A DNA stretch of 52,822 nt from Sharpea azabuensis DSM 18934 (GTDB lineage Bacteria; Bacillota_I; Bacilli_A; Erysipelotrichales; Coprobacillaceae), in NCBI RefSeq assembly GCF_000702165.1, contig NZ_JNKU01000013.1, positions 1 to 52,822 on the forward strand. Direction: 5' to 3'. Every line of letters begins with the position of its first letter. Position 1 is the stretch's first letter. A program made the translations under genes and the position numbers. The notes under the pieces were generated by a model. That model saw only the letters and a list, made by a program, of their open reading frames with translations. It was not told the origin of the DNA and ran no database searches. This document shows positions 1 to 52,822 of the stretch, piece by piece.

Positions 1-86
1 TTCTTTGCTATATGGCACAGTTCTTTTATAGTTTTGTAGTCTTCCTTTGAAAGATGCTTTACTTGTTGTTTTACGGTAAGATGCAT
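1..86 (-). CDS. TnpB/OrfB-type transposon nuclease, N-terminal fragment (cut by window edge)
   Basis: Twenty-eight codons read leftward from an ATG at 86 and run off the window. The start MHLTVKQQVKHLSKEDY resembles the N-terminus of IS200/IS605-family OrfB (TnpB) proteins, RNA-guided nucleases associated with transposons. A strong AAGGGGAAAG ribosome site lies just upstream, and a TATAAT -10 box sits at 135-140 on the minus strand. Only the N-terminus is visible, so no catalytic RuvC residue can be checked. The family call rests on remembered similarity of a short stretch and on the hairpin-bearing left end next to it. Confidence 0.55.
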   Translation of the reverse strand, partial: MHLTVKQQVKHLSKEDYKTIKELCHIAK

Positions 87-200
87 ACAGCTTTCCCCTT
101 TCTAAAGACTAGGAAACAGGATTTCCTGTATGTATATTATATCATATCCCTAACCGCCATTCATCCCACGGCCCAAGGGCACGTGGGTTTTCTGTCGGGA
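87..200 (-). mobile_element. Probable left end of the IS200/IS605-like element
   Basis: The stretch upstream of the partial tnpB holds a nested hairpin at 165-187 (CCACG arm, inner GCCC-AA-GGGC, CGTGG arm). Such subterminal hairpins are typical of IS200/IS605 ends. No tnpA gene is present on this side, so the copy would be a tnpB-only element. The exact boundary is not resolvable; it is probably near 190-215. Confidence 0.4.
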
Positions 201-222
201 ACTTTATAAAAATAATCTATAG

Positions 223-266
223 AAAAGTGAAATATATCGATTATATCAATATATTTCACTTTTTTC
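223..266. terminator. AT-rich inverted repeat, possible bidirectional terminator
   Basis: AAGTGAAATATAT and ATATATTTCACTT form a 13-bp stem with an 11-base loop. It is followed by TTTTTTCTTTT on the plus strand. It lies between the IS left end and the glgA terminator. It could be a terminator, or part of the insertion flank. Confidence 0.5.
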
Positions 267-301
267 TTTTGTAACTGTAAAGCATCAAAATGATAAATAA
301 G

Positions 302-328
302 GAAAAAGAGGTCTGCATAGCAGACCTC
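302..328 (-). terminator. Intrinsic terminator of glgA
   Basis: On the minus strand GAGGTCTGC-TAT-GCAGACCTC is a perfect 9-bp stem followed by TTTTT. It lies about 25 bases past the glgA stop codon. Confidence 0.9.
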
Positions 329-351
329 AAATATAAAGACAAATCTTTTTA

Positions 352-2856
352 TTATCTTGTTAAATCGACATAGAGATCACGATACTGTCTTGCACTAGAT
401 TCCCAGCTTACATCCTTGTCCATGTTACGCTGTACCATCTCATCCCAGCACCATCTATTTGTGAAATAGAGTGTCTTCGCTCTGTTAATAGCATCCAACA
501 ATAATCCAGATTCATAACGGTCAAATGTGAAGCCATTGCCCCAGTTTGTAAATTCATTGTAAGGTTCAACAGTATCCTTTAAACCACCAGTTTCTCTGAC
601 AATAGGAATATCTCCATAGTGCATTGCAATTAACTGTGTTAATCCACATGGTTCAAAGCGAGAAGGCACTAGTAATGCATCTGCTCCTGCATAGATATGG
701 TGTGCTCTTGTTTCATCATACATGATATTTGAACATACTTGTCCTTTATAAGCATTTTCATAATATCTAAAGCTATCTTCGTACTGAGCATCACCTGTAC
801 CAAGGATAACAATCTGTGTATTACCATCAATAAGCTGAGGTAAGATTTCATTGACTAAGTCCAAGCCTTTCTGGTTAGTCAATCTTGAAACAAGACCAAT
901 CACAAACTTACCATCATCAACTTCTAAGCCTAATTCTTCCTGTAAAGCTTTCTTATTTTTACGTTTTTCTGTTAAGACATTACCTAAATCATAGTTATTC
1001 GCAAGTCTAGGATCAGTTGCCGGATTCCAGATATCATAGTCAATACCATTGACTATACCTCTTAACTTGCCTGAATGATATCTTAAGTGTGCATCAAGAT
1101 CTTCACCATATTCAGGTGTCTGAATTTCCCATGCATATGTGCCAGATACTGTTGTAATTGCATCTGCATAAGTAAGACCACCCTTAAGCATATTAGCATC
1201 CAACCATTTTACAGTTAAGGCATCTTTATTGAAGACATAGTCAGGAAGTCCAGTCCAGTAAGAAATCATCTTCTTGTCATAAACACCCTGGAAACGCAAG
1301 TTATGAATTGTTAGAACTGTTTTTGCTCTACCAATAGGTGTATCTTTAAACATTGTATCAAGATATACAGGAACCAGTGCAGCCTGCCAGTCATGGCAAT
1401 GGATGATATCTGGTTCCCAATCCATATAGTTCAATGCAGCTAAAGCAGCTTTTGAGAAATAACAGAACTTTGGAATATCATCAATTAAGTTCGTATATGG
1501 ATTACCATTTGTAAAGAATTCCTGGTTATCAATGAAGTCATAAACAACGCCATCCCATACATATTCCATAATTCCGACATAGAATGAACGACCATCACTA
1601 CATAAGTTCATATCAAATGATCCACGATAAACCATCTTATTCTGATATTTTTCAGGAATACAAGCATAACGAGGTAAGATAACCTTAACATCACAATTTT
1701 GCTTAGCTAATTCCTTAGGCAATGCATACATAACATCCCCTAATCCACCAGTCTTCACAAATGGATAACATTCAGAACCAATGAATGCCACACTTCTTCT
1801 TGGCTGTGGTAATTCTCTTACAGGTTCTTCTTTCTTCTCTTCAACAGGCTTTGTTTCTACCTTAGTTTCAGCTTTCTTTGCAGCTGGCTTTTCTTCCACC
1901 TTAGCTTCAGCTTTCTTTTCAGCTGGTTTCACTTCTGCCTTAGTCTCAGCTTTCTTTTCAGCTGGTTTTGCTTCAACCTTAGTTTCAGCTTTCTTTTCAG
2001 CTGGTTTTGCTTCTACCTTAGCTTCAGCTTTCTTTGCAGCTGGTTTTACTTCCGCCTTAGTTTCAGCCTTCTTTGCAGCCGCTTTTGCTTCTGCCTTAGC
2101 TTCAGCTTTCTTTGCAGCTGGTTTTGCTTCAACCTTAGTTTCAGCTTTCTTTTCAGCTGGTTTTGCTTCTACCTTAGCTTCAGCTTTCTTTGCAGCTGGT
2201 TTTACTTCCGCCTTAGTTTCAGCCTTCTTTGCAGCCGCTTTTGCTTCTGCCTTAGCTTCAGCTTTCTTTGCAGCTGGTTTTGCTTCAACCTTAGTTTCAG
2301 CTTTCTTTTCAGCTGGTTTTGCTTCTACCTTAGCTTCAGCTTTCTTTGCAGCTGGTTTTACTTCCGCCTTAGTTTCAGCCTTCTTTGCAGCCGCTTTTGC
2401 TTCTGCCTTAGCTTCAGCTTTCTTTGCAGCTGGTTTTGCTTCAACCTTAGTTTCAGCTTTCTTTTCAGCTGGTTTTACTTCTGCCTTAGCTTCGGCTTTC
2501 TTTTCAGCCGGTTTCACTTCTGCCTTAGTTTCAGCCTTCTTTTCAGCTGTTTTTTCTTCTGCCTTAGTTTCAGCTTTCTTTGCAGCTGGTTTCACTTCAA
2601 CCTTAGTTTCAGCTTTCTTTGCAGCTGGTTTTACTTCCACCTTAGCTTCAGCTTTCTTTGCAGCTGGTTTTGCTTCTACCTTAGTTTCAGTTTTCTTTTC
2701 TGCTGTTTTAACTTCAGTCGCAGTTTTTACTGTTGTTTTTATATCATCGGCTGCTTTAACAGGACTAGCAGTCGCAACTTTTGTATCATTTTTCACAGAC
2801 TTTACAGCTTTTCTCACTGCACGTGTCTTCTTTTTTCTCGTAGATTTTGCTGGCAT
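352..2856 (-). CDS. glgA: Glycogen synthase (ADP-glucose type, GT5) with long repetitive N-terminal tail
   Basis: Transfers glucose from ADP-glucose to the growing alpha-1,4-glucan in the cytoplasm. The C-terminal ~480 residues are a complete GT5 synthase: they open with VAFIGSECYPFVKTGGLGDV, whose KTGGLGDV loop binds ADP-glucose, and later contain PSRFEPCGLTQLIAM and the RETGGLKDTV nucleotide site. Ahead of it lies a tail of ~350 residues, mostly 22 tandem 13-residue units (KKAETKAEVKPAA type) after a basic start (MPAKSTRKKKTRAVRK). I prefer the ATG at 2856 because GGAGGAG sits six bases before it; an ATG at 2871 would overlap that site. No other glycogen genes are nearby, so it looks monocistronic. 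The tail is far outside the usual ~480-residue family length. Confidence 0.95.
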   Translation of the reverse strand: MPAKSTRKKKTRAVRKAVKSVKNDTKVATASPVKAADDIKTTVKTATEVKTAEKKTETKVEAKPAAKKAEAKVEVKPAAKKAETKVEVKPAAKKAETKAEEKTAEKKAETKAEVKPAEKKAEAKAEVKPAEKKAETKVEAKPAAKKAEAKAEAKAAAKKAETKAEVKPAAKKAEAKVEAKPAEKKAETKVEAKPAAKKAEAKAEAKAAAKKAETKAEVKPAAKKAEAKVEAKPAEKKAETKVEAKPAAKKAEAKAEAKAAAKKAETKAEVKPAAKKAEAKVEAKPAEKKAETKVEAKPAEKKAETKAEVKPAEKKAEAKVEEKPAAKKAETKVETKPVEEKKEEPVRELPQPRRSVAFIGSECYPFVKTGGLGDVMYALPKELAKQNCDVKVILPRYACIPEKYQNKMVYRGSFDMNLCSDGRSFYVGIMEYVWDGVVYDFIDNQEFFTNGNPYTNLIDDIPKFCYFSKAALAALNYMDWEPDIIHCHDWQAALVPVYLDTMFKDTPIGRAKTVLTIHNLRFQGVYDKKMISYWTGLPDYVFNKDALTVKWLDANMLKGGLTYADAITTVSGTYAWEIQTPEYGEDLDAHLRYHSGKLRGIVNGIDYDIWNPATDPRLANNYDLGNVLTEKRKNKKALQEELGLEVDDGKFVIGLVSRLTNQKGLDLVNEILPQLIDGNTQIVILGTGDAQYEDSFRYYENAYKGQVCSNIMYDETRAHHIYAGADALLVPSRFEPCGLTQLIAMHYGDIPIVRETGGLKDTVEPYNEFTNWGNGFTFDRYESGLLLDAINRAKTLYFTNRWCWDEMVQRNMDKDVSWESSARQYRDLYVDLTR
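1839..2696 (-). repeat. Coding tandem repeat, 22 x 39 bp, with a 156-bp higher-order unit
   Basis: Each 39-bp unit encodes a 13-residue Lys/Ala/Glu segment usually ending in a KPA step. A marker (gcttcaacc on the plus strand) recurs at 1970, 2126, 2282 and 2438, exactly 156 bp apart. Four units are therefore copied as a block three times in near-identical form. This indicates recent slippage or unequal exchange. The reading frame is kept throughout. Confidence 0.95.
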
Positions 2857-2886
2857 AATATTCTCCTCCATTTAATCATCGAAGAC

Positions 2887-2918
2887 ATTATATCACATTA
2901 TCAATCATGAAAAAATCC
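2887..2918 (-). promoter_or_regulatory. glgA promoter (extended -10)
   Basis: The minus strand carries TGATATAAT, an extended -10 box, about 30 bases upstream of the start codon. The -35 region (TTTTTC) is weak. Confidence 0.6.
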
Positions 2919-2962
2919 CAGTTCAAATTCTCTTATAAAAAACAATCATCTTTCATATTTTG

Positions 2963-2999
2963 AAAATAAAAGAACCAGGTGCAATAAGTATCCTGGTTC
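2963..2999 (-). terminator. Intrinsic terminator of the surface-protein operon
   Basis: GAACCAGG and CCTGGTTC pair across a 12-base loop, followed by TTTTATTTT on the minus strand, just past the stop codon at 3008. Confidence 0.85.
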
Positions 3000-3007
3000 A
3001 AAATATT

Positions 3008-4726
3008 CTAATTATTACAACTATTTGTGGCATTCATTTTTGTTGGAGCAGGAGAATCCCAAATAGCATATAAGTCATATACCTTACAATCATCACGATT
3101 ATAGACTGGACTCATATCCGTTGGAAGATATGTCTTACCTGTACCATCCTGCTTCGTATTCCAATATAAGAAAGTATGACCTTCACGAACCGGTTTATAA
3201 GCAGATAGTTTTGATGCCTTCCATCCACAGATATCAAATTCCGATACAGTATAATCGAATGGATCATCATACTTACTTCCAGTTCTACTATATGTATATG
3301 TTCCACCATTCATATGCAATCTTACAATAGAGCCCATTTGATATGATTGACCATTAATAATGCCTGTAAACTTATTGAATACAGGGATAGGATATTGGAA
3401 TGATGTATACTGGAACATTGCATTATTATCATTGTCTTTAAATAGCTCAACAGGTAAATTCCTGTTCTTAATACCAGAGATATCTTTAAGATAATATGCT
3501 CCAGTCAACATTCTCCAACAACTCTTTACATTATGGACATCCCAATTTTTTAAAGCATCCAGGTTACGCAAACTTAGACATCCTATTTTTGGTGTGTCTA
3601 CTCCCCATTGATTTGGTGTCCAGTTCGCACCACCAAATAGCCAATTGAGGTTTGTGACTTTTGAAGTATTCCATTTTGCAATAGGAGATATATTCGATAA
3701 AGATGGACAAGAATAGAATAACTCACTAAATGATGTTGTTCTGCTTGTATCCATGTCTGCAAGCCCACTTATATCCTTTAGTTTCCATAGACAACTAAAC
3801 ATTGAACCAGCATCCGTATTCATATAAGTAGGTTCACCATCAGCAGTTGCTTCACTCCACCAATATAGCGTACCTTCTCCATTAGGCTTATCTTCAACAA
3901 ACCATGCATAGATTTTATAATCAGAGTCTTGTGTTGAAACAAGATTTGTGCTTGTCTTATATTTTTCTGGTATTTGTGATGCATGTTTAATGGCTTCAAT
4001 GTTTGTATTGACCATTCTATAGCTACCCGCACTAAAACTGTTCCCTTTTGCGTTATGTGATAGACTTAGAATCTTATCATGGAAAGCTGGACCATCTATA
4101 AATGTTGCTTCTTTCTTCTTCCACACTGCATAAACATCAATATCATCAGTTATCTTTGCAGTATTTATATCAAAAGTTTTACCTGTACCATCAGGAGTGT
4201 AGTTCCAGCTCATCAAGCGATATGTTTTTCTACTAGGATCTTGATACTCATATCCTTTGGCAACATCATTTTTATTCGTTTTATCATTTTGTATATAGCC
4301 AACAATATGAGTATCTTTGCCTCCTGCAAATACTGCGTCTTTCGCGTTCGCATGATATGTAACAACTGGTGGGCGGAAGCTATAAGTATAAGTAATATCT
4401 TTTGTTATTTCAGTGGATGTATCCGGTATTGCTGGACTCCAGCTTCCATGAGCTGTATAGCCAGCAGCAGGCTTCATATTTGTTGGAATTTGATTTAGAG
4501 ATAACGTTTTTCCATAAGGCACACTAAATGTAATAGGATCTGTTGATCCATCTTCAAATGTACCATACTCAACAGTAAAAGTTACTGTCATATTCTTTCT
4601 CGCAATATATGTTATATCTTGCGTATTAGAGCGGGTTGTAGAATATGCAAATACACTGACTTCACAAAGAAGCATCATCACAAAAATAGCAGCAAGAGAT
4701 GCAAGAAAACGTGTTATTTTTTTCAT
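3008..4726 (-). CDS. Secreted surface protein with InlB-type and BspA/DUF285 repeats
   Basis: A 572-residue exported protein. Residues 1-27 are a signal peptide (MKKITRF, hydrophobic core, VSVFAYS cleavage region). Two segments (about 120-205 and 475-560) have the pattern of Listeria-Bacteroides (InlB B) repeats, ending in VYAVW and LYAIW. Between them lies a BspA/DUF285-like stretch (DMDTSRTTSFSELFYSC, WNTSKVTNLNWLF). No LPxTG anchor is visible at the C-terminus, which ends NATNSCNN, so it may be secreted or held by another protein. Its GGGGAGGA ribosome site lies inside the end of the upstream gene, two bases away, indicating an operon. Likely role is adhesion or extracellular binding; substrate unknown. 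Confidence 0.8.
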   Translation of the reverse strand: MKKITRFLASLAAIFVMMLLCEVSVFAYSTTRSNTQDITYIARKNMTVTFTVEYGTFEDGSTDPITFSVPYGKTLSLNQIPTNMKPAAGYTAHGSWSPAIPDTSTEITKDITYTYSFRPPVVTYHANAKDAVFAGGKDTHIVGYIQNDKTNKNDVAKGYEYQDPSRKTYRLMSWNYTPDGTGKTFDINTAKITDDIDVYAVWKKKEATFIDGPAFHDKILSLSHNAKGNSFSAGSYRMVNTNIEAIKHASQIPEKYKTSTNLVSTQDSDYKIYAWFVEDKPNGEGTLYWWSEATADGEPTYMNTDAGSMFSCLWKLKDISGLADMDTSRTTSFSELFYSCPSLSNISPIAKWNTSKVTNLNWLFGGANWTPNQWGVDTPKIGCLSLRNLDALKNWDVHNVKSCWRMLTGAYYLKDISGIKNRNLPVELFKDNDNNAMFQYTSFQYPIPVFNKFTGIINGQSYQMGSIVRLHMNGGTYTYSRTGSKYDDPFDYTVSEFDICGWKASKLSAYKPVREGHTFLYWNTKQDGTGKTYLPTDMSPVYNRDDCKVYDLYAIWDSPAPTKMNATNSCNN

Positions 4727-4728
4727 TA

Positions 4729-5373
4729 CTATTCCTCCCCTCTGTGATTTTTAAACAAACGCATCATTTCATAAATAATAGCACCACTAGAAGCAACTAA
4801 TATCAAGACATAAAGAGCTATTTGTGTATTGTCACCAGTTTTAAGCAATTTCGTCTTCTTTGCTGGCTGATGCGTATTCTTCATGTTTGTTGATGAGCCA
4901 TTTGTTTTTGCAGCTTTAGTAATGACTTGTGCTTTATCTTTCCATGGTTCATCTTTTGAGTAATCAGCTTTATCAACTTCACTTGCATTAACAGCTTCAG
5001 CATAGGCACTTATTTTAACCTTTGATAATGAAACATCACTATTTTTCAATGTAACATCAACAAACATTGGCGTTGAAATATTCTTTGATGCAAGTGCAGG
5101 TTCAAAATAATAATATTCCCCACACTTCTTCCAGTTTTCACCTTTAACATGAACGTCATAAGAAGCACCTGTTTTTAAATCCGAAACAGTGGCAGAAATA
5201 CGTACATATGATATGTCACTGCCATTGTTCTTAACACTCAGCTTATATTGTTGCGTCTTCCCAAACTCTGTCTCAACGACCTCTTGTGCAGGTTCCTCCA
5301 ACAAGGAAATAGCTGATCCAGATGCGTAGACAGGCGCACTAGAAAAAGCTAGGATGCCTGCCATAGCCAGCAT
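4729..5373 (-). CDS. Cell-wall-anchored surface protein, signal peptide interrupted by an amber codon (possible pseudogene)
   Basis: The product has the end of a signal peptide (LAMAGILAFSSAPVYA), a beta-rich ectodomain, and a C-terminal LLKTGD motif, hydrophobic span (ALYVLILVASSGAIIYEMM) and basic tail typical of sortase substrates. The intended start is very probably the ATG at 5412, preceded by GGGAG: it encodes MSTFRKLY, then TAG at 5386-5388, then ICCLMLAMAG in the same frame. Only an internal ATG (5373), without a good ribosome site, gives the open frame listed. The sorting motif also has Leu where LPxTG proteins have Pro. Expression as an exported anchored protein is doubtful. It lies two bases upstream of the DUF285 protein in an apparent operon. 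Confidence 0.7.
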   Translation of the reverse strand: MLAMAGILAFSSAPVYASGSAISLLEEPAQEVVETEFGKTQQYKLSVKNNGSDISYVRISATVSDLKTGASYDVHVKGENWKKCGEYYYFEPALASKNISTPMFVDVTLKNSDVSLSKVKISAYAEAVNASEVDKADYSKDEPWKDKAQVITKAAKTNGSSTNMKNTHQPAKKTKLLKTGDNTQIALYVLILVASSGAIIYEMMRLFKNHRGEE

Positions 5374-5385
5374 TAGACAACATAT

Positions 5386-5412
5386 CTAGTATAGCTTTCT
5401 AAATGTAGACAT
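5386..5412 (-). pseudogene. Original N-terminal codons of the anchored surface protein, ended by TAG
   Basis: ATG at 5412 with GGGAG eight to nine bases upstream encodes MSTFRKLY then TAG. The frame continues directly into the gene at 5373. The charged n-region and the following hydrophobic stretch together form one normal signal peptide, so the stop is most simply a nonsense mutation. Confidence 0.7.
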
Positions 5413-5644
5413 AAATTTCAATCTCCCTTCATAGTATTATCCCAAATGATATATCTACATCTTTATTTTATTTTTTTATAACATTTCAAGTTAAATAGAA
5501 TACACATAACATGAATTTATATAATGTATACTTAATATTCGTCACATAATCACAATATCATCAACATAATGGTATATATATCACTAACGTTTTATTCTAG
5601 ATTTTTATAGCCAAAACAACTTGTCCTATGTAAAATCCGCATTA

Positions 5645-5670
5645 AAAAAAGCCACGAAGATTTCTTCGTG
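5645..5670 (-). terminator. Intrinsic terminator
   Basis: On the minus strand CACGAAG-AAAT-CTTCGTG is followed by GCTTTTTTT. It closes the coding region that ends at 5681. Confidence 0.9.
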
Positions 5671-5680
5671 ACTCTAAAAA

Positions 5681-6304
5681 CTACCATGCAGTAGCGATAT
5701 CTAATTGTGTTGGATTACGTAATGCGAATGATCCCGTATCAACGACAATACCCATACCTAATGATGTAGGAAGGATAGTGCCCTTTGGACGAATGGATAA
5801 GTTAGCTGCCACCATGACATAGTCACCAAGCATCTTTACACCATCTTCTCTTACCCAATATCTTGCATTGTTGCCTCTAGCGCGCATAGCACTGACAACG
5901 TTATTCATATTCATATTATAAAAAGATTCTTTACCACTTGGGCCATTGAATACACCGGCACTTCTTGTAAGTCTGCCACCACGACTAACGTAGCGTGTTG
6001 TTTGTACCTGTGCTTTTGCCTGAGATGCTGCTTTTGCCTTTGCTTTAGCTTCTGCTTCAGCCTTAGCTTTTGCTTCAGCTTCTGCTCTTGCTTTTTCTTC
6101 AGCGGTTTTTCTTGCTGCTTCTTCAGCTGCTTTCTGGGCATCAATTTCTGCCTGAATCTTTGCAGCTGTTTCTTTTACAACATTGGCTGTCTCTTCATGA
6201 GCAACCTGTAAGCTATCTTTTGTTGAAGCTGCCTGTGATGCAACATCAATGGTAATTAATTCTTGTTTTGTTTCCTTAATATTTTCAGCGTTAACTTTTG
6301 ACAC
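5681..6304 (-). CDS. Exported coiled-coil protein with 3D-like C-terminal domain, signal peptide interrupted by TGA
   Basis: Residues ~30-100 are a charged Ala/Glu/Lys coiled coil. The C-terminal ~90 residues (SAGVFNGPSGKESFYN, YWVREDGVKMLGDYVMVAA, GMGIVVDTG, PTQLDIATAW) resemble the 3D/RlpA-like double-psi barrel domain of cell-wall hydrolase-type proteins; this assignment is moderate. The listed start is a GTG with no clear ribosome site. In the same frame an ATG pair at 6362-6367, with GAGG upstream, gives MMN, then TGA (6356-6358), then KKLSALVLSLALISSVQVSK and VNA, a perfect signal peptide. The gene therefore appears to be disabled by one stop codon, or read through it. Confidence 0.7.
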   Translation of the reverse strand: MSKVNAENIKETKQELITIDVASQAASTKDSLQVAHEETANVVKETAAKIQAEIDAQKAAEEAARKTAEEKARAEAEAKAKAEAEAKAKAKAASQAKAQVQTTRYVSRGGRLTRSAGVFNGPSGKESFYNMNMNNVVSAMRARGNNARYWVREDGVKMLGDYVMVAANLSIRPKGTILPTSLGMGIVVDTGSFALRNPTQLDIATAW

Positions 6305-6355
6305 TTGTACGCTAGAGATTAAAGCTAAGCTTAATACTAACGCACTTAATTTCTT

Positions 6356-6367
6356 TCAATTCATCAT
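6356..6367 (-). pseudogene. Original start (MMN) and TGA inside the signal peptide
   Basis: ATG ATG AAT TGA, with GCGAGG upstream, is in frame with the gene that begins at 6304. Replacing TGA by TGG (Trp) would restore a complete signal peptide. TGA is a real stop elsewhere in this window. Confidence 0.7.
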
Positions 6368-6406
6368 AAATTTACCTCGCTTTTTAAGTTCTGTTTTACT
6401 ATACAC

Positions 6407-6512
6407 AACTTAAGAATTTTTGTCAAATATTTTATTGATAAAATCAACATTTTTTGAGTTTCTTAATTATTTCTTAAGCAATTTCTTAAGAAATTAAGAA
6501 TCTTAAGAAATA
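6407..6512. repeat. Cluster of TTCTTAAG / TTAAGAA boxes
   Basis: The AT-rich gap between the aminotransferase and the exported protein holds several copies of TTCTTAA and its complement, including TTCTTAAGAAA, TTAAGAATCTTAAGAAA and an outlying ACTTAAGAAT at 6407. They could be operator sites or simply low-complexity sequence. Confidence 0.4.
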
Positions 6513-6513
6513 G

Positions 6514-6538
6514 AAAAAACGCCCATTATATGGACGTT
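6514..6538 (-). terminator. Intrinsic terminator of the aminotransferase gene
   Basis: On the minus strand AACGTCCAT-ATA-ATGGGCGTT (one G-U pair) is followed by TTTTTT. It lies just past the stop codon at 6547. Confidence 0.85.
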
Positions 6539-6546
6539 TTTTGAAT

Positions 6547-7815
6547 TTAAATTAATTGTTCTAGAGAGACCATTTTTACGACTGTCGCAAAGACTTCAGC
6601 AGCTAATTTTATTTCATCAAGTGGCGGTAATGTAGGTGCAATACGAATATTTGCATCATCTGGATCCTTGCCATATGGGTATGTTGCGCCTGCTCCTGTC
6701 ATCACAACACCAGCTTCTTTCATCTTACCAACAATTGCCTTTGCAGTGTTCTTATTGCCAGTAAAGGAAATGAAATAGCCACCTCTAGGTTTGCTCCAGC
6801 TGCCAACACCTAAGCCTGTTAATTCACGATCAAGTATTTCTTCAACAGCTTCAAACTTAGGTCTGATAATATCCGCATGTTTTTTCATATGTTCCTTTAA
6901 GCCATTGATATCTTTAAAGTAAAGTACATGTCTTAATTGATTAAGCTTATCATGACCAATCGTCTGATGTTTCATCTGGTTAAGGATATCTTTCTTGTTG
7001 TCCTGTGATGTTGCTAGGGCTGCAATACCAGCGCCAGGGAATGTAATCTTGCTTGTTGAACCAAATTTATAGACAAGATTAGGATGTCCTGCTTTTTTAC
7101 ATTCTTCTAAGATATCATGAATATTGATTTCTTCATAGAGATGATGTACACAATAGGCATTATCCCAATAAATTCTAAAGTCCTTGGCAGCTGGTTCTAG
7201 TGCTGCTAGGCGTTGAATCACTTCATCACTGTATACGACTCCACCTGGATTAGAATACTTTGGTACACACCAGATACCTTTAACTGTAGGATCTTTGACA
7301 TATTCTTCAACCATATCCATATTTGGACCATAATCATCCATCGGAATATTAATCATCTCAAAGCCAAAGAACTCCGTAATACCGAAGTGTCGATCATAGC
7401 CAGGTACTGGGCATAGCCACTTAATTTTGCCCTGCTTACAAAATGGCATTTCACCCATCACACCAAAACTATAGCTACGAGAAATCTGGTCATACATGAT
7501 ATTCAATGAGGAATTACCATAAATAATCATATCTTCAGGCTTACTATCCATCATATCAGCCATGAGCTTCTTAGCTTCCATCAAGCCATCAAGACAGCCA
7601 TAGTTTCTTGCATCCGTGCCATCCGATGCTGTTAAATCAGATTCTGCATTAATGACATCCAACATACCTCTTGACAAATCAAGCTGATCACTTCCTGGCT
7701 TACCCCTTGCCATATTAAGTGATAAATTCATATCAAGATATTTCTGATATTGAGCTTTTAAACGAGATAATTCTTCTTGTCTTTTTTCTTTTGATAAATC
7801 TTTATAAGCTTTCAT
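6547..7815 (-). CDS. Aspartate aminotransferase, type Ic (MocR-like fold type I)
   Basis: A PLP-dependent aminotransferase of 422 residues, full length for the group. It interconverts aspartate/2-oxoglutarate and oxaloacetate/glutamate. The PLP-binding lysine is in FGSTSKITFPGAG; NARGKPGSDQLDLSRGM near residue 35 and CVPKYSNPGGVVYSDE near residue 185 are typical of this subgroup, often annotated as aspartate aminotransferase 1c or as a MocR-like aminotransferase. The domain starts at the first residues, so there is no MocR DNA-binding head. It stands alone between terminators. Substrate preference is inferred from the family. Confidence 0.85.
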   Translation of the reverse strand: MKAYKDLSKEKRQEELSRLKAQYQKYLDMNLSLNMARGKPGSDQLDLSRGMLDVINAESDLTASDGTDARNYGCLDGLMEAKKLMADMMDSKPEDMIIYGNSSLNIMYDQISRSYSFGVMGEMPFCKQGKIKWLCPVPGYDRHFGITEFFGFEMINIPMDDYGPNMDMVEEYVKDPTVKGIWCVPKYSNPGGVVYSDEVIQRLAALEPAAKDFRIYWDNAYCVHHLYEEINIHDILEECKKAGHPNLVYKFGSTSKITFPGAGIAALATSQDNKKDILNQMKHQTIGHDKLNQLRHVLYFKDINGLKEHMKKHADIIRPKFEAVEEILDRELTGLGVGSWSKPRGGYFISFTGNKNTAKAIVGKMKEAGVVMTGAGATYPYGKDPDDANIRIAPTLPPLDEIKLAAEVFATVVKMVSLEQLI

Positions 7816-7868
7816 CTATTCTCTCCTTTTTGCATTTATTATACACATGAAATAATTATCTCACAAGA

Positions 7869-9080
7869 TTATAAGAGCACTTCAAAGGTAATCACATTGT
7901 CTTTCCAGCTGACACTGATTTTTCCTTTGCATGCTGCAACGATCGATTCAGCCATCGACAAGCCAATCCCATAGCCACCCTTACCAATATGCGTATGGGA
8001 ACTATCTTCACGATAGAAGCGCTCAAAGAAACGTGAATAATCGATATTGGCACCATTACGATAATCATTGGAGACAGTTAATCTTACACGTCTGCCCTTA
8101 CTTAAGGTAACTAGGACAGTACCATTCTCATCACAATATTTAATCGCATTATCAACAAGAATATTGGCAAGTTCATGTAGACGCTTTTTATCCGCCTTGA
8201 CAAAAACAAGATCTTCAATATCCGTTTTCAGCGTTAAGTTCTCACCAGCAGCCACTGACTTGAAATCCTGAGCGACACTCTTGACTGTTTCTGAATAATC
8301 AAAGTGTTCCAGCATAATATCTTCACGTTCATCAAGACGTGCAATCGTGACAAGCTCTGAAACCAAACCTGATAAGCGCTTGACCTGCTTCATCGTACTC
8401 TCCGTCCATTCATTCTTGCCATTCATCATTTCCATGACTTCAGTATTAGCACTAATTACGGCAAGAGGAGTTTTGAGTTCATGACCGGCATTGGTAATGA
8501 ATTGTTTTTGTTGCTGCTGGGAGCGTATGATGGGTTTAATAGCCTTGCCTGAAAGCAAGCATAATAAGCCAAAGAATACGACAAAGGAACCAAAACCAAG
8601 CCATAAGCTCATTGACAACATCGAAGAGGCAAAGCTTGACTGATTTGTTCCATCGATAAAGACAATCATCCTGCTGCCATCTTTCTTATTTACCACTTTA
8701 TAAAAATACGTGAGATCCGCATATTTTATATGTCCTCTATCATTATCCACCTGCCTCGTTAAAGCAATGGCATCTTCTTTTGTAATTGCAGCAACCTTGT
8801 CCATGGAAGCCTTGGCAAGCGTACCATCTTTATTGAAAACAATGGTGAAATAACGTGTCTCATAGGATGTCTCCGGTGTAAAGTACTCATTGTCATCACT
8901 TTGACCTTTGACTTTAGGCAAATAGCCATTATGCGCAACGATATAATCCAGGGTTGTATAAATACGGTTGTAGGCACGTTCATGGATGGCTGAATTAATA
9001 ATGCCAATAATAGTAACAAGAACAACAAGCAAAGCTACTGAAGCTGAACCAATAAATCGCCACCTTAATCTTCTAATCAT
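7869..9080 (-). CDS. Membrane sensor histidine kinase
   Basis: A 403-residue two-component sensor. Transmembrane segments lie at about residues 9-31 and 157-177, enclosing a ~125-residue extracellular sensor. The HisKA box NAGHELKTPL places the phosphoacceptor at His200. The ATPase domain has the N box (ILVDNAIKYCDENG) and the glycine-rich GKGGYGIGLSMAES. The gene follows the response regulator by 12 bases and both follow an alarmone synthetase, so a single operon is likely. The signal is unknown. Confidence 0.92.
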   Translation of the reverse strand: MIRRLRWRFIGSASVALLVVLVTIIGIINSAIHERAYNRIYTTLDYIVAHNGYLPKVKGQSDDNEYFTPETSYETRYFTIVFNKDGTLAKASMDKVAAITKEDAIALTRQVDNDRGHIKYADLTYFYKVVNKKDGSRMIVFIDGTNQSSFASSMLSMSLWLGFGSFVVFFGLLCLLSGKAIKPIIRSQQQQKQFITNAGHELKTPLAVISANTEVMEMMNGKNEWTESTMKQVKRLSGLVSELVTIARLDEREDIMLEHFDYSETVKSVAQDFKSVAAGENLTLKTDIEDLVFVKADKKRLHELANILVDNAIKYCDENGTVLVTLSKGRRVRLTVSNDYRNGANIDYSRFFERFYREDSSHTHIGKGGYGIGLSMAESIVAACKGKISVSWKDNVITFEVLL

Positions 9081-9092
9081 AAACTCACCACC

Positions 9093-9761
9093 TTATTTCT
9101 GCACTAAATGATAATTTGCACCTTCTTCACCTTCAATGACAATACTTGCTCCAATCGCACTAAGCTTGCTGTTGAGATAGGAAACATAGACATAAACAAG
9201 ATCAATTGAAGCATCCTCATCGTCCTTCCAGACATGATTGAAGATATTTTCTGTCGAAAGCATCTTCCCCTTGTTCAACATAAAATATTCCATCAATTTA
9301 GCTTCCTTACCACCAAGTCTTACAGCATTCTCACATTTTATTTCCTGTTCATCAATATCCATAATGACATTGCCAGCTTCAAGCACTTTAGGTGTATATG
9401 TTTCTAGACGCCTTGTCAGACTCTTAATACGGGCTATCAGCTCACCGATTGCAAACGGCTTAGTCAGATAATCGTCCGCCCCAGCATCAAGGCCATTAAT
9501 GCGATCCTCGACTTCAGCTTTGGCTGTTAGAAAGATAACGGGTGTTCGATCACCAGCTTCACGTATTTTACTTAAGGCATCCATGCCATTCATGACAGGC
9601 ATCATGATATCAAGCACCATGCAGTCATAAGCATTCATTGAAGCAAACTTTACAGCCTCAGCCCCATTTTCCACCGCATCAACATCATATCCACTATGCG
9701 TCAGCACAGCGACCAAGGCTCTTTTTAAATCATGTTCATCCTCAGCTAATAATATTCTCAT
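9093..9761 (-). CDS. OmpR-family response regulator
   Basis: The N-terminal receiver domain (MRILLAEDEHD) carries the acidic pair and the phosphorylation site Asp51 in DCMVLDIMMP, with the conserved Lys in LTKPFAIGEL. The C-terminal ~95 residues are a winged-helix DNA-binding domain. I start at the ATG at 9761 because AGGAG lies nine bases upstream; that ribosome site overlaps the last codons and TGA stop of the alarmone synthetase gene, so translation is probably coupled. Partner of the sensor kinase immediately downstream. Confidence 0.92.
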   Translation of the reverse strand: MRILLAEDEHDLKRALVAVLTHSGYDVDAVENGAEAVKFASMNAYDCMVLDIMMPVMNGMDALSKIREAGDRTPVIFLTAKAEVEDRINGLDAGADDYLTKPFAIGELIARIKSLTRRLETYTPKVLEAGNVIMDIDEQEIKCENAVRLGGKEAKLMEYFMLNKGKMLSTENIFNHVWKDDEDASIDLVYVYVSYLNSKLSAIGASIVIEGEEGANYHLVQK

Positions 9762-9766
9762 ACAAA

Positions 9767-10375
9767 TCAACTCCTATTAATAAGATCTCTGATTGTCTGC
9801 ATCGAAAGATCACAGCTCGCAAGTTCATCCGTAACTCTCTTTAATTCAGATGAAATGAGTTCGCGATTTTTTATATTCTTCTTATAGCTCATCTGATGTT
9901 CCAAAGCAGCCCATGAATCCATGGCAATTGTTCTAATTTGAATTTCCACATAGAAGGATCCAGGCTGATGTCCTAGAACATCTTTTTGATGACTTGTGAC
10001 TTGAATAATCATATGGTAGGAACGATAGCCATTTTCTTTCGCATGGGAGATATAGTCTTTCTCTTCTACAACGTTGACAAATTCCAAACCTTTTATAAGA
10101 CGCACGACTTCAAAGACATCATCTACAAATGTTGTGACAATACGTAAGCCAATGGCATCCTTTAATGTCACCAAGGCATTATAGGTTGTTGCTTCTAGAT
10201 GTTTTCTCTCAAGTTTCTCAAGCATGGACTCCTCACTCTTAATACGATAATTTAAATGTTCATAGAGCGGTTCTCCATGTTCTTTTTGATAAGCTTCATT
10301 AAAACTTTCTATTCTACCTACAATTCTCTCCATCACTTCTTTTAGAGCAGGCAAGTATTCACCATAAATAGACAT
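9767..10375 (-). CDS. Small alarmone synthetase, (p)ppGpp synthase (RelP/RelQ-like)
   Basis: A 202-residue single-domain RelA/SpoT synthetase that transfers pyrophosphate from ATP to GTP or GDP. Recognisable are TLKDAIGLRIVTTFVDDV (synthetase core), KENGYRSYHMII, and VEIQIRTIAMDSWAALEHQM. No HD hydrolase, TGS or ACT domain is present. Its TGA stop overlaps the ribosome site of the response regulator downstream, so alarmone synthesis and a two-component system appear to share one transcript. RelP and RelQ cannot be told apart by eye. Confidence 0.9.
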   Translation of the reverse strand: MSIYGEYLPALKEVMERIVGRIESFNEAYQKEHGEPLYEHLNYRIKSEESMLEKLERKHLEATTYNALVTLKDAIGLRIVTTFVDDVFEVVRLIKGLEFVNVVEEKDYISHAKENGYRSYHMIIQVTSHQKDVLGHQPGSFYVEIQIRTIAMDSWAALEHQMSYKKNIKNRELISSELKRVTDELASCDLSMQTIRDLINRS

Positions 10376-10443
10376 TTTTTAACACCTCAAAAATATTCTA
10401 ACACAGAAGTATGACGGAATTGTTTCATTTTACAATTTCAAAC

Positions 10444-10472
10444 AAGAAAAAGAGCTTGCTTACACAAACTCT
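10444..10472 (-). terminator. Intrinsic terminator overlapping the stop codon
   Basis: AGAGTTTG-TGTAAG-CAAGCTCT (one G-U pair) followed by TTTTTCTT on the minus strand. The stop codon of the hybrid kinase is in the loop. Confidence 0.75.
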
Positions 10473-12406
10473 TTTCCAACATATTTCTGCATCATTTCCA
10501 CAAGCTTTTCAAGAGTAACAGGTTTTTCAAGAAAATCGTTCATCCCAGCTTGCTGACATTTTTCCATGTCCTCTTTAGAAGTATTCGCACTAAGAGTGAT
10601 GATAGGTTTACGATAGCCCATTCGTCTTAGCTCTTTGGTCGTCTGCAAGCCATCAAGACGGGGCATCTGCATATCCATCAAAATCATATCATAACTATGC
10701 GCTGTAGCTTTTTGTAAGCCCACGAGCCCATCTTCAGCAATGTCCGCTTCTACATTCTGACTTTCCAGCATTGACTTGACAATCATGGCATTAATGGCCA
10801 CATCCTCACAAATAAGCACACGTCTGCCTGACAAATCCTGCATTTTCTTTTCTTTCTTTTGTTCCTCACCATACCCAAAAGGAATGCGTAAGATAAATGT
10901 TGTCCCAACACCAAGCTCTGAATGGCAGGTAATGCTTCCCCCAAATAAATCAACAGCCTTCTTCACAATCGAAAGCCCTAATCCATTGGATGTACGGGAC
11001 TTCGTCAAGGGATTATGTTCCTGCGTGAATGGTTCATAGAGCTTTGTTTCTACAAAGTCTTTTGAAATACCAACTCCATTATCGCGAATTTCATGTTCCA
11101 TGATCATCTGACCATTTTCTTCAAAGATATTCTCATGCCACTCAATTCTTCCTCCATCATACGTATATTTAATGGCATTATTTAAGATATTGATAAGAAT
11201 CTGCATCAGCCATTTACGATCAATAAGAATCTTACCAACATCCTTCTTGACATCAAATACAAATGTATGTTTGTTGCGATCAGCAGAAGGCTTAACAATA
11301 TTATAGATTGAAGACATGATAGCATCATGATCCCATATATCTGCATAGAGTTTCATCTTGCCGCTATCAAACTTCTCACTTGAAAGTACATCATTGATTA
11401 ATTCCAATAAATAACGAGAGGCATCCATAATCTTGGACATCGTTTCTTTATCTTGATATTTATCTGATTTTAATGCCAATTCACTCAGGCCAATGATTGT
11501 CGTTAGAGGCGTACGCATATCATGGGACATTCTTGCCATGAATTCACTCTTTGCCTTATTCGCCTTTTCTTCATTCTTCAAAGCTGTCTGAAGGGCACCA
11601 TTGAGCTTCTGTATTTCTTTTTGTTGGCGATATTCTGAACTTACGTCTTCAAAGCTCCCTACCAATCCAGCAATCTCGCCATCAATATAGAGTGGTGCCT
11701 TTGAGGCAACAATATCGCATTCACGTCCACGAATGACACATTTACCATGAATACGATGGGTGCTTTCACCATATTTGATAACACGTTCCTCATCATTTTT
11801 GAATGGGCCAGGATCATTATGCCAGCCCATATCTTCATCCGTCTTGCCAAGAATGTCATCAAGTGAAGTAAAGCCATAATATTGGAGAAAGGCTTTGTTG
11901 GCACCAAGGAATCTTCTTTCATTGTCTTTCCAGAAGATATTTGTCTGGGTTGTATCAAGAATCTTTTCAAGCAAGGCATGTGATTGTACTGAACTTTTGA
12001 TTGCACTACGCAATTCCCTTTGTTCATTTTCAATATTATGCAATTCAATCATCAGATAGCTATCTTCCTGATTATTGAGATACTGGCCATAACTCATAAA
12101 CCAGACATACGGATCTTCTTGTCGTAAATGAAAGCGAAAGCGCACACGCATCTCTTCATTACGATGATCATAAATGTAGCGTAATCCCATTCTCATGGCA
12201 TAAAGATCTTCATCATAGATAAAATATTCAGGATAGAGCTTAAAACGTTCAATATAGTTCTCAATATCATCATCACAAAGTCCCATATAATCCTTGAGTC
12301 CTTTAGAGAGAAGTACAACTCGTATTTTACGATGAGTTGTATCAAGAACGACAAAAGGACATAGTGAACTTTCAATAAACGCTCTGCTCTCTTCAAAATG
12401 ACGCAT
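10460..12406 (-). CDS. Hybrid histidine kinase: PAS - HisKA - ATPase - receiver
   Basis: About 648 residues, no transmembrane segment. A PAS domain (TTQTNIFWKDNERRF, then HRIHGKCVIRG) spans roughly 150-265. The HisKA box ARMSHDMRTPLTTII holds the phosphoacceptor His. The ATPase domain contains ILNNAIKYTYDGG and IRDNGVGISKDFVE. A C-terminal receiver carries the phosphoaccepting Asp in DMILMDMQMPRLDG. Start: ATG at 12406 has GGTGAG just upstream; an ATG at 12418 lacks proper spacing. The neighbouring hybrid kinase upstream has its own terminator, so the two are probably separate units. Likely an ArcB/BarA-style cytoplasmic sensor; the output partner is not in the window. Confidence 0.9.
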   Translation of the reverse strand: MRHFEESRAFIESSLCPFVVLDTTHRKIRVVLLSKGLKDYMGLCDDDIENYIERFKLYPEYFIYDEDLYAMRMGLRYIYDHRNEEMRVRFRFHLRQEDPYVWFMSYGQYLNNQEDSYLMIELHNIENEQRELRSAIKSSVQSHALLEKILDTTQTNIFWKDNERRFLGANKAFLQYYGFTSLDDILGKTDEDMGWHNDPGPFKNDEERVIKYGESTHRIHGKCVIRGRECDIVASKAPLYIDGEIAGLVGSFEDVSSEYRQQKEIQKLNGALQTALKNEEKANKAKSEFMARMSHDMRTPLTTIIGLSELALKSDKYQDKETMSKIMDASRYLLELINDVLSSEKFDSGKMKLYADIWDHDAIMSSIYNIVKPSADRNKHTFVFDVKKDVGKILIDRKWLMQILINILNNAIKYTYDGGRIEWHENIFEENGQMIMEHEIRDNGVGISKDFVETKLYEPFTQEHNPLTKSRTSNGLGLSIVKKAVDLFGGSITCHSELGVGTTFILRIPFGYGEEQKKEKKMQDLSGRRVLICEDVAINAMIVKSMLESQNVEADIAEDGLVGLQKATAHSYDMILMDMQMPRLDGLQTTKELRRMGYRKPIITLSANTSKEDMEKCQQAGMNDFLEKPVTLEKLVEMMQKYVGKEFV

Positions 12407-12479
12407 ATCACTCACCATCCTTTTGTATAAGTATATCGCATTTTAAGCTTTCATCCACCTTAGAAAAGATATTCATTAG

Positions 12480-12507
12480 AAAAAAAGTTAGAGAAATCTC
12501 TCTAACT
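12480..12507 (-). terminator. Intrinsic terminator overlapping the stop codon
   Basis: AGTTAGAGA-GATT-TCTCTAACT followed by TTTTTTTCT on the minus strand; the TAG stop of the upstream gene lies in the first arm. Confidence 0.9.
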
Positions 12508-13833
12508 TCGAATAGAATTACTTAATGTGATATATAATTCTTCAGGATCTAGTGGTTTTGTGATATAGCCATCCATTCCAGCATCAGTACTGCTCTGATA
12601 ATCTGCTTCATAGACATCGGCTGTCATGGCAATAATAGGAATGATGCTTGACTCTGGATGAGTTGAATAACGAATCTTCTTACAAGCTTCAATACCATCC
12701 ATAACTGGCATACGAATATCCATCAAGATGGCATCATAAGTATGGGGCATGGCATGGGTGAACATCGCAACACCTTCAGCACCATCTTTCGCATAATCCA
12801 TCATCATGCCTTCCTTTTCAAGAATGGCTCTGGTAATTTCTGCATTCATCTCATTATCTTCTACAACAAGAATGTTCTTTCCGCGAAGAATGGAGAAGTC
12901 ACGTTTTGTTGAAGCATAGCTGTTTTTATGACAATAAGCCCAGTTAAACTTTACAACAAATTCACTGCCTTCATTCTCCTTGGATGTGCATGTAATTGTG
13001 CCTTTCATCTGATTAACGAGCGAAGCAACAATTGCCAGTCCTAATTCATAATGCCCTTCATTGAATTTCTGGTTAGGATCTTTCTTGAAGAGATTATTGA
13101 GCTTGCGCTTACTTATACCCTGACCATCATCCTTGACAGTAATGGTAAGATCTAGTGTATTGCCTTCGCCGCTTGCTCCTTCGACCTTGAATAGAATATG
13201 TCCGCCTTCTGGTGTATATTTATTGGCATTTGTCAATAAATTCATCACGACCTGTTGTACTCTTGGAGCGTCAACAAGAACATAACGAAATTTATCAATA
13301 TTGATATATTCGACATCAAAGACCTGGTTCTTAGCTGCAAAGCGTTCACTGACAAGTTCAACAATCGGACCAAAGACATTCTCAATTGTAGTTGGATTTT
13401 CTTTAAGAACAATTTCCTGATCAGAAACATGATATGTTGCCATCAAATCATCCACTACCGTCATTAAATAGAGACCGGCATTATTGATTTTTGAAAGGCT
13501 ATTCAACATTTCCTGAGGATTATAGTTTTCAGTGAGTTCAGGAGATGAGAAGTTGAGAATGGAATTCATCAAGGTACGGATATCCCTGCTCGCTCTTGAA
13601 AAAGCGACATTCTGCATATTCGTTACCCGGGCATTATAGTCCACATGCTTCGATAGATAATAGGCTATACAAAGAATAAATAATTCTTGAATAACCCCCA
13701 TACCAATGACAACATAAATGGCTGTCATTGGTACATGAGGCAAACTGAACATAATCGCTATCGCAATAGCCATTATTGCTAAAGTTCCAGTTGCCAGACA
13801 TACCAGCAAAGACTTCATTTTTCCTTTCACCAT
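12502..13833 (-). CDS. Hybrid histidine kinase-like protein lacking the phosphoacceptor histidine
   Basis: A 443-residue protein with two N-terminal transmembrane segments (about 8-30 and 37-60) and almost no extracellular loop. It has an ATPase domain with intact NLLTNANKYTPEGG and VKDDGQGISK motifs and a C-terminal receiver with Asp in DAILMDIRMPVMDG. At the place of the HisKA box (normally S-H-D-I-R-T-P) it reads ASRDIRTLMN: Arg83 replaces His and Leu replaces Pro. Autophosphorylation on His is therefore not expected. It may be a pseudokinase, a phosphate sink, or a partner of the hybrid kinase just downstream. Confidence 0.85.
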   Translation of the reverse strand: MVKGKMKSLLVCLATGTLAIMAIAIAIMFSLPHVPMTAIYVVIGMGVIQELFILCIAYYLSKHVDYNARVTNMQNVAFSRASRDIRTLMNSILNFSSPELTENYNPQEMLNSLSKINNAGLYLMTVVDDLMATYHVSDQEIVLKENPTTIENVFGPIVELVSERFAAKNQVFDVEYINIDKFRYVLVDAPRVQQVVMNLLTNANKYTPEGGHILFKVEGASGEGNTLDLTITVKDDGQGISKRKLNNLFKKDPNQKFNEGHYELGLAIVASLVNQMKGTITCTSKENEGSEFVVKFNWAYCHKNSYASTKRDFSILRGKNILVVEDNEMNAEITRAILEKEGMMMDYAKDGAEGVAMFTHAMPHTYDAILMDIRMPVMDGIEACKKIRYSTHPESSIIPIIAMTADVYEADYQSSTDAGMDGYITKPLDPEELYITLSNSIRS

Positions 13834-13871
13834 ACCATCATCTCCTAAACATTAGTGAATATTATGCTTGA

Positions 13872-14240
13872 TTAAGCCATCCATAAACCATGAAGGTTGC
13901 AGTATTCATAGACATGAACAACTTCTTCACCTTCAGCTAAAACAAACTGAGCTGCTGGTTTTTCACCAGGTTTTAAGTATTTAATCTGAGCTCCCTTATT
14001 TGTTTCAACGGCAATCCACTGGATTGAATGTTCTTCAAGCATTGGATGTTCAACACTACCAACGACAACATTAACAACATTTCCTTCTACGTTGCATACT
14101 GGTACATGTTTTTCATTTGCAGCATCAGTTGTATTTGGCGCTAAGACTTCCATCTGTTCACCACAACATGATGGGATGCATGTTTTTTCATCAATATAAG
14201 TAACAATATTTCCACAGTGATTACATCTTAAGAATTTCAT
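13872..14240 (-). CDS. dfx: Desulfoferrodoxin (superoxide reductase)
   Basis: Reduces superoxide to peroxide without making oxygen, a typical defence of anaerobes. Residues 1-36 form a desulforedoxin domain with Cys6, Cys9, Cys25 and Cys26 holding a rubredoxin-like iron. The rest is the superoxide reductase domain with EKHVPV, HPMLEEHSIQWIAVE and the C-terminal CNLHGLW, supplying the His and Cys ligands of the catalytic Fe centre. At 122 residues it is full length for the two-iron class. Encoded alone, upstream of the hybrid kinase genes on the same strand. Confidence 0.95.
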   Translation of the reverse strand: MKFLRCNHCGNIVTYIDEKTCIPSCCGEQMEVLAPNTTDAANEKHVPVCNVEGNVVNVVVGSVEHPMLEEHSIQWIAVETNKGAQIKYLKPGEKPAAQFVLAEGEEVVHVYEYCNLHGLWMA

Positions 14241-14356
14241 TTTCTTAATCCTCCTTAATTATTTTATATAAATAAATTCTAACACATTTTTGTTTAGTCT
14301 TATACGAAATTGCTTGAAAATTTTAAATCTTTAATAAGCCCTTACAAAAAAGTATA

Positions 14357-14395
14357 TAAAAAAAGTCTCCTACCCAATTTCAACGCTCAGAGACT
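14357..14395 (-). terminator. Probable terminator of the XRE regulator
   Basis: AGTCTC and GAGACT pair across a 20-base loop, followed by TTTTTTTA on the minus strand. Confidence 0.6.
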
Positions 14396-14399
14396 CTTT

Positions 14400-14666
14400 T
14401 TATTCTTCAGTATCATCTTGTATCAATTGTCCAAATAAAGGACTCGTAAAGAATTCTTCTAGCGATAGATTCAACCCATGACATACCTTTGAGATAGAAA
14501 CAATACTCATATTTCTTGTTCCAGCTTCCAAAGTAGTAATATAGGTACGATCAACACCACTTCTCAACGCAAGAGCTTCCTGGGACATTCCCTGTTTCTT
14601 ACGCAACTCTCGAATTCTCATACCAACCAACACCTGCTGATACTCAACTGTGAATTCTTTCTTCAT
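14400..14666 (-). CDS. XRE-family helix-turn-helix regulator
   Basis: A small (~88-residue) cytoplasmic DNA-binding protein. The HTH spans about residues 10-65: IRELRKKQGMSQEALALRSG, then VDRTYITTLEAGTRNMSI, then ISKVCHGLNLSLEEF. I favour the ATG at 14666, which has AGGTG nine bases upstream; a GTG at 14678 is the alternative. There is no sensor domain. Its target is not evident; it may regulate itself or the divergent ABC-F gene. Confidence 0.85.
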   Translation of the reverse strand: MKKEFTVEYQQVLVGMRIRELRKKQGMSQEALALRSGVDRTYITTLEAGTRNMSIVSISKVCHGLNLSLEEFFTSPLFGQLIQDDTEE

Positions 14667-14749
14667 TTTTTCAATCACCTAGCACTAGTTTAGTTTTTTA
14701 GAAGATGATAAACAACTGATTATAAGTCACATTTATTATTCAATTAGTA

Positions 14750-15040
14750 TTATTTATAGCTTTCAACAATTTCAAATATATAGCGATGATGGGCTGTTGT
14801 AAGATAGATATAGCCATTTTGATCTTGCGTAATACTCCCCGGTGTCGTTTTAATATAATGGTATGGTTTTGTCGCCCCTTTAAAGACGGCAAAGACTTTT
14901 GTATAGTTTGATGTCCGGCTATATAAGATTTCTACAAGACCATAAAGACCGATATATTCTGATTGGCGAGTGAAAGAGGTTTTTGATTTTGAAGTGATAT
15001 CTTTGATGATACCAGAGAATTTCATGTACGTTCTTTCCAT
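14750..15040 (-). CDS. Hypothetical protein
   Basis: A 96-residue protein that I do not recognise. It is rich in Tyr, Ser, Thr and Lys, has no membrane segment or signal peptide, and looks like a small beta-rich fold (GLYGLVEILYSRTSNYTKV, GYIYLTTAHHRYIFEI). The first ATG (15040) has a weak ribosome site; ATG at 15025 has GGAAAG upstream and may be the true start. It is divergent from the ABC-F gene, with a TATAAT box on the minus strand in the shared intergenic region. Confidence 0.6.
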   Translation of the reverse strand: MERTYMKFSGIIKDITSKSKTSFTRQSEYIGLYGLVEILYSRTSNYTKVFAVFKGATKPYHYIKTTPGSITQDQNGYIYLTTAHHRYIFEIVESYK

Positions 15041-15101
15041 ATTCGCCTAAACAACCCTTCTTTTTTTCCTAGTACACAAATTATAATACAAATAGATATG
15101 T

Positions 15102-15129
15102 TTGTACACGTAGAAGAATATGCTATAAT
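15102..15129 (+). promoter_or_regulatory. Promoter of the ABC-F gene
   Basis: TTGTAC, 16 bases, then TGCTATAAT (extended -10). The start codon follows 22 bases later behind an AGGAGGG ribosome site. Confidence 0.8.
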
Positions 15130-15151
15130 GTCGTAAAAACAGGAGGGAATT

Positions 15152-16879
15152 ATGTTAGCTGCAATTAATGATTTATCTTATTCGATTGGTGAAAGAACGC
15201 TCTTCTCCCATCTTCAATTCATTATCGAAGAAACGGATCATCTGGCCTTGATTGGTGTCAATGGCACAGGTAAGAGCACCCTGTTAAAAATGATTGCAAC
15301 ACGTCAGGGTGATATCAGCTTTAAAAAAGATACACGAATTGCCTATCTTCCTCAAACGCCGGAACTTGATGACAACTTAACAATACTCCAGCAAGCTTCA
15401 AAGCTCTCCCCTCATGCCAAAGAGTTCGAACTCAAAGCTTCACTTAATCGGTTTGGCATAGAAAATTATGATGCTCTTGTTGGTCCATTATCAGGTGGTC
15501 AGAAGAAACGTTTAGCCCTTTCTTGTGTGATGCTGAATGATTGTGACTTGTTGATTCTTGATGAACCAACAAACCATCTTGATACAACAATGATTGAATA
15601 CTTGGAAAAAACACTCAAGAAATTCAATAAAGCCATTCTCATGGTTACCCATGACCGCTACTTCCTAGAACGCATTACCAACCGCATGCTGGAGCTTGAC
15701 CGTGGTAAGCTGTATAGCTATGAAGGCAACTATGAGTCCTTCTTAAAACAGAAAGCCGAGCGCGAGTCAACTGATCTATCCGTCCAGCATAAACGTGAGC
15801 AGTTCTTGAAAAAGGAACTGGAATGGGTTCGAGCTGGGGCACAGGCAAGAAGCACAAAGCAGAAGGGACGCCTGCAGCGTTTTGAAAAGCTCTCACAAAT
15901 TGAATCCATTAAAGAAGTCAACAATGTTGAAATGATCAATACGGCAAGTCGCCTTGGCAGCAAGACTATTGAACTTAAGAATGTCTCCAAGTCCTTTGGT
16001 GATCATTTACTTTTTAAGCCTCTCAGCTATTTATTCAAGCGTTATGATCGAATTGGTATTCTTGGTGTTAATGGCTGTGGGAAGAGTACATTGATGAATA
16101 TGATTGCCGGGGAAATAAATGATTATGATGGTGAGATTGACAGAGGCAGCACCATCAAGATTGGTTATTTCAAGCAAGGTGTTGGTGAGATGGATGAAAG
16201 CATGCGTGTCATCGATTATGTTCGTGAAACAAGTGATGCTCTAGAAACAGCTGATGGCGTTCTAACGGCAAGAAATATGTGCGAGCGTTTCCTCTTTGAT
16301 GATCATGCCCAATATACTCTTATTGGCCGCTTATCTGGTGGAGAGAAAAGACGTTTGTATTTACTTAAGGTCCTAATGGAAGGTCCTAATGTCTTGCTTC
16401 TTGATGAACCAACCAATGACTTAGACATTGAAACAATCAGTATTCTTGAAGATTATCTTGATAGCTTTAAGGGAATTGTCATCACTGTCAGTCATGACCG
16501 TTATTTTCTTGATCGTATTGCTGATGGACTATTTGTCTTTAAGAATCAGACAATCACTTATCATAATGGGGGCTATAGTGACACCATCTCTATCGAAGAA
16601 GACAAAGAGACAAAAGTTTCTCATAAAGAAGCCTACAAAGAAGCCAATAAAGCAACCCGTAAAAAGAAACTCAGTTTTACTGAAAAGAAAGAACTTGAAG
16701 AACTTTCCAAGTCCATTCCTGAAGACGAGCAGAGAATCAAGGATATTGATGAGAAAATGAATGGTCTAACGGACTTTAATGAAATCGCTAGCCTGACAAA
16801 AGAACGTGATGCTCTTGAAGAAGGCTTGGAAGAAAAAAATCTACGTTATTTAGAATTACTTGAAATTGAGGAAGGTTAA
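15152..16879 (+). CDS. ABC-F family ATPase (Uup-like)
   Basis: A 575-residue soluble twin-ATPase that acts on the ribosome or nucleic acids rather than in transport. Domain 1 has GVNGTGKSTLL (Walker A), LSGGQKKRLAL (signature) and LLILDEPTNHLD (Walker B). Domain 2 has GVNGCGKSTLM, LSGGEKRRLYL and VLLLDEPTNDLD. A charged linker (about 205-265) joins them, and a C-terminal coiled coil (about 505-575) matches the Uup DNA-binding extension. There are no transmembrane segments. Housekeeping Uup is more likely than an antibiotic-protection factor, but sequence reading alone cannot settle it. Confidence 0.92.
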   Translation: MLAAINDLSYSIGERTLFSHLQFIIEETDHLALIGVNGTGKSTLLKMIATRQGDISFKKDTRIAYLPQTPELDDNLTILQQASKLSPHAKEFELKASLNRFGIENYDALVGPLSGGQKKRLALSCVMLNDCDLLILDEPTNHLDTTMIEYLEKTLKKFNKAILMVTHDRYFLERITNRMLELDRGKLYSYEGNYESFLKQKAERESTDLSVQHKREQFLKKELEWVRAGAQARSTKQKGRLQRFEKLSQIESIKEVNNVEMINTASRLGSKTIELKNVSKSFGDHLLFKPLSYLFKRYDRIGILGVNGCGKSTLMNMIAGEINDYDGEIDRGSTIKIGYFKQGVGEMDESMRVIDYVRETSDALETADGVLTARNMCERFLFDDHAQYTLIGRLSGGEKRRLYLLKVLMEGPNVLLLDEPTNDLDIETISILEDYLDSFKGIVITVSHDRYFLDRIADGLFVFKNQTITYHNGGYSDTISIEEDKETKVSHKEAYKEANKATRKKKLSFTEKKELEELSKSIPEDEQRIKDIDEKMNGLTDFNEIASLTKERDALEEGLEEKNLRYLELLEIEEG

Positions 16880-16897
16880 GATCTTCCTCTTTTCTTG
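16868..16897 (+). terminator. Intrinsic terminator overlapping the ABC-F stop codon
   Basis: GAGGAAG-GTTAAGAT-CTTCCTC followed by TTTTCTT; the TAA stop lies in the loop. Confidence 0.8.
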
Positions 16898-16943
16898 TAA
16901 CGTTTTAAGAGTTGGGATGTTAGTAAGGTGAAGGAGGTAAGAA

Positions 16944-17407
16944 ATGAAAGACGAAGAACTTGTAGCCTATTACCACGATATCTATGTCTATGCCTACAGT
17001 TTATCGAAATCCCCACATGAAGCTGAGGATATCGCCCAAGAAACCATGCTGAAAGCCATCAGCAACATCTCTTCGTTTGATGGACGTAAGGATATTCGTG
17101 CCTGGCTTTTTACGATTGCCCGCAAATCTTTTACAACAAGAAGCGCAAAGACAAACGTATCATATTGGAAGACTTTAGTGCTTCACCCATTCAAGATAGC
17201 GGAATACATTTTCAAGAAACCCTCGTCCAACACGAACAAGCTAAGCAGATTCATCAATACTTGCATAATATGAAAGAGCCCTACAAAGAAGTCTTTACCT
17301 TAAGAGTATTTGGTGAACTTTTTGGGACGAGTGAAAACTGGGTACGGGTGATATTTTATCGGTCGAAGAATGAAATCAAACATTATATGGAGGATAATTA
17401 TGAATAA
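16944..17407 (+). pseudogene. ECF sigma factor, broken by a frameshift and an in-frame deletion
   Basis: The first frame encodes a sigma-70 region 2 (YYHDIYVYAYSLSKSPHEAE, DIAQETMLKAI, IRAWLFTIAR). After the T4 run at 17129-17132 the frame must shift: adding one T restores SFYNKKRKDKRIILEDFS, leading into region 4 (EPYKEVFTLRVFGEL...). Region 4 is also damaged. FGEL joins directly to FGTSENWVRV, so the ~8 residues that normally form the front half of the helix-turn-helix are missing (junction near 17320). AAGGAGG precedes the start. The stop overlaps the anti-sigma start by eight bases. Two independent lesions make a functional sigma factor unlikely. Confidence 0.8.
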
Positions 17408-17993
17408 AGAATGTGAAATTACGAGAGACCTGATTCCCTTATATATCGACCATATTTCTAGTGATGCTTCTAAAGACTATGTTGAAGAACATGTTGCGCA
17501 TTGTCCTGAATGCCAAAAAATCCTAAACGATATGCAATCGCATATCACACTTCCCATTGACTATAGCGAGCGGCTTGAAGAAGCAAAGCCCATTACCAAG
17601 CTTAAAAAGACGATCAACCGTAAAATAATCATTACAGCTACAATTTGTGTATTGATTGTTCTCACTTTTGTCTCATCAACTTATATTTCAACAAAAATCA
17701 CTTATGACATTCCTTCAAGCGATGTCACTTTCTATGAAGCCAATGGTAAGCTGTTGATGAAATATAAAGGTCATGGCGCCTTGCTTTATAGTGCCTATGC
17801 CTCCCATATCGAGAACAGTCCAACAAAAGAATGGCATATAAGCTTTACCCAAACATTCTTTGATCGTTACGTCCAGCCCCTCTACAAAAAAGATAAACCA
17901 CAAGTCCTTGATTCGACAAAAGAAGTTAAAGCTGTCTATGATCAAGATGGTCATATCTTGTGGCAAAACAAAAGCTTACCCAATAATGAGTAA
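17400..17993 (+). CDS. Zinc-finger anti-sigma-type membrane protein
   Basis: A 197-residue protein with an N-terminal zf-HC2 domain (CEITRDLIPLYIDHIS, then HVAHCPECQK, supplying the His and two Cys of the zinc site), one transmembrane segment near residues 75-97 (IIITATICVLIVLTFVSST), and a ~100-residue extracytoplasmic domain. Such proteins hold their ECF sigma factor inactive until a surface signal arrives. The start codon overlaps the end of the broken sigma gene and has GGAGG upstream, so the two were translationally coupled. The reading frame is intact even though its partner appears dead. Confidence 0.85.
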   Translation: MNKECEITRDLIPLYIDHISSDASKDYVEEHVAHCPECQKILNDMQSHITLPIDYSERLEEAKPITKLKKTINRKIIITATICVLIVLTFVSSTYISTKITYDIPSSDVTFYEANGKLLMKYKGHGALLYSAYASHIENSPTKEWHISFTQTFFDRYVQPLYKKDKPQVLDSTKEVKAVYDQDGHILWQNKSLPNNE

Positions 17994-18003
17994 GCTTTTT
18001 TCT
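17971..18003. terminator. Intrinsic terminator at the convergent gene ends
   Basis: AAAGCTTAC-10 bases-GTAAGCTTT followed by TTTTCTT. The anti-sigma stop codon is inside the second arm. A-rich sequence on the other side may let it serve the helicase gene as well. Confidence 0.85.
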
Positions 18004-21000
18004 TATTCCTCAAATAAACTCATGATTTCATCATTAGTCATTGTTGTAATAACGCCTTCATTACCTTCAACAAAGGCATCGGCAAGATTCTTCTTTTGTT
18101 CCTGGATGTTCTGGATCTTTTCTTCAATAGAATCCTTCATGATGAGCTTATAGACAAAGACGGTATTCTTCTGACCGATACGATGAGCTCTGTCCGTTGC
18201 CTGTGACTGGGCGGACATGTTCCACCATGGGTCAAAGTGAATAACACCTTCAGCAGCTGTAAGATTCAAGCCCGTACCTCCTGCCTTTAAGGAAATGAGG
18301 AAGACAGTTGAATCATCATTCTGGAAAGCATCCACTCTTTGTTTTCTCTTTTGTTTTGTCGTTGAGCCTGTCAACATATAATACTTAATACCACGTTCAT
18401 GTAATTCCCTAGCCATCAAATCCAATACCTGGGAGAAGGATGAGAAGACAATACATTTCTTATTGTTTTCATGATAGGTATCAATCAAATCAAGAGCTGC
18501 TTCCATCTTGGATGAGATATGTTTGACATCATCAATGATTAATCTTGGTTCACAACAAATCTGTCTGAGTCTTGTCAGCATGGCAAGAATTTCAATACGG
18601 TCTTTCTTGCTGTCCATGCTTGCAAGTTCCTTGTTAGCTTCAACAAGATTGGCATAATAGAGCTTGCGTTCATCTTCTTCAAAGTCAATAGTCAGTGTTT
18701 TTTCAACCTTATCAGGCAATTCCTTTAAGACTTCTTTCTTTGTACGACGCAGGATGAATGGTGAGATAAGTTTCTTTAATTCATTGCTTTTCTCTTCATC
18801 ATGCGATCTAACAATAGGTGCTTCATAAGCCTTTTTGAAATAGTTATAGTTAAAGAGATAGCCTTTATTTAAGAAATCAAAGATACTCCATAATTCAGCA
18901 AGAGAGTTTTCAATTGGTGTACCTGTTAAGGCAAACTTCTGCTTACCATCAAGTTCTTTAACTGACTGGGCATTCTTTGTTTGTTGGTTCTTAATATATT
19001 GGGCTTCATCAAGAATCACAAAATCAAACTTCAAGCCTTTATATAAATCAATATCTCTTCTGATATAGTCATAGCTTGTTACTAAAACATCATAGTCTTT
19101 CGCATGTTCAATGATTTCTTTACGTTTGTCAGCTGAACCCATGACACAGACATTACGTAAATGCGATGAGAATTTATCAAACTCATCATTCCAGTTGAGA
19201 ACAAGCGAACTTGGACATACAACAATACTAAAGTGCTCAGGCTGATTTTCCAACAAGGCAATCATCTGTAAAGTCTTACCTAGTCCCATATCATCCGCAA
19301 GAATGCCACCAAAATGTAAATCGGTCATCGTACTAAGCCATTGGTAGCCATCTTTCTGATAATCACGTAAGATATGTCCAAACTGATCATTAATCTCATG
19401 CTGGTGAGCTTTATAGTTTGTGAGTTCATCAATGATATCTTTGAATGCTTCAGAACGAGCAACTTCAATATGACTCATTTCATTAGCTGTCATATCTAAT
19501 GAATAAGCACGATTGAGATTCATATCAACATGGCCATCTTTTAAGTCTTTAGGCAACAAGTGATAACGATCCATCATCTCATTCACTTCAGCTAATTCAT
19601 CACTCTCAATATAAATCATTTCGCCATTCTTCAGCTTATGATACTTCTTTTTCTTCTTAAAGCTGTTCATTACAGCGGCAAGTTCTTCTTTTGGAATACC
19701 GATAGAATCAATATCAACAGAAAGTAAGTTATTAGATACAGTAATACCTACCTTTACTTTCATCTTAGCCTTTGTACCAATCTTCTTAAGATTATCAGAT
19801 ACATAGATATCAGCATAATTCTGCAAGAAGGCAATACCACGATCTAAGAAATCCATAGACTCATCAACTCTTGTATCAAAATAATAATAGTTTTCATCAT
19901 TACCTGTTGAATGGTCTTCAAGATATTTTAAAACAAGATCAGCTGTAGCTGAGTGTGGTGTATCAGGCTTTTCTATAAGATTAATCTTTTCTTCACTATA
20001 AATGCCTAGGACATTGAAGTATGCTTCTTCTTCTGTATTGATATCGCCATAGATTTCTAGACGGTCTTCTTCTTGGAGATTGATATCACCCTGGAATTCT
20101 ATAACATCCTTGATGGGTGAAATGAGATAGCGGTAGAAGTCATTTTCTTTGTTTAATGGGACATAGATCGTATCATTATTTTGATTGAAGGCTTCTAAGA
20201 GCTTTACAAAAATGCCTCTTTCATCACCTTTAATATAATGAATAATACAATGATAATTTCTTCCATAGGTTAAATAGTAGAGATTGTTTTTGCCAGCAAA
20301 ATAATTATGGACATCTTGATGTTTAATATCGAGACGATAAATAACATCACGATCATTGCGAGTTGTACTAATGGTCATCTTTTCATTATCTTCAACCATA
20401 GTAAGATCTTTGACAGCCTGGGGATTTTCTTCTAGCAAGTGACATAAAGCATCCACCATATAGCCAGAAAACCCAACGGCCTGATTGCCATAGTAGTAGT
20501 CAGTGTTGCGGCGTTGCTGTGCGCGCATAAAGTCATAGATTTTTTTACTCTTTTCATCAAGATCTTGATAATTATGAACCCAGGCAAAATTCTTACCATA
20601 GTTATAAAATTCATGATTATCCATACGGCTGATAAACTGCGCAATATCCTTAATGATATAATAGCGTTCACGGCCGACCTTGAAGCGAATTGTTGAATAG
20701 TTGCGATAATCATGATAGGCAATTATATGTACTGGTTCATGGCTTTCGGAAAATGTTTGATACATCTGATTACGAAAATCATTTGTAAGTGTCTCAGATA
20801 CACTTTCTAGTGCACTAATACGACGATCTTCCCATTCACGTCTTAATTTTTCTTGATATGTCAGTGCTGCTTCTTCCTTACGCTTTCGTGCTGCAGTCAC
20901 ATCCGCTTCATAATCAAACGGGAAATGATTTGGAGCAAGGTCTTGAACAGCGAGAATGACAGCGCCGGCATGGGCACAGGCTGTATAGGCATCATAGAAT

Positions 21001-21227
21001 TCACAGTCACAGCTTGTTTCAATAATCTTGGAGTACTTGGTAACATATATATGTGGTGTATAAATTGTATCATTAACGAATACTGTGCCGACAATTTCAT
21101 AACGATCATGAACAAATTCAATATGAATACGTGTAACAGCACCAGATTCATAAAGCTTACGTGCTAAGTATTGATTTCTTTTTTGTGAGACAGTACGCAA
21201 GAATTCTCCATCAGTAATAAAAAGCAT
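18003..21227 (-). CDS. SNF2-family helicase with SWIM zinc finger
   Basis: A 1074-residue cytoplasmic ATPase of the HepA/RapA-like SNF2 group. Near residue 73-95 a SWIM zinc finger reads CDCEFYDAYTACAHAG. The C-terminal half holds the helicase core: ILADDMGLGKTLQM (motif I), VILDEAQYIKN (motif II), KFALTGTPIENSLAEL (motif III), LISLKAGGTGLNLTAAE (motif V) and QATDRAHRIGQ (motif VI). The long middle region matches the bacterial SNF2-associated domain. It likely remodels protein-DNA or transcription complexes. Monocistronic; faces the anti-sigma gene end to end. Confidence 0.93.
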   Translation of the reverse strand: MLFITDGEFLRTVSQKRNQYLARKLYESGAVTRIHIEFVHDRYEIVGTVFVNDTIYTPHIYVTKYSKIIETSCDCEFYDAYTACAHAGAVILAVQDLAPNHFPFDYEADVTAARKRKEEAALTYQEKLRREWEDRRISALESVSETLTNDFRNQMYQTFSESHEPVHIIAYHDYRNYSTIRFKVGRERYYIIKDIAQFISRMDNHEFYNYGKNFAWVHNYQDLDEKSKKIYDFMRAQQRRNTDYYYGNQAVGFSGYMVDALCHLLEENPQAVKDLTMVEDNEKMTISTTRNDRDVIYRLDIKHQDVHNYFAGKNNLYYLTYGRNYHCIIHYIKGDERGIFVKLLEAFNQNNDTIYVPLNKENDFYRYLISPIKDVIEFQGDINLQEEDRLEIYGDINTEEEAYFNVLGIYSEEKINLIEKPDTPHSATADLVLKYLEDHSTGNDENYYYFDTRVDESMDFLDRGIAFLQNYADIYVSDNLKKIGTKAKMKVKVGITVSNNLLSVDIDSIGIPKEELAAVMNSFKKKKKYHKLKNGEMIYIESDELAEVNEMMDRYHLLPKDLKDGHVDMNLNRAYSLDMTANEMSHIEVARSEAFKDIIDELTNYKAHQHEINDQFGHILRDYQKDGYQWLSTMTDLHFGGILADDMGLGKTLQMIALLENQPEHFSIVVCPSSLVLNWNDEFDKFSSHLRNVCVMGSADKRKEIIEHAKDYDVLVTSYDYIRRDIDLYKGLKFDFVILDEAQYIKNQQTKNAQSVKELDGKQKFALTGTPIENSLAELWSIFDFLNKGYLFNYNYFKKAYEAPIVRSHDEEKSNELKKLISPFILRRTKKEVLKELPDKVEKTLTIDFEEDERKLYYANLVEANKELASMDSKKDRIEILAMLTRLRQICCEPRLIIDDVKHISSKMEAALDLIDTYHENNKKCIVFSSFSQVLDLMARELHERGIKYYMLTGSTTKQKRKQRVDAFQNDDSTVFLISLKAGGTGLNLTAAEGVIHFDPWWNMSAQSQATDRAHRIGQKNTVFVYKLIMKDSIEEKIQNIQEQKKNLADAFVEGNEGVITTMTNDEIMSLFEE

Positions 21228-21300
21228 TTCTCTTCATTCCCCTTTTTTCATTCATATTATTATATCATGCCTTACATATTATTGACTACAAAAACAGCAA

Positions 21301-21333
21301 TAAAAAAAGCAGTCCCCTGCAATCAGGACTGCT
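21301..21333 (-). terminator. Intrinsic terminator of the AICAR transformylase gene
   Basis: AGCAGTCC-loop-GGACTGCT followed by TTTTTTTA on the minus strand. Confidence 0.9.
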
Positions 21334-21341
21334 CTTATTCG

Positions 21342-22520
21342 TTAATGATGGAACAAACGTACATGTGTGAAAGCAAGTACCATATTATACTTATCAGCAA
21401 CTTCAATAACGTTATCATCACGTACTGAGCCACCTGCTTCACCAACATAGACTACACCAGAACGATGTGCTCTTTCCATGTTGTCACCAAATGGGAAGAA
21501 GGCATCTGAACCTAAAACAACATTCTTATTTGTCTTAAGCCATTCTTTCTGTGCCTGTCTTGTGAAGACTTCTGGACGTACTTTGAATGTATCCTGCCAG
21601 TTGTCATCACCATTGACATCCTCCCAGTCTTCTGATAGATAGACATCAATCGCATTATCACGTTCTGCACGTTTTAAAGTATCAACGAATTGAAGATTTA
21701 ATACTTGCGGTGACTGTCTTAAATACCATTTATCAGCTTTATCACCAGCTAAACGTGTACAATGAATACGGCTCTGCTGGCCAGCACCAATACCAATTGC
21801 CTGTCCATCTTTGACATAACATACAGAGTTAGACTGCGTATATTTTAAAGTAATCATTGAGATAATAAGATCTCTAATCGCAAAGTCAGGTAAGTCTTTG
21901 TTTTTTGAAACAATATCAGTAAATAAGTCCGGTGTAATTTCGATATTATTTCTACCCTGTTCAAAAGTTACACCAAAGACCTGTTTTCTCTCTATTTCAG
22001 CAGGTACATAATTAGGATCAATCTGAATAACACAATAGTTACCACGTTTCTTTGTCTTTAAGATTTCTAATGCTTCATCAGTATATCCAGGAGCAATAAT
22101 ACCATCGCTGACTTCTCTCTTAATCAGCTTAGCAGTTACAGCATCACAGACATCACTTAATGCACAGAAATCACCATAGCTGCTCATACGGTCACTACCC
22201 CTAGCCTTGATATAAGCATTTGCGACTGGCGATAATTCTTCATTAGATTCTTTTACGAAATACATTTGTCTTTCAACTTCACTTAATGGTGTACCCACTG
22301 CTACCCCTGCAGGAGATACATGCTTAAAGCTTGCCGCACAGACTTCACCTGTTGCCTTCTTGACTTCTTTGACAAGCTGCCAGCTGTTAAGAGCATCAAG
22401 TAAGTTAATATAACCTGGCTTACCATTCAACACCGTGAAAGGAAGATCCCCATCTTCCATGAAAACGCGTGCTGGCTTTTGATTAGGATTACAGCCATAC
22501 TTCAATTCAAGTTCCTTCAT
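21342..22520 (-). CDS. purH: Phosphoribosylaminoimidazolecarboxamide (AICAR) formyltransferase, stand-alone
   Basis: Carries out the penultimate step of IMP synthesis, adding a formyl group from 10-formyl-THF to AICAR (ZMP). The 392 residues cover only the transformylase half of PurH: KYGCNPNQKPA, ASFKHVSPAGVAVG (catalytic Lys-His region), and the C-terminal SDAFFPFGDNMERAH and GGSVRDDNVI. The N-terminal IMP cyclohydrolase domain of the usual ~510-residue bifunctional enzyme is absent, so cyclisation must be encoded elsewhere. A ZTP riboswitch precedes the gene, and its ligand is the substrate of this enzyme. The start has AGGAGGA upstream. Confidence 0.92.
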   Translation of the reverse strand: MKELELKYGCNPNQKPARVFMEDGDLPFTVLNGKPGYINLLDALNSWQLVKEVKKATGEVCAASFKHVSPAGVAVGTPLSEVERQMYFVKESNEELSPVANAYIKARGSDRMSSYGDFCALSDVCDAVTAKLIKREVSDGIIAPGYTDEALEILKTKKRGNYCVIQIDPNYVPAEIERKQVFGVTFEQGRNNIEITPDLFTDIVSKNKDLPDFAIRDLIISMITLKYTQSNSVCYVKDGQAIGIGAGQQSRIHCTRLAGDKADKWYLRQSPQVLNLQFVDTLKRAERDNAIDVYLSEDWEDVNGDDNWQDTFKVRPEVFTRQAQKEWLKTNKNVVLGSDAFFPFGDNMERAHRSGVVYVGEAGGSVRDDNVIEVADKYNMVLAFTHVRLFHH

Positions 22521-22544
22521 CTTATCCTCCTATTCAATTTTACG

Positions 22545-22648
22545 AAAAAAGAGCCTACTACCCCTGGCGCTTCTTCCTGCCCAGACGGTCGGCTCTACAA
22601 CGATTATACTTCATGTGGTTAATTCCACTTCCGCCAGTCGTATAACTA
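22545..22648 (-). promoter_or_regulatory. ZTP (pfl) riboswitch with terminator expression platform
   Basis: Minus-strand RNA from about 22648 contains ACTGGCGGAAGTGGA and AACCAC (first subdomain), then CCGACCGTCTGGGCA and GCGCCAGGGG (second subdomain). These match the conserved parts of the pfl/ZTP aptamer. GAGCC at the aptamer's 3' domain can pair with GGCTC before TTTTTT (22545-22556), giving a terminator that ligand binding should prevent. ZTP/ZMP accumulates when 10-formyl-THF is short, so control of AICAR transformylase is fully consistent. A TATATTATA-like -10 lies just upstream (about 22650-22660). Confidence 0.9.
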
Positions 22649-22765
22649 CCTATAATATATTATGTTTTCTTCTTTCAATCAAGAATATTTCTAGAAATTT
22701 CAAAAACCACTTCCATCAACATTGAATATCTTTCTTCTCCATCGTTATTATCCTATTTTCTTTCT

Positions 22766-22796
22766 AATAAAAAGAATCACTCCAGACGAGTGATTC
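22766..22796 (-). terminator. Intrinsic terminator of the distal GH1 gene
   Basis: GAATCACTC-GTCTG-GAGTGATTC followed by TTTTTATT on the minus strand, directly after the stop codon at 22803. Confidence 0.9.
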
Positions 22797-22802
22797 ATAA
22801 TT

Positions 22803-24023
22803 TTATTTGTAGAATTGTTGAATTATGTCTTGAGTAAGCTTACCCTCTTTCGCAATTGCACCATAGAACTTGCCACTTTTCTTAAGTGTACGTTTATAAG
22901 TTTCATGATCATAAGTAGCCAAGCCAAATTTAGGCATATATGACCCCCACTCCCAGTTGTCCAACAAGCTCCAATGAAAATAGCCGAGCACTTTTACTCC
23001 TTCGTCCATCGCTTGATGAATAGCCTGAAGCATTGAAGCTATATAGATTATACGATAGCGATCATGTCTTGTGGCGATGCCATTTTCGGTGATAAGTATA
23101 GCGTTATAGATTACTTCAGGACAAATCTCATCACTAAAGAACGGTTCATCAGAAGAATGAAAGTGAGTGGCATTATAGTGATCAAAACGGAAGAGCTTTT
23201 TTCGGCTGTTGATCAGCTGACGAGTATAAACATTAATTGCCCAGAAGTCTACAGAATCCTTAAGTTCAGGTATCATCAATGCATCATGTTCAGGCACAAT
23301 GATTTCCCCCGTACGAATCGCATTGATAAAGAAGCCTTGTTCCATATAATCAATATACTGTGCCATGATCTGATCAGCTTCATCATATGCACGCATCGGC
23401 TGTTTTTGTGCATAGTTAAGAGGAAGTGAAACTGGCTTTGTAGAATATTGTTTAATAAGCTGGTATGCTTTGGCATGATATTGTAGAAGATTGATGCCTT
23501 CGTCTCTTGAATATTCAAAGACGATATTAATTTCATTTAATGTTAGATAATAATCCACATATTGATCATATTCCTGAACAGCTAACTTTACATAACGCAG
23601 CCAATAATCAAGGTTATCCATGATACGAAAAGCTTTCTTCTTTTCAAACCAGACAGGATGAGAATTATGATGTAGCGTTAATGCAACTTGAATGCCTTCC
23701 CTCTTAAGCGAACTTAAAACCTTATGATAGTGTTCAATGGCTTCTTGATTAAATTCACCCTCAACTGGTTCAATACGACTCCATTCCAAAGACATACGGT
23801 ATGTATTAAGATGCATAGCTTTAATAAGTTTAACGTCTTCTTCATACATATTATAGCTGTTACATGCCTTACCAGCCATTACATAACCTGGCTTTTTAGG
23901 AGCTGTTTCTTCATCGTCATAGAAAGAGTTGTTGTTGCCTTCTATTTGTTGGCCAGCAGTTGATACGCCCCAAAGAAAATCTGATGGAAAAACAACGTCT
24001 TCATAATCCTTAATATTAATCAT
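22803..24023 (-). CDS. Glycoside hydrolase family 1 beta-glucosidase-type enzyme
   Basis: A retaining GH1 (beta/alpha)8 barrel, about 406-419 residues, somewhat shorter than the usual 440-480. FPSDFLWGVSTAGQQIEG opens the barrel; TLNEINI holds the acid/base Glu and LITENGIA the nucleophile Glu. Near the C-terminus NWEWGSYMPKFGL keeps the Trp-Glu-Trp sugar-binding motif of enzymes acting on unphosphorylated glucosides, and lacks the Ser-Lys-Tyr phosphate pocket of 6-phospho-glucosidases. I prefer the ATG at 24023 (MINIKDYEDVVFP) because it fits the family N-terminus; an ATG at 24062 is in frame but has no ribosome site. Last gene of the carbohydrate cluster, separated by a 380-base gap. Confidence 0.88.
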   Translation of the reverse strand: MINIKDYEDVVFPSDFLWGVSTAGQQIEGNNNSFYDDEETAPKKPGYVMAGKACNSYNMYEEDVKLIKAMHLNTYRMSLEWSRIEPVEGEFNQEAIEHYHKVLSSLKREGIQVALTLHHNSHPVWFEKKKAFRIMDNLDYWLRYVKLAVQEYDQYVDYYLTLNEINIVFEYSRDEGINLLQYHAKAYQLIKQYSTKPVSLPLNYAQKQPMRAYDEADQIMAQYIDYMEQGFFINAIRTGEIIVPEHDALMIPELKDSVDFWAINVYTRQLINSRKKLFRFDHYNATHFHSSDEPFFSDEICPEVIYNAILITENGIATRHDRYRIIYIASMLQAIHQAMDEGVKVLGYFHWSLLDNWEWGSYMPKFGLATYDHETYKRTLKKSGKFYGAIAKEGKLTQDIIQQFYK

Positions 24024-24062
24024 TTGATTATAATACCTACCTTTCGTTCTTAAAAGCTTCAT

Positions 24063-24441
24063 TATCTAGTATCTTAAAAACAGATACCAGTTAGACAGTT
24101 CATTAACGCCACAAACCGTTTGTAAATGCCTGTACTCAAAGAGCCATTGATAACAGATGGAATACTTATATCAATAGCAATCACAACAAAAAGCTATAAC
24201 ATCAAGCACATTAGCAGATAAAGGTCCTTAATATATCGCCTTCAGGAAGTGATATCATTGCCGCAGCAGAAAGAAAATGATATAAATTATTCACCACTCA
24301 GACTATTAACGAACGATATGCTTCTTTAAGCAATAAGCCATTTCAATTTATGTAATCCAAAGCATCACATGAAGTTATGAATATATAGGATAATCTAGAG
24401 AATGGTTATGTAATTGAATGCCTAACTCTAGACATGTGATA
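24063..24441. other. Intergenic stretch without a recognisable gene
   Basis: No open frame of useful length is seen on either strand. The base composition resembles coding DNA in places (for example TTTCTTTCTGCTGCGGCAATG on the minus strand), so a decayed gene is possible but unidentified. A 9-bp hairpin (CTAGTATCT / AGATACCAG with one G-U pair) lies at 24066-24090, just upstream of the GH1 gene, and could be an operator or leader structure. Confidence 0.4.
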
Positions 24442-25224
24442 CTATAGTTCTTGAAAATCTTTATATGTCACCAACTCAACATTATGTTCATCAAACCAAT
24501 TTTTTACTTCAGCAGAAGTCATAGCTTCTAAGTCCTTAATCCGATATAAATTAAAACTTGAAAATTTAAACAATTGGCTGTCTGCATACCCACAATGACA
24601 AACTAATACACCATATTCATGATGTAAATAATCATTTTTATCTTCGATAATATAGTCTTTTAGACTCGACTGTAATTGATGATCTAATGTTGGCGGAAAT
24701 TTGTACCAACCCATATCTGATGGTGCCATTTTTTCGTTTTCAATTATATCGATAGAATAAGGAACATTATATTTCTTTGCTAAATCTCGGCTGGCTTGCG
24801 TGATTGTTTTTGTAACATATGCATGTGCGTGTAAATAGTCCGGTTTTTTACCAACCAGTTGAATATATTTTTGAATTTGTGCTTCAAACTCCTTATAGAC
24901 CTCTTCATAAACAACATGATCAAAATGATTTTCCTCATTATCAAGCTTTCTATTCATAGAACTAGAAAGAAAAGTACCATCATTTTGTACGAGACCTGGT
25001 ATTTCACAAGAATCTAAAAGTGCTGGCCCTGTTGAGATATTTAAATCAACACCAAAGGCAATATTATTCAGGAATGGCTTTATAAGTCCAACAACTTCCT
25101 CGGTCCATGGCATATTCGCAAACAAGCCTGTATTTCTCACAATGCCAAATTTAATTGCTTCAATTATTCCAAGAGAAACAGCTTTTGTGATTCCATAATC
25201 ATCTGATTGTACTAATAATTTCAT
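24442..25224 (-). CDS. ChbG/HpnK-family carbohydrate deacetylase (YdjC-like)
   Basis: A 260-residue metal-dependent deacetylase of the ChbG fold, which removes an acetyl group from chitobiose-type oligosaccharides or their phosphates. The N-terminal QSDDYGIT gives the metal-binding Asp pair; PDYLHAHAYVTKT supplies the His ligands. The LVCHCGYADSQL segment near the C-terminus is also typical of the family. It follows the PTS EIIC gene by ten bases, so the two are co-transcribed and the deacetylase probably acts on the imported phosphosugar. The exact sugar is inferred. Confidence 0.87.
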   Translation of the reverse strand: MKLLVQSDDYGITKAVSLGIIEAIKFGIVRNTGLFANMPWTEEVVGLIKPFLNNIAFGVDLNISTGPALLDSCEIPGLVQNDGTFLSSSMNRKLDNEENHFDHVVYEEVYKEFEAQIQKYIQLVGKKPDYLHAHAYVTKTITQASRDLAKKYNVPYSIDIIENEKMAPSDMGWYKFPPTLDHQLQSSLKDYIIEDKNDYLHHEYGVLVCHCGYADSQLFKFSSFNLYRIKDLEAMTSAEVKNWFDEHNVELVTYKDFQEL

Positions 25225-25234
25225 GAATATCCTC

Positions 25235-26521
25235 CTAAGAGTTTTCTATTTCGGATTCTTCTTTTTCTAAACATTGCTTATCGTAGATTTTCATAAATGG
25301 CAAATAAACACAAACTGCCAGTACAAAGAAAACTAATCCGGCAATGCAGCCTTGCCATTGGTATGTCATAAGATTGATCAGGAAAAATGGTGTACTTCCA
25401 AAGATCTGAGCACCATTACAATATGGAACTAGCTTCAGCAATTGCAAGAAATATGTTCCAAATACTTGTAAAGCTGGTACAACAATAACCCAAGGTATAA
25501 AGAAAATTGGATTTAAAATCATTGGCAAACCAAAATACGCAGGTTCATCTACTCCAAAAAAGGCTGGAATGAGAGCTAATTTAATAATTGATCGGTTTGA
25601 TTTAGACTTACATACAATTAAGCCAGCTACTAATAATGCGAGTGATCCAGTTCCAACACTTATATGTGTTCCAACAAATGCATGTGGCAATGCTTGTCCA
25701 GCTTGATAAGCAGCCAGATTCTCCAATTGTAATGGCATAAAAATCATCATAATGATTGGTCCAACAGTCATCCCACCATGGATGCCAAAGAACCATAATA
25801 AATACATAAACATAATTATGAAGTAATATCCAACAACTGATTTCCCTACAAAGCTCAATGGAATTCTCACTAATGCATACACTGCATCTTGAACATTTCC
25901 AAATGGCGTTAGGCCAAATAGGAAATCCACAATAGCAAAGAATGTAATCGTAATTACCCCAGGAATTAATGCTGAAAATTGATTTGAAACTTCTTGAGGC
26001 ACTGCTTCTGGTAATTTAATTCTAATATCCTTATCAATACAGAATTTAAAAATGATACCAACCAAAAAGCCAACAACAATTGCTAAGAACATGCCTGATG
26101 CTCCTAACCAGCTAAAAGGTAAATTTAATGGAGAAAATGTCTTTTTATCAGCTACTGTATATGGTGTAACAATTAAGAAAGAAACAACACTTAGAATGCC
26201 TATAGTGATAGCTTGCTTATTAATATTTTTACGATTCGCATATTGATATCCAACACTAAATGTAATAAAGATTGCCATAAAGCCAGTCGTAAATTGATAA
26301 ATAGTTGCTAAAGCTTTATAAAAGGCAATACCAGAGCTCATAAGCCATTTTTGGTATCCACCAATATCAATGCCCTTCAATAATGCTGCGATAGACCCAA
26401 TAATAATGACTGGTAAAATCATCATAAATGAGGAACTAATAATATTTAATGTAACACTTTGAGCAAATAATTCAGAAACTTTCGTTAAGATTTGTTTTGC
26501 TTTTTCATTAAACTTTGTCAT
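25235..26521 (-). CDS. celB: PTS lactose/cellobiose-type EIIC permease
   Basis: A 428-residue polytopic membrane protein with about ten hydrophobic segments. It is the sugar-translocating subunit of a phosphotransferase system of the Lac/cellobiose (EIIC-Lac) type. Family features include SSFMMILPVIIIGSIAALL near residue 30, WFFGIHGGMTVGP near 245, and the substrate-loop PAFFGVDEPAYFGLPM near 320 with its conserved Glu. No EIIA or EIIB is encoded in the window, so phosphate must come from partners elsewhere. It is followed by a ChbG deacetylase and preceded by a 6-phospho-glucosidase, which points to beta-glucosides or chitobiose. AAAGGA lies upstream of the ATG. Confidence 0.92.
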   Translation of the reverse strand: MTKFNEKAKQILTKVSELFAQSVTLNIISSSFMMILPVIIIGSIAALLKGIDIGGYQKWLMSSGIAFYKALATIYQFTTGFMAIFITFSVGYQYANRKNINKQAITIGILSVVSFLIVTPYTVADKKTFSPLNLPFSWLGASGMFLAIVVGFLVGIIFKFCIDKDIRIKLPEAVPQEVSNQFSALIPGVITITFFAIVDFLFGLTPFGNVQDAVYALVRIPLSFVGKSVVGYYFIIMFMYLLWFFGIHGGMTVGPIIMMIFMPLQLENLAAYQAGQALPHAFVGTHISVGTGSLALLVAGLIVCKSKSNRSIIKLALIPAFFGVDEPAYFGLPMILNPIFFIPWVIVVPALQVFGTYFLQLLKLVPYCNGAQIFGSTPFFLINLMTYQWQGCIAGLVFFVLAVCVYLPFMKIYDKQCLEKEESEIENS

Positions 26522-26665
26522 TTTTGATTTCCTTTCTCATAAAGTAAAATTGATATTTGTCGATGAGTAATAATCTATTTTCATCATAAATAATTCAACA
26601 GCTTAGATATATCTAGATTCTTATCATATGAATTCTCTTGTCTTTGGATCAATTATAATTTATTT
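26522..26665 (-). promoter_or_regulatory. Candidate promoter region of the EIIC-ChbG unit
   Basis: The 144-base gap holds a TATAAT box on the minus strand near 26650-26656 and a small palindrome TAGATATATCTA around 26605-26617. No clear terminator of the GH1 gene is visible, so transcription may also read through from upstream. Confidence 0.4.
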
Positions 26666-28039
26666 CTATGATATGCACCCATTTTTAATCACATTCTGAT
26701 ACCAGTAAAAACTGTCTTTCTTGATTCTCTTGCAATCCATTGGATCAGTATTTGTCCGGTTGACATAAACTAAGCCATAACGCTTACCAAAGCCTTCATG
26801 CGTGCTGACAAGATCCACAAAAGACCATGGGCAATATCCTAATACTGGGTACCCCTCGTCAACTAAGCGCGCTACTTGAACCAAATGTTTCTCTAAATAA
26901 TCAATACGGTAAACATCATGAATATGACCATCTTCCAGCATATCACTATAAGCCATACCATTTTCGGTAATGATCATTGGTAAGTGATAGCGATCATAGA
27001 TAGCTCTCATTCCCATATAGAGCCCTTCTGGGTCGATACCAAAATGCATCCATTCGGTTGGCTTAAGTTTCGTATTTCTCACCACATAGAACTGATCAGA
27101 AATAAAGAATGGAGGCATATGACTTGTATCATCATCTTTTCTCTTTGCCCTTACTGTTAATGAGGAATAATAATTAACCCCAATAAAGTCAGGATGTTCT
27201 CTTAAATACTTTTGATCTTCCTCCAACATTTCTGGATACCAGCCATGTTTCTTAAGATAGCTTGTAAAATGGTGAGAATATGAGCCTTGAATTGATAAAT
27301 CTAAGAAACTCCACATCAGTTCATCCTGGGCATTCATTGCCGCCTGGACATCTAAAGGATCACTTGTTGCAGGATAGACACTCTGCATGGCAACGACATG
27401 ACCAATATGTCCATCCGCAATCATTTTATGAAAGAGTCCAATTGTAATCTTTTCCGCCAAGGTCATATGATAGCTCATTTGGTAAAGAACTTGATGTCTC
27501 TTGTCATCATCTTTTTCTAGATTACCATTCATGTCATCAGGTGTTGTGGCACACATCTGTTCATTAATGGTTATCCAGTTTTTCACCTTCTTGCCAAATC
27601 TTTCAAAGCAAACTTTGGCATAAGCAACATAGGCATCAACACAGCGACGATCACGCCAGCCCCCAAATTCCTCAATTAAATGATAGGGCATTTCAAAATG
27701 ATAGAGTGTTGGTAAAGGTTCTATACCTTGATTGATAAGCTCATCAATCAATTGATCATAGAAATGTAATCCTTCTTCATTGACTTTATGACCATCAGGC
27801 ATAATTCGACTCCATAAGAAAGAGAAACGATAGACCTTTAAGCCAAGTTCCTTCATCAATGCCACATCTTCCTTAAAATGATGATAATGATTTGAAGCAA
27901 TCTTGAAATCAGCTTGACCTTCTGGAATAAAACGCATATCGCTATTGGCAATACCACGTCCCCCTTCTCCATAGCCACCTTCTACCTGAAATGCACTTGT
28001 TGAAGCACCCCATAAAAAGTTCTTAGGAAATTGTTTCAT
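26666..28039 (-). CDS. 6-phospho-beta-glucosidase, GH1
   Basis: A 457-residue GH1 enzyme that cleaves phosphorylated beta-glucosides arriving through the PTS. FPKNFLWGASTSAFQVEG opens the barrel; WITINEQMC carries the acid/base Glu and MIITENGMAYSD the nucleophile Glu. The C-terminal DLVSTHEGFGKRYGLVYV has the Ser, Lys and Tyr spaced as in the 6-phosphate-binding pocket. This contrasts with the second GH1 of the cluster. GAGGAGGAAAA precedes the ATG. It sits downstream of the rpiR-type regulator after a terminator, and upstream of the PTS permease. Confidence 0.92.
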   Translation of the reverse strand: MKQFPKNFLWGASTSAFQVEGGYGEGGRGIANSDMRFIPEGQADFKIASNHYHHFKEDVALMKELGLKVYRFSFLWSRIMPDGHKVNEEGLHFYDQLIDELINQGIEPLPTLYHFEMPYHLIEEFGGWRDRRCVDAYVAYAKVCFERFGKKVKNWITINEQMCATTPDDMNGNLEKDDDKRHQVLYQMSYHMTLAEKITIGLFHKMIADGHIGHVVAMQSVYPATSDPLDVQAAMNAQDELMWSFLDLSIQGSYSHHFTSYLKKHGWYPEMLEEDQKYLREHPDFIGVNYYSSLTVRAKRKDDDTSHMPPFFISDQFYVVRNTKLKPTEWMHFGIDPEGLYMGMRAIYDRYHLPMIITENGMAYSDMLEDGHIHDVYRIDYLEKHLVQVARLVDEGYPVLGYCPWSFVDLVSTHEGFGKRYGLVYVNRTNTDPMDCKRIKKDSFYWYQNVIKNGCIS

Positions 28040-28097
28040 ATAAGTTTTCCTCCTCGCATGCTTATCGTATCACGTTGGATTCCATTTCTAGCCATCA

Positions 28098-28129
28098 AGA
28101 AAAAGCCCGTAATTGCAGAATTACGAGCT
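28098..28129 (-). terminator. Intrinsic terminator of the RpiR-type regulator
   Basis: On the minus strand AGCTCGTAATT-CTGC-AATTACGGGCT (one G-U pair) followed by TTTTTCTT. Confidence 0.88.
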
Positions 28130-28139
28130 GAGTTTCACT

Positions 28140-28946
28140 TTATGAAATTCTATTTGAGCCATAACGAATATAGTAGTTCATAATCAGTAGTTCTAGGAAA
28201 TACATGATTGTGATTCTACCTTCCGTAGAATTATTCATCTTATTAATATGAATAACTTCATCCGAGAACTGCAAGACTTTCCCCACACGCAACATTGTGA
28301 TTGAAACAATCTTACATCGATTCTTAACAAGTGTATTCATAATGTCTTCATGATGATAAAAGAAACTGCCTTCTAATGAGACAACAATGGCTAGTGAGTC
28401 CTGACTTAGACTTTGTGCTAGTTCTAACTGCTTTTCATCACTTGTCCCGATTTGAACAAAGCGATTAAAGGAAGACATCTTGTTTTGAAAATGCAAGCCT
28501 GCATAGTTCGCATATTCTAAGCCAAAGAAGGCAATAGAAGAGGCATCATGAAGCATTTCTGCAATGCGTTTCATTTGTCTATAATCTATATTTTCATAAG
28601 TAAATTGAATATTCTCAATGACGTTTTGAGTATATGTCTGAAAGATGGATTGGAGATCTGTTTCTTTCGCATTGACAACCTTTTTATCATAATCAACATC
28701 AATTGCAAGCGTCGAAGCAATCTCATCTTTAAAATCCTTATAGCTTGCATAACCAAGTTTCCTTACAAATCTTGTAATGGTACTCGCTGAAACAAAGCAT
28801 AAATCTGCAAGTTCATAGATTGTCAGCTGTGGAATTTCATGATAATGCTTCACTATCATTCTTGCGACATCATATTCCGATGCCTTACCCTCTCCAAAAT
28901 TCACAAAATTCAGCAATCTTGCCATGATAGAAATACCCTTAATCAT
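28140..28946 (-). CDS. RpiR/MurR-family transcriptional regulator
   Basis: About 268 residues. The N-terminal helix-turn-helix (LTIYELADLCFVSASTITRF, then VRKLGYASYKDFK) is of the RpiR class, and the C-terminal ~150 residues form a SIS sugar-phosphate-binding domain (SIAFFGLEYANYAG, LAIVVSLEGS). It likely senses a sugar phosphate and controls the adjoining beta-glucoside cluster. I place the start at 28946, where AGGAGTGTGGAG lies upstream; an in-frame ATG at 28970 overlaps that site. It has its own terminator, so it is transcribed separately from the genes it probably regulates. Confidence 0.9.
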   Translation of the reverse strand: MIKGISIMARLLNFVNFGEGKASEYDVARMIVKHYHEIPQLTIYELADLCFVSASTITRFVRKLGYASYKDFKDEIASTLAIDVDYDKKVVNAKETDLQSIFQTYTQNVIENIQFTYENIDYRQMKRIAEMLHDASSIAFFGLEYANYAGLHFQNKMSSFNRFVQIGTSDEKQLELAQSLSQDSLAIVVSLEGSFFYHHEDIMNTLVKNRCKIVSITMLRVGKVLQFSDEVIHINKMNNSTEGRITIMYFLELLIMNYYIRYGSNRIS

Positions 28947-29025
28947 CTTCTCCACACTCCTATATCCCATAGTATACCAAATTATTGCACAACAACCATA
29001 CCATTCCTTCTAAAGCACACTGTAT

Positions 29026-29082
29026 TTAGCACTCTTTAAAAGAAAGTGCTTATTTTTAGCACTTATTAGTTGACACTGCTAA
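29026..29082 (+). promoter_or_regulatory. Two tandem CIRCE operators (HrcA sites)
   Basis: Site 1 is TTAGCACTC, nine bases, AAGTGCTTA (29026-29052). Site 2 is TTAGCACTT, nine bases, CACTGCTAA (29056-29082). Both keep the 9-N9-9 architecture of the HrcA operator TTAGCACTC-N9-GAGTGCTAA, with two mismatches in site 1 and a few in site 2. Site 2 covers the -35 box of the hsp20 promoter. Confidence 0.85.
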
Positions 29083-29098
29083 ATCGGAAGAGTAAAGT
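29070..29098 (+). promoter_or_regulatory. hsp20 promoter
   Basis: TTGACA at 29070-29075, a 17-base spacer, and TAAAGT at 29093-29098. The -35 box is inside the second CIRCE operator, so HrcA binding should block polymerase. Confidence 0.8.
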
Positions 29099-29141
29099 AA
29101 TAGATGTAAAAGATAAAGAAACACAAAAGGAGTGGATATAT

Positions 29142-29525
29142 ATGTATTTTAACTTATTCGATGATTTATTTAATGATGATTACTTTGCCCCTGCTAAGAA
29201 AGTAAGTTCAATGAAAACTGATATTTATGAACAGGGTGATAACTATGTTTTAGCTATTGAATTACCAGGTATCAATAAGGAACAGGTAAAGCTTAATTTG
29301 AAAGATGGTTATTTGACTGTTTCAGTAACTGCCTCAGAAGTGAAAGAAGGCAATATGATTCGTAGCGAACGTTATCATGGCGATGCTAGCCGTAGCTTCT
29401 ATGTCGGTGAGGAATTCAAGCCTGAAGACATCAAAGCACGCTTTGAAAATGGTGAATTGTTTATTACTTTACCTAAAGAAGCACCTAAGAAAATTGAAGA
29501 AACTCATTATATTAATATTGACTAA
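29142..29525 (+). CDS. Hsp20 family small heat-shock protein
   Basis: A 127-residue ATP-independent holdase chaperone. Residues ~25-115 form the alpha-crystallin domain (MKTDIYEQGDNYVLAIELPG, LKDGYLTVSVTA, and FENGELFITLPKE near the end). The start is the ATG at 29142, with AAGGAG seven to eight bases upstream; upstream in-frame codons fall in the promoter and operator. Heat control by HrcA is indicated by two CIRCE sites, and a terminator follows the stop, so it is monocistronic. Confidence 0.95.
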   Translation: MYFNLFDDLFNDDYFAPAKKVSSMKTDIYEQGDNYVLAIELPGINKEQVKLNLKDGYLTVSVTASEVKEGNMIRSERYHGDASRSFYVGEEFKPEDIKARFENGELFITLPKEAPKKIEETHYINID

Positions 29526-29557
29526 CAGAAATTACCCCCTGTTATTCATATAAATTT

Positions 29558-29582
29558 GGCATCCATCTGGATGCCTTTTTTA
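29558..29582 (+). terminator. Intrinsic terminator of hsp20
   Basis: GGCATCC-ATCT-GGATGCC followed by TTTTTTT. Confidence 0.92.
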
Positions 29583-29600
29583 CGTTTATTGAGATTATGC

Positions 29601-29646
29601 TAAAGTCAAGAGTTTTGTTGACTTTAAAGGGGCTAGAGAATATAAT
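29601..29646 (+). promoter_or_regulatory. Promoter with overlapping palindromic operator for the GGGtGRT pair
   Basis: TTGACT (29618-29623), a 17-base spacer and a perfect TATAAT (29641-29646). The -35 box forms the right arm of a dyad TAAAGTCAA, eight bases, TTGACTTTA (29601-29626). A repressor bound there would cover the promoter. The regulator is unknown. Confidence 0.75.
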
Positions 29647-29652
29647 TTTCGT

Positions 29653-29720
29653 AGGTGAAACCCTCACCTTTTAGTCTGACTTTTTGGACGAAGTCAGAAA
29701 CGCGTCATAGGAGAAAGGAG
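29653..29720 (+). ncRNA. Structured 5' leader of the NifU-like/GGGtGRT operon (candidate cis-regulatory RNA)
   Basis: The ~75-base transcript leader folds into GGTGA-AACCC-TCACC (29654-29668) and CTGACTT-8 bases-AAGTCAG (29676-29697). A short CGCGTCATA spacer and the ribosome site GGAGAAAGGAG follow. There is no terminator, so any control would be at translation or RNA stability. I do not recognise it as a known riboswitch class. Confidence 0.45.
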
Positions 29721-29726
29721 TAAAAA

Positions 29727-30419
29727 ATGATTTATTCAAACGAAGTTGAAGAAATGTATTGCGTTAAACAGGGCGGCAATCATGGTTGTGCCCCTATTCC
29801 TGAAGAAGGAAAATGGGTTTATTCAAAAGAGATTAAGGATATCTCTGGATACACTCATGGTATCGGCTGGTGTGCACCTCAGCAGGGTACTGCTAAATTA
29901 TCTCTAAATGTTAAGGAAGGTATCATCGAAGAATGTTTAATTGAAACAGTTGGATGTTCTGGTATGACACATTCTGCAGCAATGGCTGCTGAAGCTATTG
30001 TTGGCCGTACAGTACTTGAAGCATTAAATACTGACTTAGTATGTGATGCCATCAACACTGCCATGAGAGAATTATTCTTACAGATTGTTTACGGTCGTTC
30101 ACAGTCTGCATTCTCTGAAGGTGGTTTAGTAATCGGTGCTGGCCTTGAAGACTTAGGTAAAGGCTTAAGATCAATGGTTGGTACTACTTACGCAACTAAA
30201 GCTAAAGGTCCTCGTTACCTTGAATTAACTGAAGGTTATATCACAAGAGTTGCCTTAGATAATGATGATCAGATCTGCGGATATGAATTCGTTAACTTAG
30301 GCAGAATGATGGATATGATTAAGGCTGGAGAAGATGCTAACGAAGCTGTTAAGAAAGCTACTGGTCACTATGGTAGATTCGAAAATGCTGCTAAGTACAT
30401 CGATCCAAGAAAGGAATAA
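29727..30419 (+). CDS. NifU-like iron-sulfur scaffold-type protein
   Basis: A 230-residue cytoplasmic protein with a NifU/IscU N-terminal-like region: GIGWCAPQQGTAKLSL, then ECLIETVGCSGMTHSAAMAA with the Cys residues expected of a cluster scaffold, followed by AEAIVGRTVLEAL. An N-terminal extension carries two more Cys (YCVKQGGNHGCAP). The C-terminal part is specific to the group that co-occurs with GGGtGRT proteins. It lies 13 bases upstream of that gene, behind a strong ribosome site. The physiological role of the pair is not established; cluster binding is inferred. Confidence 0.82.
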   Translation: MIYSNEVEEMYCVKQGGNHGCAPIPEEGKWVYSKEIKDISGYTHGIGWCAPQQGTAKLSLNVKEGIIEECLIETVGCSGMTHSAAMAAEAIVGRTVLEALNTDLVCDAINTAMRELFLQIVYGRSQSAFSEGGLVIGAGLEDLGKGLRSMVGTTYATKAKGPRYLELTEGYITRVALDNDDQICGYEFVNLGRMMDMIKAGEDANEAVKKATGHYGRFENAAKYIDPRKE

Positions 30420-30432
30420 GGAGGATTACATA

Positions 30433-31446
30433 ATGGCTATCGAATTCGAAGGTTATGAAAGAAGAATTAAACAGATCAACGCTAAGTTAAATGAATATGG
30501 CATTAAAGACTTAGAAGAAGCAAAGAAGATCTGTGACGATGCAGGCGTAGATGCTTATGGTATCGTTCAGTCTACTCAGCCAATCTGCTTCGAAAACGCT
30601 AAATGGGCTTACACTGTAGGTGCTGCTTTAGCTATCAAGCATGGTGATAAGAAAGCAAAAGATGCTGCTAAGACTATTGGTGAAGGTTTACAGTCATTCT
30701 GTATCCCTGGTTCAGTTGCTGATGACCGTAAAGTTGGTTTAGGTCATGGTAACTTAGGTGCAAGATTACTTGATGAAGAAACTAAGTGTTTCGCATTCTT
30801 AGCTGGTCATGAATCTTTCGCTGCTGCTGAAGGTGCAATCAAGATTGCATTAAACGCAAATACAGTAAGACAGCAGCCATTAAGAGTTATCTTAAATGGT
30901 TTAGGTAAAGATGCTGCTAAGATCATCTCAAGAGTTAATGGTTTCACTTATGTTGAAACACAGTTCGATTATTTCACTGGTAAAGTAAATGTTCTTTCAA
31001 GAACTCCTTACTCTGATGGTGACAGAGCTAAAGTTAACTGCTATGGTGCAGATGACGTACGTGAAGGCGTAGCAATCATGTGGTTAGAAGATGTTGATGT
31101 ATCTATCACAGGTAACTCAACTAACCCAACTCGTTTCCAGCATCCAGTAGCTGGTACTTATAAGAAAGAAAGAATCGAAGCTGGTAGACCTTACTTCTCA
31201 GTTGCTTCTGGTGGAGGAACTGGTCGTACATTACATCCAGATAACATGGCTGCAGGACCTGCTTCATATGGTATGACTGATACTATGGGTCGTATGCATT
31301 CAGATGCACAGTTCGCTGGTTCTTCATCAGTACCTGCTCACGTAGAAATGATGGGCTTAATCGGTATGGGTAACAACCCAATGGTTGGTGCTACTGTTGC
31401 CGTTGCTGTTGCAGTTGAAAAAGCTGCTGCTGAAGGCAAATTCTAA
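30433..31446 (+). CDS. GGGtGRT family protein
   Basis: A 337-residue protein named for its ASGGGTGRTLHPDN motif near residue 260. It has conserved GHGNLGARLLDEETKCFAFL and a C-terminal stretch rich in Gly, Ala and Val (GMGNNPMVGATVAVAVAVEK). No transmembrane segment or classical cofactor motif was identified. It is the constant partner of the NifU-like protein encoded just upstream in anaerobes. The start at 30433 has AAGGAGGA upstream. Codon use is strongly biased (GGT, TTA, AAC), suggesting high expression. Function is unknown. Confidence 0.85.
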   Translation: MAIEFEGYERRIKQINAKLNEYGIKDLEEAKKICDDAGVDAYGIVQSTQPICFENAKWAYTVGAALAIKHGDKKAKDAAKTIGEGLQSFCIPGSVADDRKVGLGHGNLGARLLDEETKCFAFLAGHESFAAAEGAIKIALNANTVRQQPLRVILNGLGKDAAKIISRVNGFTYVETQFDYFTGKVNVLSRTPYSDGDRAKVNCYGADDVREGVAIMWLEDVDVSITGNSTNPTRFQHPVAGTYKKERIEAGRPYFSVASGGGTGRTLHPDNMAAGPASYGMTDTMGRMHSDAQFAGSSSVPAHVEMMGLIGMGNNPMVGATVAVAVAVEKAAAEGKF

Positions 31447-31466
31447 AATCATTCAACTTTAATAAT

Positions 31467-31503
31467 AAAAGGAAGGTCTTCTCCTATGAACCTTCCTTTT
31501 TCT
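31467..31503 (+). terminator. Intrinsic terminator of the GGGtGRT operon
   Basis: AAAAGGAAGG and CCTTCCTTTT pair across 14 bases and are followed by more T (TTTTTCTTT). Confidence 0.85.
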
Positions 31504-31872
31504 TTGCATGGGATTGTATTATTTTTCATGAACCATTACAAGCCTGAATAATCATTGATTATTAGTTTTACTAGCCTTTAAAAGAAAGCCAGTCACAATG
31601 AGATGCTATAAGAAACAATCCTGATGACAAAATGTGTATGAAAGACGCAACTCTAAAGTACATTTGTGAATGTTTTTAGAAAAAATATTTGATAAAGAAA
31701 TATGTATTGGAAGAATTTCTTTAAAGGCAGGGAATAAGCTTGTAGCCCCTTTCTACACTACACAACAAGATATCATTCAAAATAACAATAAACTTTGCTA
31801 TAATATTGCCCGTAGGAATAAGATAAGCTATCAATTTTAACCAAAAACATAGCGATAACGAAAGGAGAAATA
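31504..31872 (+). other. Intergenic region with a short degenerate-looking frame and a promoter
   Basis: A 56-codon frame at 31670-31840 (start MFLEKIFDKEICIGR) has no ribosome site, and an upstream frame (KDATLKYICE) appears to run into it with a one-base shift. This looks like the remnant of a lost gene. A promoter for the next gene overlaps its end: TTCAAA, 17 bases, TATAAT (31799-31804). The next start codon has AAAGGAG upstream. Nothing else was recognised. Confidence 0.45.
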
Positions 31873-32682
31873 ATGCAATATTATAATAAAAACAATCTAC
31901 CCATAACAATCGGTCAAGCCATTGATGCCTATGGATCTACAGATATAAAAGAAATAAAGCTTTATGGTGAAATAGATGAAACACATGGTTTTATGGTAAC
32001 AGATCAGGGGTTCTATTATTGTGTTAATAAGCCAGGCTTTTTCCCGTTTGAAAACTTAAGTGATATTATCATTCATAAAGAGCATGGCAAGAGTGATCAG
32101 CTCATTCTTAAGGGTGAGAAGACTGCACGTTTTAATGGTAATGAAACGTTTTGCAAGATGATTGCTGAAGCTATTGGTCAACTGACAAATCTTGAAGTAC
32201 ATTATGAGATGAGCGATGTTGATGCAATTTACTATTATGGCGGTATTATTCTAAATGACATTAAAAATGATGCTTATGAAGATACAGCACTCACACCACT
32301 TCAAGAAGAAAGCTTAAATGCCTATCTTGAAGAACTTGAAGAAAACAAAGATACTGAACTTCAGACTTATATGATGAATATGAGTTTACTTGGTGATAAG
32401 ATTATGAATCTTGTTGAGGAATTAGAACTTGACAGTGATGAAATTGATGCCCTCGAGAAGGCTGTCGCAAAGGATCGTGAAAAACAGAATTCCATGTTCG
32501 AACAGGCTAGAGAGATGTACAATAAGAATCCTGATCTTATTAAAAGTATGACAGGCATTGACCCAGAAAGCATTAAGGATAAATCTCCAGAGGAGCTGAA
32601 TCAAATGCTAGATGACTTATGTGATCGTTTCAATATCTCTAAAGACCAGCTTATGCAATTAGCTTCTAAATTTAAAAAATAA
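31873..32682 (+). CDS. Hypothetical cytoplasmic protein
   Basis: A 269-residue acidic protein I cannot assign. The N-terminal ~100 residues look beta-rich, possibly a small PH-like barrel (IKEIKLYGEIDETHGFMV, FENLSDIIIHKEHGKSD). The C-terminal half is helical and highly charged (LNAYLEELEENKDTEL, then DEIDALEKAVAKDREKQ), ending in a DPESIKDKSPEELNQML helix and a basic tail. No signal peptide or membrane span. It is monocistronic, with its own promoter and terminator. Confidence 0.75.
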   Translation: MQYYNKNNLPITIGQAIDAYGSTDIKEIKLYGEIDETHGFMVTDQGFYYCVNKPGFFPFENLSDIIIHKEHGKSDQLILKGEKTARFNGNETFCKMIAEAIGQLTNLEVHYEMSDVDAIYYYGGIILNDIKNDAYEDTALTPLQEESLNAYLEELEENKDTELQTYMMNMSLLGDKIMNLVEELELDSDEIDALEKAVAKDREKQNSMFEQAREMYNKNPDLIKSMTGIDPESIKDKSPEELNQMLDDLCDRFNISKDQLMQLASKFKK

Positions 32683-32690
32683 TATCTATA

Positions 32691-32721
32691 AAAAGCATTC
32701 TCTTTTAATGAGAATGCTTTT
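32691..32721. terminator. Intrinsic terminator, probably bidirectional
   Basis: AAAAGCATTCTC-7 bases-GAGAATGCTTTT, with T on the plus side and A on the other. Confidence 0.88.
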
Positions 32722-32730
32722 TCAATAACG

Positions 32731-32760
32731 AATAAAAAAGATGAACTGAGCATTCATCTT
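32731..32760 (-). terminator. Intrinsic terminator of mgtE
   Basis: On the minus strand AAGATGAA-7 bases-TTCATCTT followed by TTTTATT. It immediately follows the stop codon. Confidence 0.85.
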
Positions 32761-32761
32761 T

Positions 32762-34102
32762 CTAGACAAGTAGCGGTAAGAACATTGTTGCTAGACCTAG
32801 GAAAAAGAAGAATCCTAGACAGTCAGTAACAGTCGTGACAAATACACCACTAGCAAGCGCTGGGTCAATGTGCATTTTCTTAAGAATGACTGGTACGAGG
32901 TAACCCGCAAAGTTAGCAGCAATCATATTCAACAACATTGCGAGCGCGGCAACAACGCCAAACCAAGGATTATGAGCAAAGATTGTTGAACCAATACCGA
33001 CAATAATACCAATGACAATACCAGTCAGTACCCCTACACCTAATTCTTTTAAGAAAATACGTAAGGCATTATCCTTCGTAACTTCATTCAGTGATAAACC
33101 ACGAACAAGAATTGTAAGAGACTGGGTTCCGGCATTCCCACCCATGCCTGTTACAATACTCATAACAGCGGATAAGGAGACAACTTTCTCAATTGTTCCT
33201 GAGAAATTATTGACAACGGCTGCTGCTAAAACTGCTGTTGCCAAATTCACAACAAGCCAAGGAATACGTGACTTGAATGATTCTGAGAGTGTTGAATCAA
33301 CATCTTCTTCTGAATCCATACCAGCCATCAAGTTCATATCTTCGGTTGTTTCTTCTTCCATGACATCTAAGATATCATCAATTTCAATGATACCAAGCAT
33401 CTTATTATCATCATCAACAACAGGCATTAAAGAATAACCATACTTTTTAAATGTATTGGCAACTTCTTCCTGGTCTTCCTTATAGTTAATGGCAATGACA
33501 TTATCATTAATAATATCCATCATCTTAGTATCAAATGAACTTCTGACAATATCACGTAAAGCTACGACGCCTTTTAGATGGTCTAAGGCATCTACGACAT
33601 ACAGATATGACTTAATTTCCTCTTCATCTTCAACTGACTGCAAATATTTCAAAGTATCCGCAACAGTATTCTTTGCGAAGATATAGACATATTCGGTTGT
33701 CATGATACCACCGGCAGTTTCTGGGTCATAGCTTAATAACTGCTTGACTTGCTGCTGGTCATCTGGTTCTAGTTCGCTTAAGACTTCACGTCCTTCTTCT
33801 TCATCAAGTTCCCCAACTAAGTCGGTTAACTCATCGTCACTCATCTCATCCAAGATTTCTTTACGACGATTCTTTGGGAACATATGCAAGAACTCATACT
33901 GGTCGTCTTCATCGTCCATTTCTTCGACGATGTCGGCAACAATATCATCAGGGATATCATTCAAGAGTTCTCGACGCTGATCTTCATCTTCTGTTTCTTC
34001 TAATAATTCAAGTAAGTCAGCTGGATGAATATCATCGATTTCTTCCTGTATTTCTTCTCTTGTATGATTTAAGAGAAGGTCTTTTAATCTATTCTTTTCC
34101 AT
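32762..34102 (-). CDS. mgtE: MgtE-family magnesium transporter
   Basis: A 446-residue magnesium channel. The N-terminal acidic superhelical domain (IHPADLLELLEE, FPKNRRKEILDEM) and a pair of CBS domains (YDPETAGGIMTTEYVYI, ALRDIV, DDNKMLGIIEIDDILDVME) form the cytoplasmic Mg2+ sensor. The C-terminal ~170 residues hold five transmembrane helices, with GMGGNAGTQSLTILVRG in the pore region and a terminal CLGFFFFLGLAT. Start is preceded by GGAGG. An unusual ~200-base leader lies upstream. The CDF-type metal exporter gene follows the leader on the same strand. Confidence 0.95.
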   Translation of the reverse strand: MEKNRLKDLLLNHTREEIQEEIDDIHPADLLELLEETEDEDQRRELLNDIPDDIVADIVEEMDDEDDQYEFLHMFPKNRRKEILDEMSDDELTDLVGELDEEEGREVLSELEPDDQQQVKQLLSYDPETAGGIMTTEYVYIFAKNTVADTLKYLQSVEDEEEIKSYLYVVDALDHLKGVVALRDIVRSSFDTKMMDIINDNVIAINYKEDQEEVANTFKKYGYSLMPVVDDDNKMLGIIEIDDILDVMEEETTEDMNLMAGMDSEEDVDSTLSESFKSRIPWLVVNLATAVLAAAVVNNFSGTIEKVVSLSAVMSIVTGMGGNAGTQSLTILVRGLSLNEVTKDNALRIFLKELGVGVLTGIVIGIIVGIGSTIFAHNPWFGVVAALAMLLNMIAANFAGYLVPVILKKMHIDPALASGVFVTTVTDCLGFFFFLGLATMFLPLLV

Positions 34103-34134
34103 ATCGATCCTCCATTATTTTTCTTTTTTTAGAG

Positions 34135-34207
34135 GCGATACGTCATACAATATGCGAATCCTTAATACAGACATGCTCTTAAAAGGAGTGTATTGTATGA
34201 GGATCGC
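34135..34207 (-). promoter_or_regulatory. Long stem-loop in the mgtE leader
   Basis: GCGAT plus TCATACAATA (34135-34152) pairs with TATTGTATGA plus ATCGC (34191-34207), a 15-bp stem with one small internal loop. Inner segments AATACA and TGTATT offer an alternative pairing that shares bases with the main stem. An extended -10 box TGCTAGAAT lies upstream near 34264-34272 on the minus strand. No M-box consensus was seen. Confidence 0.55.
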
Positions 34208-34230
34208 GGCACGCTATCGGTTTTGTCCAT
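34162..34230 (-). CDS. Possible leader peptide upstream of mgtE
   Basis: A 22-codon frame begins MDKTDSVPRSSYN and ends RACLY before TAA. AAAGGAG lies ten bases upstream of its ATG. The 5' part has Asp, Asp and Pro near the start, and the frame runs into the long stem-loop. This arrangement is reminiscent of leader peptides that control Mg2+ transporters (MgtL in enteric bacteria). Its function is inferred only. Confidence 0.4.
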   Translation of the reverse strand: MDKTDSVPRSSYNTLLLRACLY

Positions 34231-34322
34231 CTACTTACATCTCCTTTCATTCTGTTTCAAATTCTAGCATAATCCCTATCAAAAAACCACTTGTAAAGGG
34301 TTATAAAAATGGAAAAATTTCG

Positions 34323-35486
34323 TTAAATAAAGGAATGATCAAACTGTAGTATACAGATGATTTCCGGGTTATCCACTTTCATTTTTTCTTCAATCTTTTG
34401 ACGAATGATTTCTTCATCAACCTTGTCATCATTAGGGATAAGAATATCACATATGAGTTGAGGTTGTTCTCCCTTGACAAGATGAAAATCATGAATCGAA
34501 TAATTCTTGTTGATATCATGGACAATCTTTTCCATTTTATCTTTGAGTAATTGTGTTGTTTGATCATGGGTTTCAATAGGATCATAGTGTATGGTTGTCA
34601 TGATATTGTATTTCTTCAAGATATTTCTTTCGATGCCATCGATAAGATGGTGAGCATCAATCAATGTCATATCGTTATCTACTTCTGCATGTAGCACGCA
34701 AAAACGTGAACCTGGGCCATAGTCATGAAACATCATATCATGAATGCCTAATATGTCTGGCTGACTGAGGACATATTGCTTAATCTCATCTACAAGCTCT
34801 GGATCAGGTGTACAGCCTAAGATTGAGTCAATCATCGTAGAGATTGTTTCTACCCCACCCTTTATGACAATAATTGATACGACAAGACCGACAGCACCAT
34901 CAACAGGCCAGCTTGTAAAAGCCCCGCCCAATAAGCCAATAATAGAGGCAATATTGGAAAGAACATCATTCTTAGAATCAATAGCCGCTGCTTTAAGCGT
35001 CTTGGAGTCAATTGTATCACCAATCGCATTATTAAAATAAAACATCCAGCCCTTAATCCCAATTGTAAAAATCAAAGCAATAATAATAACCACATTCACC
35101 TTAAGTTCAACCGGCTTGATAATATGCATGATGGCTTCATATCCTGAAAGAATACCAACGATAAAAATCAAACAGCCAATCACTAAGCCCATGAGATATT
35201 CATAACGGCCATGGCCATAGGGATGTTCCATGTCAGGATGTTTTTGTGCTAACGCGAAGCCAAGCAGGCTGGCAATATTGCTGCCAACATCAGAGAAGTT
35301 GTTTAAGCCATCGGCAATAACTGAAGAAGAGTGGGCAATAAAGCCAAGCACGAGCTTGAAAGATGCACAGATGATATTGAGGAAGATTGCGACAATGGAT
35401 GCAAGCATACCATATTGTACACGTACTTTTGCATTGGTTGTATCGCTGTAGTCTTTGACAAATTTCTTGATAAGAAAATGAATCAT
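34323..35486 (-). CDS. Cation diffusion facilitator exporter, probably manganese type
   Basis: A 387-residue CDF transporter with about six transmembrane helices (residues ~25-215) and a cytoplasmic metal-binding tail. In helix 2 IADGLNNFSDVGSN gives N-x-x-x-D, and in helix 5 AAIDSKNDVLSN gives D-x-x-x-D, where zinc/iron CDFs usually have H-x-x-x-D. The His-to-Asp change is the pattern associated with Mn2+ exporters. The HPYGHGRYEY loop is conserved. The C-terminal domain is longer than usual (about 170 residues). It lies upstream of mgtE on the same strand with no clear terminator between them. Confidence 0.88.
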   Translation of the reverse strand: MIHFLIKKFVKDYSDTTNAKVRVQYGMLASIVAIFLNIICASFKLVLGFIAHSSSVIADGLNNFSDVGSNIASLLGFALAQKHPDMEHPYGHGRYEYLMGLVIGCLIFIVGILSGYEAIMHIIKPVELKVNVVIIIALIFTIGIKGWMFYFNNAIGDTIDSKTLKAAAIDSKNDVLSNIASIIGLLGGAFTSWPVDGAVGLVVSIIVIKGGVETISTMIDSILGCTPDPELVDEIKQYVLSQPDILGIHDMMFHDYGPGSRFCVLHAEVDNDMTLIDAHHLIDGIERNILKKYNIMTTIHYDPIETHDQTTQLLKDKMEKIVHDINKNYSIHDFHLVKGEQPQLICDILIPNDDKVDEEIIRQKIEEKMKVDNPEIICILQFDHSFI

Positions 35487-35503
35487 TATTTATCCCCTCC
35501 CTT

Positions 35504-35530
35504 ATAAAAAAAGCAGGAAAGCCCTGCTTT
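35504..35530 (-). terminator. Intrinsic terminator overlapping the stop codon
   Basis: AAAGCAGG-5 bases-CCTGCTTT followed by TTTTTAT on the minus strand; the TAA of the upstream gene touches the first arm. Confidence 0.88.
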
Positions 35531-35882
35531 AAAAAATATCTACAATTCTTTTTAAATAAACATTGCGTCCCTGTCTTTCAACAAGGCCTGCTTCTTCCAA
35601 TTCATTCAAGTAGCCAGCAATCTTTTCTTTGTCTACCTTCTTATTGGCAATCTTTTTCAGTGTTTCAATAATCATTGGAGAATCATCCTTAATATAAGCA
35701 TTATTCTCATTATCAAACATTGGTGATTTCAGCATCACATTAAGGCAAGCTACATAAGCCCATTTCACTTCTAGACGAACAAGCTTATACTGCATACCAT
35801 CAAATAGTTCAGCTGGTACATAATATTTATCCTTATTGTCATTAACTAAATCATGAATATCTGTTTTATTAAAAGGTTCCAT
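35529..35882 (-). CDS. Hypothetical protein with winged-helix-like C-terminus
   Basis: A 117-residue soluble protein that I do not recognise. The C-terminal ~55 residues (IIETLKKIANKKVDKEKIAG, YLNELEEAGLVERQG, NVYLKRI) have the spacing of a winged-helix DNA-binding domain, but the N-terminal half does not match a known regulator family. It lies between the his operon and the CDF exporter, on the same strand and with its own terminator. Confidence 0.7.
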   Translation of the reverse strand: MEPFNKTDIHDLVNDNKDKYYVPAELFDGMQYKLVRLEVKWAYVACLNVMLKSPMFDNENNAYIKDDSPMIIETLKKIANKKVDKEKIAGYLNELEEAGLVERQGRNVYLKRIVDIF

Positions 35883-35946
35883 GCCCTACCTCCATTACAT
35901 CTAGCCCCATTATAACATTCTTCCTAGCTTCTTGCATTCTTTTTAA

Positions 35947-35978
35947 CGAAAAAGAAAGACAGCCTAGCTATCTTTCTT
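35947..35978 (-). terminator. Intrinsic terminator ending the histidine operon
   Basis: AAGAAAGATAGC-TAG-GCTGTCTTTCTT (one G-U pair) followed by TTTCG on the minus strand. The hisJ stop codon is in the loop. Confidence 0.85.
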
Positions 35979-36752
35979 GCGCTTTGTAAAGGTTGTGACA
36001 TCTTCAAAGCCAATCTTTTGATAAGCCTTTAAGACATCTTCGACATGGCTGCCAACTGTTTCTACGACATGGCTATCACTGCCCACAGTGACAATTCTGC
36101 CGCCTAATTCATAATAACGTTTGATGATATCAAAGTTAGGAAAACCACATGTCTTATTCACTTTATAGCCCGATGTATTGACTTCAATGCCTTTACCTTT
36201 TTTAATTAACGTTAAAAGTATTTCATCAATGATATCTTGATAGGCTTGATGATCCACACTTTTATCAGTATATGGACCATAGCGCATTATATAATCAAGA
36301 TGTCCAAGGATATTGAAACAATCAAAGGTCTGTACACATTTGAGTGTTTCAAGGAAGAACTCTTTGTGGGCTTCTTCCTTTGTTTTATTTTTGAAATATT
36401 CACCATAATAGAATTCCGTATGATGGATGACATGGATGCTGCCAATGACAAAGTCAAATGGTGCACTAGCTACAAAATCATTAATTTCCTGAATATGATC
36501 TGTGTCCAATCCCATTTCTACACCAATCTTTACTTTGATCTGATTGGCATATTGATCTCTTAAAGCTTCCATTGTAGGAAAATAGCTTGATAGATCAAGT
36601 TCAAAGGGATCGATGGGATAGTCAAAGTCACGATGATCTGTAAAACAGATTTCATCAAAGCCATCTTTAATAGCTTTTTGAATATAGCTTTCTGGATTTG
36701 CCTCAGAATCAAAAGAGAATCTTGTATGCAGATGATAGTCAATCTTACGCAT
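35964..36752 (-). CDS. hisJ: Histidinol-phosphatase, PHP family
   Basis: Dephosphorylates L-histidinol phosphate. The ~262-residue PHP domain carries its metal ligands in [48 protein letters not shown] and [10 protein letters not shown] start at the ATG at 36752, eight bases inside the end of hisI, because AGGTG lies seven bases upstream; ATG at 36758 and GTG at 36761 are alternatives. It is the last gene of the operon before a terminator. The gene is also called hisK in some Firmicutes. Confidence 0.9.
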
Positions 36753-37098
36753 GTTCATCACCTACAAAAGTAATCTTTTTGACTTCTGGTAAGACTTCAT
36801 TGAAGAAGCATGAATAGCTACCTGTATGGCAGGCTACACCAACCTGTTCCACCTCAATCAACAATGTGTCTGCATCGCAATCAAGATACATGCTTTTGAT
36901 ATATTGCAGATGTCCGCTTGTCTCACCTTTATGCCATAACTCCTGACGGGAACGGCTATAGAAATAGGTTTCATGTGTCTTTAACATCATGTCATAAGCT
37001 TCTTCATTGACATAAGCTAACATCAAGACTTGTTTTGTATTGACATCCTGAACAATTGCCGGAATCATATTCTGCATTTTCTTAAAATCAGGTCTCAT
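36745..37098 (-). CDS. hisI: Phosphoribosyl-AMP cyclohydrolase
   Basis: Opens the adenine ring of PR-AMP in histidine synthesis. The 117 residues contain [10 protein letters not shown], the metal-binding [20 protein letters not shown] and a C-terminal Cys (SYSCFF). There is no HisE (PR-ATP pyrophosphatase) domain fused to it. The start at 37098 overlaps the hisF TGA as ATGA, so translation is coupled. An upstream in-frame start would extend into hisF and is unlikely. Confidence 0.93.
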
Positions 37099-37862
37099 CG
37101 ATTTCTCCTTACTGGAATATGGCGTTTCGCACATATCTCCTTCACTTCATCAACGGTAGCTTCCTGGTAGTGGAAAAGACTTGCGGCTAAAGCAGCATCA
37201 CAATTTGTCTTCTCGAAGACATCAGCAATATCTTCCTTGCCACCACATCCCCCACTGGCAATAACAGGAATATGTACAGCTTCTACAACAGTTTTCAACA
37301 TTTCAATATCAAAGCCTTCTCTTGTCCCATCAGCATCCATGCTTGTCAGCAATATTTCACCAGCACCTAATGCTTCACACTTCTTGACCCATTCAAGAAG
37401 ATCAATGCCGGTATTTTCTCTTCCCCCGGCAATATAGACATCCCAGCCGGAATGATCTTCACGCATTTTAGCATCAACAGCAACAACAACACACTGTACG
37501 CCAAATTCATCACTTGCTTCTTTGATCAATTGTGGATTCTTGATGGCAGCTGAGTTTACTGACACTTTATCCGCCCCCACCGAAAGAATCATGCGAAAAT
37601 CTTCAAGTGAGCGAATCCCGCCACCAACACATAGTGGAATGGAAAGCTCATTGGCAGCACGCTGAATGACATCTTTGATGATTCCGCGATCTTCATAGGT
37701 TGCCGTAATATCAAGAAAGACAACTTCATCAGCACACTGACGATCATATTCTTTAGCAAGCTCAACAGGATCGCCAACATCCTTCAAGCCCACAAAATTT
37801 ACCCCTTTAACAACCTTGCCATCCTTAATATCAAGACAAGGAATAATACGTTTAGCCAACAT
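37095..37862 (-). CDS. hisF: Imidazole glycerol phosphate synthase, cyclase subunit
   Basis: With HisH, turns PRFAR and ammonia into IGP and AICAR. The 255-residue (beta/alpha)8 barrel has the catalytic Asp in [15 protein letters not shown] and the second in [14 protein letters not shown]; phosphate loops are [12 protein letters not shown] and VIASGGCGG. It overlaps hisA by 11 bases and hisI by 4. AICAR made here feeds back to purine synthesis, where the window also encodes the AICAR transformylase. Confidence 0.96.
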
Positions 37863-38571
37863 TCTTGATCACCTCTTCTAGATGAATACGTCCTTCATAA
37901 TAAGCTTTGCCGACAATACATGCATAATAGCCTAGCTTATTGACTTCATAGACATCGTCATCATCTTTGACACCACCACTTACGACAAACTGGATCTTGG
38001 AGTGCTGGGCAATATTCTTATAGACAGGAAAACTTGGGCCTGTTAATGTGCCATCTTTGGAAATATCTGTACAGACAATCGTCTTGACGCCAATCTTTTC
38101 CAATTCATCAATAAAATCAAGATAATACACCTGACTTGTTTCTAGCCAGCCACTTGTCGAAACATAGCCATCACGTATATCCACCCCAACAACAATCCTT
38201 TCCGATCCATAGTCCTCTATGCAGGCTTTCACAAACTCAGGATTCTCTAAGGCCACCGTACCAAGAATAACACGATTAATACCAACATTATTTAAATAGA
38301 AATCAACTGTTTCCTTATCCCTTATGCCACCGCCAAGTTCCATCGGAATAGAGATGGCCTCACGCATCTTTTTGATAGTTTCCTTATTGGATGCCTTGGC
38401 ATCCTTAGCACCATCTAAATCGACGACATGAAGATACTTTGCTCCCATGTCTTCAAACGTCTTGGCAAGTTCTTCAGGATGGGAAGAATAGACTGTTTTT
38501 TGTTTATAATCACCTTTATAAAGACGGACAGCTTCACCGCCTTGCAGGTCTATTGCAGGAATGACTAACAT
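37852..38571 (-). CDS. hisA: ProFAR isomerase
   Basis: Isomerises ProFAR to PRFAR by an Amadori rearrangement. The 239-residue barrel has the catalytic Asp in [14 protein letters not shown] and the second in [24 protein letters not shown] and [12 protein letters not shown] form phosphate loops. Overlaps hisH by 7 bases and hisF by 11. Confidence 0.96.
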
Positions 38572-39176
38572 GATACCAACTCCTTGAATGCCAATAAGAT
38601 TTTCTTGCCGACTTCACCACTTTTTTCAGGATGGAACTGACAGCCGATAACATTATCCTTAATAACCACAGCTGGTACTTTCACACCGCCATATGAAGCA
38701 TAGGCAATCAGTTCATCATCAGTCGTATGGGCACGATACGAATGAACGAAGTAGACATAGTCTCCTTCCTGAACATATTTTAACAAGGGATGGGGATGAT
38801 TGATGACAAGCTGATTCCATCCCATATGAGGAATCTTGGCCTTGACATCATCCATGTACTTCACTTCACCATCGAGAAAACCTAAGCCCTTTGTTTCTTC
38901 GACTTCATAGCCCTTTTCAAATAAAACCTGCATGCCTAGGCAGATGCCCATGATGGGTGTTTTTTTTGCTTTGACTTCGTTGAGGACCTCAATAAGATGT
39001 TCATTTTCTAAATTCTTCATTGCCACAGGGAATGTTCCAACACCCGGCAAGATCACTCCATCAGCCTGAAGAATGACTTCAGGATCACTTGTAACTTCAA
39101 CATCCATATCTAGACGTCTTAAGGCATTTGTGACTGAACCCAAATTACCTACATGATAATCAATGACAGCAATCAT
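38565..39176 (-). CDS. hisH: Imidazole glycerol phosphate synthase, glutaminase subunit
   Basis: A 203-residue class I glutamine amidotransferase that passes ammonia to HisF. The nucleophile Cys is in MGICLGMQVLFE; the His-Glu pair is in CQFHPEKSG. VILPGVGTFP is the oxyanion-side loop. It starts directly after the hisB stop and overlaps hisA by seven bases. Confidence 0.96.
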   Translation of the reverse strand: MIAVIDYHVGNLGSVTNALRRLDMDVEVTSDPEVILQADGVILPGVGTFPVAMKNLENEHLIEVLNEVKAKKTPIMGICLGMQVLFEKGYEVEETKGLGFLDGEVKYMDDVKAKIPHMGWNQLVINHPHPLLKYVQEGDYVYFVHSYRAHTTDDELIAYASYGGVKVPAVVIKDNVIGCQFHPEKSGEVGKKILLAFKELVSC

Positions 39177-39764
39177 CTACAACACCCCTTTAGAAGATAC
39201 AATTTCATCACGATATTTCTCATTAATCGTTACGGCTTCTTTAAGAGCTCTTGCAAAGCTCTTAAAACATGCTTCAATGACATGATGCATATTCTTGCCA
39301 TAGGCTTCATTGAAATGCAGGGTCATGCCACTATTGAAGGCAAAGGCTCTAAAGAATTCTTCGGTCATTTCTGTCTGATAATTGCCAAGCAAGACATTAT
39401 CGAGCGTGACATTGAAGACAAGGAAAGGACGGCCTGATAAGTCAAGATTGCAGGCAACTAAGGCTTCATCCATAGGAATGGTGAAGGCGCCATAGCGTGT
39501 AATGCCCTTCTTGTCACCTAATGCCTGGCTGAGACATTGTCCTAAGACAATGCCTAGATCTTCAATCGTATGATGACTATCGACCTGTAAGTCACCATCA
39601 ACTCTGACATAGAGGTCAAACTTGCCATGAAAGGCCAGCAGTTCCAACATATGGTCCATAAAGCCCACACCTGTAGAAACATCTACCTGGCCACTTCCAT
39701 CCAAATTCAAATCAACCTTGACCTTAGTCTCTTTGGTATCTCTTGCAATATGTGCTTCTCGCAT
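39177..39764 (-). CDS. hisB: Imidazoleglycerol-phosphate dehydratase
   Basis: Manganese-dependent dehydration of IGP to imidazole acetol phosphate. The 195-residue mono-functional form shows STGVGFMDHMLELLAFHG, DSHHTIEDLGIVLGQ and the C-terminal NEAYGKNMHHVIEACFKSF, each supplying His/Glu metal ligands. There is no fused phosphatase domain, consistent with a separate PHP phosphatase at the end of the operon. Three bases after hisD. Confidence 0.97.
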   Translation of the reverse strand: MREAHIARDTKETKVKVDLNLDGSGQVDVSTGVGFMDHMLELLAFHGKFDLYVRVDGDLQVDSHHTIEDLGIVLGQCLSQALGDKKGITRYGAFTIPMDEALVACNLDLSGRPFLVFNVTLDNVLLGNYQTEMTEEFFRAFAFNSGMTLHFNEAYGKNMHHVIEACFKSFARALKEAVTINEKYRDEIVSSKGVL

Positions 39765-39767
39765 AGA

Positions 39768-41066
39768 CTAATCCTCCTCGAATCTCACTTTTAAGCTATT
39801 CGCATGAGCATCCAAGCCTTCCTTATGCGCGAATGTCATCACATCATCCTTAAATGTCGCTAAGACTTCTTTTGGATAATAAGAATAAGCAGAATGTTTA
39901 ATAAAATCATATACGCCTAAAGCACTATAGAACTTCGCTGTACCACCTGTTGGTAAGACATGGTTTGTCCCTGACATATAGTCACCAAGAGGTTCTGGGG
40001 AATATTCTCCCAAGAAGATACTTCCAGCATTTGTGATCAGAGGAAGTGCTTCGATAGGATTAGCAGTTAAGACTTCAAGATGCTCTGGTGCTAGGTCATT
40101 TGAGACTTCAAAGGCATGTTTCAAGTCATCAGCAAGAACAGCCCCACCATAATTCTTAATTGATTCACGAATAATGTCCTCTCTAGGCAAGCTGACAACC
40201 TGTCTTTCAAGTTCCTGATCCACTTCATCAATCAGTTTTTCACTTGTCGTAATCAGGATAGCTGATGCAAGACGATCATGTTCAGCCTGACTCATCAAGT
40301 CAGCAGCAACATATTTAGGATTAGCAGTTTCATCAGCTACAATAAGTATTTCTGATGGTCCAGCAATCATATCAATATCAACAACGCCATAACATAACTT
40401 CTTAGCCGTGGCGACAAAGATATTCCCTGGTCCAACAATCTTATCCGCTTTCTTGATGGTTTTAGTGCCATAGGCAGCAGCAGCTACACCTTGTGCCCCA
40501 CCTGCTTTATAGATTGTTTCAATACCAGCGACATAAGCTGCAGCTAATATAACATCCGATACCTTGCCATCAGCCTTGACTGGCGTAATGATATAGAGGT
40601 GTTTGACACCAGCTAGTTTAGCAGGAATGGCATTCATCATGACGGTTGAAGGATATGTTGCGGTTCCACCTGGTACATAGAGCGCAACGGTATCAATTGG
40701 TGTGACCTTGCTGCCAAGAATAACACCATCTTCCTTATAAATAGCCCAGCTTTTTTCAATCTGGTTTTTATGATATGTGATCAGCTGCTCTTTTGTTCGT
40801 TCAAGAATACGAATGAAATCTGGACCGATACGTGTAACAGCATCCATGATTTCCTGCTTCGTTACAATAAGATCTGCTGTACTTTCTGGTTTAAAGCCAT
40901 CAAACTTGGCACAATATTCCAAGAGTGCCTTATCTCCCCCATTAGCGACATTGGTAATAATGTCAAGAACACTCTTGTTGACTTCGGCTGAAATTTCAGT
41001 CTTACGGCCATGTAATTTTGTTTCTATTTCTTTAAGATTCCCCTTAAATGTCATTCTTTTCAACAT
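39768..41066 (-). CDS. hisD: Histidinol dehydrogenase
   Basis: Oxidises L-histidinol to L-histidine in two NAD-dependent steps. At 432 residues it is full length. Recognisable are VALYVPGGTATYPSTVMM, KIVGPGNIFVATAKKL, DMIAGPSEILIVAD, the zinc/catalytic DLMSQAEHD, and NDLAPEHLE. It starts two bases after the hisG stop, with GGGGG upstream. Confidence 0.97.
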   Translation of the reverse strand: MLKRMTFKGNLKEIETKLHGRKTEISAEVNKSVLDIITNVANGGDKALLEYCAKFDGFKPESTADLIVTKQEIMDAVTRIGPDFIRILERTKEQLITYHKNQIEKSWAIYKEDGVILGSKVTPIDTVALYVPGGTATYPSTVMMNAIPAKLAGVKHLYIITPVKADGKVSDVILAAAYVAGIETIYKAGGAQGVAAAAYGTKTIKKADKIVGPGNIFVATAKKLCYGVVDIDMIAGPSEILIVADETANPKYVAADLMSQAEHDRLASAILITTSEKLIDEVDQELERQVVSLPREDIIRESIKNYGGAVLADDLKHAFEVSNDLAPEHLEVLTANPIEALPLITNAGSIFLGEYSPEPLGDYMSGTNHVLPTGGTAKFYSALGVYDFIKHSAYSYYPKEVLATFKDDVMTFAHKEGLDAHANSLKVRFEED

Positions 41067-41068
41067 CG

Positions 41069-41689
41069 TTATTCGTCCCCCTTTAATGCATTGATGAGTT
41101 TAAAGATCTCATCACGTTTATATTTATAGCTGACTTTATTGACAACCATGCGGGTTGATACATCAGCAACCTTATCAATCACTTCAAGACCATTAGCCTT
41201 AAGTGTTGAACCTGTTTCAACAATATCAACAATCGCATCACTCAGTCCGACAACCGGTCCTAGTTCAACAGAACCTTCTAACTTAATGATTTCGACATCT
41301 TCTCTTTGGTTCGCAAAGTATTGTTTGGCGACCTTAGTATACTTTGATGCAATTTTCTTACGGCGTTCAAAATGCTTTTCTTTATATTCTGGATAGGCAC
41401 ATAGTGCGAAGTAGCACTTGCCAATCTCAAGATCCAGCATTTCATAATAATCATCATAATCTGATTCCATTAAGGTATCCGATCCGACAAATCCCACATC
41501 AACAATGCCATGTTCAAGAAATGTCAGCACATCATTGCTTTTCGCAAAGATCATCTGGATGCCATCCTTTGTCTCAATAAGTAGTTCACGATCTTTATTG
41601 AAGATGGGATCCATGTCAAAGCCTTGTTTAGCGAGCAGTTGACAAACCTGCTTTTCAATACGTCCTTTCGTAATCGCAATTTTAATCAT
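41069..41689 (-). CDS. hisG: ATP phosphoribosyltransferase, short form
   Basis: First enzyme of the pathway, joining ATP and PRPP. The ~206-residue short form (HisG-S) lacks the regulatory C-terminal domain and needs His[14 protein letters not shown] opens it; [20 protein letters not shown], then [11 protein letters not shown], forms the PRPP loop. I use the ATG at 41689, since AGGAGG lies nine bases upstream; an ATG at 41698 abuts that site. It overlaps hisZ by eight bases. Confidence 0.95.
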
Positions 41690-42647
41690 TGGCTTCATCC
41701 TCCTTGCTTAATGCTTCAAGTAATGTATTTAAGTGATAGGAGAAGCCAATGGCTGGCACTTCCTTATCAAAATAGCTTAAGAGCTTATCATAGCGTCCAC
41801 CAGAGAGAATAGCATAGGCTGAATAGTAACTATAGCCCTTGATCATGATGCCCGTATAGTAATTCTGAGTAGGCACCATGCAGAGATCAAAGACCATATT
41901 TTCTTTCATAGTACTGATGTCATACATGGCCATCATTTCATCAATCGCTTCAATCAATATCTCATCATCGATGATTTCTCTCATCTTCTTTAAATCATTG
42001 ATATCACCAAATGAATAAGGCAGCTTCAATAAGAGTTCTTTAAGTGAACCCGTAAAGCCTTTTTCTTCCACAAAGCTTTTCATCAGTGAGTTTGCTTTCT
42101 TATCAAGAATATAACGCAAACGTTCATCTTGTACGAGCGTCTCTAAGCGATGGAAGAATTTTGCATGACCAAGTTCAAGCTTGCAATTGGTGATGCCAAT
42201 GGATTGCAAAGATGCTTCAACAAGTTCTAAGCACTCAGCATCGCCCTCATAACCACCTTTACCAAGAAGTTCCATACCACCCTGATAGAGTTCACTGCTT
42301 CTTCCCTTATGACGTTCCTGAATACGATAGACCTTACCAAAATAGCTATAACGTCTTGTCTCACTTGTATGGGCATTATTGTAAAGACGGGCAATCGGAA
42401 CGGTAAAGTCAGCACGTAAGGTAATCAGCTTGCCTTCCCCATTGACGAATTCAAACATGCTTTCTTCATTATCATTACGGATTTCCTGATAAAGGTTGGC
42501 ATATTCAAATGTCGGTAACATCAGTTCTTCATAACCATGGGCTTGAAAGAGATTTCTCAGCTGGCTTTCGATTGAACGCAATTTTGAAGCATCAAGACTT
42601 GCCGCATCCGTACTTTCTTCCGGTATTAAATATTTAAATTCTTCCAT
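41682..42647 (-). CDS. hisZ: ATP phosphoribosyltransferase regulatory subunit
   Basis: A 321-residue HisRS-like paralogue without tRNA charging activity; it assembles with short HisG and gives histidine feedback control. Class II synthetase-like motifs are seen ([52 protein letters not shown]) but the protein is shorter than a HisRS and lacks the anticodon domain. First structural gene after the attenuator, with AAGGAGAGG upstream. Confidence 0.95.
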
Positions 42648-42664
42648 AACTTCCTCTCCTTAAA

Positions 42665-42691
42665 GAAAAAAGCGGGTTACTAATAACCCAC
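42665..42691 (-). terminator. Attenuator terminator of the histidine operon
   Basis: GTGGGTTA-TTAG-TAACCCGC (one G-U pair) followed by TTTTTTC on the minus strand, between the leader peptide and hisZ. Confidence 0.92.
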
Positions 42692-42763
42692 TTAGAAATA
42701 TTGAGTATTAGATCACAGTCCTTATTTATATGTCAAAGGGGACTGTATCCTGATGATACAACC

Positions 42764-42817
42764 CTAGGTTCTGTGATGATGGCGATGTAATTTTGAATAG
42801 TTTCTTGTGTTTTTCAT
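42764..42817 (-). CDS. hisL: His-rich leader peptide of the histidine operon
   Basis: A 17-residue peptide, MKNTRNYSKLHRHHHRT, with four His codons within five positions, preceded by GAGG and followed by an attenuator. The composition and position are those of an amino-acid-sensing leader peptide. Confidence 0.85.
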   Translation of the reverse strand: MKNTRNYSKLHRHHHRT

Positions 42818-42861
42818 AAATATCTACCTCGCTTGTTGTAATAATAGCACAAGAGCGTATG

Positions 42862-42893
42862 AAAAAAAAGAACTAATTTCATAAATTAGTTCT
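42862..42893 (-). terminator. Intrinsic terminator overlapping the AEC stop codon
   Basis: AGAACTAATTT-ATG-AAATTAGTTCT followed by TTTTTTTTC on the minus strand. It separates the transporter from the his leader. Confidence 0.92.
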
Positions 42894-43830
42894 ACAAGCC
42901 AACGGCTAGACTATAGACCATATTTAATAATGGCATTGTGAATAAGCAGAAGATGACCGTCATCGCATTAATCAGCGAGCTTTCTTTTTCTTCATTATGA
43001 TAGATGGAAGCAAACTGTGTCACAGTGGAAGCACTTGGACCACTTGCCGCAAGTAAAGAAATCATCAAGACCTTATCCGCTCCCACAAAGAGATTGTGGA
43101 TATGGAATAAGACAATGATGGCAAGAAAGAGAGCTGGCAGTAAGATTAAACGGAAGAAACTGATGATATAGACACGTTTATTGGTAAAGGCTTCTTTCAT
43201 ATTCATTTCCGAAAGCAACATGCCCACTACAAGCATGGATAAGGGTCCCATGGGATTTTGTGCGGAATTGAGCGCACTATAAAGCATGGTTGGTAAATGG
43301 ATATGTGTAATACAGAGAATAATCCCTAACGCAATCGCAACCATATTGACATTAAGGAGGATATGCCTGATTTCAAAGTGTGCATCACCACTCATAATGG
43401 TCTTACAATGCGTCCAAAGCAGGATTGTCTGAACCATCATATAGCCTGAGGCATAAAAGACCATCTTCTGACCTAGGACAAGTGTCACTAAAGGCAGGAT
43501 CAGATTGCCACAATTACTATAAATCATACTGGCTTTTTCCATGGCATTATAATGCCAGAAATGATCCAATAAGCCAACCACACCAAAATAAAGGATATGC
43601 ACGCCTACAGCTGCCCCCAGGGCTAAAAGAAAGCCCTGCATACGACTAGGTGTCAGTTCAATCTGGAATGCAATAATAATGGCTGCTGGTGCGCACATAT
43701 AGAGCACGAGTTTAGAAAGTATTGAAGCGTCACGCGCCTTTAAAACCCCCGTCTTGACAAGCACATAACCAACAACTACCAATAAAAACAAAGCCCCAAT
43801 CTGGGTCGCTAAAGAAATACTCAATGCCAT
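42892..43830 (-). CDS. AEC (auxin efflux carrier) family transporter
   Basis: A 312-residue membrane protein with about ten hydrophobic spans in two halves. It shows family traits such as KTGVLKARDASILSKLVLYM near residue 30 and the central YSNCGNLILPLVTLVLG with its conserved Asn-Pro-like break. Bacterial members export or import malate and other small organic acids; the substrate here cannot be told. It is encoded alone between the his leader and a small membrane protein. Confidence 0.88.
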   Translation of the reverse strand: MALSISLATQIGALFLLVVVGYVLVKTGVLKARDASILSKLVLYMCAPAAIIIAFQIELTPSRMQGFLLALGAAVGVHILYFGVVGLLDHFWHYNAMEKASMIYSNCGNLILPLVTLVLGQKMVFYASGYMMVQTILLWTHCKTIMSGDAHFEIRHILLNVNMVAIALGIILCITHIHLPTMLYSALNSAQNPMGPLSMLVVGMLLSEMNMKEAFTNKRVYIISFFRLILLPALFLAIIVLFHIHNLFVGADKVLMISLLAASGPSASTVTQFASIYHNEEKESSLINAMTVIFCLFTMPLLNMVYSLAVGL

Positions 43831-43856
43831 AATTCCACCTCTGCTTACATCTTAAA

Positions 43857-43887
43857 ACAAAAAGAAAAAGCAGTTTGTGCTTTTTCT
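43857..43887 (-). terminator. Intrinsic terminator
   Basis: AGAAAAAGCA-CAAAC-TGCTTTTTCT followed by TTTTG on the minus strand, after the small membrane protein gene. Confidence 0.85.
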
Positions 43888-43897
43888 CAAATTGAAA

Positions 43898-44314
43898 TTA
43901 TTTCTTTCTCTTTTTCTTATTCTTGTTTTTCTTGTCATCAAAGGCGGCCTTAAGCATCTGATAGTCAGCATTCGCTTTAGCAGCATTAAAGACATAGAGA
44001 TTTGTCGTACGATTAAGATAGCCTACTTTAATACGATGCTTGCTTACAACTTCAAAGCTTCTAATATCCTTATATTCCACAAGCACAGGAATCAACATAA
44101 TGACTTTCCATTCATAAGTCACCAGATAGCTATCATCAAAAGTGACATTATAGCTAAATATAAGTAAGCTAACAGCTAGCACACAAATCACATAGCCAAT
44201 AGCTCCTCTTGTGAAATCCTTTGACACAACCATCGTATAATTCGTTAAAATAAAAAGCAATGCAGCCATCGTTCCAATAATAATTGTAAAACGCATATCT
44301 TTGTATTTCTTCAT
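43898..44314 (-). CDS. Hypothetical membrane protein with PH-like domain
   Basis: About 138 residues: two transmembrane segments (IIIGTMAALLFILTNYTMV and AIGYVICVLAVSLLIF), then a ~60-residue beta-rich region (SYLVTYEWKVIMLIPVLVEY, VVSKHRIKVGYLN) of the kind annotated as bacterial PH. A very basic Lys-rich end follows (DKKNKNKKKRKK). The start at 44314 has AGGGTGATG upstream; a longer frame to 44374 would cover that site. Function unknown. Confidence 0.72.
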   Translation of the reverse strand: MKKYKDMRFTIIIGTMAALLFILTNYTMVVSKDFTRGAIGYVICVLAVSLLIFSYNVTFDDSYLVTYEWKVIMLIPVLVEYKDIRSFEVVSKHRIKVGYLNRTTNLYVFNAAKANADYQMLKAAFDDKKNKNKKKRKK

Positions 44315-44354
44315 ATCATCACCCTGCTCACAATATATCACATATTTAACCTGT

Positions 44355-44382
44355 TTGACAAAGATATTTACCATGTTACAAT
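44355..44382 (+). promoter_or_regulatory. Promoter of the aquaporin gene
   Basis: TTGACA, 16 bases, TACAAT; the start codon follows after GGAGGAG. Confidence 0.85.
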
Positions 44383-44401
44383 AGGTGCCGGAGGAGATTA
44401 T

Positions 44402-45115
44402 ATGAAAAATGTAAACTTAAGAGCTTATTTAGCTGAGTTTGTCGGAACACTGATTCTTGTTTTCATGGGAACTGGTTGTGCAACAGTCTATAGTAGTTCT
44501 GTTGCCGGAATTCTAGGCACTTCTTTAGCTTTTGGTTTAGCTCTTGCTTCAATTTATTATGGATTTGGTAAGATTTCAGGAGGTCATGTCAATCCAGCAG
44601 TATCGATTGCGATGTATTTTGATGGCCGTTTGTCTTTAAAAGATCTCGTTTTCTATATCATCAGTCAGATTTTAGGTGCCCTTGCCGGTAGTGGTTTATT
44701 GTATGCCATTTTAAAGAGTGTCCCAAAAGCCACAATTACAACTCTTGGCTTAGGCCAGAATGGCTATGATGCCGCTAGCACTATTAATGTTGGTGTGACT
44801 GGTGCCATTATTACAGAAATCGTTCTTACATGCATCTTTGTCTTAACTGTTCTAGGTGCAACAAAGAATGAACGTTATAAGAATGTCGCTGGTATTGCGA
44901 TTGGTGGAGCCTTAACACTTGTCCATTTACTTGGCTATTCGATTACAGGGACATCCGTTAACCCTGCCCGTTCTTTAGCTCCAGCATTGATCTTAAAGAT
45001 GCTTGGTGTAAGCACAGCCCTTAATCAGGTCTGGGTCTTTATTGCCGGTCCAGTTCTTGGCAGCTTGATTGCCGTATTCTTATTTAAAGTCTTCACTTCT
45101 AAGAAAGAAGCCTAA
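44402..45115 (+). CDS. Aquaporin (MIP family), water-channel type
   Basis: A 237-residue channel with six transmembrane helices and the two half-helix motifs GHVNPAVSIA and TGTSVNPARSLAP. His in LVHLLGYSITGTSVN together with the Arg after the second NPA suggests the narrow water-selective filter of AqpZ rather than a glycerol facilitator, but this is inference. Strong TTGACA promoter, GGAGGAG ribosome site, own terminator. Confidence 0.93.
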   Translation: MKNVNLRAYLAEFVGTLILVFMGTGCATVYSSSVAGILGTSLAFGLALASIYYGFGKISGGHVNPAVSIAMYFDGRLSLKDLVFYIISQILGALAGSGLLYAILKSVPKATITTLGLGQNGYDAASTINVGVTGAIITEIVLTCIFVLTVLGATKNERYKNVAGIAIGGALTLVHLLGYSITGTSVNPARSLAPALILKMLGVSTALNQVWVFIAGPVLGSLIAVFLFKVFTSKKEA

Positions 45116-45119
45116 CTTT

Positions 45120-45146
45120 GAGCAGTCTTGTACTGCTCTTTTTTCT
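45120..45146 (+). terminator. Intrinsic terminator of the aquaporin gene
   Basis: GAGCAGT-CTTGT-ACTGCTC followed by TTTTTTCTT. Confidence 0.9.
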
Positions 45147-45240
45147 TATTCATTATTTCTTATATTCATAAATATATGTATTAATTTTACTACATTTATA
45201 CAAATTTAATAACATATTACTCTTTTGATAAAAATTTACT

Positions 45241-45268
45241 TTGTCTTTTAGAAAATATTAGCTATAAT
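45241..45268 (+). promoter_or_regulatory. Promoter of gdhA
   Basis: TTGTCT, 16 bases, TATAAT, in an AT-rich upstream tract; GAGGAGGA precedes the start codon. Confidence 0.8.
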
Positions 45269-45295
45269 GATTTTACATACGAGGAGGATATCTTG

Positions 45296-46642
45296 ATGGG
45301 ATACGTAGAAAGAGTATTAGAAGAATTAGAAAAGAAAAATCCTGGTCAGCCAGAGTTCTTAGAAGCAGTTACAGGTGTCTTAAATAGCTTAAAGCCAGTT
45401 ATTGAAGCACATCCTGAATATGAAAAAGCTGCTTTATTAGAAAGACTAGTTGAACCAGAAAGACAGATTATGTTTAAAGTACCATGGGTTGATGACAATG
45501 GTCAGGTACATGTCAACAGAGGTTTCCGTATACAGTTCAACTCTGCCATTGGTCCATATAAAGGTGGTTTAAGATTCCACCCATCTGTTAACCTTTCTAT
45601 TATCAAATTCTTAGGTTTTGAACAGATTTTCAAAAACTCACTCACAACTTTACCAATCGGTGGTGCTAAGGGTGGATCTGACTTTGATCCACAGGGCAAG
45701 AGTGACGCTGAAGTTATGCGTTTCTGCCAGAGCTTCATGACTGAACTTTATCGCCATATTGGTCCTGATGTTGACGTACCAGCTGGTGATATCGGTGTTG
45801 GTGGAAGAGAAATTGGTTACTTATATGGTCAGTACAAGAGAATCACTAATTCTTGGAATAATGGTGTCTTAACTGGTAAAGGTATGTCATTTGGTGGTTC
45901 ATTAATTCGTCCAGAAGCAACTGGTTTTGGTTGTGTTTACTATGGTGATGAAGTCTTAAAGCACTTCAATGAATCATATGAAGGCAAAACAATTGTGATG
46001 TCTGGTTATGGTAATGTTGCCTGGGGTATTGCTCAGAAGGCTACTGAATATGGTGCTAAGGTTGTTACAATCTCTGGTAGAGATGGTTATGTTTATGATG
46101 CAAATGGCATTAATACAAAAGAAAAATGGGACTTCTTAGTAGAAATCCGTACAAAGAACGAAGTGAAGTTAAAAGACTATGCAGAGAAGTTTGGTGCTGA
46201 GTTCCATCCAGGTGAAAAGCCATGGGGCAAAGTGAAAGCTGATATTGCTTTCCCATCAGCAACACAGAATGAAATCGATGAAGCTGATGCAAAGGCATTA
46301 ATTGAATCTGGTGTGAAATATGTATTTGAAGGTGCTAATATGCCTACAACTCCAGGTGCTCAGAAAGTCTTCAGAGAAGCTCAGGTTGTTGAATCTCCAG
46401 CTAAGGCATCTAACGCCGGTGGTGTTGCTGTATCTGCCTTAGAAATGGCTCAGAACTCTATGCGTTATAACTGGACTGCTGAAGAAGTCGACAACAAGTT
46501 AAAGACAATCATGAAAGATATCGTTGCCAACTCAGTAGCAGCAGCTAAGAAATATAACTTAGGCTATGATTTAATTGCCGGTGGTAATATTGCTGGTTTT
46601 GAAAAAGTAGCTGAAGCTATGATGGCTCAGGGATTATATTAA
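45296..46642 (+). CDS. gdhA: Glutamate dehydrogenase, hexameric (NADP type)
   Basis: Aminates 2-oxoglutarate to glutamate, a central ammonia-assimilating step. The 448-residue length and motifs fit the hexameric NADP-dependent class: MFKVPWVDDNGQVHVNRGFR, GPYKGGLRFHPSVN, LTTLPIGGAKGGSDFDPQGK with the catalytic Lys, DVDVPAGDIGVGGREIGYL, and the nucleotide-binding VMSGYGNVAWGIAQK. The true start is the ATG at 45296. Codon use is biased, as in highly expressed genes. Confidence 0.96.
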   Translation: MGYVERVLEELEKKNPGQPEFLEAVTGVLNSLKPVIEAHPEYEKAALLERLVEPERQIMFKVPWVDDNGQVHVNRGFRIQFNSAIGPYKGGLRFHPSVNLSIIKFLGFEQIFKNSLTTLPIGGAKGGSDFDPQGKSDAEVMRFCQSFMTELYRHIGPDVDVPAGDIGVGGREIGYLYGQYKRITNSWNNGVLTGKGMSFGGSLIRPEATGFGCVYYGDEVLKHFNESYEGKTIVMSGYGNVAWGIAQKATEYGAKVVTISGRDGYVYDANGINTKEKWDFLVEIRTKNEVKLKDYAEKFGAEFHPGEKPWGKVKADIAFPSATQNEIDEADAKALIESGVKYVFEGANMPTTPGAQKVFREAQVVESPAKASNAGGVAVSALEMAQNSMRYNWTAEEVDNKLKTIMKDIVANSVAAAKKYNLGYDLIAGGNIAGFEKVAEAMMAQGLY

Positions 46643-46646
46643 TAAG

Positions 46647-46670
46647 AAGGGAACAGCTGTTCCCTTTTTT
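46647..46670 (+). terminator. Intrinsic terminator of gdhA
   Basis: A perfect palindrome GGGAACAGCTGTTCCC followed by TTTTTT. Confidence 0.9.
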
Positions 46671-46683
46671 AGTAGGAGGATTT

Positions 46684-46881
46684 ATGCGTTATAAAATTGT
46701 TGAGATATTGGAACCTGATTTTGGCTGTGAAGGCAGAACTGATGGCTATGTACAAGTGGATGATGTTGTGGTAGAAGATACTTTAGGAACACGGCATATT
46801 CTCAAGATGGAAGATGCTAAGCTTTATGATTTAGAGCTTGATGTAGGAAGTTATTTAGAGATAGAAAAGGTGGACGATTAG
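46684..46881 (+). CDS. Small hypothetical protein
   Basis: Sixty-five residues, acidic, no membrane segment. Sequence features are EPDFGCEGRTDGYVQVDDV and a beta-rich remainder; I do not recognise the family. A good AGGAGGA ribosome site precedes the ATG and a terminator follows, so it is probably real. It may be expressed by read-through from gdhA. Confidence 0.75.
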   Translation: MRYKIVEILEPDFGCEGRTDGYVQVDDVVVEDTLGTRHILKMEDAKLYDLELDVGSYLEIEKVDD

Positions 46882-46893
46882 TCCACCTCTTTG
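46867..46893. terminator. Bidirectional terminator
   Basis: AGGTGGAC-GATTA-GTCCACCT with TCTTTGTTT on one side and, on the other strand, TTTTCT. The stop codon of the small protein is in the loop. Confidence 0.8.
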
Positions 46894-46894
46894 T

Positions 46895-47773
46895 TTATTT
46901 ATTCAATTTATGCATGATTGATGCCCCTAAGATATGAGGACCAGTATGACAGACAATGATTTCACTCAGTGGGACAACAGTAATAGGATAATCCATACGG
47001 TTAGGAAAAGCTTCAGCAATCTCATTTGCAAAAACTTCTCCTTCTTCCCTATTTCCAGCATACGCCACCCCAAAATAGCAATCCCTTCCTTCAGGATCGT
47101 TGAACTTTTCAATTGCGTCATGCTTTAATGCCTTAATGATTTCTCTCTTAATGCCTTTTTTCGTACGTGCTCTAGTGAATGTATCAAGATGGCCTCCCTC
47201 AACAATCGTAAGCACAGGCTTAATCTTCAATATTGATCCAATTGCCGCAACAGCTGGCGTTAAACGCCCACCGGCTTTTAAGAAATCAAGTGTCTCTAAG
47301 CCAATATAGATGGTATTGTCGTCACGATTTGCTTCAAGCAGTTCTTTGATTTCACTTGCCGTTTTGCCTTCATCAATAAGCTTCAAGGCTTGAAGGACAC
47401 TGATCTTTTGAGAAAAGGAAACCTTACGATTATCAACAACCTGTATTCTTTCTTCATTAAGATCACTTGCAAGCATGATGGCGGACTGACAAGTACTTGA
47501 TAGACCACTTGTAAGTGGAATATGGACAATCGCATCATATTCTTTTAATAATTCCTGCCATATTTCTTCAATTGTATAGAGTTCTGGCTGGGATGTATGG
47601 ATTGTTGCACTAGGTTTTAGTGTTTCATAAAAGGCGTCTTCCGCAATATTCACATCCTCAAAATACGTCTTTTCATCAATACTGAAGGGCATAGAAATCA
47701 CGGTAATGCCTAATTCTTTTGCCTCTTGTTGGCTGATGCCACTTCCTGAGTCTGTTGTTACTGCAATCTTCAT
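46895..47773 (-). CDS. DegV family protein (fatty-acid binding), copy 1
   Basis: A 292-residue DegV-fold protein; in Firmicutes such proteins bind acyl chains for fatty-acid kinase. It opens with KIAVTTDSGSGISQQEAKEL and has IHTSQPELYTIEE, SGLSSTCQSA and VVDNRKVSFSQ, all typical. The start is the ATG at 47773, with AGGTG seven bases upstream; a TTG at 47779 is less likely. Closely similar to the next gene, a tandem duplicate. Confidence 0.92.
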   Translation of the reverse strand: MKIAVTTDSGSGISQQEAKELGITVISMPFSIDEKTYFEDVNIAEDAFYETLKPSATIHTSQPELYTIEEIWQELLKEYDAIVHIPLTSGLSSTCQSAIMLASDLNEERIQVVDNRKVSFSQKISVLQALKLIDEGKTASEIKELLEANRDDNTIYIGLETLDFLKAGGRLTPAVAAIGSILKIKPVLTIVEGGHLDTFTRARTKKGIKREIIKALKHDAIEKFNDPEGRDCYFGVAYAGNREEGEVFANEIAEAFPNRMDYPITVVPLSEIIVCHTGPHILGASIMHKLNK

Positions 47774-47847
47774 GATCAATCACCTCAAAAGATAATTATA
47801 ATGACTACATTATTTATCATCAAGGTATTATTTATATGAAATAGGTG

Positions 47848-48729
47848 TTAGAGTTCAGGAAGTTTATGCATGATAGCTGCCCCAAGAATACCTGGTCCCG
47901 TATGACATACGACAATCTCGCTAAGTGGCTCTACAGCGATAGGCACATCCATGCGTGATGGGAATGCTTCCGCAATCTCACTCGCAAAAGCCTCTGCTTC
48001 ATCACGATTACCGGCATAAGCCACCCCAAAATAGCACTCCCTGCCTTCTGGATCATCGAACTTCTCTAAAGCATCCTTCTTTAAGGCATTGATGATTTCA
48101 CGTTTAATGCCTTTTTTACTTCGTGCCTTAGAGTAAGTATCTAGACGGCCTCCTTCCACGATTGTAAGAACTGGCTTAATCTTCAACAATGAACCAACAG
48201 TCGCTACAGCCGGTGTAATACGTCCTCCTGCTTTAAGAAAAACTAATGTGTCTAAGCCAATATAAATCATATTATCCGCACTATGTTCTTCTAGAATATT
48301 CTTGATTTCCATAGCATTTTTGCCTCTTTTCACTAATTCACACGCTTCAAGAACACTTCGTCTTTGCGTCAACGCAACCTTTCGATTATCAACAACCTGA
48401 ATTCTCTCTTCATCAACTTCACTTGCCACAAGTAATGCTGACTGACAAGTGCCAGAAAGGCCACTAGAGATTGGAATATGAACAATATAATCATATTCCT
48501 TTAATAACTTTTCCCACACTTCTTCCAATGTATAAACAGCTGGCTGTGATGTATGTATTGGCAAATGAGCATTAAGCGCCTGATAAAACTCAGATTCTGT
48601 GATATTTATACCTTCAAAGTATGTTTCATTATCAATCATGAATGGCATTGGTATAACAGTTATACCTAAACGTTTTGCTTCCTGCTGGCTAATACCGCTG
48701 CCTGAATCTGTTGTAATCGCAATCTTCAT
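47848..48729 (-). CDS. DegV family protein (fatty-acid binding), copy 2
   Basis: A 293-residue paralogue of the gene 74 bases downstream, sharing long identical stretches such as TTDSGSGISQQEAK, KIKPVLTIVEGG and CYFGVAYAGNR. Differences cluster in the segment after ITE and in the middle helix, where the acyl chain would sit. It has its own TATAAT-like box upstream and a GGGGGA ribosome site. Two copies may bind different acyl chains; this is inference. Confidence 0.92.
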   Translation of the reverse strand: MKIAITTDSGSGISQQEAKRLGITVIPMPFMIDNETYFEGINITESEFYQALNAHLPIHTSQPAVYTLEEVWEKLLKEYDYIVHIPISSGLSGTCQSALLVASEVDEERIQVVDNRKVALTQRRSVLEACELVKRGKNAMEIKNILEEHSADNMIYIGLDTLVFLKAGGRITPAVATVGSLLKIKPVLTIVEGGRLDTYSKARSKKGIKREIINALKKDALEKFDDPEGRECYFGVAYAGNRDEAEAFASEIAEAFPSRMDVPIAVEPLSEIVVCHTGPGILGAAIMHKLPEL

Positions 48730-48916
48730 TACTGAATCCCCCTATTCATTTGGATTATATACTGTATTATTTTGAATTTCAATATTTATATTTTGATATT
48801 CATATTGTATAAGTGATATATACTTTAGCGATATATATAGCATATAAATTTGATTTCTATTTTTTGTGGAATACTTTTTAGTAATGGGGCATTTCATATC
48901 TTTTTGCTTTCGCATG

Positions 48917-48948
48917 CAAAAAAGAGACCCAGTATTAACTGAATCTCT
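48917..48948 (-). terminator. Intrinsic terminator of the P-loop protein gene
   Basis: AGAGATTCAGT-TAAT-ACTGGGTCTCT (two G-U pairs) followed by TTTTTTGC on the minus strand. Confidence 0.82.
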
Positions 48949-48956
48949 CTAAATAA

Positions 48957-50717
48957 CTATTCTTCATCTGGTAACTTCTTAAGTTCTTCTTCACCAGTGA
49001 TATATCTAAGAATGGCAAGTGCTGCGTCCTTAGGGCCATTATGTTCATTACCCTTAATACCAAGTCTTGTATGTAACTGGCCGACTTTAACACCCTGCTT
49101 AAACATCTTATCAAAATAATCTTTTAAGATAGGGTCTGTCTGTTCCTGACGCTGTACTGGACCAAATGGATTAGCAAAATATGAACCGACTAAGCCATAT
49201 TCTGTTGTTGTACCCTTAGCCATACGCTGGCCTGCTCTGAAGACTTTTAATGCCTGTTCTTCATTATCAAAGAATTCCAAAGGTTCTCCTGTTTCTTCAT
49301 AGTTATTCGCATATAAGAACATATCAACATCATGCTTAGCAACAACATCCTTATAGTCAGTAATTGGAATAACAATACGAGCATTCTTCTTGTCTGGGTT
49401 CATGAAGATTGAGCGATCAAGTTCTTTGAATGAATAACCAGCATCCAAGTCATCAAGACGGACGAAGGCACCTGTTTCTGTACCTGATGTTTTGACTCTG
49501 CGTGATTCAGCATCATAGCTTAATACACCCATGTCATCATAGATTGTCTTAATATCTTCAATGTAGGCTGCACCAAGAGCTTTAATTTGTTCAATTGTTT
49601 CACTCTTACCTGCTCCTGAATCACCCATTACTACGATATTCTTTGATGTACCATCATGGAGTTTCATAACAACCATTGCCCCATGAATTGGAAGGTTACC
49701 ATGGTTGATCTGTCTAATATTATGTAATGTTAGACACATTTTCTTCATATAGCCGAAGTAATCGAATTCATCATTAGCTGAAAGTAATGCAACCATCATA
49801 TCATTCTTATCATCCTGATAGAATGCCTGATTCTTTTCATTATCTTCATAGCCATAAACATAGATTAAGTCTGGTTTACGGCCACGATATTCAGATTCAT
49901 CCGCTAAATCAAAGAGGTTACATAATGTAATACCCTGGGCCATATACTTAATATTGAAATAAACGAATGCAAGCTGATCACCAACTTTAGCTGGATAACA
50001 GAACCATTCATCAGGATCAAACTTATGATCTTCAATTGGGTTATAGTTGATTTCAGGGAATACACCATCACGTTTATTACGACGTGAATACATAATAAAT
50101 GGTGGATGGATGACAACTTTTTCTATAAATGGGATATCATCTAAGCATCTATATTCATATGGTAATGATGTACGTAAACTTGTAATCTCTAAGCCAGCAT
50201 TCACACCTGCAGTGATCTGACGTAAGACTTTTTCTGTCTTATGTGTTGCCTGATAGCTAATTGTGCGATATGTACGTAAGATAAGTTTTTCGAATTCTTC
50301 CTGGGCATCCGCAAAACCAACGTTCTGATAACCTTCACGTTTTTCATCGTTGATGACTAAAGCATAACGTTGTAATTTACGCCAGAATAAATAAAGCTGT
50401 TCTATGAGTTCTTCAAGCATATCACTATCTCTGAAATATGGCTTGAATTCTGGACGTGTGCCACCAATTTCACTTGGTCCCATAATTAATAATAATCTAA
50501 AGATATCTTTTAACTGGTGTGCTAAAGCGATATCGTCTGATTCAATCTTGTGTAAGTAAGTGTATAATGTTGTCTCACGACGGGCATTATCCTTAATAAA
50601 TTTACGTAGTACTCTGAAAAAAGATTCACTTTCAATCAGTTCACAACGACTCTGACAGAATTCTTCAGAGAAGTTTAATATTGCATTACCTCTTGTAATT
50701 TCAAATTTGAAAGCCAT
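48957..50717 (-). CDS. PEPCK/HprK-like P-loop protein of unknown function
   Basis: A 586-residue cytoplasmic protein. The N-terminal ~330 residues are not recognisable. Around residue 365 comes a P-loop NIVVMGDSGAGKSETIEQIK, followed by GAAYIEDIKTIYDDMG and KNARIVIPITDY. This order is that of the HPr kinase / PEP carboxykinase nucleotide-binding fold, and such proteins are sometimes annotated as ATP-type PEP carboxykinase. The length is close to PEPCK (~530-600), but I cannot find a convincing PEP/oxaloacetate site, so the activity is open. Strong AGGAGG ribosome site; monocistronic. Confidence 0.75.
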   Translation of the reverse strand: MAFKFEITRGNAILNFSEEFCQSRCELIESESFFRVLRKFIKDNARRETTLYTYLHKIESDDIALAHQLKDIFRLLLIMGPSEIGGTRPEFKPYFRDSDMLEELIEQLYLFWRKLQRYALVINDEKREGYQNVGFADAQEEFEKLILRTYRTISYQATHKTEKVLRQITAGVNAGLEITSLRTSLPYEYRCLDDIPFIEKVVIHPPFIMYSRRNKRDGVFPEINYNPIEDHKFDPDEWFCYPAKVGDQLAFVYFNIKYMAQGITLCNLFDLADESEYRGRKPDLIYVYGYEDNEKNQAFYQDDKNDMMVALLSANDEFDYFGYMKKMCLTLHNIRQINHGNLPIHGAMVVMKLHDGTSKNIVVMGDSGAGKSETIEQIKALGAAYIEDIKTIYDDMGVLSYDAESRRVKTSGTETGAFVRLDDLDAGYSFKELDRSIFMNPDKKNARIVIPITDYKDVVAKHDVDMFLYANNYEETGEPLEFFDNEEQALKVFRAGQRMAKGTTTEYGLVGSYFANPFGPVQRQEQTDPILKDYFDKMFKQGVKVGQLHTRLGIKGNEHNGPKDAALAILRYITGEEELKKLPDEE

Positions 50718-50860
50718 TCAACTACCTCCTATTCAAACTGATTATATACCAAAGTATTCATAATGCAAAAAGAATATTTTTTGATAGCGCTTTTATTTTC
50801 ACCATTTTATAAATATCCAATATATACATCAAATATTTTGAAATATTAGTAATATTGCAT

Positions 50861-50886
50861 CAAAAAAGAGTGTTATAAAACACTCT
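50861..50886 (-). terminator. Intrinsic terminator overlapping the signal peptidase stop codon
   Basis: AGAGTGTT-TTAT-AACACTCT followed by TTTTTTG on the minus strand. Confidence 0.9.
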
Positions 50887-51385
50887 AGAAAAGATGGAAG
50901 AAGACCTTACCAACAATATGCTGTTTAAAATCAAGGGCCCCAAGCACTCTAGAATCAGAAGAATTATTACGATTATCCCCCATCACAAAGAGCTTTCCAT
51001 CAGCCACATGATAACTCCAGCTTTCCTTAGCCATATCTTCCATAATATAACCTTCATCAAGTTTCTTGCCATTACGATACATTACACCATCCTTACAGCT
51101 AATCGTATCACCTGGCTTACCAATAACTCTCTTAATGATCTGTTCATCACCATCACCAAAATTCACTTCAGCCACAACAACATCTCCATATTTTACATCA
51201 CTTAGCTTATAGAAACGTTTATTGACTAAGACGACTTCACCATTGTGATATGTTGGATCCATGGAATGTCCAACAACACGACTGACCTGTACGAAAAAGA
51301 GCAAACTATATGTCAAGATTACTGTCACTATGACAACTTTCACATATTCCCAAATTGTACTTTTTAAACTTTGTTTTTTCTCCAT
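50885..51385 (-). CDS. lepB: Signal peptidase I
   Basis: Membrane serine protease that removes signal peptides. The ~166-residue Gram-positive form has one N-terminal transmembrane helix (about 16-34). The Ser41 nucleophile is in GHSMDPT, the Lys85 general base in QIIKRVIGKPGD, and box E is GDNRNNSSDSR. The ATG at 51385 with AGGTG upstream is the likely start; a GTG at 51394 is the alternative. It would process the exported proteins encoded at both ends of the window. Confidence 0.95.
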   Translation of the reverse strand: MEKKQSLKSTIWEYVKVVIVTVILTYSLLFFVQVSRVVGHSMDPTYHNGEVVLVNKRFYKLSDVKYGDVVVAEVNFGDGDEQIIKRVIGKPGDTISCKDGVMYRNGKKLDEGYIMEDMAKESWSYHVADGKLFVMGDNRNNSSDSRVLGALDFKQHIVGKVFFHLF

Positions 51386-51509
51386 ATTATTCACCTGGGG
51401 ATATTATACTCTAACTAAGAGTTTATGGCAATTAAGCATATGACGACTATTTTAAAGTTCATGAATTTGTGCTAAGGTTTACTTGTATAAGAGCTGAAAG
51501 GAATAGGAC

Positions 51510-52286
51510 ATGAAACGATTTTTACTTACATTAACACTCTGTGCACTTGTTTTATCTGGCTGTAGTAAAAAGAAAACAGAAAACTTCGCTTTACTTACTG
51601 GTATGAACAAAACACAGGTAGAACATATTCAAAAACACTACACAACACTCATTGTAAAAGGAACCTTTACAAAAGACACAACGACAATAATCAAAAAGCA
51701 TACAACGATCCTTTATGGTCAGATCAATATGACTGCCAACAAGAATCAAAATTATCAAAATAGTAATATCACACATAAAAATACAACCTATGCCAATATC
51801 ACCTTAGATGCATGGCAAAAACATATCAAAGATCAAATCAATACCATGAAAACAAATGGCTATGATGGTCTTTATGTCCGTGGTTTCAATCTCTATGAAT
51901 ATTCCCATAAAGATATAAATACATACAATGTTATGATGCATTTTCTTGACTATGCCCACAAGCTAGATATGAAAGTCATTATTCAGGATGGTCATATCTT
52001 TATTGATGATTTCATCACCCACAAAGAAAACAAAGATCTCATCACTGGTGTATTAAAAGAAGATGTCTATACAAAGTATAATAAAAAGAATCGTACACTT
52101 GGACAGGATAAGAAAGTCAGTGATGAAAAGAAAGCTTTTCTTAATCGTGTTGTCAAATATGGCATGAAAGCTTATGTCGTTGAATATACAAAGGCGAGTG
52201 ACTGGAAAGCTGTTATTGAACATGATGCGAAGAAACGTGGCTATAACTATGTCATTATCAAGCATCACAATAAGACAAAAGAGTGA
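51510..52286 (+). CDS. Lipoprotein with GH114/TM1410-like barrel
   Basis: A 258-residue exported lipoprotein: signal peptide with lipobox LVLSGC, so anchoring at Cys19. The mature part looks like a small TIM barrel of the GH114 (endo-alpha-1,4-polygalactosaminidase) / TM1410 group: TTILYGQINM, TNGYDGLYVRGFNLYEYS, DMKVIIQDGHIFIDD, LITGVLKEDVYTKY and VEYTKASDW. The activity is inferred from fold only. The gene ends in TGA directly at the right end of the TnpB-type element, so its last codons may have been altered by that insertion. Confidence 0.8.
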   Translation: MKRFLLTLTLCALVLSGCSKKKTENFALLTGMNKTQVEHIQKHYTTLIVKGTFTKDTTTIIKKHTTILYGQINMTANKNQNYQNSNITHKNTTYANITLDAWQKHIKDQINTMKTNGYDGLYVRGFNLYEYSHKDINTYNVMMHFLDYAHKLDMKVIIQDGHIFIDDFITHKENKDLITGVLKEDVYTKYNKKNRTLGQDKKVSDEKKAFLNRVVKYGMKAYVVEYTKASDWKAVIEHDAKKRGYNYVIIKHHNKTKE

Positions 52287-52380
52287 ACTACCACCCACCT
52301 AAAGGTAGGTGGCTTCTAAGAACCTGACGGTTCTATTTAAGAAGTTTGATATTTAAGTTTCCACCTGACAAGTCAGGCAA
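52287..52380 (-). ncRNA. Right end and candidate omega/reRNA of the TnpB-type element
   Basis: Downstream of the tnpB stop on the minus strand are three hairpins: CCTGAC-TT-GTCAGG (52364-52377, spanning the stop codon), AGAACC-GTCA-GGTTCT (52319-52334) and CCACCTACC-TTTA-GGTGGGTGG (52291-52312, one G-U pair). In TnpB systems the guide RNA runs from the 3' end of tnpB through such hairpins, and its guide segment is the sequence just outside the right end. Here that would be the 3' end of the lipoprotein gene. The exact boundary near 52281-52287 is not fixed. Confidence 0.7.
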
Positions 52381-52822
52381 TCCTTATTCTTACAGGCATG
52401 TCCACTTCGCCTCTACCGTATAGGATGTTGACATCCACAACGCTACTTTTACGCATGATGTTCAGTGCTCCGTTGACATCTGCATTGATTGTTTTCCCAT
52501 TTGCGGTTTTATACTGCCCTCTGTGTACTCTTTTGCCGCTAAACTGATATCCTCTTGGATTATCAGCATTGTAAACAGGGATGTCATCCTGATCCCAGAA
52601 TGATGATTTTGATGTATAGGACTCTTCCTGCTTTACAAATACAATGCCATTCAGCCTGCAGAGATATTCAAGCTTGCTGCGGAGCTGACCGTATGGGATG
52701 TTTACAAAGTTCTGATTATTCCGCTTCCCTATATGGCTGTTAAGCTGAAACGTTTCGTTGTAACCGACTACGAGAGCGCCTATATCATTAGCGATACAGT
52801 AGTTTATTACTTTGCGGGCAGC
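52373..52822 (-). CDS. TnpB/OrfB-type transposon nuclease, C-terminal part (cut by window edge)
   Basis: The last 149 residues of an IS200/IS605-family OrfB (TnpB), open to the window edge. GALVVGYNETFQ follows the RuvC-I region, FVKQEESYTSKSSFWD carries the RuvC-II Glu, and TINADVNGALNIMRK carries the RuvC-III Asp. Between them, where many TnpB proteins have a four-Cys zinc finger, this one has SSFWDQDDIP and GYQFSGKRVHRGQY with no Cys, as in a known subgroup. It ends MPVRIRIA with TGA. The N-terminal piece at the other edge lies on the same strand and may belong to a second copy. Confidence 0.9.
   Translation of the reverse strand, partial: AARKVINYCIANDIGALVVGYNETFQLNSHIGKRNNQNFVNIPYGQLRSKLEYLCRLNGIVFVKQEESYTSKSSFWDQDDIPVYNADNPRGYQFSGKRVHRGQYKTANGKTINADVNGALNIMRKSSVVDVNILYGRGEVDMPVRIRIA

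Follow-up and report, generated by a model that had tools for sequence, protein, structure and literature searches.

A candidate histidine leader-peptide attenuator before the his operon of Sharpea azabuensis and similarly built leaders of aromatic genes

Described attenuators and the Sharpea his leader

Ashniev et al. (2022, BMC Genomics 23:558, PMC9413887) describe candidate attenuators with a histidine leader peptide for the B. cereus group, five Eubacteriales and six Erysipelotrichales species, the last from the genera Eggerthia, Erysipelatoclostridium, Catenibacterium, Coprobacillus and [Clostridium]; there these attenuators replace T-boxes and HisR, and the enteric his leader family RF00514 is stated to have no match in Firmicutes. 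Naville and Gautheret (2010, PMC2965389) reported that hisZ and hisS* of bacilli are preceded by a His leader peptide. The ilv-leu operon of S. aureus is reported to carry a leucine-rich attenuator peptide (PMC5794164), likewise ribosome-mediated in a Firmicute and differing in the amino acid.

We analyzed a 52,822-nucleotide stretch of the Sharpea azabuensis genome (the window), on whose minus strand a leader with a short ORF, alternative hairpins and a terminator lies between an extended −10 element and hisZGDBHAFI. The enteric his attenuator (hisL; RF00514) shares with this leader a His-run peptide, an intrinsic terminator and the his operon as its target. Its six-segment A to F logic is also like that of the Sharpea leader, and its peptide has seven His codons against four in Sharpea. 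Searched against Rfam at gathering scores and at E-values up to 10, the Sharpea leader matched no family, and RF00514 was not found at either level. The enteric style that the original prediction had ascribed to this leader thus fits the proposed mechanism and does not extend to a match with the enteric family.

The closest described elements are the Erysipelotrichales attenuators of PMC9413887, with which, as they are described in words, the Sharpea leader shares the order, the operon and the arrangement of 3-5 His codons in a row before attenuator, antiterminator and terminator hairpins. The differences are that the genus is not in the table of that study as available and that the Sharpea run is interrupted (HRHHH), one His codon being set apart from three consecutive ones, in keeping with the 3-5 of that study; the Sharpea peptide also differs from its relatives in having no Trp codon, which is usual among them. 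Sharpea belongs to the Erysipelotrichales and, like Catenibacterium, to the family Coprobacillaceae. By order, family, operon and layout as worded in PMC9413887, the candidate Sharpea element belongs with these attenuators and would add one genus to the reported class. The leader of hisZ and hisS* in bacilli (PMC2965389; for the B. cereus group his operon, PMC9413887) is similar in placing a His-codon ORF before hisZ in Firmicutes, and is set apart by its literature description as a separate lineage. The original prediction calls T-box control of amino acid genes more familiar in Firmicutes. For this order, leaders of the present type are already published (PMC9413887) and, as described below, they are the rule in Coprobacillaceae and no oddity.

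Layout of the leader and its operon

All features of the leader lie on the minus strand. The extended −10 promoter element TGCTATTAT (TG-n-TATTAT) occupies positions 42841-42849, and a TATGnTAnnAT-like element is found at the matching position upstream of most of 35 distinct Coprobacillaceae leaders; a consensus promoter scan of the Sharpea leader called no promoter because the −35 element is weak. A Shine-Dalgarno GAGG (42827-42830), within a GAGGTG conserved across the family, precedes an ORF of 17 codons and a TAG stop (42764-42817; ATG at 42817-42815, TAG at 42766-42764) that encodes MKNTRNYSKLHRHHHRT, identical to the 17-residue peptide with clustered His codons that had been predicted. 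Within this ORF, segment A (CAT CGC CAT CAT CAC, 42773-42787) has His codons at four of five positions and is the putative stall site. Segment B (GGGTTGTATC, 42755-42764) has the G of TAG as its first base and is almost invariant among the 35 leaders; segment C (GATACAGTCC, 42740-42749) has B or D1 as its partner, as assigned from the alignment and pair counts.

Segment D has two parts, D1 (GGACTGTGATC, 42711-42721), predicted to pair with C in the termination form, and D2 (CTAATACTC, 42703-42711), the antiterminator partner of E that was chosen by RNAalifold. Segment E (GGGTTATTAG, 42680-42689) is the target of D2 and comprises the 5′ arm and loop of the terminator, and the D2:E helix has a 1-nt bulge in Sharpea. 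Folding also shows that ATCACAG of the Sharpea segment A is able to pair with CTGTGAT of segment D. The terminator hairpin E:F (AAGTGGGTTA-TTAG-TAACCCGCTT, 42670-42693) has 10 pairs followed by a T-rich tail (42662-42669), and 22 bases separate the terminator end from hisZ. One terminator-like hairpin is present in the leader, against an average of 0.1 in shuffles, and the 198-nt leader folds more stably than its dinucleotide shuffles (z = −2.3). The interval originally proposed for the element, 42665-42850, fits this layout well.

Right behind segment C lies the motif CCCRUUUUG (window 42731-42739), which hardly varies among His leaders and is frequent in the aromatic leaders described below; none of the helices accounts for its U-run. 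This motif might act as a pausing site for the polymerase just after the B:C hairpin. We also considered a direct antiterminator between AACCTA at the stop codon and the arm of the terminator, and rejected it because this pairing is not conserved.

The operon behind the leader was identified gene by gene on the minus strand, in agreement with the his operon originally proposed there. Its first gene, hisZ (41682-42647), has TIGR00443 as its best NCBIfam model with a score under the cut-off of that model, and its product is 95% identical to HisZ of Sharpea porci. It is followed by hisG (41069-41698, PF01634), hisD (39768-41066, PF00815), the imidazoleglycerol-phosphate dehydratase gene hisB (39177-39764, PF00475), hisH (38565-39176, PF00117 and operon position), hisA (37852-38571) and hisF (37095-37862), both PF00977 and told apart by gene order and sequence start, and the phosphoribosyl-AMP cyclohydrolase gene hisI (36745-37134, PF01502). 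The next gene (35964-36761, PF02811) has a PHP domain and, from its context, probably encodes a hisK-like histidinol phosphatase. Upstream of the leader, a transporter gene (PF03547, 42892-43830) ends in a hairpin and a T-run.

Elsewhere in the window, a ZMP/ZTP riboswitch (RF01750, 56 bits; 22572-22651, minus strand) lies directly 5′ of a purH-like formyltransferase gene (21342-22520), and a glycogen-synthase-like protein (352-2871) has a very long N-terminal stretch of AEKKAETKAEVKPA-type repeats.

Conservation, alternative pairings and rival readings

HisZ is present in 40 of 43 Coprobacillaceae genomes. We examined 47 hisZ loci from the family genomes and named contigs, some of them duplicates of one place, and the survey of relatives proposed with the original prediction found a His-run leader peptide at all 47, representing 35 distinct leaders. 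The peptide lies 100-130 bases upstream of hisZ, in one case 233, and its run is mostly HHHHW, other forms being HHHHHW, HRHHHW and HHHHRHT. A short ATG-initiated ORF containing H.?H.?H occurs in 35 of 35 distinct leaders, in none of the 35 reverse strands and in 24 of 7000 dinucleotide shuffles, counts that are not independent as the leaders are related; the His-run ORF is beyond chance. The codons are mixed (110 CAT and 41 CAC in the 35 leaders) while the run in the peptide is kept. A covariance model built from these leaders (R1) gave matches with E <= 3e-13 in 39 of the 43 family genomes, one in each and all directly upstream of hisZ when coordinates were compared, which makes the candidate His attenuator class nearly universal in Coprobacillaceae and strictly tied to hisZ. 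No second copy was found by R1 in the Sharpea genome, where the next match has an E-value of 1.25, and the weak matches there (E > 1) were rejected as they have no core motif. Two matches of the order-wide search, one of them at the start of an MFS-like gene, were false positives. In one genome of the family, four contigs carry at their ends an identical stretch of more than 100 bases with a terminator, probably a repeated mobile element that broke the assembly.

The alternative hairpins and terminator of the original prediction are present and conserved across the family. On the His-leader alignment RNAalifold selects B:C together with D2:E, for which 93% of cells in the 35 leaders are standard pairs (B:C 90.6%, D2:E 96.8%); with the partners slid, the value is 30-44%. 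The combination C:D and E:F is likewise paired in 93% of cells, and variants in which C and D pair in another register still keep C:D. In D2:E, both sides change from G-C to A-U in three leaders, Sharpea among them; covariation is limited because many pairs are invariant. The strongest individual indication for use of D2:E is the ATTAG part of E, which in many relatives lies within the terminator loop, dispensable for the terminator, and is conserved all the same.

These features support ribosome-mediated transcription attenuation, enteric-like in its working, as the control of the his operon, a candidate mechanism drawn from sequence and predicted folds to which we give a probability of roughly 0.9. 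The independent proposal of a ribosome-mediated mechanism for other Erysipelotrichales genera (PMC9413887) lends further support. From the arrangement we infer that the peptide is translated, that ribosomes stall on it, that charging of tRNA-His is sensed and in which direction the switch works. When charging of tRNA-His is low, a ribosome would stall on the His codons of segment A, B:C would form, and D would be left free for its CTAATA to pair with E. The D:E helix would block the terminator E:F and hisZGDBHAFI would be transcribed. With ample histidine, the ribosome would reach the stop codon that overlaps B and cover B, which would allow C:D and then E:F to form and transcription to terminate. 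If the leader is not translated, A is free to pair with D, which would likewise favour termination.

The direction of the switch was tested by comparing the energies of full leaders in which the ribosome footprint was masked and either D:E or E:F was forced. Compared with a stop-bound ribosome, a stalled one shifts the energy toward the antiterminator in 31 of the 35 related leaders, by a mean of 1.4 kcal/mol, and little in Sharpea; compared with no ribosome, it favours the antiterminator in 29 of 35 (2.7 kcal/mol). The effect of the mask is small in both Sharpea leaders (−1.0 kcal/mol in the window, −0.1 kcal/mol in S. porci), and in the window leader, with its bulge, one D:E pair alone could be forced. 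In transcripts cut before F, D:E is as likely with a stop-bound ribosome as with a stalled one, or likelier. In absolute energy the terminator remains the more stable form, and therefore kinetics must decide. C:D and D:E overlap by one base only in most His leaders, so their exclusivity is not given by secondary structure alone; C:D would hinder D:E despite the single shared base, and an adjacent ribosome at C may add steric hindrance. Overall, folding lends the switch modest support, and weak support in Sharpea itself.

A variant that is also coupled to translation differs in its OFF state, which would be set when the ribosome is released from the stop codon and not while it stands there. Free A would then pair with D, mimicking E, a stalled ribosome masking A would free D, and C:D would be an accessory. 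Such a variant could draw on the state with no ribosome, which is the most termination-prone in forced-structure energies and has the lowest D:E in cut transcripts, and on UCAUUGG, made up of the last His-run bases and the TGG after them, which can pair with D2 (CUAAUGA) in most relatives, in 91% of cells. In Sharpea, however, A pairs with D1 rather than D2, and covariation of A:D has no clear excess over shuffles. The conservation of C:D, variants in another register included, and its strong covariation in the aromatic set described below mean that C:D has a function. We consider release at the stop codon unlikely, while granting it appreciable weight. Far less probable is a constitutive premature terminator, or a leader sensing a protein or metabolite, with the His-rich ORF incidental. 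The terminator would act alone, translation of the ORF is deduced from its sequence, and the most stable fold is compatible with the absence of a ribosome, all of which such a reading would accommodate; what it leaves unexplained is a His run at one fixed place in every leader, a stop codon exactly at the switch hairpin, and homologous leaders of aromatic genes that carry aromatic runs at that same place.

Within the phylum T-boxes are the more frequent control, which counts against leader-peptide attenuation. Like the proposed attenuator, a T-box leader (RF00230) senses tRNA charging for amino acid genes of Firmicutes, and differs in sensing the tRNA directly, without translation. The Sharpea genome has 19 T-box matches, one of them on hisS (contig L012, 1275-1461; its specifier is probably His, CAC) and 13 above the cut-off, and his operons of other Erysipelotrichales are under T-boxes (PMC9413887). 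None of the 19 lies at the his operon, which agrees with the contrast to T-box control drawn in the original prediction; the leader has no RF00230 match at the gathering score or at E-values up to 10, and no T-box bulge sequence. Direct reading of tRNA-His by a T-box is thus the least credible of these alternatives, and we give it almost no weight. Under ribosome-mediated attenuation, one genome would sense histidine starvation in two ways, by translating a leader peptide at the biosynthetic operon and through a T-box at hisS.

Aromatic leaders and the scope of the design

R1 also matched leaders of aroB in another Erysipelotrichales family, at 48.2 bits with the peptide MNTICFVSRFYFYF (L096/L101) and at 39.7 bits with the peptide MKNLNLHNQTYFYYYAFR (L097/L115), as well as a leader with the peptide MTNQISFHVSSYYGYYH before the gene of a TrpX-like substrate-binding protein. 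Peptides with Tyr/Phe runs were found upstream of many of 30 aroB loci that were read. A second model (R2), built only from the RNA after the peptide of the aromatic leaders, gave 43 matches with E <= 1e-4 in the order, 41 of which lie directly before aroB by coordinates; another (L161) is upstream of an aroB start by translation, and one (L162) lies upstream of a DAHP synthase gene with the peptide MIKLDKKGFYYFYYR. A weaker match, with MKKDKLAIKTFSANYYYFYYS, precedes the gene of another TrpX-like ABC transporter substrate-binding protein. At the 30 best R2 loci an ORF with an aromatic run, which is not part of the model, stands at the expected place in 28, the other two being near contig ends outside the reach of the filter. 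Tyr/Phe leaders with B/C/D/E/F hairpins and a terminator precede aroB in about 42 genomes of the sister family (L101-L160; for example L101:1317-1481, L120:2515-2683 minus and L122:2495-2651 minus). Matches inside coding sequence (L129/L130) were set aside, and most of the matches with E > 1e-4 that were read are ordinary terminators.

For the aromatic set RNAalifold selects C:D and E:F, with covariation at 12 of 22 pairs. Here C:D takes up D bases that D:E also uses, which makes the two forms genuinely exclusive. The aromatic leader peptides are well supported. No Rfam family matched these leaders, and a literature search found no report of them before aroB, DAHP synthase or TrpX-like genes.

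His-run peptides are not confined to the Coprobacillaceae. Among 395 sampled genomes of the class Bacilli, as grouped in this collection, R1 found them in two further families of the class (MKSINLVQVHHHW, MTNAIFLQVHHHKT, MQPLTIQVQVHHHYHHKN, MKTNYNLLTQVHHHHKTGFDI and others), followed by hisZ-type genes in the cases tested; our literature search found no earlier report of His leaders before hisZ in these families. Five other class-wide matches (L193, L195-L198) are ordinary terminators. In these two families, L186-L192 and L194 show ..VQVHHH.. peptides before hisZ-type genes together with a related C/D/E core (GATACAAGCC / GGCTTGTATCTAT).

The His and aromatic RNAs have in common a GGG at the stop codon, a segment C ending in CC and followed by CCCRUUUUG, and UAUCUA in segment D. 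Run over the His loci, R2 gave 16 matches with E < 1, all on His leaders, a comparison limited by the fact that terminators alone raise R2 scores. Together, these matches and common motifs favour common descent of the His and aromatic leader RNAs, though convergence may account for them as well. On whether the Sharpea leader is a member of a design widespread in the class Bacilli, in which the RNA part was kept (B, C with CCCRUUUU, D with UAUCUA, E/F) and the sensing codons were exchanged, we see the odds as about even. In that design the His runs would stand before hisZ in Coprobacillaceae and two other families, and the Tyr/Phe runs of the sister family before aroB, a DAHP synthase gene and genes of a TrpX-like transporter.

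If common descent is true, leader-peptide attenuators change their amino acid specificity by re-coding one shared switch. With either His or Tyr/Phe codons placed before one switch, the long-standing question of the origin of leader-peptide attenuators and their change of specificity would become testable by comparison and by codon swaps in one RNA. The aromatic extension would also annotate many unexplained short ORFs upstream of aroB. These aromatic relatives are the part that a specialist may not know, and the extension weighs more than the His attenuator itself.

A second kind of aromatic leader was observed before aroB (L106, L110-L114, L117, L121, L125 and L128), with peptides such as MRNNAYFYYYE, MHNKGFYYYL and MSKPFSYYYFQ. 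Its RNA differs, having a hairpin around ..TTATAAAGCCAT..ATGGTTCTTTTTC..TTATAAC.. that is followed by a terminator.
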